Positions 1-28,588 of a stretch of 28,588 nucleotides of DNA are shown piece by piece. The notes below the pieces were generated by a model that was not told where the DNA came from, made no database searches, and saw nothing but the letters and a program-made list of their open reading frames with translations. The translations under genes were made by a program, and so were the position numbers. Source of the DNA: a virus; the IMG/VR virus record IMGVR_UViG_3300032676_000609, positions 1 to 28,588 of that record, one strand, 5' to 3'. Each line of letters starts with the position of its first letter. The stretch's first letter is position 1.

Positions 1-921
1 GCGTGGAAGGAGTGCAACAGTCAACAAAAGTTTGCCGATAAACATAAGATGAATGTACGGGCTGTTTATCAGCGACGACGAGCCTTAGAACAGCGATATG
101 GTATTAATTTAACCACCGCTCCAACAATCAATTCTCCTCTTAAAAAACTAGAACAAACCGCAGGCAATGCCCGCCGTGGAATCACCATGGAAAAGGGTCG
201 AGTTGTAGTCTTTTCAGACGCACACTTTTGGCCTGACGAAGTAACCACCGCATACAAAGCTTTGCTGATGATTATTAAAGAGTTTAAGCCTAAGGTGGTC
301 GTAGCCAACGGAGATATCTTTGACGGCTCACAAGCATCCCGCCATGCTCGTATCGGCTGGGAAAATACCCCATCGGTTAAAGAAGAGCTAGAAGCCTGCA
401 AAGAGATGATGGCAGGCATAGAAAAGGTTTCTAAAGGGGCTGAGCTAATCTGGACGCTTGGAAACCATGACGCCCGTTTTGAGACCTTTTTGTCAGCACA
501 AACCAGTATGTACGAAGGCGTATCAGGGTTTACCCTTAAAGACCACTTTCCTATGTGGAAACCCTGCTGGAGCTACTGGATTAACGAGGATACCTGCATT
601 AAACACCGCTGGAAGGGTGGTTTTGGAGCTGGTCGTGCCAATGCCCTTAATTCGGGCGTAAACATGATTACAGGCCATACACACAACTTGGCAGTCCAAC
701 CCCTTACCGATTACAATGGAACCCGCTATGGCGTTCAAACGGGCTGTCTTGCCGATCCTAATGGCGAGCAATTTTTGGCATATACTGAAGATGCTCCTAA
801 GGACTGGCGTTCTGGATTCGCATTACTGTCATTTGAGCGTAGTAGACTAATGCTTCCAGAATTAATACAGGTATGCGGCGAATCAGAGTTTGAATTTAGG
901 GGATGTATTAATCAATGTTGA
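1..921 (+). CDS. Calcineurin-like metallophosphoesterase, 5'-truncated by window edge
   Basis: Metal-dependent phosphoesterase, probably acting on a phosphodiester in nucleic acid or a nucleotide; the substrate cannot be told. Numbering from the first internal Met (base 49), the binuclear metal motifs appear in order: SDAHF (56-60), NGDIFDG (87-93), GNHD (138-141) and GHTH (209-212). The frame is open back to base 1 and the Met at 49 has no Shine-Dalgarno site, so the gene most likely starts upstream of the window. The basic segment before the catalytic domain (VYQRRRALEQRYG) may belong to an N-terminal DNA-binding part. It overlaps the next gene by 7 bases. Family confidence is high; role is inference. 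Confidence 0.88.
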   Translation, partial: AWKECNSQQKFADKHKMNVRAVYQRRRALEQRYGINLTTAPTINSPLKKLEQTAGNARRGITMEKGRVVVFSDAHFWPDEVTTAYKALLMIIKEFKPKVVVANGDIFDGSQASRHARIGWENTPSVKEELEACKEMMAGIEKVSKGAELIWTLGNHDARFETFLSAQTSMYEGVSGFTLKDHFPMWKPCWSYWINEDTCIKHRWKGGFGAGRANALNSGVNMITGHTHNLAVQPLTDYNGTRYGVQTGCLADPNGEQFLAYTEDAPKDWRSGFALLSFERSRLMLPELIQVCGESEFEFRGCINQC

Positions 922-1475
922 CGAAATATTGCTATAAATGCCAAGAAACCAAGTTTTTAGATGCTTTTGGACGTAACAAAAGTAAAAAAGACGGGTTATC
1001 TACTGAGTGCAAATTATGCAAACGTCAGGGAGATAAACAATACTATCAAGCTAATTCTGAAAAGGTAAAGCAAACTGTTGCAAAATACCGTCAAGAAAAC
1101 CCAGAAAAAGTCAGTCAAGTCAAAAAAGATTGGTACGCATTAAATAAAAAAGATGTTTATAACAAAAACAATTCTTACAGAAAATTAAATCCTGATAAAT
1201 CATATGAATATCAAAAGAAATATCGAGAGGCCAATCGTGGCAAAAGAACTGCTTGGTTAGCAAAATATAGGTCTACAAAACTGCAAGCTACGCCACCTTG
1301 GTTTGAGAAGGATTTAGTTGAAACCGTTTACATTAAAGCAAAAGAATGGGGTTTTGCGGTAGATCACGTAATACCTTTGCAGGGCGAAAACGTATGTGGA
1401 TTGCATTGCTGGGAAAACTTACAATTATTAGATCCTATGTTGAATTCTAGCAAGGGGAATAGGTTTAAAGTATGA
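915..1475 (+). CDS. HNH endonuclease with N-terminal zinc ribbon
   Basis: Predicted HNH nuclease of 186 residues. The N-terminus has two CxxC pairs (C6/C9 and C32/C35), a likely zinc-binding site. The middle is Lys/Tyr/Gln-rich and helical, as in DNA-gripping linkers of phage HNH proteins. The C-terminal core is DHVIPLQG (D150, H151) followed by N168 and N182, which fits the beta-beta-alpha metal fold. It overlaps both neighbours by a few bases and does not interrupt them. A second HNH protein with the same core lies at 25876-26319. Free-standing homing-type endonucleases of this kind are common in phages; whether this one is mobile is inference. Confidence 0.85.
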   Translation: MLTKYCYKCQETKFLDAFGRNKSKKDGLSTECKLCKRQGDKQYYQANSEKVKQTVAKYRQENPEKVSQVKKDWYALNKKDVYNKNNSYRKLNPDKSYEYQKKYREANRGKRTAWLAKYRSTKLQATPPWFEKDLVETVYIKAKEWGFAVDHVIPLQGENVCGLHCWENLQLLDPMLNSSKGNRFKV

Positions 1476-1819
1476 AATTAACACCAGCAATCCTTCAGAA
1501 TCTTTACTCTGCAATCTATTGCATGAAGCCATTTCATCGGTGGAATATGCCTTTGCCAGAGCAGGTTAAGTTTGTTGCTGATAAAGATACCGATGCTATG
1601 GGCACCTATATCTATGAAGATGGTGAGGAATTTGAGCATACGATTACCATTTCAACTGAGAAATGCGCCCATTTGAACACCGTAATCAGAGTGTTATGCC
1701 ACGAATGCATCCATATGAGCCGCTGGTCTAACGATAGATGGGCTGCTCACGATAAGGAATTTAAGCGTAGAGCCAAGGTAGTTTCGGATGAACTTGGCTT
1801 TGATCCCTTGGAGCTGTAG
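1472..1819 (+). CDS. SprT-like zinc metalloprotease
   Basis: 115-residue protein with the zinc-protease signature HECIH (H77, E78, H81) and a third candidate ligand at H93, the spacing seen in SprT-like domains. SprT/Spartan proteins cleave proteins bound to or crosslinked to DNA; the phage role is not known. The start ATG overlaps the stop of the HNH gene (ATGA), so translation is probably coupled. It is the last gene of the rightward block and is followed by a short convergent gap. Confidence 0.75.
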   Translation: MKLTPAILQNLYSAIYCMKPFHRWNMPLPEQVKFVADKDTDAMGTYIYEDGEEFEHTITISTEKCAHLNTVIRVLCHECIHMSRWSNDRWAAHDKEFKRRAKVVSDELGFDPLEL

Positions 1820-1873
1820 AATACCAACGGGGGTAGCGGCGCCCTCCTCTGCGTCCAGACCTTCGGTCGCCCC
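1820..1873. terminator. GC-rich convergent intergenic segment, possible bidirectional terminator
   Basis: The 54 bases between the convergent genes are much richer in G and C than their surroundings. They begin with GGGGG and end with CCCCC, and contain a small hairpin GACC-TTC-GGTC. There is no clean T-run on either strand, so a rho-independent terminator is only suggested. Confidence 0.3.
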
Positions 1874-2161
1874 CTACTTTATTTCAATGTGCCCGTTTTG
1901 AAACAGCCAGCCAATAGTTGAGCGGTGTGCTTCTTCCCATATTTCAATACGGCGAGCCTTGGTGTACTTCGCACCTTGGTCGAGTTCCATGTGGCACGAG
2001 TAGCAGAGTGCCGATATTCGAAAATCATCTGCTTTAATTCCTCTGCCTTTACCGTCTCGAAGCTGATTACTGTGCGCTGCAACCACTGTTCCATCGGATC
2101 TACCGCAGTGCTGGCATGGGGATTGTCTAACAATTTCTAATAACCTCTTATTTCTGTACAT
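1874..2161 (-). CDS. YbcO/DUF1364-like HNH-type nuclease
   Basis: 95-residue protein resembling the lambdoid YbcO / DUF1364 family, predicted nucleases of recombination regions. Visible features are C16 and C19, then AAHSNQ with H30, then CYSCH (C53, C56, H57) with D61: a Cys4-type zinc site around a degenerate HNH core. Length matches the family. It is the last gene of the long leftward operon and overlaps the preceding wHTH gene by 14 bases. Its position with RusA, ERF and exonuclease in the same genome agrees with a role in processing recombination intermediates. Confidence 0.7.
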   Translation of the reverse strand: MYRNKRLLEIVRQSPCQHCGRSDGTVVAAHSNQLRDGKGRGIKADDFRISALCYSCHMELDQGAKYTKARRIEIWEEAHRSTIGWLFQNGHIEIK

Positions 2162-2411
2162 CTATCATCTTTCTGATATATAGCCCTGCTATATCCAGTG
2201 GGGTTAAATTCTTTACAGGCTTTTGCATAACGTGGTTTTCTGACACCTGCCAGCCACCTTCTTGAGTCTTTACGATAGATCCTGAGTCTGCCAAATTGCG
2301 TAAATGCAGCCCTAGAGAAGATCTTTTAATCAACAGATCCTCTTGCAATTTCTCGGTCTTTGATCCCGGGAACTTGGTCAAGTAGGAAATAATCCGTTTC
2401 TTTTGGTCCAT
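2148..2411 (-). CDS. Small winged-helix DNA-binding protein
   Basis: 87 residues. Positions about 3-55 read as a winged helix: KKRIISYLTKF (helix 1), TEKLQEDL (helix 2), SSLGLHLRNLADSGSIV (recognition helix and turn), then a wing with GGWQV. This pattern is typical of MarR/ArsR-like folds; the target is unknown. There is no obvious SD before the ATG, and the first 86 bases overlap another leftward frame (2326-2511), so either translation is coupled or the true product arises by frameshift. Confidence 0.55.
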   Translation of the reverse strand: MDQKKRIISYLTKFPGSKTEKLQEDLLIKRSSLGLHLRNLADSGSIVKTQEGGWQVSENHVMQKPVKNLTPLDIAGLYIRKMIDVQK

Positions 2412-2511
2412 AATATAAATATACTGATCCGTCTTCTAAAACTTGGTAATTTGGCATTGAGACTCCACCCAGCTTGAGAGCCAGTATGATCTCCTCTAGT
2501 TCCTCTATCAT
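2326..2511 (-). CDS. Small hypothetical protein overlapping the wHTH gene
   Basis: 61 residues, not recognised. The first 36 residues look protein-like (a helix, then YQVLEDGSVYLYYGPK, a beta-hairpin pattern); the tail lies out of frame over the wHTH gene. It starts 5 bases after the stop of the 38-residue gene upstream, which supports translation here. The real protein could be the N-terminal part joined by a +1 shift to the wHTH frame near CCAAAAGAAA. Either frame alone is possible. Confidence 0.4.
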   Translation of the reverse strand: MIEELEEIILALKLGGVSMPNYQVLEDGSVYLYYGPKETDYFLLDQVPGIKDREIARGSVD

Positions 2512-2516
2512 ATCGC

Positions 2517-2633
2517 TTAATTTCTGTGGTAGACGTCTTTGGGGTTATTCAACATTGATTTAATAAGATCTTCTATATTAAAGAAGTATTGAATAACTTT
2601 CAATCCATTTTCTTGATAAATTGTAAAGCTCAT
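2517..2633 (-). CDS. Hypothetical 38-residue protein
   Basis: Short open frame with an ATG sharing one base with the upstream stop (TGATG), reading MSFTIYQENGLKV and ending YHRN. It fills the gap between two neighbours (5 bases to the next start) and has a weak GAAGA SD. It has a hydrophobic/aromatic centre (IQYFFNI). Function unknown; the call rests on packing in the operon. Confidence 0.45.
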   Translation of the reverse strand: MSFTIYQENGLKVIQYFFNIEDLIKSMLNNPKDVYHRN

Positions 2634-2818
2634 CAATCTTCAATCTGGTGGTATGTATCACCAATTCCGTGGGCGCGTTCGATGGCGCGGGCAAACTCAA
2701 CTTCGTCATTGCTGGGATCGCCCCACCCGAATACTGCGTTAAATATCTCGCTGATTTGTCGCTCTGTCAACGGGGTACGTTGCGCATCTAATCGGTCTTG
2801 TGTGGTGAAGGTGGTCAT
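2633..2818 (-). CDS. Small hypothetical protein with ISEIFNA...FARAIE module
   Basis: 61 residues. The segment LTERQISEIFNAVFGWGD...VEFARAIERAHGI follows the same plan as LTDDEIDHVWFNYGWGS...MKFARAIL in the gene at 8622 and LTDEEI...VGFARAIL in the gene at 8828. They probably share one small helical module, although this copy lacks the KAQEK tail. Its start lies in the junction repeat GTGCC..AAGAGAAATGA (4-base overlap with the upstream gene). Function unknown. Confidence 0.6.
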   Translation of the reverse strand: MTTFTTQDRLDAQRTPLTERQISEIFNAVFGWGDPSNDEVEFARAIERAHGIGDTYHQIED

Positions 2819-3024
2819 TTCTCTTGTGCCTTTTCTAATAATTCGTCAAGCATCATATTTCCTAAGTTTTCGTAACTTTTTATTTTGTTTTTCAACGCCT
2901 CTATTTCAGCTTGTTGCTGGCGTAGCATGGTGGCTACTAAACCCCGATAATGCTCTTGTGATGTAAGCATTATGTCAACAACGCTATCATCTTCAATCCA
3001 ATCAGCTAGTTCATTTGCGTTCAT
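2815..3024 (-). CDS. Small coiled-coil protein, paralogue of the 8828-9187 gene, ends KAQEK
   Basis: 69 residues. The N-terminus MNANELAD is identical to that of the protein at 8828-9187, as is the segment QQAEIEALK, and the DNA of these parts is nearly identical. The middle (25-65) is a predicted helical coiled coil. It ends with the KAQEK stop junction shared by four genes. It overlaps the upstream gene by ATGA. Function unknown; the mosaic identity suggests recombination between the two loci. Confidence 0.65.
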   Translation of the reverse strand: MNANELADWIEDDSVVDIMLTSQEHYRGLVATMLRQQQAEIEALKNKIKSYENLGNMMLDELLEKAQEK

Positions 3025-3308
3025 AGGTATTTCTTAGCGCCTGTCATAATAAAGTAATTGGCATCGTAGGATCGCAGATCCCCGTCATTCCAAATAATGA
3101 ATACTCTTTCGCTTTCCATAACCCAACATCCTAAGAATGATTCCCCACTCTTTAAATAAGAATAGGCAACCCAAGATTTTTCTTTAGACTTACATGGGAC
3201 ATTAGTCAAAGCAATGGATCCGCCACCCCTATTTGGCATCTCCGCTATTACTCCTGCGCTTGCGTTTAGGCACCACAGCAGCGATACCGCCATCAGTAAT
3301 CTTTTCAT
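3021..3308 (-). CDS. Small exported (periplasmic) hypothetical protein
   Basis: 95 residues with a clear Sec signal peptide: MKR, a hydrophobic core LLMAVSLLWCL and an ASA cleavage site at 16-18. The mature part is about 77 residues and has two cysteines (C39, C61) that could form a disulfide in the periplasm. The start has an ideal SD (GAGGAG, 7 bases before ATG). Such small secreted proteins are frequent in phages; a host-envelope role is possible but not shown. It overlaps the upstream frame by 80 bases, unusual for this operon. Confidence 0.7.
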   Translation of the reverse strand: MKRLLMAVSLLWCLNASAGVIAEMPNRGGGSIALTNVPCKSKEKSWVAYSYLKSGESFLGCWVMESERVFIIWNDGDLRSYDANYFIMTGAKKYL

Positions 3309-3402
3309 TTTCTAGCTCCTCTATAAGCTCATCTGCAATATTTACGGCAATCCTAGGCGTAGCTCCACCCACAATGGCAAAGCAAGCCGCTAAAAATCTC
3401 AT
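3229..3402 (-). CDS. Hypothetical 57-residue protein, hydrophobic N-terminus and basic tail
   Basis: Start placed at the ATG that forms a 4-base ATGA overlap with the upstream stop, rather than at a GTG 21 bases earlier. Residues 1-25 are hydrophobic (MRFLAACFAIVGGA), the middle is an acidic helix (ADELIEELENEK) and the tail is basic (PKRKRRS). The SD of the next gene lies inside this one. Not recognised. The 80-base overlap with a convincing downstream gene lowers confidence. Confidence 0.45.
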   Translation of the reverse strand: MRFLAACFAIVGGATPRIAVNIADELIEELENEKITDGGIAAVVPKRKRRSNSGDAK

Positions 3403-3824
3403 GTATTCTTTGTCGTTTTCCACTCTTTATACTCCGCATAGATATCTTTAAGCGCCTTTTGAGCGGCTAGGTTAGTCTTGATTTCAGATCTAGAGCTAAC
3501 GACTAAATAATTTTGCATCCATTCAACACATTCTGCTTCAGTCTTTTGGAATAGGCTTCCTTCTTCGTGCAAGAATTCCCAAAAGTCTTTATCTCGGCAA
3601 AGCATTCCTGCTAGCTTAACCATTTGAGCGCCCGCAAACTCTTCACGGTTTAATGGCTCTTCATTATCGTTAAGCCTAACCATAACAACCATATACCTGG
3701 CACCCACAAAATCCCGCATAATCTCATCAGGAAGATCATCTGGATGGATAGCTAACGTCATAGCATACCCATCCTTAGTCTGCTTAAGAGCTACCTTTTT
3801 AGCTTCAAACTGACTAGTCTCCAT
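3399..3824 (-). CDS. Hypothetical protein of the recombination module
   Basis: 141 residues, soluble, no known motif recognised. The N-terminal 60 residues alternate as beta strands (VALKQTKDGYAMTLAIHPDDLP, ARYMVVMVRLND) and the rest is helical. It follows the SSB-like gene with a one-base overlap (its ATG shares a base with the upstream TAA). The position directly after ERF and the SSB-like protein suggests an accessory role in DNA recombination or replication, by context only. Confidence 0.7.
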   Translation of the reverse strand: METSQFEAKKVALKQTKDGYAMTLAIHPDDLPDEIMRDFVGARYMVVMVRLNDNEEPLNREEFAGAQMVKLAGMLCRDKDFWEFLHEEGSLFQKTEAECVEWMQNYLVVSSRSEIKTNLAAQKALKDIYAEYKEWKTTKNT

Positions 3825-4099
3825 TACTCATCCCATGGATCTTTTGCAGAAGATTGTGCTTGCTCATCGGGCTTAACATATGTGTTAACTTTTACATTTA
3901 ATACATTGCGCTCGCCGTTACGAGTGTTTACCTTACCCTTCCAAAGATCTAGTTTAAGCTCTACTTCACCATTCTTAGACTTTTCAATTAAGTCTTGTAG
4001 AAACGCTTTCTCAAACAACATAGAGCCTGCAAAGTCTGGTGCCTTTGGGTGCTTTTTCTCTTGGTTGTGCCACATGGTTCCTTGATTTGGATAGTCCAT
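3824..4099 (-). CDS. Possible single-stranded DNA-binding protein
   Basis: 91 residues. After MDYPNQGTMWHNQEKK the protein has two strand-like stretches rich in Lys (GEVELKLDLWKGK, NVLNVKVNTYVKP) and ends in an acidic tip, KDPWDE. A short beta-rich core with an acidic C-terminal tip is the plan of SSB proteins, and the gene lies directly after ERF with a strong SD (GAAGGAG). No family signature is decisive, so SSB is an inference from layout and neighbours. Confidence 0.55.
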   Translation of the reverse strand: MDYPNQGTMWHNQEKKHPKAPDFAGSMLFEKAFLQDLIEKSKNGEVELKLDLWKGKVNTRNGERNVLNVKVNTYVKPDEQAQSSAKDPWDE

Positions 4100-4102
4100 T
4101 TA

Positions 4103-4792
4103 TTACTCCTTCGCTAGTGCTTTTTTGGTTTCTGAAAATTTACTCATTAATTCTGAATAAGCGGGTTCATCTTTGGCTTTAAAGATGTCAAAGACTGACC
4201 GATTATTTTTGAATATGTTTGCTACATCGTCTGATGTTGATGCAGTCTCTAATAATACATTAGCGCCTGCTATAAGCCCTTTAATCCACTCAGGAGAGCC
4301 TTCTTCACCCTCTGGTATCAAATGCCATTCCTTGCTTGTTTTAATGGCTTTCTCAACGGCTTTCTCTGGAGCAGGGATATTAGACACTTTAGGTGCTTGT
4401 ATAATAACTGGTGTTTCTTTTCCAGTCAATGGCTCTAATGCGTCATGCTCCACAATCTCAAATGCATTGACCCATAAATAGCGACGCAGATAGGTTTGCA
4501 CTGCGCCCAAGTTTTGAACATCGTGGCAGCCTTTTAATGCAGCGCTAGACATAGGAGATGTAAATGTAGCAAAGCTACCATCATCTGTATCATAAATGGT
4601 TAGATATGCATCTTCTTTATTAAACGCTACCACTCCGCACATGCCAACCTTTTGGCAAATATTTTGGATCTCTGGCAAAAAGTCACCCAACTCAAAGTAA
4701 TAGTAGTTGGCAAACTTATTGTGTCCAGACTTCTTTAGTTTTGTATTCTGAAGCATTATTCGTGCTTCTTGTAACTTTTTATAAATACTCAT
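4103..4792 (-). CDS. erf: ERF-family single-strand annealing recombinase
   Basis: 229-residue protein with the ERF signature: an N-terminal helix (KLQEARIMLQNTKLKKSG), NYYYFELGDFLPEI, and the conserved block GAVQTYLRRYLW (96-107) followed by NAFEIVEHDA. ERF proteins anneal complementary single strands for phage recombination and genome circularisation. The C-terminal third is variable, as in the family. It sits between DUF3310 and an SSB-like gene, with the PD-(D/E)XK exonuclease four genes upstream: a complete exonuclease / annealing protein module. Confidence 0.88.
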   Translation of the reverse strand: MSIYKKLQEARIMLQNTKLKKSGHNKFANYYYFELGDFLPEIQNICQKVGMCGVVAFNKEDAYLTIYDTDDGSFATFTSPMSSAALKGCHDVQNLGAVQTYLRRYLWVNAFEIVEHDALEPLTGKETPVIIQAPKVSNIPAPEKAVEKAIKTSKEWHLIPEGEEGSPEWIKGLIAGANVLLETASTSDDVANIFKNNRSVFDIFKAKDEPAYSELMSKFSETKKALAKE

Positions 4793-5034
4793 TTATCGTG
4801 TTCCTCTTTCAGTTTTCTTAAGTTTTCTACTTCAATTAGTTTCTGTGCGTAGTGAATAACTTTTTCAAGATCCTGTATCCCGCCTTTCCTGCGCCAGCGA
4901 GTCGTGTACTTAATAATGTTTCCTTCAAGGTATCCCAGCCCATTAGCCACAATATAATCCCAAGGCTGAATGGCATTGTCAGAATAATGAGTACCGGCAA
5001 CCTGATATTCATTGGCTTTTATCTTGTTATCCAT
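4789..5034 (-). CDS. DUF3310 protein
   Basis: 81 residues matching the DUF3310 family: HYSDNAIQPWDYIVANGLG, then YLEGNIIKYTTRWRRKGG, then DLEKVIHYAQKLIE. The family is widespread in phages, usually beside DNA metabolism genes, and its biochemical role is not settled. It overlaps ERF by ATGA, so the two are probably translated together. Confidence 0.85.
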   Translation of the reverse strand: MDNKIKANEYQVAGTHYSDNAIQPWDYIVANGLGYLEGNIIKYTTRWRRKGGIQDLEKVIHYAQKLIEVENLRKLKEEHDK

Positions 5035-5243
5035 GCGTAGAGTCCCGATCCAAAGATTGAAAATGCAACCACAAACAGTGCCGCAAATATTGCAATCTCC
5101 TGTAAGTAATGCTTTGTTCGGTCATAATCCGTCTCACATCTCCAGATAGGTGTTGCATAATCTGCATCTCTAAATGCTTCGGATAATGATCTAGCGGTTG
5201 TTGTATATCTTCTGTACCCCATGACAAATTGTTCATAGCTCAT
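5019..5243 (-). CDS. Small membrane protein with one C-terminal transmembrane helix
   Basis: 74 residues. Residues 1-48 are soluble and charged; about 49-71 (IAIFAALFVVAFSIFGSGLYAWI) form one transmembrane helix, so it is probably tail-anchored with the N-terminus in the cytoplasm. SD AAGAGA precedes the ATG. It overlaps the DUF3310 start by 16 bases. An alternative frame over the same bases was rejected. Function unknown; no endolysin is nearby, so a holin role is not supported. Confidence 0.65.
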   Translation of the reverse strand: MSYEQFVMGYRRYTTTARSLSEAFRDADYATPIWRCETDYDRTKHYLQEIAIFAALFVVAFSIFGSGLYAWITR

Positions 5244-5252
5244 TTTTTTCTC

Positions 5253-5459
5253 TTACAGTTTTGAGATTCTAGTAAAGTATGCGCCAAGTCGTGCTTGAAT
5301 TAACTTAACATCATCCCAGTAAGCGCTTGTCTTTGTTTCCAACAATGGCTTAACTTTTAGCTTGTGCATAATAAACTCTTTGCTTAATGTTACGCCAAGC
5401 TCTTCGCTTAATTGACCTGTTACGATTGGTGTGTTTTTAATTTCAACTTGCTTTCTCAT
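5253..5459 (-). CDS. Hypothetical 68-residue basic protein
   Basis: Starts MRKQVEIKNTPIVTGQLSEELG and contains a helical segment LSKEFIMHKLKVKPLLE, which could be a small DNA-binding domain, although no helix-turn-helix is clear. It overlaps the end of the exonuclease gene by 17 bases. A role with the exonuclease/ERF set is suggested only by position. Confidence 0.6.
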   Translation of the reverse strand: MRKQVEIKNTPIVTGQLSEELGVTLSKEFIMHKLKVKPLLETKTSAYWDDVKLIQARLGAYFTRISKL

Positions 5460-6333
5460 TTTGTTTCTCCTCTAAGTAAGATTTGTATTGGTCACAAAAT
5501 TCAGACACTGGACAAAAGTTTGCACAACGGGTGCGCTCACCTTCTCTAACTTCTAGAGCATATCCTTTGCCTGCTTTTTCTAACGCTTCTTCGGCTTCCT
5601 CTAAATCTGCATGGACAGACTTTGCCCGTGCAGCTCCCTCCTTCTTAACCGCATAAGTTGTAGGCTTTTCCCACATCTCATCCGGTGTACATAATGGTAG
5701 CACTTCTCCAGTCTCCATGGCGAATAACCCTTCTGACTGAATATGTATTCTATTACGAATAAATTCTTCTCGTTGCTCCATAGGCCATAGAGTAATCGGA
5801 ATTGTTTCCACTTGGCATTGGGGATAACCCTCACGAGTCTTGGCATCCCTACGATTCCAATCACGGATGATAGCGATGATGGCTAGCTTAACTACTGGCG
5901 TCTTTTTAACCTTCTCGACTAACCAAGCATAGATATTGAGCTGTTGCTCCCACTCAATCTTCTCGTTCATGACAGACCATACGCCTACATTCTTGTAGTC
6001 GTTAATCTCTATGCCATCAGGATGTACAATTTGCAGGTCAATAGCGCCAGAAATATGCCAACCATCAAGTACTTCATGTAGTCTTTGCTCAACAATGTGG
6101 TTAGCATCTTTCCCATGCTCCAATACTCCGTGAATTGCGGTTCCAATAATAGACCAAATCATATCGGACACATCGGTCTCAATCTGATCGTCATACTTTT
6201 TCTTAAGCTGGACTATGCGTGGACTATTGAGAAGCTCAGTAGCCGATACGTGTGCCTTCCCCTTTGTGTAAGCAGGACGCTTAGCCACATTGAGAAAAGT
6301 TTGCGGAAGATTATACTTGTTCGTTATCTTCAT
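5443..6333 (-). CDS. PD-(D/E)XK nuclease (Cas4/AddB-type exonuclease) with four-cysteine cluster
   Basis: 296 residues. Motifs of the RecB/Cas4-like nuclease fold: GTAIHGVLEHG (64-74), the metal-binding Asp D99 in SGAIDL, the catalytic pair D112-Y-K114, and QLNIYAWL (131-138). Four cysteines (C215, C270, C274, C280, the last three in CANFCPVSEFC) match the placement of an iron-sulfur or zinc cluster in Cas4-like phage exonucleases. It should resect duplex ends to make single strands for the ERF protein encoded downstream. The 5' end overlaps a 56-residue gene. Confidence 0.85.
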   Translation of the reverse strand: MKITNKYNLPQTFLNVAKRPAYTKGKAHVSATELLNSPRIVQLKKKYDDQIETDVSDMIWSIIGTAIHGVLEHGKDANHIVEQRLHEVLDGWHISGAIDLQIVHPDGIEINDYKNVGVWSVMNEKIEWEQQLNIYAWLVEKVKKTPVVKLAIIAIIRDWNRRDAKTREGYPQCQVETIPITLWPMEQREEFIRNRIHIQSEGLFAMETGEVLPLCTPDEMWEKPTTYAVKKEGAARAKSVHADLEEAEEALEKAGKGYALEVREGERTRCANFCPVSEFCDQYKSYLEEKQNEKAS

Positions 6334-6481
6334 TCTTTATCCATGAAGCAGTAATCACCGCAATCTGAGCCATTTCTAGCAATAAAGCCTCTGCTTCATC
6401 CTTTTTGTTTTTAAGCAGCAACTCATAAACTGATCTTAAAGACTTATCTAATCTTAAAAATGCTTCACTGTAATCTACCAT
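6311..6481 (-). CDS. Hypothetical 56-residue helical protein
   Basis: Frame beginning MVDYSEAFLRLDKSLRS and ending KNEDNEQV. It has an excellent SD (GAGGAG, 6 bases before ATG) and short overlaps with both neighbours (17 bases with the gene before it, 23 with the exonuclease), which fits this operon. It is predicted to be all helix. Function unknown; the short length and strong SD suggest a co-translated partner of the exonuclease, but this is inference. Confidence 0.65.
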   Translation of the reverse strand: MVDYSEAFLRLDKSLRSVYELLLKNKKDEAEALLLEMAQIAVITASWIKNEDNEQV

Positions 6482-6833
6482 TGCTTTCTCCTCTGTATCC
6501 TACTCTGTTTCCGTTGTTGTCGTAGTAGTTTTGAACACCACTAGGACTGATTGTTTCATAGCCAATACGACTTCCGCTATTATCGTAAACCCCACTGTAC
6601 GGATTTACAGTACTGTTGTGATAGTCCATTGGGCTGTTATTAAAATTTTGCGGGCTGTTATTATAGTTCAACTCGCTATTTTTAAAGTTCATAGGACTGT
6701 TATCCCATAAGGTTTGGCTACATGCTAATTTAGCATGTGTACCAATATATAGCCCAACTATACAGCCGATAATCCCAATCAAAGATCCAGACCAATAGCC
6801 CTGCCAATACGCTCTTTGCCAATCATTTTTCAT
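6465..6833 (-). CDS. Membrane-anchored Asn/Ser/Tyr heptad-repeat protein
   Basis: 122 residues. One transmembrane helix near 16-32 (GSLIGIIGCIVGLYIG, Gly-rich) is followed by five exact 7-residue repeats at 45-79: NSPMNFK, NSELNYN, NSPQNFN, NSPMDYH, NSTVNPY (pattern N-S-x-x-N/D-F/Y-x). Then come two copies of Y-D-N-x-G-x-R-I/V-G-Y (83-92 and 104-113). The repeats suggest a regular beta structure exposed outside the inner membrane. Proteins with NSPxN repeats occur in other phages and bacteria without a firm function. Confidence 0.75.
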   Translation of the reverse strand: MKNDWQRAYWQGYWSGSLIGIIGCIVGLYIGTHAKLACSQTLWDNSPMNFKNSELNYNNSPQNFNNSPMDYHNSTVNPYSGVYDNSGSRIGYETISPSGVQNYYDNNGNRVGYRGESNGRLQ

Positions 6834-6976
6834 TTTGTCGCCATCATATAAAGACCCACATTAGCAGCAGAATAAGCACAGTAGGTAATGCATAAAGCAA
6901 CATTCCCTTTAAACCCTTGCTCCAGTCCGATGTACGCATAAATTAACCCTGTAACAATAATTAACCAAGAACTCAT
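6830..6976 (-). CDS. Hypothetical 48-residue two-helix membrane protein
   Basis: Frame MSSWLIIVTGLIYAYIG, then EQGFKGN, then VALCITYCAYSAANVGLYMM. The two hydrophobic stretches around a short polar turn look like a helical hairpin. The SD is strong (AAGGAG, 7 bases before ATG). It has 4-base ATGA overlaps with both the glycosyltransferase before it and the repeat protein after it, strong evidence for a real gene. Function unknown; two small membrane proteins in a row may act together. Confidence 0.7.
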   Translation of the reverse strand: MSSWLIIVTGLIYAYIGLEQGFKGNVALCITYCAYSAANVGLYMMATK

Positions 6977-7725
6977 TCTGCACTCCTTAGTGCACCGCTA
7001 AAGATGTAAGAGCCACAATGAGATAATCGTGCCCAGGGAGCAGCCCACACCTTGTATCCATTTTCTCTAGCCAGCTTACAAAAATGATAGTCTTCGGAAA
7101 GCAAGCGGTTATTGTTTTCTACATCAATACTAGTATCAAAGAACTGCTTAATAACTTTTGGCTTACGCTCTTCATCAATGATAGTAAACATATCACTGTT
7201 GTATTCCGGAACCTTATCAGCCAACCCTTCAAGCACTTCACGCTTAATTAACATAAATCCTGTGCCACCGTTAGCAATCTCACATGGCTCACTTAAAGTC
7301 ATATAGACTTCAGCAGCTCCATCAACGGCATTCAAAACAAATACGCCCGTATAGTCGTATAGCTCTTGCGGAGTCTTACCTTCTTTTACCGCCTCAGATA
7401 CCTGTGTCCAGTTGATCTCTTTCTTTGGATAAAGCCCGCAGATAATGTCTTTATCAGCATCAATCATCGGAATGATGTCCTCTGCTCTAAAGCCAATGTC
7501 CGCATCAATAAACATTAAATGGGTGCAGTCGCTTTCTAAGAAGTCGTAAGCCATTGCATCCCTAGCACGAGTAATCAAAGACTCATTCATCATATAAGAG
7601 TACTGCATCTGGACTCCAGCTTGTCCAAAGACTCCTACGCAACGCATAATGCCTACTGCGTATTGTCCATGACAAAGACCGCCATACATCGGGGTAGCTA
7701 CAAATAAATACGGTTTAGTTTCCAT
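6973..7725 (-). CDS. GT-A fold glycosyltransferase
   Basis: 250 residues from the ATG at 7725, chosen because GAGAGGAAAAAG precedes it; a Met nine codons earlier lacks such a site. It begins with a strand TKPYLFVATPMYGG, contains LITRARDAMAYDFLESDCTHL and the nucleotide-sugar metal motif D74-A-D76 in MFIDADIGF, then CGLYPKK and a C-terminal LSEDYHFCKLARENGYKVW acceptor region. This is the form of many phage glycosyltransferases. Targets could be host glycan, virion protein or modified DNA base. It overlaps the second glycosyltransferase by 11 bases. Confidence 0.82.
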   Translation of the reverse strand: METKPYLFVATPMYGGLCHGQYAVGIMRCVGVFGQAGVQMQYSYMMNESLITRARDAMAYDFLESDCTHLMFIDADIGFRAEDIIPMIDADKDIICGLYPKKEINWTQVSEAVKEGKTPQELYDYTGVFVLNAVDGAAEVYMTLSEPCEIANGGTGFMLIKREVLEGLADKVPEYNSDMFTIIDEERKPKVIKQFFDTSIDVENNNRLLSEDYHFCKLARENGYKVWAAPWARLSHCGSYIFSGALRSAE

Positions 7726-8419
7726 TCTTTTTCCTCTCGTTTCCTTTTGCATACCAATCTTTTTGATTAGGTTTTGTAAGTCTGTAATTCACTGTGTAAA
7801 GCCCTGTACCACCAAAGTTTGGAAATTGGTTACTGGCTGCTTTAAACAATTCTTTATCCCCGTTATACGGATCAAGGGTGTGGAATAGTCTTTGAGATAT
7901 ACGGTTAATCACGCAGTTCTTGAATAAATAACAGTTCATATCCACAAATGTATAGCCACCCTCCCAGCTAGGAGCATTTCCTAGGCTGTCCGATTCGTCG
8001 TTAAATAAGAAATTGCCCTCTTTATCTACAATCCGTCTAAGACTATAACACCAGTCCCAATTATTCTTTTCTAAAGCCTCTACCATGGAAGATATATGGT
8101 TTGGTTCATACCAGTTATCTTCGTCCAAAAACATTACATAATCTGCATTGGTTAGGAATGGAATGGCGGCATTGATCCTGTAACCGTTATAAAACCCAGT
8201 ATAGGGTAAACCATTAAACCCTTGAATAGGCGTTCCAGTGTTCTCAGGAAGCACAATGAAGCTCTGCTTATATGGATGTGCCTGAATCATGCTAGCAACT
8301 CGTGTAGCGTAAGCAAGACCATCAACTACTATCCAATGCTCGGCATCATTGCCTACACTATGCATAGCTTGAGGCAACCAATCAGTCCCAATAGTCGGAG
8401 TGATTACTGCAATCCTCAT
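7715..8419 (-). CDS. Family 2-like glycosyltransferase
   Basis: 234 residues from the ATG at 8419, which forms ATGA with the upstream stop; an earlier in-frame Met at 8449 lies inside the upstream gene. Features: IAVITPTIG and IVVDG at the N-terminus, a DxD-type motif D99-E-D101 in YVMFLDEDNWYEP, and a C-terminal Trp/Tyr-rich part. This is the GT2 plan of transferring sugar from a nucleotide donor. Its start lies in the KAQEK junction repeat. With the neighbouring glycosyltransferase and methyltransferase it probably builds or decorates one glycan. Confidence 0.82.
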   Translation of the reverse strand: MRIAVITPTIGTDWLPQAMHSVGNDAEHWIVVDGLAYATRVASMIQAHPYKQSFIVLPENTGTPIQGFNGLPYTGFYNGYRINAAIPFLTNADYVMFLDEDNWYEPNHISSMVEALEKNNWDWCYSLRRIVDKEGNFLFNDESDSLGNAPSWEGGYTFVDMNCYLFKNCVINRISQRLFHTLDPYNGDKELFKAASNQFPNFGGTGLYTVNYRLTKPNQKDWYAKGNERKKNGN

Positions 8420-8625
8420 TTCTCTTGTGCCTTTCTTATCTTTTCCCAAACAGAATCTTCGATTCGTTCTTCTAATTCCTGTAAAAATTCACGAATAGAA
8501 TTAGGGCTTAATAAAATTACATTAGCAAATATTGCATATTGTTGGTCAAGGTCTAATGCGTTTTTTACATCAAGTGGAACTACCAATCCGTGTTTTCTAA
8601 AAATATCATCAACAAAATAGCTCAT
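8416..8625 (-). CDS. Small hypothetical protein ending KAQEK
   Basis: 69 residues: MSYFVDDIFRKHGLVVP, a hydrophobic middle (QQYAIFANVILLSP) and a helical, acidic tail REFLQELEERIEDSVWEKIRKAQEK. The last codons and the start of the next gene belong to the repeated junction. No family recognised. The body is unrelated to the other KAQEK proteins, so the junction is shared, not the protein. Confidence 0.65.
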   Translation of the reverse strand: MSYFVDDIFRKHGLVVPLDVKNALDLDQQYAIFANVILLSPNSIREFLQELEERIEDSVWEKIRKAQEK

Positions 8626-8831
8626 TTCTCTTGTGCCTTTCTTAGTATTGCTCTAGCAAACTTCATCAAATCATCTTTTTCAACACTTCCCCAGCCGTAA
8701 TTAAACCAAACATGGTCTATTTCATCATCTGTTAGTGTCTTTAGTTGTGGCGAGCAAGTATGAATAGAATCGCCTGTAACTCTTTGTCCACAATCTAAAC
8801 ACGCAGTCCACGCTACTGGTTCATTGTTCAT
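8622..8831 (-). CDS. Small zinc-ribbon protein with LTDDEI...FARAIL module, ends KAQEK
   Basis: 69 residues. An N-terminal zinc-ribbon-like half has C12/C15 (CLDCG) and C26 with nearby H24; a helical half reads LTDDEIDHVWFNYGWGS, then LMKFARAILRKAQEK. The same helical module closes the next gene, and 39 bases at the 3' junction are identical between the two. Function unknown; the shared module may be an interaction domain. Confidence 0.68.
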   Translation of the reverse strand: MNNEPVAWTACLDCGQRVTGDSIHTCSPQLKTLTDDEIDHVWFNYGWGSVEKDDLMKFARAILRKAQEK

Positions 8832-9187
8832 TTCTCTTGTGCCTTTCTTAGTATTGCTCTAGCAAACCCAACATCAAGCGTTGTCCAATCTCTTTTCCAA
8901 AAATCTTCGGTAATCTGCCATATTTCCTCATCTGTTAGTGTCTTTGCTGTCTGTGTAATAACAGGGTCATAAGCAATGGCACCGCATCTTGCACATACTT
9001 TTCCGTCGCCTTTCAACGCCTCTATTTCAGCTTGTTGCTCTACTACTTTTGCATAAAGTTTGTCGTGATTAACAAGTAAAGAATAGTATTCAGCTTGTTG
9101 ATGGCGTAGCATGGTGGCTGCTTGTTCTCTTGTGCCGCCTTCCCAATGACCTTGCTCTAATTTATCAGCTAATTCATTTGCGTTCAT
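8828..9187 (-). CDS. Mosaic small protein: coiled coil, zinc ribbon and LTDEEI...FARAIL module
   Basis: 119 residues built of pieces found elsewhere in the operon. MNANELAD and the QQAEIEALK coiled coil are shared with 2815-3024; a CARCG zinc-ribbon half follows; then LTDEEI...VGFARAILRKAQEK is shared with 8622-8831. The QQAE segment occurs twice inside this protein. It overlaps the methyltransferase gene by ATGA. Function unknown; it reads as a fusion or recombination product of operon neighbours. Confidence 0.7.
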   Translation of the reverse strand: MNANELADKLEQGHWEGGTREQAATMLRHQQAEYYSLLVNHDKLYAKVVEQQAEIEALKGDGKVCARCGAIAYDPVITQTAKTLTDEEIWQITEDFWKRDWTTLDVGFARAILRKAQEK

Positions 9188-9738
9188 TTCTTTTGCACCG
9201 CCAGTTGATAGTTGGAAAGCACTAAATCATAGTGACCCTCAAAGCCCGCTAAGAAACCATTGATTCCATCTCCAGTCGCTTCGTGCGGATATTCGTAGTC
9301 ATCAAACAACATAACTCCGCCTTTTCTCAAGAGTCCCCAAGCCATACAAGCATCCGTAAGAGCAACTTCTGGTGCATGACTGCCGTCCACATAGATAAAG
9401 TCAAAAGTGTATTTGAACCCAATCATCTGTGCTAAGGCTTTGTAAGATGTATCTTTAAACAAGGAGACCTTTTGCTCTAACTTTTTAATCTCGTTTGTAT
9501 TGCTCCAAAACCGAGACTCCACAGCAGGAAAGTCAATACCGCCGTGCTCTACGCTTCCGCTAAATGGATCTATACAAACAATCGTGCCTTTATTTGATAA
9601 TCCGTTTTCCAAAAGCCAACATGTAGATTTGCCCTCAAATGCGCCGATCTCAAGAAATAATCTATTGTCGGGCAACTTGGACATGCACAATTCAAAGTTC
9701 GGAATGTTGTGGCTAAACCAGTCTTGAGTGAAGTTCAT
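9184..9738 (-). CDS. Class I SAM-dependent methyltransferase (Methyltransf_24-like)
   Basis: 184 residues. SAM-binding motif I is LEIGAFEGKS (29-38); the acidic residue ending strand 2 is D57 (VCIDPF); motif IV region is IYVDGSH (115-121); and LLRKGGVMLFDDY (136-148) follows, as in Methyltransf_24 enzymes that often methylate sugars or small molecules. DNA-methylase motifs (DPPY, PCQ) are absent. Two glycosyltransferases lie downstream in the same operon, so glycan methylation is the simplest reading; another target cannot be excluded. Confidence 0.82.
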   Translation of the reverse strand: MNFTQDWFSHNIPNFELCMSKLPDNRLFLEIGAFEGKSTCWLLENGLSNKGTIVCIDPFSGSVEHGGIDFPAVESRFWSNTNEIKKLEQKVSLFKDTSYKALAQMIGFKYTFDFIYVDGSHAPEVALTDACMAWGLLRKGGVMLFDDYEYPHEATGDGINGFLAGFEGHYDLVLSNYQLAVQKK

Positions 9739-10169
9739 TGCTCATCCTCCAAATCCCAACCCATAATTGCTGCTCTACGAGCTTTTACTTCTGCAGATGC
9801 ATAGTCGTTTAATTCAAAACAACGCTCGTAAGTATCGATTGCCCAGTAAGAAACCATCTTGGCTTTGTTAATAATTCCCAATAGATTGTTTGCCACTTCA
9901 TCCTCAGTCATGGGTTCTTTGCGATCTCCATGGGTAATGTATAAAAGCTCAAGATCATCAATTACGCTATTAAACTTTTCAATAGAATCTTCAAGTTTAT
10001 ACATTAAATCTCTATCAACTTTTTTATTTTTCATTTCCTTCATTCCCTCTTTAAGCATAGCAATTACGCCATATTGAACAATAACTTTTAAACCATCTTC
10101 ATCGTAATCAACTACTGCATCAGCTGATCCGTCCTCATTCTCCCTTGTTACCTTTAGCTGGATCTTCAT
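9735..10169 (-). CDS. Hypothetical acidic helical protein
   Basis: 144 residues. The first 35 residues look like a beta hairpin (MKIQLKVTRENEDGSADAVVDYDEDG); the rest is helical and charged. It has a good SD (AAAGAGG) and overlaps the methyltransferase by ATGA and the upstream gene by 35 bases. No family recognised with certainty; it lies in the early part of the leftward operon. Confidence 0.68.
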   Translation of the reverse strand: MKIQLKVTRENEDGSADAVVDYDEDGLKVIVQYGVIAMLKEGMKEMKNKKVDRDLMYKLEDSIEKFNSVIDDLELLYITHGDRKEPMTEDEVANNLLGIINKAKMVSYWAIDTYERCFELNDYASAEVKARRAAIMGWDLEDEQ

Positions 10170-10404
10170 TTTCCTCTTTCAATTTAACGATAAGCTCCAA
10201 TAACAATTGTGCGTCATCTTGCTCAAAAATTTTGTTAAAAATGCCTCTGCATGGATCCCGCAAAGCATCTGGGTAAAAGTAATTATCGGATACAAAATTA
10301 GAGAACGGACGGCAAGCAAGCTCATTTACTCGGCAGTTTTCTACATGTTCACAATCGTCGCAGGGACATACGTTTTTAATAACTGGTCTAGGATTTTCTG
10401 TCAA
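10135..10404 (-). CDS. Cysteine-rich small protein, first gene of the leftward operon
   Basis: 89 residues from a TTG start with SD GGAAGAG. Cysteines cluster at CPCDDC, then ENC, then LAC, with a further Cys at DPC, which suggests a bound metal (zinc or Fe-S). It is the first gene after the divergent promoter and should be made early if the operon is early. The 3' end overlaps the next gene by 35 bases. Function unknown. Confidence 0.65.
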   Translation of the reverse strand: MTENPRPVIKNVCPCDDCEHVENCRVNELACRPFSNFVSDNYFYPDALRDPCRGIFNKIFEQDDAQLLLELIVKLKEENEDPAKGNKGE

Positions 10405-10488
10405 TTTTCTCTTCCGAAAGGTTTTCCTCTGTATAATCCTAGGGATTATTTAAGTCATAGTAATGACAATCTTAAAGGTTTAATATAG
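10405..10488. promoter_or_regulatory. Divergent promoters with a shared palindromic operator
   Basis: Leftward promoter: -35 ATGACT (10453-10458), spacer of exactly 17, -10 TATACA (10430-10435). Rightward: a perfect -10 TATAAT (10432-10437) without a clear -35. The palindrome ATAATCC-TAG-GGATTAT (10433-10449) covers both -10 regions and the leftward spacer. A second inverted repeat GTCAT-AGTA-ATGAC (10454-10467) covers the leftward -35. A repressor bound here would control both operons. Promoter hexamers were assigned by eye; start sites are inferred. Confidence 0.6.
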
Positions 10489-10833
10489 GTGATTACCCTT
10501 AGTCTTCCTTACCCGCCCTCTGTAAATGCAATGTATAGATCCTCAAACAATAGAATCTATATCTCCAAGCGGGGAATGGATTTTAAAACTGCTGTATCTC
10601 AAGCCTGCCAGGGGATTGCAGGGTTTGGGGATCAGCCAGTCGAAGTGTCAATTATCCTACATCCTAGAGATAAGCGTCTGATGGATATTGATAACTGCGC
10701 TAAAGGCATCTGCGATTCCATGCAAGGTTTTATCTATGACAATGACCAACAGGTTTGGAAAATTACCATAGAGCGGGGCGCCAAAATTAAGGGTGGTGGA
10801 TGCGAAGTTACAATTAAACCATATCAGGGTTAA
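10489..10833 (+). CDS. rusA: RusA-family Holliday junction resolvase
   Basis: 114 residues from a GTG start with AAAGG ten bases upstream. Matches RusA: PYPPSVNAMYR at 7-17, then the acidic motif D66-I-D68-N69 and DND (84-86), equivalent to the catalytic aspartates of RusA. It cuts four-way DNA junctions formed in recombination or by branched replicating DNA. It is the first rightward gene of the replication block, divergent from the recombination operon that makes such junctions. Confidence 0.9.
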   Translation: MITLSLPYPPSVNAMYRSSNNRIYISKRGMDFKTAVSQACQGIAGFGDQPVEVSIILHPRDKRLMDIDNCAKGICDSMQGFIYDNDQQVWKITIERGAKIKGGGCEVTIKPYQG

Positions 10834-10842
10834 CCCTAATGC

Positions 10843-10878
10843 ATCTATAACAAGTTAGTGATAGAATTCCGTATCACT
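10843..10878 (+). promoter_or_regulatory. Extended -10 promoter overlapped by an inverted repeat
   Basis: TG-A-TAGAAT (10859-10867) is a good extended -10. It lies in the perfect inverted repeat AGTGATA (10857-10863) / TATCACT (10872-10878). The preceding bases TAACAAGTTA form a further palindrome, and the 24 bases 10843-10866 recur with three changes at 20614-20637. No -35 is visible, as is usual for extended -10 promoters. Confidence 0.5.
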
Positions 10879-10894
10879 GTGAGGGTGGTTCTTG

Positions 10895-10924
10895 GGGAGC
10901 GTGAGTTTACCGCTCCCATTTTTT
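10895..10924 (+). terminator. Rho-independent terminator
   Basis: Perfect 7-bp stem GGGAGCG (10895-10901) / CGCTCCC (10911-10917) with a 9-base loop, followed by ATTTTTT. It can end transcription of rusA, and also of a roughly 50-base RNA if the promoter at 10859 is active. Confidence 0.85.
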
Positions 10925-10957
10925 CAGGGTAATCCCTAACAAACCATTTTAAAAATC

Positions 10958-10969
10958 TTGTGATACACT
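10958..10969 (+). promoter_or_regulatory. Candidate extended -10 promoter for the parB operon leader
   Basis: TTGTGATACACT contains TG-A-TACACT, the same TNGTGATA core as at 10859 and 19813. It lies downstream of the rusA terminator and just upstream of the structured leader, so it could drive the downstream operon. Weak on its own. Confidence 0.35.
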
Positions 10970-10989
10970 GATTTCATTGATCGAACTTT

Positions 10990-11017
10990 ACCTCATCTAG
11001 CGATGGGGTTTTTCTTT
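10990..11017 (+). terminator. Terminator-like hairpin in the leader
   Basis: Stem ACCTCATC (10990-10997) / GATGGGGT (11002-11009) with one G-T pair, loop TAGC, then TTTTCTTT. It can be a second terminator behind rusA or an attenuator early in the leader of the parB operon. Confidence 0.6.
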
Positions 11018-11019
11018 CA

Positions 11020-11215
11020 GTGGTTTCAACTGGACGGCTAATACCACCAGCGGTTGAAATACAAGCGGACTGGGGGTTAGTAACTGTAATACCGCACAAA
11101 AGGATGGCGAAGTCAGAGTCCTTGTTACAAACGTCTGACGGGTGCTGTGGCTCCAATACGGGTAGCAGCTGAAGGCGCATCTAGGTAGGCTAGGTGCGTC
11201 CACCAAATGGGTAAC
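11020..11215 (+). ncRNA. Candidate structured RNA with pseudoknot geometry
   Basis: No convincing gene is seen here on either strand, but complementary segments are dense. There is TTTCAAC (11024-11030) / GTTGAAA (11053-11059). AAGGA (11100-11104) / TCCTT (11119-11123) is interleaved with GTCAGA (11112-11117) / TCTGAC (11134-11139), an H-type pseudoknot arrangement. GCTG pairs with CAGC (11144, 11166), and a strong 9-bp hairpin CGCATCTAG (11176-11184) / CTAGGTGCG (11190-11198) has a 5-base loop. GGTG (11141) / CACC (11201) could close the last domain. No known RNA family was recognised. Confidence 0.4.
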
Positions 11216-11220
11216 TGTTC

Positions 11221-11259
11221 TACTTAAGTATTCTGCTTAAGTATACAAACTATAGGAGA
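11221..11259 (+). promoter_or_regulatory. Paired CTTAAGTA repeats before the parB operon
   Basis: CTTAAGTA occurs at 11223-11230 and 11236-11243; the first is part of the perfect palindrome TACTTAAGTA. The spacing of 13 bases, just before a TATAGGAGAG segment that holds the SD of the next gene, suggests an operator or the core of a promoter. The binding protein is unknown. Confidence 0.4.
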
Positions 11260-11263
11260 GAGC

Positions 11264-11452
11264 ATGACAGACGGCGGCAAGGGCGATAGACAACGGCCAC
11301 TCGGCGTTCCAATGGACAAATTTGATGAGGCTTGGGACAGAATCTTTAACGAGAAAAAAGAAAAAGATACCAAATTAGAAATCAATGCAGAAAATGATGA
11401 GCAGTCAGTTACGCTCACCAAAGAATGGCACTTTAACGAATGCGGAAAATGA
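11264..11452 (+). CDS. Small hypothetical phage protein
   Basis: 62 residues, begins MTDGGKGDRQRPLGVPMDKFDEAWDRIFNEK: a Gly/Arg-rich start and an amphipathic helix. The strong SD (AGGAGAG) fixes the start. Small proteins with this start accompany replication genes in other phages, but no function is established. First gene of the operon behind the structured leader. Confidence 0.72.
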   Translation: MTDGGKGDRQRPLGVPMDKFDEAWDRIFNEKKEKDTKLEINAENDEQSVTLTKEWHFNECGK

Positions 11453-11628
11453 TGGATTTACGAGAAGAAATAAAAAAGCAAGTAGGGAAAATACCTAGTA
11501 GAGTTTTGCAAGGATCCGTCCAAGAAGTGGTAAGATGGAAGGAACGGGCAAATGAAGCATTACGTTTAGCAAGCAATAAAAACACGTCTGATTATGATTT
11601 ACAGATAGCACTTGACAGGATTAGATAA
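11449..11628 (+). CDS. Hypothetical 59-residue helical protein
   Basis: Start taken as the ATG that overlaps the previous stop (ATGA); another Met lies three codons earlier. The sequence MMDLREEIKKQVGKIPS, then EVVRWKERANEALRLASN, then DYDLQIALDRIR is predicted to be all helix and slightly basic. It ends one base before the ParB-like start. Not recognised. Confidence 0.68.
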   Translation: MMDLREEIKKQVGKIPSRVLQGSVQEVVRWKERANEALRLASNKNTSDYDLQIALDRIR

Positions 11629-11629
11629 A

Positions 11630-12469
11630 TTGAAACTCACAGAAATTACAATAGATAGCTCATTACAGGTAAGAGAATCACTAAACCAAGAAGTCATCAA
11701 CGAATACTCAGAAGCAATTAAAGAAGGTGCAAAGTTCCCAGCCATTAAGGTATTTCGGGTTGGGTCTCGCTATGTTTTAGTTGATGGATTTCACCGTTAC
11801 TTCGGTCATAAAAAGGCTGGCTTTGCTGATATTGAAGTAGAGATCATTGATGGCACAATGCGTGAAGCCACGCTATATGCGATCGGCTCAAACCCAGATC
11901 ACGGCTTACGCTTAACTAATGCAGACAAACGCAAGAAAATTATGATGCTCCTCGATGATGTCGAGTGGGCAGAAATGAGCAATGCGGAGATGGCTAGAGC
12001 AGCCAAAGTATCAGCGATGACAGTTTCTAGAATCCGTGAGCAATTGGGTCTCAAACCAGCAGTAGTAACAGCGACTCGCAACGGCAAAGAATTTAAAGTA
12101 AACACGGAAAACATTGGTAAGAAAAATGAACCGCAAGAAGAGACTTATGAAGATGAGATCGCCAATGAGGTGGCAGCAATCGTCGAGGAAAACGAAGCGC
12201 TCACAATGCGCTTGGCTGTCGCTGCGATGGAAGCTACGGACGAGGAAAAAAGGCTGGCTCAAGATCAGCTTATGGAGAAGTCTGCTACCATCAAAAATCT
12301 TGAGATCGAGAATCGTGCTTTAAAGACCAGTCGTGATACTTTTCAGAATCAATGTGCTGAACTCAAGACACAAGTAAAGTATTGGCAACGTCGTGCTGAG
12401 AAAGCAGAGAAGCGAATTGCAGAATTAGAGAATCAGTTAGAAGGCTTAAAGAATCTAGCTGGCATGTAA
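11630..12469 (+). CDS. ParB-like (ParB/Srx domain) protein with HTH and long coiled coil
   Basis: 279 residues from the TTG at 11630, chosen because AGGA lies about 9 bases upstream; an earlier in-frame TTG has no SD. Domains: ParB N-terminal domain 1-95 with QVRE (13-16) and DGFHRYFGH (52-60, the GxxR-type nucleotide motif); a helix-turn-helix near 117-138 (NAEMARAAKVSAMTVSRIREQL); and a charged coiled coil about 180-275. ParB-like proteins bind DNA, some use CTP, and in phages may act in replication or partition. The helicase gene follows after a 141-base gap. Confidence 0.83.
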   Translation: MKLTEITIDSSLQVRESLNQEVINEYSEAIKEGAKFPAIKVFRVGSRYVLVDGFHRYFGHKKAGFADIEVEIIDGTMREATLYAIGSNPDHGLRLTNADKRKKIMMLLDDVEWAEMSNAEMARAAKVSAMTVSRIREQLGLKPAVVTATRNGKEFKVNTENIGKKNEPQEETYEDEIANEVAAIVEENEALTMRLAVAAMEATDEEKRLAQDQLMEKSATIKNLEIENRALKTSRDTFQNQCAELKTQVKYWQRRAEKAEKRIAELENQLEGLKNLAGM

Positions 12470-12610
12470 AGACTACGGGGGAAAGTGCACAGTCGGCTCG
12501 GCGACTTTAAATAGCCTGTATGCTTTATAAATTAAGGATTAATGTTTCACATAACCGCATAAGTACCCCACCATTAACGTAGCTAGGCGTATCCTAGCAG
12601 AAAGAATTAG
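12470..12610 (+). other. 141-base gap with two small hairpins before the helicase gene
   Basis: No gene seen. AGTCG/CGACT (near 12490-12508) and a perfect stem GCTAGG (12582-12587) / CCTAGC (12593-12598) with a 5-base loop occur. The second ends 12 bases before the helicase ATG, close enough to mask its weak SD. It has no T-run, so a translational role is more likely than termination. Confidence 0.4.
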
Positions 12611-14107
12611 ATGCTTGAATTGAGACCTCACCAGGCAGAAGTAATCAATGCGTTAAACGAAGGATTTAAAGAACATAGAAGACAAATACTTTGTGCAGTA
12701 ACCGGATTCGGCAAGACAGAATGTGCGATGGCAATCATGCAAGATGCTGTGGCACATGGTAAACGGGTAGCGATGGTATTGGATCGGATTGTTTTAGTAG
12801 ATCAAACCAGTATCAGGTTATCTAAATACGAAATCCCTCACGGCGTATTACAGGCTACTCACTGGAGATACCGTCCAGAAGAGCCAATTCAAATCTGCTC
12901 CGTTCAGACTCTCGCCCGTCGTAAAGTTCCTTTAAAGGTTGATCTATTGATCGTGGACGAAGCCCATGTGATGTATAAGTCTACTGTGGACTTTATTAGG
13001 GAAAACCCTCATATGCAGGTCATTGGACTGACTGCTACTCCGTTCACAAAAGGTTTAGCGGATATCTATTCCAATGTGATTGGTGCTCAGCCAATGACTA
13101 ACCTAGTGGAAGATGGCTGGGTAGTGCCAATGAAGGTTTATATCGCCAAAGAGATTGATATGGCGGGCGCCAAAAAGAATTCATTTGGTGAGTGGGATGC
13201 CAAAGAAGCTACCGAGCGTGGATTACAAATTGTTGGCGACGTGGTGGCAGAGTGGCAAAAGAAAACCATGGAGATCTACGGTGAGCCACGCAAGACGATC
13301 GTCTTCTGTGCTGGCGTAGAGCACGGCAGAGAATTGGTTAATCAATTCAAACAAGCAGGATTTAACTTTGTATCCATTTCGTATAAGGAAGATGATGATT
13401 TCAAACAACGCACTATCGAAGAGTTTAAAAGACCCGATACCCATATCCACGGGCTTATCGCTACTGATATTCTTACTCGGGGCTTTGACGTTAGCGATGT
13501 TCACATTGGGATATCTGCTCGCCCTTTTAGTAAGTCATTCAGTAGTCACGTTCAGCAGATAGGACGGGTGCTACGCCCACACGAGGGTAAAGAGTTTGGA
13601 GTCTGGCTGGATCACTCGGGTAATTACCTACGCTTTCGCAAGGATTGGGATGATCTATACCACGATGGTGTAACAGAACTCAAGGCTGGTGGATCTGAGA
13701 CTGTCAAGCGTGAGCCTACTGAGCGGGAAAAGAAGCAGGCAAAGTGTCCCGCTTGTGCCGCATTGTGGACTTCTAAAGATAATACTTGCTCCTCCTGTGG
13801 GCACGTCAGGCAGTCCATGTCAGACATTATAAACATAGCGGGCACTTTAGAGGAACTAGAAGAAGCCAATCGGAAACTAAATATTTCCAATAAAGACTTT
13901 TACGCAGAGCTAATCTATTTCGGGCGTGAAAAGGGATTTAAGGATGGATGGGCATTCTACAAATACAAAGAGAAGTTTGGGGTAAACCCTGATGGGTTAC
14001 ATGTAACACCTAAACCACCATCACCGCAGACTTTAAGATGGATTAAGAGCAGAACCATAGCGTATTACAAGGCAAAAGAAGCACAACAACAAAGGATGGC
14101 AGCATGA
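12611..14107 (+). CDS. Superfamily 2 DEAH helicase with zinc finger
   Basis: 498 residues. Helicase motifs: Walker A TGFGKT (31-36), DEAH (116-119), TAT (141-143), motif V near ATDILTRGFD (284-293) and motif VI QQIGRVLRP (315-323). A four-cysteine zinc site CPAC / CSSCG (C379, C382, C393, C396) follows the helicase core. The arrangement resembles SSL2/RadD-type phage helicases, which unwind duplex or branched DNA during replication and repair. The stop overlaps the next start (ATGA). Confidence 0.9.
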   Translation: MLELRPHQAEVINALNEGFKEHRRQILCAVTGFGKTECAMAIMQDAVAHGKRVAMVLDRIVLVDQTSIRLSKYEIPHGVLQATHWRYRPEEPIQICSVQTLARRKVPLKVDLLIVDEAHVMYKSTVDFIRENPHMQVIGLTATPFTKGLADIYSNVIGAQPMTNLVEDGWVVPMKVYIAKEIDMAGAKKNSFGEWDAKEATERGLQIVGDVVAEWQKKTMEIYGEPRKTIVFCAGVEHGRELVNQFKQAGFNFVSISYKEDDDFKQRTIEEFKRPDTHIHGLIATDILTRGFDVSDVHIGISARPFSKSFSSHVQQIGRVLRPHEGKEFGVWLDHSGNYLRFRKDWDDLYHDGVTELKAGGSETVKREPTEREKKQAKCPACAALWTSKDNTCSSCGHVRQSMSDIINIAGTLEELEEANRKLNISNKDFYAELIYFGREKGFKDGWAFYKYKEKFGVNPDGLHVTPKPPSPQTLRWIKSRTIAYYKAKEAQQQRMAA

Positions 14108-14271
14108 GAATGAAAAGAAATGAAGAGTTTGATATGACCCATCAAGAGGTCGCTGATGTAATGTCAGTTGCCCGTCAGACTGTAAACCATATAGAGAAGC
14201 GTGCTTTAGAAAAGTTCAAAGAAGAACTAAAGAAGCGTGGCATTGAATCGTTTGATATTTTGCCAGACTAA
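14104..14271 (+). CDS. Minimal sigma-70 region 4-like DNA-binding protein
   Basis: 55 residues. Residues 11-42 (MTHQEVADVMSVARQTVNHI, then EKRALEKFKEEL) match the helix-turn-helix of sigma region 4.2, including the HIEKRAL stretch equivalent to QIEKKAL. No regions 1-3 are present. It could bind -35 DNA or the RNA polymerase flap to redirect transcription, or act as a simple HTH regulator. SD AAAGGA precedes the start, which overlaps the helicase stop by 4 bases. Confidence 0.7.
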   Translation: MRMKRNEEFDMTHQEVADVMSVARQTVNHIEKRALEKFKEELKKRGIESFDILPD

Positions 14272-14279
14272 GGACAATC

Positions 14280-15086
14280 ATGAGTTTTGTAGAGTTTGCC
14301 GAGCAACACGGCTTAATTATTGATTCCCTTTATCACGATCGCTGGGTAAGAGTCCCGACTAAAGACCATCCGCATAAAAAGAATGGCTCATACATTTGGG
14401 ATGGTAGGCGTGGTGCGGTTCAGAATTGGGCAGTCCATGATAAGCCCGTAGTCTTTACCGATACGAATGTAGCCTATATGCCTGACCCGCAATGGCGTGC
14501 TAAAAAGGAAAAGTCTGAGCGTGAGCGTAAGCTAAGACAGAATCGTGCCATTAAAAAGGCTAAGTTCATTTTAGATAATGCTATTAAAGCACCGCACCCA
14601 TATATGGAGTCTAAGGGTTTTCCCGTAGATAAGCATTGGGTTTGGAATGATCTGTTAGTAATCCCAATGAGGATCAATCAAGCCTTAGTCGGATGCCAGC
14701 TTATCGACAAGGACGGCAATAAGAAATTCCTTTACGGACAGATTACAAAGGGCGCAGAAGCGATTATTGACAATAAAGGTATGCATATACTATGTGAGGG
14801 CTATGCGACCGCTATGAGCCTTCGTAGAGTATTTAGAAGCGTGGGTCTCAAATACACAATTCATGTCTGCTTCTCTGCTGGAAACATTGTAGAAATAGCC
14901 TCATACTACGACCAATGTCTGATTGTTGCCGATAATGATAGCGTGGGTCTCAATACCGCAAAAAAAACGGGCAAACCCTTTTGGAGTTCACCCGTTGATG
15001 GGGAAGACTTTAACGACTTCGAGAAAAGACTTGGCACGGAATTAGCGGGCAAAGAATTTATTGAAGCAGTAAAGATGGTGGCATAG
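14280..15086 (+). CDS. TOPRIM-domain DNA primase, without helicase domain
   Basis: 268 residues. N-terminal part 1-60 is a P4-primase-like lead domain (DGRRGAVQNW); the linker 65-105 is highly basic; the TOPRIM domain about 165-245 has the catalytic Glu E173 in LCEGYATAMS and D218-N-D220 in IVADNDSVG. It should make RNA primers for phage replication. No N-terminal CxxC zinc pair and no fused helicase are present; the separate helicase two genes upstream may supply unwinding. SD AAGGA. Confidence 0.85.
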   Translation: MSFVEFAEQHGLIIDSLYHDRWVRVPTKDHPHKKNGSYIWDGRRGAVQNWAVHDKPVVFTDTNVAYMPDPQWRAKKEKSERERKLRQNRAIKKAKFILDNAIKAPHPYMESKGFPVDKHWVWNDLLVIPMRINQALVGCQLIDKDGNKKFLYGQITKGAEAIIDNKGMHILCEGYATAMSLRRVFRSVGLKYTIHVCFSAGNIVEIASYYDQCLIVADNDSVGLNTAKKTGKPFWSSPVDGEDFNDFEKRLGTELAGKEFIEAVKMVA

Positions 15087-15252
15087 CAGAAAATTCGTTA
15101 TGAGCATTAAAGACTGTGTAATCAAGGTCTTGCATATTCGTAGCGATTGCTATGCCAATCTGTTTTGATCTGTCAGGTTTGCCGATAATTTCCATGCTTA
15201 CTTCGACAGTTCCGTCAGGCTTGTCTTTCAGATAAATAATCGTTGCGTCCAT
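15058..15252 (-). CDS. Small hypothetical protein, convergent with primase
   Basis: 64 residues with beta-hairpin character (ATIIYLKDKPDGTVEVSMEIIGKP, then IGIAIATNM). Its last 29 bases lie under the end of the primase gene on the other strand. It is the last gene of the leftward small-gene operon. No terminator is visible between the convergent operons. Not recognised. Confidence 0.55.
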   Translation of the reverse strand: MDATIIYLKDKPDGTVEVSMEIIGKPDRSKQIGIAIATNMQDLDYTVFNAHNEFSAMPPSLLLQ

Positions 15253-15433
15253 ATATAAGCCTTAAAGTAGCTTCCTGCTCGATAAAATATTCAGGAAATG
15301 CGTTCACTAGCTTTCTCAAGTTTTCTTGATCTGCTAGCAAAGCACATTTCCCCAATGATACAGCAAAGCCACCTTTATTAGAAAGCCTATCTACCGCTTG
15401 GATTAGTGCGGTTTTATCGGTTAAAACTCTCAA
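15215..15433 (-). CDS. Small hypothetical protein, TTG start
   Basis: 72 residues. The TTG start shares TTGA with the stop of the upstream gene, matching the 4-base overlap rule of this operon. The sequence is helical (LTDKTALIQAVDRLSNKGGF, ENLRKLVNAFPEYFIEQEATLRL). It overlaps the next gene by 38 bases. Function unknown. Confidence 0.55.
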   Translation of the reverse strand: MRVLTDKTALIQAVDRLSNKGGFAVSLGKCALLADQENLRKLVNAFPEYFIEQEATLRLIYGRNDYLSERQA

Positions 15434-15618
15434 AATCCATCATCCTCGGCGTCTTCTGAATCCTCGCAAGATTCGCAATCCATGACTTCTAAATCGTCTA
15501 ATTGGTGCATATTAGCCAATTCGTCATGGGCTACATCAACGGCTTCATCTTCATCTGGTGCAGTTACATAAAATACTTGTGTGCCAGAATAGTGTAAAAC
15601 TACTTCGTATGTCTTCAT
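15430..15618 (-). CDS. Small DpnD/PcfM-like acidic protein
   Basis: 62 residues: MKTYEVVLHYSGTQVFYVTA, then DEDEAVDVAHDEL, the strand-strand-helix plan of DpnD/PcfM-like proteins, and a very acidic Cys-containing tail (DCESCEDSEDAEDDGF). Genes at 17242 and 17396 have the same plan, so this operon holds a small family. The function of the family is not known. Confidence 0.6.
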   Translation of the reverse strand: MKTYEVVLHYSGTQVFYVTAPDEDEAVDVAHDELANMHQLDDLEVMDCESCEDSEDAEDDGF

Positions 15619-15620
15619 GT

Positions 15621-15863
15621 TTATCCTTTCATGGTTTCTAAAGCGGGAATTACATAACCCTTAAATGGAATACTGTTCATAGGTTCGTTATAAAAAACAC
15701 GATCCCGTAACTCATAATCCTTTAAAAATGCGTTAGGGTTCTCCATTTTCAACTGTTCTACCAAATTGTCTAGCGGTTCATTTGACAGTCCCATGTCAGG
15801 GTGTTTTGGTTTGCGTCCTACTGATTTCAATAAATCCTGTTGCTGCTTAGTTAATTTAATCAT
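15621..15863 (-). CDS. Hypothetical 80-residue protein
   Basis: Begins MIKLTKQQQDLLKSVGRKPKHPDMG and ends FKGYVIPALETMKG; helical with a Pro-rich turn region. The start overlaps the stop of the gene before it by 8 bases. SD AGGAGAAAAG. Not recognised. Confidence 0.65.
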   Translation of the reverse strand: MIKLTKQQQDLLKSVGRKPKHPDMGLSNEPLDNLVEQLKMENPNAFLKDYELRDRVFYNEPMNSIPFKGYVIPALETMKG

Positions 15864-16029
15864 GCTTTTCTCCTAATAGTTCAAGTTCATAAGGTCTATA
15901 CTCTAAAATGCTTTCTGGATATTCCCATTCAGAATCATCATCAATAATTGATACTGAATACCCATCCGTTCTTTCTATAACTCCCGTTATATCTTGGTCT
16001 TTTACTTTTACACGATCTCCTATATTCAT
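15856..16029 (-). CDS. Hypothetical 57-residue SH3-like protein
   Basis: Begins MNIGDRVKVKDQDITGVIER, then repeated strand patterns and an acidic stretch DDDSEWEYPE. The opening GDRVKVKD...GVIE is typical of small SH3/KOW-type barrels. SD GAAGGAG is excellent; ATGA overlap with the gene before and 8 bases with the gene after. Nucleic-acid binding is possible but unproven. Confidence 0.65.
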   Translation of the reverse strand: MNIGDRVKVKDQDITGVIERTDGYSVSIIDDDSEWEYPESILEYRPYELELLGEKHD

Positions 16030-16208
16030 GCTTCATCTCCTTCAACATCATTCCAGCATAAATCCTCATCTAGCATGGAATCTTCAATAAAATAATGTTT
16101 TCCCGTCTTTATATGGAATAGGTTCCCTTCGGAAAAAGCATCCCGTAGATTCTGATACTCACCTAAAAAAGCGTTGTTTTCGGTGTTAAATAGCTTCCAT
16201 CTAAGCAT
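16026..16208 (-). CDS. Hypothetical 60-residue protein
   Basis: Start chosen at 16208: GAGGAGGAAG lies 4-10 bases upstream, and the ATG overlaps the preceding AAT GCT TAG by 8 bases; a longer reading frame starting at 16277 lies wholly inside the upstream gene. The sequence MLRWKLFNTENNAFLGEYQN suggests a small beta-rich fold, ending acidic (DEDLCWNDVEGDEA). Not recognised. Confidence 0.62.
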   Translation of the reverse strand: MLRWKLFNTENNAFLGEYQNLRDAFSEGNLFHIKTGKHYFIEDSMLDEDLCWNDVEGDEA

Positions 16209-16776
16209 TTTCTTCCTCCTCTTCGTTGTCATCTTCCCACTCTGCCATGCCTTCAGAAATACAATGTTCTTCATCAATATTGCGGGGAATATTGTTTTTA
16301 ACCCATTCGGAATTTCCTAGTATTTCATAACAATAATCTTGTCCATCTACAAACTCCCCACAAAAACCGCACCCGCCTTCGTGATAAGTTGCCGAGACTT
16401 CAAAACCCATATCTACAAGCGTTGCGTATGCCTCAGTAGGAGGAGACCAAGCGGAGCAAAAATATACTACCAATGCTCCATCTTTTCTAAGTTTTTCTAC
16501 CCTTGCACCATCTGATCCAGCACCAATGTCCCACTTTGTTCCCCAATTTTGAACTCGCCAATCCCACCATGCTTGCTTAGGATCAACATACTCGGATTCA
16601 GGTTCACCGGTAGAATAATTCATAGGGAATGTATGTTTTACTTTTACCTTTGTATAGTCCGGTTCAGGCACTAGGGTAGATAAAAATTTATCCTCATTCC
16701 AAGCCTGTAATGCTTTTTCCATCATAGCGTGGTCTTTATGGGTTAAAACTAAGTTGTTATTGCACCAATTAGGCAT
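16201..16776 (-). CDS. DUF1281 / YubB ferredoxin-like-fold protein
   Basis: 191 residues starting MPNWCNNNL, the hallmark start of the plasmid and phage DUF1281/YubB family, with the conserved RVQNWGTKWD (74-83) and AWSPPTEAY. The ferredoxin-like part is a fold name, not an iron-sulfur site, although four cysteines near GGCGFCGEF could bind metal. The very acidic tail (EWEDDNEEEEENA) ends in the NA-stop junction common in this operon. Function of the family unknown. Confidence 0.78.
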   Translation of the reverse strand: MPNWCNNNLVLTHKDHAMMEKALQAWNEDKFLSTLVPEPDYTKVKVKHTFPMNYSTGEPESEYVDPKQAWWDWRVQNWGTKWDIGAGSDGARVEKLRKDGALVVYFCSAWSPPTEAYATLVDMGFEVSATYHEGGCGFCGEFVDGQDYCYEILGNSEWVKNNIPRNIDEEHCISEGMAEWEDDNEEEEENA

Positions 16777-17080
16777 TTTCGTTCTCCTCTTTGAAATAAA
16801 TTTGTTTAGTATTGGGTGTCCAGCTTTTATCAGCCCAAACTTTTCCGTTGTAAGACATATAACCTACTTCTTTACCATTAAAATAAACTGCTGGATTCAT
16901 CCAATTTCCACCACCAATATCATTTTCGTATTGCCAATTCCTTACTCTTTTAAGTAATAAATCAAAATTGTGGGCGGTAATTTTGACAATATCTACTCCA
17001 TAAGGCGGTTGATTAGGGTCTTGTCCGTAATCCGGATTACCACAAACTTGCGGGGTAAGTTCAAATAATTTCTTAGGCAT
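16769..17080 (-). CDS. Hypothetical 103-residue protein
   Basis: Start at 17080 with an ideal SD GAGGAGG; an earlier Met (17116) lacks one and lies within the preceding gene. MPKKLFELTPQVCGNP, a Pro/Tyr-rich part and an aromatic C-terminal half (YENDIGGGNWMNPAVYF, VGYMSYNGKVW). Ends KEENENA at the NA-stop junction. Not recognised. Confidence 0.65.
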   Translation of the reverse strand: MPKKLFELTPQVCGNPDYGQDPNQPPYGVDIVKITAHNFDLLLKRVRNWQYENDIGGGNWMNPAVYFNGKEVGYMSYNGKVWADKSWTPNTKQIYFKEENENA

Positions 17081-17249
17081 TTTGAACCTCCTCAATATTT
17101 GTAATTTCAGAATCAATCAATGAAATATTAAAATTTTCATAAAACGATTCTTTTAGCCTTAAAACATAATCTTCTGGTGAATCAGCCTCATGCCAATTAC
17201 CTTCAAATCTAAGTATTACTGTGCTGGTGTATTCTTTGTAATCAGACAT
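17073..17249 (-). CDS. Hypothetical 58-residue protein
   Basis: MSDYKEYTSTVILRFEGNWH, then a helix PEDYVLRLKESFYENF and a tail ending NIEEVQNA. The strand-helix-strand plan resembles the DpnD-like neighbours. 8-base overlaps with both neighbours and SD GAGGAAG support a real gene. Function unknown. Confidence 0.65.
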   Translation of the reverse strand: MSDYKEYTSTVILRFEGNWHEADSPEDYVLRLKESFYENFNISLIDSEITNIEEVQNA

Positions 17250-17403
17250 TTTCTTCCTCCAATTTAACTATCTCAGCACAATTTGGCTCAGATAAATCTC
17301 CACGATCAAATAAATCCCATGCTAAATCTTCAGCGTCTTGATATCCTTCGGCTTCGACTGTATAAATAGCATGAGTAGAAATTACTACTTCAAATTTAGG
17401 CAT
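17242..17403 (-). CDS. Small DpnD/PcfM-like protein
   Basis: 53 residues from the ATG at 17403, preceded by GAGGAGG; a longer frame from 17454 lies within the previous gene. MPKFEVVISTHAIYTVEAEG, then YQDAEDLAWDLFDRGDL: two strands and a helix, the same plan as 15430-15618. Acidic end KLEEENV overlaps the next start by 8 bases. Confidence 0.62.
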   Translation of the reverse strand: MPKFEVVISTHAIYTVEAEGYQDAEDLAWDLFDRGDLSEPNCAEIVKLEEENV

Positions 17404-17581
17404 TTTGAACCTCCTCTTCTCCGTTAAACTCAGAATAAACTTCAATATCAGCAAAATTCCATGACAAATCGTTTTCGTCCATCATAGTTTCTAGCTGTTC
17501 ATCTGCTTCTTCCCTACTATTTGCTTCTATTCCAACGATCAAAGTTTCTTTTTGTATAACAAAATATTCATAACGCTTCAT
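17396..17581 (-). CDS. Small DpnD/PcfM-like acidic protein
   Basis: 61 residues: MKRYEYFVIQKETLIVGIEA, then SREEADEQLETMMDENDL, the strand-strand-helix plan shared with the genes at 15430 and 17242. Ends EEEVQNA in the junction repeat. SD GAGGAGAG. First gene after the control segment at 17582-17726. Confidence 0.65.
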   Translation of the reverse strand: MKRYEYFVIQKETLIVGIEANSREEADEQLETMMDENDLSWNFADIEVYSEFNGEEEVQNA

Positions 17582-17625
17582 TTTGGCTCTCTCCTCTGTT
17601 AATAAGCCTGACTCTCAATTAAAAA

Positions 17626-17665
17626 ATAGCCTTCTACTGCAAACAATAGCTTCATACTGCAAACA
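17626..17665. repeat. Tandem pair of 20-base direct repeats
   Basis: Two adjacent 20-base units, each beginning AATAGC and ending TACTGCAAAC, differ at only 3 positions. They sit 45 bases upstream of the leftward gene at 17396-17581, so they may be activator sites or iterons; two copies are too few to decide. Confidence 0.55.
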
Positions 17666-17680
17666 AAAACATAGGGACAA

Positions 17681-17720
17681 ACCCTACTCCAAAGTGCCTA
17701 AAAAATAGGCACTTCAGGGT
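17681..17720. promoter_or_regulatory. Perfect long hairpin in a leftward intergenic gap
   Basis: Stem AAGTGCCTA (17692-17700) / TAGGCACTT (17706-17714) with a 5-base A/T loop, extended by an outer pair ACCCT (17681) / AGGGT (17716). There is no U-run on the leftward transcript, so it is an RNA-stabilising or processing hairpin or an operator, not a standard terminator. Confidence 0.5.
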
Positions 17721-17726
17721 ATAGTC

Positions 17727-18056
17727 TTAATCCATCCAGCCATCGTTATATGTTGCCTTGATTCCCTTAGATTCTAGGTAGTTCAATGCGTTGTCCTTTG
17801 ATCGCTGGGCTGATACATTACCCTGAACCCAATCGCACCTAGTGATGGTCAATGGTTCGGGTTTGCGTTTACCCTTCCCGACATACCAAACTTGTAAGCC
17901 CTTGCCACCTGTGCAAGTGCCTTCATCCTTTGACCCTTGATATTGCCATTGTTCAAACCAAATCCCGCCGGCAATCTGTCCATGAGTTTTTAGGCTCTCG
18001 AGTTCTGTCGGCGTATATGCCTCTATTGTTCCGTTCCATGTTTTGCAAGTTTTCAT
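17727..18056 (-). CDS. Hypothetical 109-residue protein
   Basis: MKTCKTWNGTIEAYTPTELESLKTHGQ, an aromatic middle (GGIWFEQWQYQG), Cys-Gly-rich turn (GTCTGGKGLQVWYVGKGKR) and a helix near the end. Cysteines are scattered and do not form a clear motif. Last gene before the hairpin and repeats. Not recognised. Confidence 0.62.
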   Translation of the reverse strand: MKTCKTWNGTIEAYTPTELESLKTHGQIAGGIWFEQWQYQGSKDEGTCTGGKGLQVWYVGKGKRKPEPLTITRCDWVQGNVSAQRSKDNALNYLESKGIKATYNDGWMD

Positions 18057-18202
18057 AATTCGCCTCTGATCTGTTTAAGTTCGTTTTCTAAGCGTTCAAT
18101 CGCTCCCTTGACCCGTTCCCGTTGTTTTGGGTCGGTGGTTTTGTTAAATACATACCTCTGCCATTCTAGGCTTGTGATAATTACCTTTTCTCTATCGGTC
18201 AT
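18053..18202 (-). CDS. Hypothetical 49-residue helical protein
   Basis: MTDREKVIITSLEWQRYVFN, then a charged helix QRERVKGAIERLENELKQI. Coiled-coil-like. ATGA overlaps at both ends and SD GGGGGA. Function unknown. Confidence 0.6.
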   Translation of the reverse strand: MTDREKVIITSLEWQRYVFNKTTDPKQRERVKGAIERLENELKQIRGEL

Positions 18203-18303
18203 ACATTCCCCCATTTAATGATTGCCATATAAACGATATAAATCGCATATAAGCCCGCCAATACCACTAGGATATTAAGCATTATTTCCTTAAATTCCTT
18301 CAT
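18199..18303 (-). CDS. Hypothetical 34-residue membrane peptide
   Basis: MKEFKEIMLN followed by one hydrophobic helix (ILVVLAGLYAIYIVYMAII) and a short tail KWGNV. ATGA overlaps with both neighbours. A single-pass micro-protein of the inner membrane; function unknown. Confidence 0.6.
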   Translation of the reverse strand: MKEFKEIMLNILVVLAGLYAIYIVYMAIIKWGNV

Positions 18304-18491
18304 AGTCCGATTCCATATTCAATCATATAAGCGTTTAAAGCATCTTCCGCCTCTTTTTCAGAATCAAACCATTCATTTTTAAAAACTTCGTTTTCTTTGT
18401 GATCGTATATATACCAAGTGTTTAACTCTGTTTCTTCTCGGTCTTGTTCTTGGCATATTTCCAAATTATAAATACAGTCAATAGATTTCAT
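18300..18491 (-). CDS. Hypothetical 63-residue acidic protein
   Basis: MKSIDCIYNLEICQEQDREE, strand TWYIYDHKEN and helix SEKEAEDALNAYMIEYG; overall close to the strand-helix plan of the other small proteins here. SD GGGAGGG. ATGA overlaps on both sides. Not recognised. Confidence 0.62.
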   Translation of the reverse strand: MKSIDCIYNLEICQEQDREETELNTWYIYDHKENEVFKNEWFDSEKEAEDALNAYMIEYGIGL

Positions 18492-18598
18492 TTTCCCTCC
18501 CTGTATATCTTCATTAAAAGGTCGAGTTGTTCCCCGTCAATAATCCCTCTAGCGAAGGCAATCGCAAGGGCATAGTGCATTTTTTGGTATTTGGTCAT
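18488..18598 (-). CDS. Hypothetical 36-residue protein
   Basis: MTKYQKMHYALAIAFARGII, then DGEQLDLLMKIYREGK. Two short helices. It is linked by 4-base overlaps to the genes before and after. Function unknown. Confidence 0.55.
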   Translation of the reverse strand: MTKYQKMHYALAIAFARGIIDGEQLDLLMKIYREGK

Positions 18599-18771
18599 GA
18601 TTCATAATCCGCAAGTGTTTTAAGTGCATAATCTCGGACAGAATAACCCATCACTTTTGGGTCATTCGTGCTAAGGGCTAAACGCTCCATATATAACAGG
18701 GCAGAATCGCTATCGGTAAATTGTGCGATTACCTCGCTATCTTCGGTTGTGTTTTTATATACATAAAACAT
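18595..18771 (-). CDS. Hypothetical 58-residue protein
   Basis: MFYVYKNTTEDSEVIAQFTD, helix SALLYMERLALS and a second helix at the end (VRDYALKTLADYES). The start has GAGGAG 9 bases upstream and follows the previous stop by one base. Not recognised. Confidence 0.62.
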   Translation of the reverse strand: MFYVYKNTTEDSEVIAQFTDSDSALLYMERLALSTNDPKVMGYSVRDYALKTLADYES

Positions 18772-18772
18772 A

Positions 18773-19240
18773 TTAAGACTCCTCTGTGAGTTGTGATAAT
18801 GCCTCTCTAGCGTCCTCTGCCTTGATCTCTGCCCGCTTAACTATGCTGGTCAATGCCTTTTTATAGTGCTCTGACTCGCTAAAAGTATCTAAAAATTGAT
18901 ACATGGCTTTTCGTGCCTTCTCGCTGGTAGAAAATGCCTCGTCAAGCGGTGGTCTAGCGACTGATTCCCCGAAAATATCAAAAATGGCATACCGGAAACC
19001 CCGCTTGGTTTTATTAAAGTCTAAATATGACGATTCAATGATATAAAACAGAAGTCCGCTTGATGTTTCGTGAGCACTACTCACTCGAGAACCAAAAAAA
19101 CGGAGCGTTGATTCATCCGCAAAATGGTTGATGCCCCTCAAATTCTCTTGAGCGTTTACTTTTGGGATGCCGGATTCATGCCTAAAAAGACGGGCTATAC
19201 CGGATTGTTGAATGATTGATGCTATTTGGTTGTTTTCCAT
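18773..19240 (-). CDS. Hypothetical 155-residue protein
   Basis: Larger than its neighbours. N-terminal half is polar (IASIIQQSGIARLFRHESG...), the middle has a beta segment (GLLFYIIESSYLDF, FRYAIFDIFGES) and the C-terminal 60 residues are a charged helical region (SEKARKAMYQFLD, IVKRAEIKAEDAREAL). No family recognised. It follows a 65-base gap with a small hairpin ACCCT-TTAC-AGGGT (19273-19286). Confidence 0.65.
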   Translation of the reverse strand: MENNQIASIIQQSGIARLFRHESGIPKVNAQENLRGINHFADESTLRFFGSRVSSAHETSSGLLFYIIESSYLDFNKTKRGFRYAIFDIFGESVARPPLDEAFSTSEKARKAMYQFLDTFSESEHYKKALTSIVKRAEIKAEDAREALSQLTEES

Positions 19241-19305
19241 TGTCTATCCTCTGTAAGTTTGGTTTGACTAAGACCCTTTACAGGGTTTCGGCTAATAAAG
19301 CCTCA

Positions 19306-19557
19306 TCAGTTAGTCTCTAGCTCTTTTACTGCTAATTTCAGGGCAGTATCTATATGACTATCGTCTAGGTATGAATATAAATGCCCGCAAATAAAACTAT
19401 TTAATCCAGCCTTGTAAGATAAATCCCAGCGTAGTCTTTTTTCTAAGTCTTTTACTTTTGGGTCTTTTGCTAAGATAGTCCGCATAGCTGGAATACTGCA
19501 AGCTAGTGGAGCAATACCGTTAAGAATTGTTGCGTAGTGTTCTTGTGTCATCTTCAT
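19306..19557 (-). CDS. Hypothetical 83-residue protein, first of the leftward small-gene operon
   Basis: MKMTQEHYATILNGIAPLACSIPAMR, helical, with DLEKRLRWDLSYKAGL and LKLAVKELETN. The first ATG is favoured because AAAGG lies about 9 bases upstream. It lies directly behind the divergent control region, so it should be the first expressed gene of this operon. Function unknown. Confidence 0.66.
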   Translation of the reverse strand: MKMTQEHYATILNGIAPLACSIPAMRTILAKDPKVKDLEKRLRWDLSYKAGLNSFICGHLYSYLDDSHIDTALKLAVKELETN

Positions 19558-19873
19558 GTTATCTAGCCTTTATAAAGTTAATGGTTTGATTTACTACGGA
19601 ATCAGTATTACACAGGTTTTAGGGCAAAAACTTGATCTAGGTCAAGAAAATGAAAAATAATTTCCCACAATATGAGAAAGTTTCTATTGCGGGGGAAGAT
19701 AAAAGCCCGCAATATTCCCCGTCTTGGATAGTTTGTCATTTGCTCTACTAGGGAATGAGATAAGAGATAACACTGTATAAGTAAACAGTCCTGTGCATAT
19801 ATACAGTAGTTGTGATACTATCCTTATATCGTTATACCAATGTTCCGATTATGTTCCTATTATTGGCTAGATT
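19558..19873. promoter_or_regulatory. Divergent control region between the small-gene operon and the packaging operon
   Basis: 316 bases without a gene. Signals: a near-palindrome CTTGATCTAGGTCAAG (19631-19646); a perfect 9-bp inverted repeat TATTGCGGG (19685-19693) / CCCGCAATA (19706-19714) whose G-run can alternatively pair with TTCCCC at 19715; and TG-A-TACTAT (19813-19821), an extended -10 of the same type as at 10859 and 10961, for the rightward operon. The leftward promoter is not clear. Confidence 0.5.
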
Positions 19874-20608
19874 ATGAGATTGCAGAAACTAACGAAGAAA
19901 CAGATCAAGGAAGCATTAGATCAAACACCCATGTATGAATTGCTTAATGTAGAGAAAAGCAAGCTGACTACTAAGCAGATTAAGTTCTGTGAGGAATTAG
20001 CAAGGGGAGAAACAAAGGCTGGAGCATATAAAAAGGCATACAACAGTAAGGGAACATCGAAGACAATGGCAAACAATGGGCATAGATTGGCAAAGCGTGA
20101 CGATATCCAAGCGATAACAGAGGCTATAAAACAGGGGATTGAGTTTCAGAAGTTGTATACAGCTGGACAAATAAGGGCTCTAGTTGTTCAAAGACTAACG
20201 CAAGAGGCAATTAGTGAGGACTCAAACCCTTCTGTAAGGGTAAATGCTCTCAAAGCCCTAGGCACAATAGCGGGAGTAGATGCCTTCGTGCATAGATCAG
20301 AGACTAAAGTAATCAAGGACTCGGATAAGGCTAGAGACGAACTGATTGCCATGCTAAAGCAATCCATAGGAGACAATGCTAAGGTAATCAATGCTGATGA
20401 TTCTGATGTTATGCAGTTGCTTGCCGAGATCAGCCCTACCCCTTCCGAGATTCCCGACACACAGATCAGCGACCCCCACCAGCCCGATTCTGAAACAGGA
20501 GTCCCACCATCTAAATTACATAGTATTCCAGACAAGGGAAGTGAGTCTGAAAGTAGCTCTGAAACTAATTCTGAAGTAATCGAAAATAATCCTGAGGAAA
20601 ATCAATGA
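19874..20608 (+). CDS. terS: Terminase small subunit
   Basis: 244 residues. The DNA-recognition part (about 30-90) reads LTTKQIKFCEELARGETKAG, then AYKKAYNSKGTSKTMANNGH, typical of Terminase_2-type small subunits; a helical oligomerisation region follows, and the last 60 residues are a low-complexity Pro/Ser/Glu tail. It recognises the packaging site and works with TerL encoded 970 bases downstream. First gene of the late rightward operon. Confidence 0.85.
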   Translation: MRLQKLTKKQIKEALDQTPMYELLNVEKSKLTTKQIKFCEELARGETKAGAYKKAYNSKGTSKTMANNGHRLAKRDDIQAITEAIKQGIEFQKLYTAGQIRALVVQRLTQEAISEDSNPSVRVNALKALGTIAGVDAFVHRSETKVIKDSDKARDELIAMLKQSIGDNAKVINADDSDVMQLLAEISPTPSEIPDTQISDPHQPDSETGVPPSKLHSIPDKGSESESSSETNSEVIENNPEENQ

Positions 20609-20613
20609 CTTAT

Positions 20614-20637
20614 ATCTATAACTTGTTAGAGATAGAA
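20614..20637. repeat. 24-base near-copy of the 10843 promoter/operator segment
   Basis: Matches 10843-10866 at 21 of 24 positions; both hold ATCTATAAC, a two-base centre, then GTTAG and GATAGAA. This copy is a better palindrome (TATCT-A-TAAC-TT-GTTA-G-AGATA, 20612-20633). It lies just after the terS stop. Confidence 0.55.
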
Positions 20638-20642
20638 AAAGA

Positions 20643-20745
20643 GGGGGTAGGGTGCTTAAATTTTGTGCAATATGTAACACATTTTTATACAGAAGTACCC
20701 CCCGGTAATTGCGTATTTTCACTGGGGTAGGGGGGTATATTTTTT
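20643..20745 (+). terminator. Terminator with alternative antiterminator pairing (possible attenuator)
   Basis: TACCCCCC (20696-20703) can pair with GGGGGGTA (20730-20737), followed by TATTTTTT: a terminator with a 26-base loop. The upstream GGGGGTA (20643-20649) can pair with the same C-run instead. GGGGTAGGG occurs as a direct repeat at 20644 and 20724. This is the three-arm plan of an attenuator at the terS to terL boundary. Confidence 0.5.
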
Positions 20746-20767
20746 GAGAACATTAAAGGACGTCACT

Positions 20768-20929
20768 ATGGAGATTGCTTGGGTGCAGTCGAAGATAGAT
20801 TCCTTTAGATCTCTCCTAGCCTTCCTAGAGGATGAGAGAGATTTGTTGTTGGAGAAGGAAGAAGCAGAAAGAGCATTAGCAGAAATGGTAACTAAACGGA
20901 CAATTGAAAAGGCAAGGAAAAATGATTGA
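20768..20929 (+). CDS. Small coiled-coil protein
   Basis: 53 residues from the ATG at 20768, 8 bases behind AAAGGA; an upstream in-frame TTG sits in the terminator tail and is unlikely. MEIAWVQSKIDSFRSLLAFL, then EDERDLLLEKEEAERALAEM: one long coiled coil, basic at the end. Not recognised. First gene after the attenuator. Confidence 0.6.
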   Translation: MEIAWVQSKIDSFRSLLAFLEDERDLLLEKEEAERALAEMVTKRTIEKARKND

Positions 20930-21077
20930 GACTTATGTAAACGAAACTGATGGGCTTGTTGACCCAATTGATGGTGTCAAGATTATGCATTTAATATCAG
21001 ACATGCCTGAATCCCCAACTAACGAGCAATTATATAATTTTGCTCTTAAAGCCATTGAGGTAGCCAAAAATGATTGA
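20922..21077 (+). CDS. Hypothetical 51-residue protein
   Basis: MIETYVNETDGLVDPIDGVK and a helical end (NEQLYNFALKAIEVAKND). It overlaps both neighbours by exactly 8 bases through the same junction AAAAATGATTGAGA. Function unknown; the junction use supports translation. Confidence 0.62.
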   Translation: MIETYVNETDGLVDPIDGVKIMHLISDMPESPTNEQLYNFALKAIEVAKND

Positions 21078-21291
21078 GAGCATTGTTAAGCCACAGCGCT
21101 TAGATAACGATATAGCGGTAGTGAAGATTCTCCAGCTCATGGGGCAACTCACGCCATCGGATATTAAGTATGTTCTATCCCTATGTAATAAGATACATTC
21201 CCATATTGAGTTAGAAAACCGTATCGTTAAATCTCATTGGGTTGCGGGCGAAACAGGTTCTAGTGATGTTAACTGGGAATCGCACCTGTGA
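21070..21291 (+). CDS. Hypothetical 73-residue helical protein
   Basis: MIESIVKPQRLDNDIAVVKI, then LTPSDIKYVLSLCNKIHSHI, a helical fold, and a polar tail. The start is in the duplicated AAAAATGATTGAG junction. Not recognised. Confidence 0.62.
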   Translation: MIESIVKPQRLDNDIAVVKILQLMGQLTPSDIKYVLSLCNKIHSHIELENRIVKSHWVAGETGSSDVNWESHL

Positions 21292-21359
21292 GAAAAGATG
21301 TCTTTTATCTGATTGGTACGATAGTGGTTGCTTACATTATCCTATTTGTCATCCTATGA
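21288..21359 (+). CDS. 23-residue transmembrane micro-protein
   Basis: GTG start overlapping the previous stop (GTGA) and a stop overlapping the next start (ATGA). Reads MRKDVFYLIGTIVVAYIILF, then VIL: a two-charge N-terminus and one membrane helix. GGGA lies about 9 bases upstream. Very short, so confidence rests on the two exact 4-base overlaps and the clean membrane helix. Confidence 0.45.
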   Translation: MRKDVFYLIGTIVVAYIILFVIL

Positions 21360-21580
21360 CAGAAAAGCAACAATACATCTATTCGATTATTGACTCCTGG
21401 TGGAGACGGTATGGCTTTGCTCCGTCTATCCAGAACATTATGGATATTACGGGCGATAAGTCTAAAGGCAATATCCATCGAATCATTAACCGACTGGTTG
21501 AATTGGGACACTGTAAGAAACTACCCAACACGGCACGTTCTGTGCGACCCTCCTACATACGGATCAGAAAAGCAGAATGA
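21356..21580 (+). CDS. LexA-like winged-helix DNA-binding protein
   Basis: 74 residues from the ATG at 21356; a longer reading frame from 21242 runs through the upstream genes and is rejected. MTEKQQYIYSIIDSWWRRYG, then FAPSIQNIMDITGDKSKGNI, then HRIINRLVELGHCKKL follows the LexA N-terminal winged helix (TxxQxxILxxI...GxxPS...I). There is no LexA peptidase domain. It may be a regulator or a packaging-site binding factor, as it overlaps terL by ATGA. Confidence 0.7.
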   Translation: MTEKQQYIYSIIDSWWRRYGFAPSIQNIMDITGDKSKGNIHRIINRLVELGHCKKLPNTARSVRPSYIRIRKAE

Positions 21581-23070
21581 ACCTTAAAGAGATCGTAGAG
21601 AAGATGCCGTTAACGGAGCGGGAAGCTTTTTACGAGGCTGCCGAAGTGTACGTTAACTCAATGAAGCGGGAGAAGGCTCAAATAGACTTTATGAGCTTTG
21701 TTCACGAAATGTGGCCCGGATTCATCAACGGCGCCCACCATAAGCTGATGGCGAAGAAGTTCGAAGACATCGCTAACGGGAAGTTAAAGCGCCTGATTAT
21801 CAACATGCCCCCACGCCATACGAAGTCTGAGTTCGGCTCCTATATGTTACCGGCATGGTTTTTGGGGCGGGACCCGAGCAAGAAGATTATCCAATGTTCT
21901 AATACAGCGGAGCTGGCGGTAGGCTTTGGACGTAAAGTACGTAACCTAGTAGGAAGCGAACAATATGCAAAGATTTTCCCTAACGTTAATTTGCGCTCTG
22001 ATTCTAAAGCAGCAGGACGCTGGAGCACTAATGCTAATGGTGAGTATTTTGCTATCGGTGTGGGCGGTACTGTTACTGGTAAAGGTGCTGACCTGCTTAT
22101 TATCGACGACCCCCATTCAGAGCAAGAAGCCGCTATCGCATCCACCAATCCCGAAGTCTACGACAAAGTCTACGAGTGGTACTCCTCAGGACCTCGCCAG
22201 CGTTTACAACCGGGAGGGGCGATTATTGTAATTATGACCCGTTGGAGTAAAAAGGATCTAACAGGTCGAATCCTAAAGTCGGCAGTAGAGAAGGACGGTG
22301 ATGAGTGGGACATCATCGAACTTCCGGCGATTCTCCCATCTGGTAAATCTTTGTGGCCCGAATTTTGGGACATCAAAGAACTAGAGGTATTGCGGGAGGA
22401 ATTGCCTGTAAGTAAGTGGAATGCCCAGTACCAACAGGCACCGACCTCCGAAGAAGGAGCGCTGATTAAGCGGGAGTGGTGGAAGTCTTGGGAAGAAGAT
22501 ACTCCGCCTCGGTGTGAGTTTGTCATTCAGTCATGGGATACCGCCTTTACTAAGAATGAGCGTTCGGACTATTCAGCCTGCACGACATGGGGCGTCTTTT
22601 ACCTCAACGAAGATGAAATGCAACCCAACGTCATTTTATTGGATGCCTTTAAAGCCCGTCTTGAGTTTCCTGAGCTAAAAGATAAAGCATTCAATATGTA
22701 TAAAGAGTGGGAACCCGATGCGTTTATCGTGGAAGGAAAAGCTTCAGGAATGCCGCTAATCTTTGAATTACGCCGTATGGGGATTCCCGTATCAGAGTTT
22801 ACACCTACTCGGGGCAATGATAAGATCGCCAGATTGAATTCAATATCAGATTTATTTGCTTCAGGCAAGGTATGGGCACCACCAAGAAGATGGGCTGATG
22901 AGGTTATAGAAGAGATGGCATCCTTTCCTAATTCAGACCACGATGACTTAGTGGACTCTAGTACACAGGCGTTAATACGATTTAGGCAGGGCGGGTTTCT
23001 CAGATTAGATACTGATGAGCCTGATGAAATAAAGCAATTTAAAAGCAGACGTAACTCAGGTTACTACTAA
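21577..23070 (+). CDS. terL: Terminase large subunit
   Basis: 497 residues, the packaging motor. ATPase: Walker A-like PPRHTKS (78-84), Walker B LLIIDD (173-178), coupling region around VIMTRWS (218-224). RNase H-like nuclease: D321 in SWDTAF, E387 in IVEGKASG and the acidic cluster DHDD (454-457). Length and motif order are complete for the family. It cuts concatemeric DNA and pumps it into proheads through the portal encoded next, nine bases downstream. Confidence 0.95.
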   Translation: MNLKEIVEKMPLTEREAFYEAAEVYVNSMKREKAQIDFMSFVHEMWPGFINGAHHKLMAKKFEDIANGKLKRLIINMPPRHTKSEFGSYMLPAWFLGRDPSKKIIQCSNTAELAVGFGRKVRNLVGSEQYAKIFPNVNLRSDSKAAGRWSTNANGEYFAIGVGGTVTGKGADLLIIDDPHSEQEAAIASTNPEVYDKVYEWYSSGPRQRLQPGGAIIVIMTRWSKKDLTGRILKSAVEKDGDEWDIIELPAILPSGKSLWPEFWDIKELEVLREELPVSKWNAQYQQAPTSEEGALIKREWWKSWEEDTPPRCEFVIQSWDTAFTKNERSDYSACTTWGVFYLNEDEMQPNVILLDAFKARLEFPELKDKAFNMYKEWEPDAFIVEGKASGMPLIFELRRMGIPVSEFTPTRGNDKIARLNSISDLFASGKVWAPPRRWADEVIEEMASFPNSDHDDLVDSSTQALIRFRQGGFLRLDTDEPDEIKQFKSRRNSGYY

Positions 23071-23079
23071 GGATAAACT

Positions 23080-25692
23080 ATGGCAATAGATAAAGCGCTG
23101 TATCAGGCACCAATTGGAATCGACGAAGCAGCAGAAAACGAAACCCCAATTGAGATTGAGATTGAGAATCCAGAGTCCGTAAAGATCGGGATTGATGGAT
23201 TAGAAGTAATCTTGGAGCCTGAGGAGGAATCCGAAGACGACTTTAATGCCAACCTTGCTGAATATGTAAACGACGGTGAACTTGCCCAATTAGCGGGCGA
23301 CCTCTTGGGCGACTTTGAAGCGGACGTTGCTTCCCGCCGTGACTGGATCCAAACCTATGTGGATGGTTTAGATTTACTCGGATTAAAGATCGAAGAGCGT
23401 GCAGAACCTTGGGAAGGTGCTTGCGGTGTTTACCATCCATTAATGTCTGAGGCTTTGGTTAAGTTCCAAGCCGAAACAATGATGTCTATCTTCCCAGCAG
23501 CAGGTCCAGTAAGAACCGTGATTATCGGTAAAGAGACTCCAGAGAAAAAAGATTCTGCTAGACGTGTTGAAGAAGACATGAACTACCAGTTAACCGAGAC
23601 GATGCCTGAATACCGCCCAGAGACTGAGCGTATGTTATGGGGCTTGGGTTTAGCTGGTAACGCATTTAAGAAAGTCTACTACGATCCAAGCTTAGGTCGT
23701 CAAGTAGCAATGTTTATTCCTGCTGAAGATATGGTTGTGCCTTACGGTGCATCTGACCTAGCCTCTTCCCCACGGGTAACCCACGTGATGCGTAAGACCG
23801 AGAATGAACTGCGCAAACTACAGGTTAGCGGATTCTACCGTGATATTGACCTGGGCGATCCTATCCAGTCTTTGGATGAAGTGGAAAAGAAAATTGCCGA
23901 GCGTTTAGGCTTTAGAGCAACTACAGATGACCGCTATAAGATTCTAGAGATGCACGTTGACCTAGATCTTCCGGGTTTTGAGGATGTGGATGAGAATGGT
24001 GAAGAGACAGGTATCGCTCTTCCTTATGTAGTAACCATCGAAAAGGGTACACAAAACATTTTAGCGATCCGTCGCAATTGGGAGCCAGATGACAAGAAAC
24101 AACAAAAACGCCAGCACTTCGTTCATTACGGTTATATTCCGGGCTTTGGTTTCTATTCTTTTGGCCTCATTCATCTTATCGGTGCTTATGCTAAGTCTGG
24201 TACTTCTATCATCCGGCAGTTGGTTGACGCTGGGACACTTTCAAACTTGCCAGGTGGCTTTAAGACCCGTGGGTTGCGAGTCAAAGGCGACGACACACCA
24301 ATAGCCCCAGGTGAATGGCGTGACGTGGACGTTCCTTCTGGAGCGATGCGTGACAACATTATGCCGTTGCCATACAAAGAGCCAAGCCAAGTATTGGCTG
24401 GACTTATGGATAAGATTATTGAAGAAGGTCGCCGCTTTGCTAACACAGCGGATCTAAACCTTTCCGATATGTCTGCTAATGCCCCAGTAGGTACAACGCT
24501 TGCCATTTTAGAGCGCACCTTAAAAGTAATGAGCGCAGTACAAGCCCGTATTCACTTTAGCTTAAAACAGGAGTTAAAACTCCTCAAACACATTATTGCT
24601 GAATACACTCCTGAGGAATATTCATATGAGCCAGATGAAGGTAGTCGGACAGCGAAAAAGTCTGATTATGACAATGTTGATGTCATCCCCGTTTCGGATC
24701 CCAATGCGTCTACGATGGCGCAAAAGATTGTCCAATACCAAGCGGTATTACAGCTCGCTCAGGGATCGCCACAGCTCTTTAATATGCCGCTCCTCTATCG
24801 CCAGATGCTCGACGTACTGGGGATTAAGAATGCGCAGAAACTCGTTCCGATGGAAGAAGACCAGAAGCCGACCGATCCCGTTACGGAGAATCAGAACGTC
24901 TTGATGGGTAAACCAGTCAAGGCTTTTGCTTACCAAAACCATCAAGCGCACATCCAAGTGCATATGTCAGCCATGCAAGATCCTAAGATTATGCAATTAT
25001 TGCAAAATAATCCGATGGCTCCGCAGTTACAAGCTGCAATGCAAGCGCATATTAACGAACATTTGGGCTTTGAGTACCGTGTTCAGATTGAAAAACAGCT
25101 TGGATTTAACTTGCCACCTCAACACGATGAGTCTGGCGAAGAGATTCCAATGAATCCAGAAGTAGAATCCCGCTTAGCGCCGCTATTGGCACAGGCTTCA
25201 CAGCAATTATTAGCTGGAAATCAAGCTCAAGTAGCCCAACAAAAGGCTCAACAGCAGGCACAAGACCCAATTGTGCAGATGCAACAGCAAGAATTGCAGA
25301 TTAAGCAGCAAGAACAGCAACGTAAGGTCCAAAAAGACCAGATGGATATGCAAATTGAGCAACAACGCCTGCAAATTGAGCGTGAGCGCATCGCTGCTAT
25401 GCAACAAACTGCTACAAAACAGCAGGGAATTGGCTTAATGGAGAAGGCTTTGGAGTTAAAAGCCCACCAACAAGCTGAAGGAAACCGATTGGGAGTGGAT
25501 GTCCTAAGAGACGCTATGGATATTTCCCATGATGTGCGTAAAACACACAAAGAAACAGCAGTAAAAACAGCCCATAAGACGATGGATATGCTGCACGAAC
25601 AGCGTGGGCGAAAGATGGATCACGAAGTAGATTTAATGAAGCACTTGACTCCTACGGAGACGCCAGTGGAGCAAACACCTAAAGGAGAATGA
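23080..25692 (+). CDS. Portal protein with Gln-rich coiled-coil extension
   Basis: 870 residues. Directly after terL, with portal-type blocks WEGACGVYHPLMSEALVKFQ (about 107-126), GLGLAGNAFKKVYYDP (187-202) and the Pro-rich, acidic stem region. From about 700 the protein is Gln-rich and coiled-coil-like (QMQQQELQIKQQEQQRKVQK, then EQQRLQIERERIAAM). P22-type portals have a long C-terminal helical barrel, and this tail may be that element. It forms the ring through which DNA enters and the tail attaches. Confidence 0.85.
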   Translation: MAIDKALYQAPIGIDEAAENETPIEIEIENPESVKIGIDGLEVILEPEEESEDDFNANLAEYVNDGELAQLAGDLLGDFEADVASRRDWIQTYVDGLDLLGLKIEERAEPWEGACGVYHPLMSEALVKFQAETMMSIFPAAGPVRTVIIGKETPEKKDSARRVEEDMNYQLTETMPEYRPETERMLWGLGLAGNAFKKVYYDPSLGRQVAMFIPAEDMVVPYGASDLASSPRVTHVMRKTENELRKLQVSGFYRDIDLGDPIQSLDEVEKKIAERLGFRATTDDRYKILEMHVDLDLPGFEDVDENGEETGIALPYVVTIEKGTQNILAIRRNWEPDDKKQQKRQHFVHYGYIPGFGFYSFGLIHLIGAYAKSGTSIIRQLVDAGTLSNLPGGFKTRGLRVKGDDTPIAPGEWRDVDVPSGAMRDNIMPLPYKEPSQVLAGLMDKIIEEGRRFANTADLNLSDMSANAPVGTTLAILERTLKVMSAVQARIHFSLKQELKLLKHIIAEYTPEEYSYEPDEGSRTAKKSDYDNVDVIPVSDPNASTMAQKIVQYQAVLQLAQGSPQLFNMPLLYRQMLDVLGIKNAQKLVPMEEDQKPTDPVTENQNVLMGKPVKAFAYQNHQAHIQVHMSAMQDPKIMQLLQNNPMAPQLQAAMQAHINEHLGFEYRVQIEKQLGFNLPPQHDESGEEIPMNPEVESRLAPLLAQASQQLLAGNQAQVAQQKAQQQAQDPIVQMQQQELQIKQQEQQRKVQKDQMDMQIEQQRLQIERERIAAMQQTATKQQGIGLMEKALELKAHQQAEGNRLGVDVLRDAMDISHDVRKTHKETAVKTAHKTMDMLHEQRGRKMDHEVDLMKHLTPTETPVEQTPKGE

Positions 25693-25886
25693 TGGATTAC
25701 TTAGAATATTTGTTGAAAGAATTCAACGAACGGATTGAATTCTTATCGGGCGGACTAGCCCAAGGAAATATCCCAACAATTGAAGAGTATAGATACGTCT
25801 GTGGTCAGATTCGAGGTCTCGAGGCTGCAGGCGGAATAATTAAAGACCTCAAACAACGATTGGAGAACTCGGACGATGACCAGTAA
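25692..25886 (+). CDS. Small hypothetical protein next to portal
   Basis: 64 residues if started at the second of two adjacent Met codons, which lies 4 bases after GGAG; the first (25689) is only 1 base away. MDYLEYLLKEFNERIEFLSG, then IEEYRYVCGQIRGLEAAGGI, then IKDLKQRLENSDDDQ. Helical. Small proteins of this kind often follow portals in podovirus-like phages; function unknown. Confidence 0.65.
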   Translation: MDYLEYLLKEFNERIEFLSGGLAQGNIPTIEEYRYVCGQIRGLEAAGGIIKDLKQRLENSDDDQ

Positions 25887-26319
25887 AAAGCTCATTGATG
25901 CTATGTATTATGAGCAAAATAAAGAATCCCTAAATGCTAGAAAAGCAATTAGGTATGCTGAAAATCGTGAAAAAATTCGTGCTAGACAAGCAGAATATTA
26001 CCAAAAGAACAAAGCTTTATTTGCAAAAAAAGTAGCAAAACGACACGCTGCTAAATTAAATAGAACACCTAGTTGGCTAACAAAAGCTCACTATGCAGAG
26101 ATCGATGGTTTTTATGATTTCTGCCAAATATTTAATACCTACATACATGACAAAAAAAGTAAGTTTGAGGTAGACCATATTATCCCTTTACAGGGAAAAC
26201 AAGTTTCTGGGCTACATACCCCGGAAAATCTGCAAATATTATCTTGCAGAGAAAACGTAGTAAAACGCAACACCTTTAATCCAGATGTATATCCTAGACA
26301 AGGAGATTTATCAGAATGA
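25876..26319 (+). CDS. HNH endonuclease, second copy
   Basis: 147 residues with the same C-terminal core as the protein at 915-1475: DHIIPLQG (D100, H101), then GLH...ENLQIL with N118 and N132. The N-terminal zinc pairs of the other copy are missing; a Lys/Arg/Tyr-rich helical segment is kept. It lies between a structural gene and the co-chaperonin gene, overlapping them by 11 and 4 bases. Probably a free-standing homing-type nuclease. Confidence 0.83.
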   Translation: MTSKKLIDAMYYEQNKESLNARKAIRYAENREKIRARQAEYYQKNKALFAKKVAKRHAAKLNRTPSWLTKAHYAEIDGFYDFCQIFNTYIHDKKSKFEVDHIIPLQGKQVSGLHTPENLQILSCRENVVKRNTFNPDVYPRQGDLSE

Positions 26320-26723
26320 ATGAAGTTAACCTTAGCCAAGCAGTAGACTTAGCTGCAATTATGGCTAAAACAGCGGAAGAAAGAGCAAAACAGCTCCCAA
26401 TCCCGCAAGGATATCGCATTTTATGTGCTATCCCTGAAGCTGAAAAGGAGTTTGACAGTGGACTTCTAAAAGCTGACGAAACCCTTAGAAATGACGAAAT
26501 TTTAACAACCGTTCTGTTTGTGGTCGACTTAGGCCCAGATTGCTACGCTGATAAGGATCGTTTTCCTAATGGCCCATGGTGCAAAAAGGGTGACTTTATC
26601 CTTGTGCGCCCAAATGCAGGAACCCGCTTGGTAATCCATGACCGTGAATTCAGAATCATAAACGACGATTCTGTAGAAGCAGTCGTGCAGGACCCACGTG
26701 GAATTAAACGTAAATTTATTTAA
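26316..26723 (+). CDS. GroES-like co-chaperonin (Cpn10 fold)
   Basis: 135 residues. The middle follows the Cpn10 order: GYRILCAIPEAEKEFDSGLL, a polar mobile-loop candidate (KADETLRNDEIL), VLFVVDLGPDCY, then KKGDFILVRPNAGTRLVIHD and REFRIINDDSVEAVV. Phage GroES-like proteins replace the host co-chaperonin with GroEL to fold capsid proteins. Its place among portal, scaffold and capsid genes fits this. It is longer than GroES by about 35 residues, mostly at both ends. Confidence 0.78.
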   Translation: MNEVNLSQAVDLAAIMAKTAEERAKQLPIPQGYRILCAIPEAEKEFDSGLLKADETLRNDEILTTVLFVVDLGPDCYADKDRFPNGPWCKKGDFILVRPNAGTRLVIHDREFRIINDDSVEAVVQDPRGIKRKFI

Positions 26724-26734
26724 GGAGGCGGACG

Positions 26735-27703
26735 ATGCCTAGTTTTAAAGAAGATGAATTTAAGTTTCCAGATGAAGCGCCAGTTGCTGAAGTAGAAGCA
26801 GAAGGCTCTGAGCTGGAGATTGAAATTGAAGACGATACACCAGAGATAGATCGTGGACGTGTTCCAGCCGATCCAGAGAAAGTTAAGGCCTTAGAAGTTG
26901 AGGTTAACGAACTCGACAAATATAGCCAAGAAGCAAAGGACAAGATGATCCAGATGAAGCGTGTCTGGAACGACGAGCGCCGTGCTAAAGAACAGGCTCA
27001 ACGTGAGCAACAGGCTGCCTTAGATGCTGCTCAACGCCTATATGAAGAGAACAAGCGTATTAAAAGTATGCTTAATGCAGGCGGAAAAGAGTACAAAGAG
27101 GCTATTACAGACTCTACCAGCATGAAATTGGCACTAGCTAAAGAAGCCTATAAACAGGCTTATGAGGCTGGCGATACCGACAAGATGATGGAAGCTCAGC
27201 AAAAGGTCACAGAAGCTACCTTAGCTTTAGACCGTGCGCAGCGTTTTCAAGCACCAGCTTTACAGGTTGAAGAATTTCCTGTACAAAGCATACAACAGAC
27301 TCAAGTTGCACCACGCCTTGACGATAAGGTGATGGAATGGCAGGAAAAAAATCCTTGGTTCGGACAGGACGAGGAAATGACTGCAGCAGCGTTAGGGCTA
27401 CACGAAAAGCTCAAGCGCCAAGGTGTGCAAATTGGTTCTGATGATTATTACGCAAAGTTGGACAAGACTATGCGTAAACGGTTTCCAGAAAACTTCGACG
27501 ATGAAGTAGAAGAAGCTGAAGTAGTACCGACAAAGCAAAAGGCAGACGGTCCAAAAGCAAAGTCGAGCACGGTAGTAGCTCCGGCAACTAGGACGACGGC
27601 GCCTAAAAAAGTCAGGTTATCTCAATCGCAAGTAGCAATAGCGAAAAAACTTGGCTTATCCCCAGAGCAGTATGTCCGTGAACTTTTAAAAATGGAGGCC
27701 TAA
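26735..27703 (+). CDS. Head scaffolding protein
   Basis: 322 residues, almost all charged helix: acidic N-terminus (EVEAEGSELEIEIEDDTPE), a long coiled coil 45-175, an aromatic patch (EKNPWFGQDEEM) and a basic C-terminus (KKVRLSQSQVAIAKKLG) typical of the capsid-binding end of scaffold proteins. SD AAGGAGG. It lies between portal/chaperonin and capsid genes. It should guide prohead assembly and leave or be degraded before packaging. Confidence 0.8.
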   Translation: MPSFKEDEFKFPDEAPVAEVEAEGSELEIEIEDDTPEIDRGRVPADPEKVKALEVEVNELDKYSQEAKDKMIQMKRVWNDERRAKEQAQREQQAALDAAQRLYEENKRIKSMLNAGGKEYKEAITDSTSMKLALAKEAYKQAYEAGDTDKMMEAQQKVTEATLALDRAQRFQAPALQVEEFPVQSIQQTQVAPRLDDKVMEWQEKNPWFGQDEEMTAAALGLHEKLKRQGVQIGSDDYYAKLDKTMRKRFPENFDDEVEEAEVVPTKQKADGPKAKSSTVVAPATRTTAPKKVRLSQSQVAIAKKLGLSPEQYVRELLKMEA

Positions 27704-27704
27704 C

Positions 27705-28154
27705 ATGGCTGAAAAAAGAATTGACCGTGAAGTAGAAACCCGTGCAACAACCGAGCGCCCTAAACAGTGGGCACCTGCAGAATTGCTACCAGAGCCTGAC
27801 AAACAGGCGGGTTACGCTTATCGTTGGATACGTGTTTCCACGTTGAACTCGGCTGATCCCCGTAATCTTTCCGCCAAAATGCGTGAAGGTTGGGAGCCAG
27901 TAAGACTTGAGGAACAACCAAAATTTCAACTGTTAGCTGATCCCAATAGTCGTTATAAAGACAATATTGAGATTGGCGGGTTATTACTCTGCAAGGCACC
28001 TGAAGAGCTTGTTGAACAACGTAATGAATATTACATTAGACAAAGCGACAACCAAACCAATGCAGTTGATAACAATTTAATGCGCCAAAGTGACCCAAGG
28101 ATGCCTCTCTTTAATGAGCGGAAATCTACGACGACCTTTGGTAAAGGTAGTTAA
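27705..28154 (+). CDS. Hypothetical structural protein
   Basis: 149 residues: a polar N-terminus (EKRIDREVETRATTERPKQW), a central segment YAYRWIRVSTLNSADPRNLS and MREGWEPVRLEEQPKFQLL, and a Met/Asn-rich end. The WIRVST...REGWEPV block recurs in phage head operons next to scaffolds; the role is unknown. SD GGAGG, two bases after the scaffold stop. Confidence 0.7.
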   Translation: MAEKRIDREVETRATTERPKQWAPAELLPEPDKQAGYAYRWIRVSTLNSADPRNLSAKMREGWEPVRLEEQPKFQLLADPNSRYKDNIEIGGLLLCKAPEELVEQRNEYYIRQSDNQTNAVDNNLMRQSDPRMPLFNERKSTTTFGKGS

Positions 28155-28177
28155 ATTTTAATTTTAGGAGTTTAATA

Positions 28178-28588
28178 ATGGCTTATCCCATCGTTAGTAA
28201 CCCCTACGGCTTTAAGCCTGTAAACCGTATTGACGGCCTGCCATATGCTGGCGCTATCCGTCAAATCCCAATCGCAAGCAATTACAATACTGCGATTTAT
28301 AACGGTGACCCAGTTGCTATCGTCGTTGGTGGTACAGTAGCAAAATCATCTACTTCAGGTTCTGAAGTAACTTCTGCAACCATCGCTGGTGTATTTGTTG
28401 GTTGTCAATATGTAAACAGCTCAGGTCAGACCGTTGAAGCTCAGTACTATCCTGGTACTTCAGTAACCAACGCAATTGCCTATGTTGTTGACGATCCTAT
28501 GGCTGCATTCAAAGTAGCAGTTGCCTATGCTAACGGCACAGTTACAACTGTTCAAGAGAACGCAGTTGGTACAAACATGTCCTACTAT
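28178..28588 (+). CDS. Capsid-type head protein, 3'-truncated by window edge
   Basis: 137 residues visible and still open at the right edge. Starts MAYPIVSNPYGFKPVNRIDG with SD TAGGAG. The opening (NPYGFKPVN...AGAIRQIPIASNYNTAIYNGDPV) and the beta-rich, Val/Thr-rich sequence point to an abundant head protein. Position after scaffold suggests the major capsid protein; a decoration or minor head protein is the main alternative, as the length is unknown. Confidence 0.65.
   Translation, partial: MAYPIVSNPYGFKPVNRIDGLPYAGAIRQIPIASNYNTAIYNGDPVAIVVGGTVAKSSTSGSEVTSATIAGVFVGCQYVNSSGQTVEAQYYPGTSVTNAIAYVVDDPMAAFKVAVAYANGTVTTVQENAVGTNMSYY

Follow-up and report, generated by a model that had tools for sequence, protein, structure and literature searches.

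A linker of 23 nt, TAAGAAAGGCACAAGAGAAATGA, stands between consecutive genes in the stretch of viral DNA analysed here, which is 28,588 nt long and is referred to as the window. The same DNA is found between unrelated genes, it is used in two reading frames and its copies share one strand orientation. It also bounds differences in gene content between phages, and cassettes flanked by it are shared in isolation between loci. The finding is real and there is good support for the cassette reading; the recombination step is one that we infer, as is the origin of the linker in a gene family termed F0. Taken whole, with these two steps included, the explanation that a 23-nt homology linker delimits single small genes as interchangeable phage cassettes is likely.

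The linker in the window

A preliminary description of this DNA reported four genes ending in KAQEK, with stops at 8416, 8622, 8828 and 2815, and a site search confirmed the repeat. The 23-nt unit is present on the minus strand as exact copies at 8416, 8622 and 8828 and with two mismatches at 2815; its chance expectation in the window is a mean of 0.00 (100 shuffles). Four exact minus-strand matches to GGCACAAGAGAAATGA are found, at 2815, 8416, 8622 and 8828, and two further sites, 4789 and 9184, have three mismatches. At three or fewer mismatches 0.35 sites are expected, and six were reached in none of 100 shuffles. Each exact copy comprises the last codons of a gene (KAQEK), the stop and an overlapping ATG. 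The linker has TAA in one frame and TGA in another, and it is the TGA that overlaps the ATG of the next gene. The putative SD, AAGAGA, lies very close to this ATG.

Three exact 23-mers are found in tandem with genes of the minus strand. The copy at 8828–8850 joins an F0-family open reading frame (ORF, 8828–9187), which has a MNANELAD N-terminus and a LTDEEI..FARAILRKAQEK C-terminus that ends in the linker and shows no significant Pfam or PHROGs family, to a second F0-family ORF (8622–8831). The latter is a single-ORF cassette that extends from linker to linker, as is the next ORF, 8416–8625 (MSYFVDDIFRKHG..KIRKAQEK), which is unrelated to F0 and begins at the copy at 8622–8644. The copy at 8416–8438 connects this ORF with a glycosyltransferase family 2 gene whose start is in the linker (7715–8419; PF00535, 28.4 bits against a cut-off of 23.3). 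The fourth copy, at 2815–2837, has an exact 18-nt core with 2 of the 23 positions mismatched. It lies, also on the minus strand, between a MNANELAD-type ORF that ends in it (2815–3024) and a FARAI-like ORF with another tail (FARAIERAHGIGDTYHQIED) that starts in it (2633–2818). The linker array is flanked by a methyltransferase gene (PF13578, 9184–9738) and by two glycosyltransferase-like genes (6973–8419).

The lengths of identity first given hold as well. The 22- and 19-nt matches of the copies at 8416 and 2815 are correct to within one base, and the identity between the copies at 8622 and 8828 is 40 nt (8622–8661 and 8828–8867), counting the stop base. This longer identity represents gene-family homology, because both genes are paralogues (LTDEEI..FARAILRKAQEK). 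The homology reappears at the internal F0 anchors on the minus strand, KTLTDDEI at 8718–8742 and KTLTDEEI at 8921–8945, and only about the last 23 nt are common to unrelated genes. Tandem duplication of the last 40 bases alone, named at the outset as an outcome that would speak against a cassette system, is ruled out: the two genes are paralogues with a second conserved block, and the element is found behind unrelated genes also. KTLTDE is coded by a single spelling in 132 of 165 cases. In F0 genes, 12–49 variable residues extend from the KTLTDE anchor to FARAIL. Modular exchange may take place inside F0 genes as well.

Elsewhere in the window, a small protein encoded at 6465–6833 displays repeated N-S-P/N-Y/F motifs (NNSPMNF..NNSPQNF..NNSPMDY), for which 21-nt near repeats code, and related ORFs occupy the same place in several relatives. 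A second recurrent junction, GAGGAGG..AAATGCCTAA, is present on the minus strand at 16201–16221, 16769–16789, 17073–17093 and 17396–17416, where genes ending in EENA, ENENA or VQNA overlap the ATG of the next gene (MPK..). The AAATGCCTAA junction is absent from the 24 recurrent start 19-mers of the loci collected.

Occurrence among viral contigs and neighbouring genes

The exact 18-nt core was found in at least 120 IMG/VR stretches, and in at least 120 each when followed by T or by C. A total of about 500–700 contigs in IMG/VR is an extrapolation that assumes an equal scan order across listings and is based on 21 contigs of the first listing that recur in the second (at least 120 rows, 80 with contigs named). 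The twelve other spellings, AAGGCB CAR GAR AAATGA, gave 96 stretches when pooled in a complete IMG/VR scan. One spelling accounts for 194 of 204 tail codings with the ATGA overlap, in a sample (the first 120 loci and the window) that was seeded with that spelling. In bacterial and archaeal genomes (257 Gb) the core is present in 12 stretches only, where about 7.5 are expected by our own arithmetic; five MAG contigs (11 copies) are linker-like and seven are chance-like (L135 being unclear). Some viral matches are also chance-like: L440 and L369/L397 start long ORFs that, in our own reading, resemble tail tape measures.

Because an exact sequence match was used to collect the samples, locus counts are biased. 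The 463 pooled loci were reduced to 421 non-redundant ones, of which 298 have the linker, with 517 exact copies. A less biased sample than these linker-fetched loci is provided by 79 relatives fetched via the nuclease of the window, among which 12 loci have the linker, with 27 exact copies, and all 27 are on the strand of the genes. Long linker-bearing records (50 records, 28–83 kb) carry up to nine copies each and have them on one strand only in 50 of 50 cases. In loci with several copies, the strand is consistent for 396 copies and deviates for one; the only such locus with a mixture of strands is L469, where one linker opposes two others. The distance of 4458 ATGA junctions to the core, in a sample chosen for the linker and partly seeded with one-mismatch variants, is bimodal: 436, 121, 46 and 28 junctions are found at zero to three mismatches, against 0, 0, 4.8 and 11.6 for shuffled decoys at the same junctions, and beyond that the decoys exceed.

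Assembly chimaeras at a short repeat are thought unlikely, with 69 of 468 distinct junctions recurring identically in two or more loci, although in some of these cases the loci are duplicate retrievals of one contig. One linker array was found in contigs of four sample numbers (L111, L338, L357 and L375). Two KAQEK linkers are present in MW202753.1 (Manatee Spring), a circular record deposited as a complete genome. From the named records, and from IMG sample numbers that we take to be fresh-water sources, the phages appear to come mostly from fresh water. A relative of the large terminase of the window is present in 18 of 50 records (26 to 78% identity) and none was detected in the other 32; the linker therefore crosses phage lineages or module combinations.

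It had been proposed that finding many unrelated genes bounded by the junction would support a cassette system, and this is what the IMG/VR search yielded: the 517 copies are associated with 82 upstream and 166 downstream protein families. Upstream, F0 represents 292 of 423 proteins, and the other 131 form 81 families; downstream there are 500 proteins. Neighbour pairs are distinct in 213 of 407 cases, and 133 linker-to-linker single-ORF cassettes are present. Looser clustering of a larger, redundant set gave 38 upstream and 134 downstream clusters. Nine of 19 linker-starting proteins scored above the Pfam cut-off, and the domains found in linker-starting proteins include YqaJ, DNA polymerase A, amino acid:DNA transferase, Hjc, FkbM methyltransferase and HNH.

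Two sister linkers are also found between unrelated genes, each in at least 120 IMG/VR stretches (L479–L592 and others for KASEK, L593–L712 for KEKNT). The KASEK linker, AAAGCGAGTGAGAAATGA, has 152 sites in 110 loci with 38 upstream and 69 downstream clusters, and the KEKNT linker, AAGGAGAAGAACACATGA, has 149 sites in 117 loci with 28 upstream and 82 downstream clusters. KAQEK and KASEK occur together in 14 loci and KEKNT with neither; the mean GC of the loci is 0.41 for KAQEK, 0.40 for KASEK and 0.49 for KEKNT. All three linkers look like F0-type gene ends. One KEKNT linker each is found in OR003939.1 and OR003940.1, the Dishui Lake phages DSL-LC04 and DSL-LC05. Among all start codons of the loci, no further strong class of linker was detected.

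Probable cassette exchange and alternative explanations

In the relatives of the window (17 of 79 laid out), the gene order around the nuclease and ERF genes is kept, and linker-bounded genes with varied contents fill two slots. One slot is before genes like 6465–6976 and the other is between genes like 3021–3824 and 2633. In L139, L150, L151 and L153 no linker-bounded genes were found within the parts compared. Filled and empty sites that differ by one or two linker-to-linker segments are seen in L023/L114 (310 bp), L049/L068 (116 bp) and L411/L003 (179 bp); another method gave a filled/empty difference of 164 bp for L023/L059. The preliminary description had held that the same genes in the same order among related phages would argue against cassettes. 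This is not what was observed, as linker-bounded gene content differs among the relatives.

Isolated sharing means here that a cassette recurs in another locus at 85% identity or more, bounded left and right by exact linkers in both loci, and that the two 150-bp flanks are unrelated; 540 ordinary ATGA-to-ATGA genes of the same contigs served as controls. In ordered comparisons, linker cassettes are isolated in 36 of 70 and ordinary genes in 51 of 287 (comparisons without flank sequence numbered 18 and 14), with means per gene of 0.45 and 0.11. At 95% identity or more the figures are 10 of 42, representing five pairs of loci, and 0 of 140. When the exact-linker requirement is dropped, isolation is seen in 107 of 143 comparisons, and most of the boundaries are still linkers that differ at a few positions. 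Inspection of seven pairs showed that the two contigs align over 100 bp or more nowhere but at the cassette and its linkers. For the sister linkers, 52 KASEK segments yielded four that are shared together with both flanks and none isolated, and 20 KEKNT segments yielded no matches.

A cassette protein was also searched for regardless of the linker and was found in 22 loci, of which 21 were examined. Allowing one mismatch, a linker borders the cassette in 18 of 20 on its left side and in 20 of 21 on its right, and there are 11 different right-hand neighbours. At L734:39-230, the body of this cassette (MNGNDLTINRD..) is found, in a single instance, with quite different ends (tail ..ENENE), as if another joint were used.

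Of 703 alignment ends, 109 lie no more than 20 nt from a linker, where 1.3% would do so at random; the ends amount to 0.43 per linker as against 0.14 per other ATGA junction. Edges of length-changing differences number 74 per 340 linkers and 152 per 1497 other ATGA junctions. Exchanged segments are delimited at the linker, yet 538 of 608 length-changing differences have no linker edge, and both edges are at linkers in four. The ordinary ATGA junctions of these phages are also mosaic, and the probability that the other arm is shared is 0.53 for them, compared with 0.22 for linkers in general and 0.31 for those that follow non-F0 genes. Because the whole region is mosaic and most differences lack a linker edge, the linker represents one exchange route, enriched and not exclusive. 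The proposal that the junction is a homology handle by which genes are swapped while translational coupling is kept finds support in the cassette-bounded differences and the isolated near-identical cassettes. It needs amendment as to coupling, as the stop-start overlap is not the sole usage.

The joint looks like a standard gene-swap connector, because it is common to unrelated viruses and near-identical genes are found between joints. A broader proposal, that different freshwater phage lineages maintain the linker as a community-wide connector with which to trade ready-to-translate single accessory genes, is put forward tentatively and is somewhat less probable than not. Such a connector would make for a gene market like that of integrons, but one that needs no integrase and relies on short-homology recombination; KASEK and KEKNT, the sister linkers, may define exchange groups of their own.

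A different history might be that the F0 family duplicates and moves by illegitimate recombination, that selection keeps the boundaries and that other genes gained their tails by deletion fusions, with no handle involved. The predominance of F0 upstream of the linker, which may simply be inherited or duplicated, would fit such a history, as would the mosaicism of ordinary ATGA junctions. So would the gradual upstream fading of identity in F0 copies and the fuzzy fusion points of the other genes. In favour of the linker, conservation around non-F0 genes is sharp, extending from about −5 through the ATGA; TAAGA precedes the core in 57 of 131 copies behind such genes (359 of 517 overall). Against the F0 history, a separate fusion would be needed for each of the 81 non-F0 families, the differences between filled and empty sites begin and end exactly at linkers, and five unordered pairs of non-F0 cassettes that are 98–100% identical, with exact linkers at both ends, are isolated, against 0 of 140 ordered control comparisons at that identity. 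A history of this kind is considered unlikely, though it is the rival that best survives.

Under the cassette reading, a cassette would start with the ATG of the preceding linker and end with the following linker, either in the KAQEK frame, where TGA overlaps the next ATG, or at the TAA of the linker itself. Recombination between any two linkers would therefore form a translatable joint, whatever the genes. The linker may have arisen as the 3′ end of the multi-copy, modular F0 family (LTDEEI..FARAILRKAQEK) and have been captured later by other genes. Exchange is probably by short-homology recombination between linkers through single-strand annealing; the enzymatic step that we infer would employ a phage annealing protein, e.g. 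ERF, with an exonuclease, or another short-homology route. Candidates are encoded on the minus strand of the window: an ERF-family single-strand annealing protein (4103–4792; PF04404, 40.8 bits against a cut-off of 25) as the putative exchange agent and a PD-(D/E)XK nuclease (5443–6333; PF12705, 33.4 bits against a cut-off of 22) as its putative partner exonuclease.

Among the 50 long records, an annealase of a known family is found in 14 (ERF in 11, RecT in two and AAA_24 above the cut-off in one). Family models detected none in the other 36, and Rad52 in 0 of 50. With the ERF protein of the window as query, matches were obtained in 8 of 50, including G002 and G042, which the family model missed; a YqaJ nuclease is present in 6 of 50. 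The minimal pairing segment is given as 23–27 bp for Red-beta and 31–34 bp for RecA in a section of PMC3945230. The 23 nt of the linker correspond to the lower end of the Red-beta range and are below that of RecA. Annealing-type recombination is favoured because of the ERF and nuclease genes in the window, the lack of a tyrosine recombinase and of a fold, and the length of 23 nt.

A site-specific, integron-like system, in which a recombinase recognises the linker and inserts or excises genes, is very improbable, although such a recombinase might be host-encoded or of a new type. One strict orientation, single-gene cassettes and a short, sharply bounded site are as such a system would have them. 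Yet a tyrosine recombinase or integrase (PF00589) was found in 0 of 50 long records, which are possibly fragments, with the control positive in 14 of 14 genomes, and a serine recombinase in 1 of 50. Fusion points vary, decayed linkers persist and no hairpin is predicted for the linker as single-stranded DNA (three linkers, each analysed as a stretch of 26–28 nt). A folded element is rejected, as no structure was predicted in these stretches.

The KAQEK frame of the 517 copies is read by an ORF of at least 20 amino acids in 421, is truncated by a contig end in 41 and is unread in 55, so that the element does not always come with its peptide. For 40 of the 55 unread copies, the gene upstream uses a different frame and ends exactly at the −5 stop of the linker (TAA). 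These 40 copies represent 26 upstream families, a few of which are short ORFs that are possibly spurious. As these upstream genes end at its own TAA, the linker works as DNA with stops in two frames. With a stop in each of two frames, the 23-nt element is used in two ways, of which coupling through stop-start overlap is one. Selection on the protein for a functional C-terminal tag, KAQEK, e.g. for turnover or partner binding, would be consistent with the tail frame being read in 421 of 476 untruncated copies and with the sister tails KASEK and KEKNT; it is contradicted by the two-frame use, the linker being equally intact in the 40 copies without the peptide, and by the dominance of a single codon spelling, and has scarcely any likelihood.

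Equally implausible is convergent selection for a translation element, i.e. superior stop-start coupling or a ribosome-binding site: the downstream frame is open for at least 20 amino acids in 497 of 498 complete cases and KEKNT holds AAGGAG at normal spacing, but convergence fails to explain why unrelated genes share 18–23 identical nt, and the linker is absent from most ATGA junctions of these phages (436 exact among 4458, in a sample chosen for the linker).

Comparison with known systems

Short conserved boundary sequences of lambdoid phages were reportedly described by Susskind and Botstein in 1978 and by Clark et al. in 2001 (HK620). Like these, the linker is short, is conserved at gene boundaries and is a proposed exchange point, with different genes on each side depending on the phage. 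It differs in being a single 23-nt sequence that recurs both inside single phages and across many of them, and that also supplies stops in two frames and the start codon of the following gene. Integron cassettes are single genes, each with a standard 3′ site, that are shared as units between genomes. The linker resembles this arrangement in that single genes have a standard 3′ site, but neither a tyrosine integrase (50 records) nor a folded attC-like site (stretches of 26–28 nt analysed) was found.

Several repeated or short sequences with related roles are on record. In T4-type phages, PeSLs are described as short repeats through which genes are shuffled in one part of the phage genome (Arbiol 2010; Comeau 2014; as cited in part of PMC4503421). 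As described there, PeSLs consist of a promoter and a stem-loop, whereas the linker is inside the overlap of two genes; no stem-loop was seen, with no structure predicted in three linkers. De Paepe 2014, in the portion of PMC3945230 consulted, attributes mosaics to Rad52-like phage recombinases of the Erf/Red-beta type that act on relaxed, short homologies. The homology in that account is whatever the genomes share, in contrast to the dedicated-looking, recurrent short sequence found here. A search of the open-licence literature found no paper that describes the linker.

Extracts from PMC3029335 and PMC3233612 state two models of mosaicism: recombination at boundary sequences, and illegitimate joining filtered by selection. 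Boundary sequences are proposed there as targets of homologous recombination for module exchange at gene boundaries (PMC3233612), and in the same extracts they are said not to be evident at most mosaic boundaries (PMC3029335, PMC3233612). The boundary model becomes directly testable with the linker, because hundreds of different genes are joined by copies of a single, unchanged sequence. The linker also lets exchanges be counted and dated by cassette identity, and it constitutes a practical marker for accessory genes in environmental phages.

A close parallel is gene 68 of mycobacteriophage Island3. According to an excerpt of PMC3029335, this gene has no homologues, its last 18 residues (about 50 bp) match the end of the preceding gene, and it is explained by recombination at a boundary sequence. 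As with the linker, the end of one gene matches that of another; but the Island3 case, as reported in that excerpt, is one event in one phage pair, whereas the linker involves many gene families and 517 non-redundant copies. The linker is a new, large-scale form of the old boundary-sequence model of phage mosaicism.
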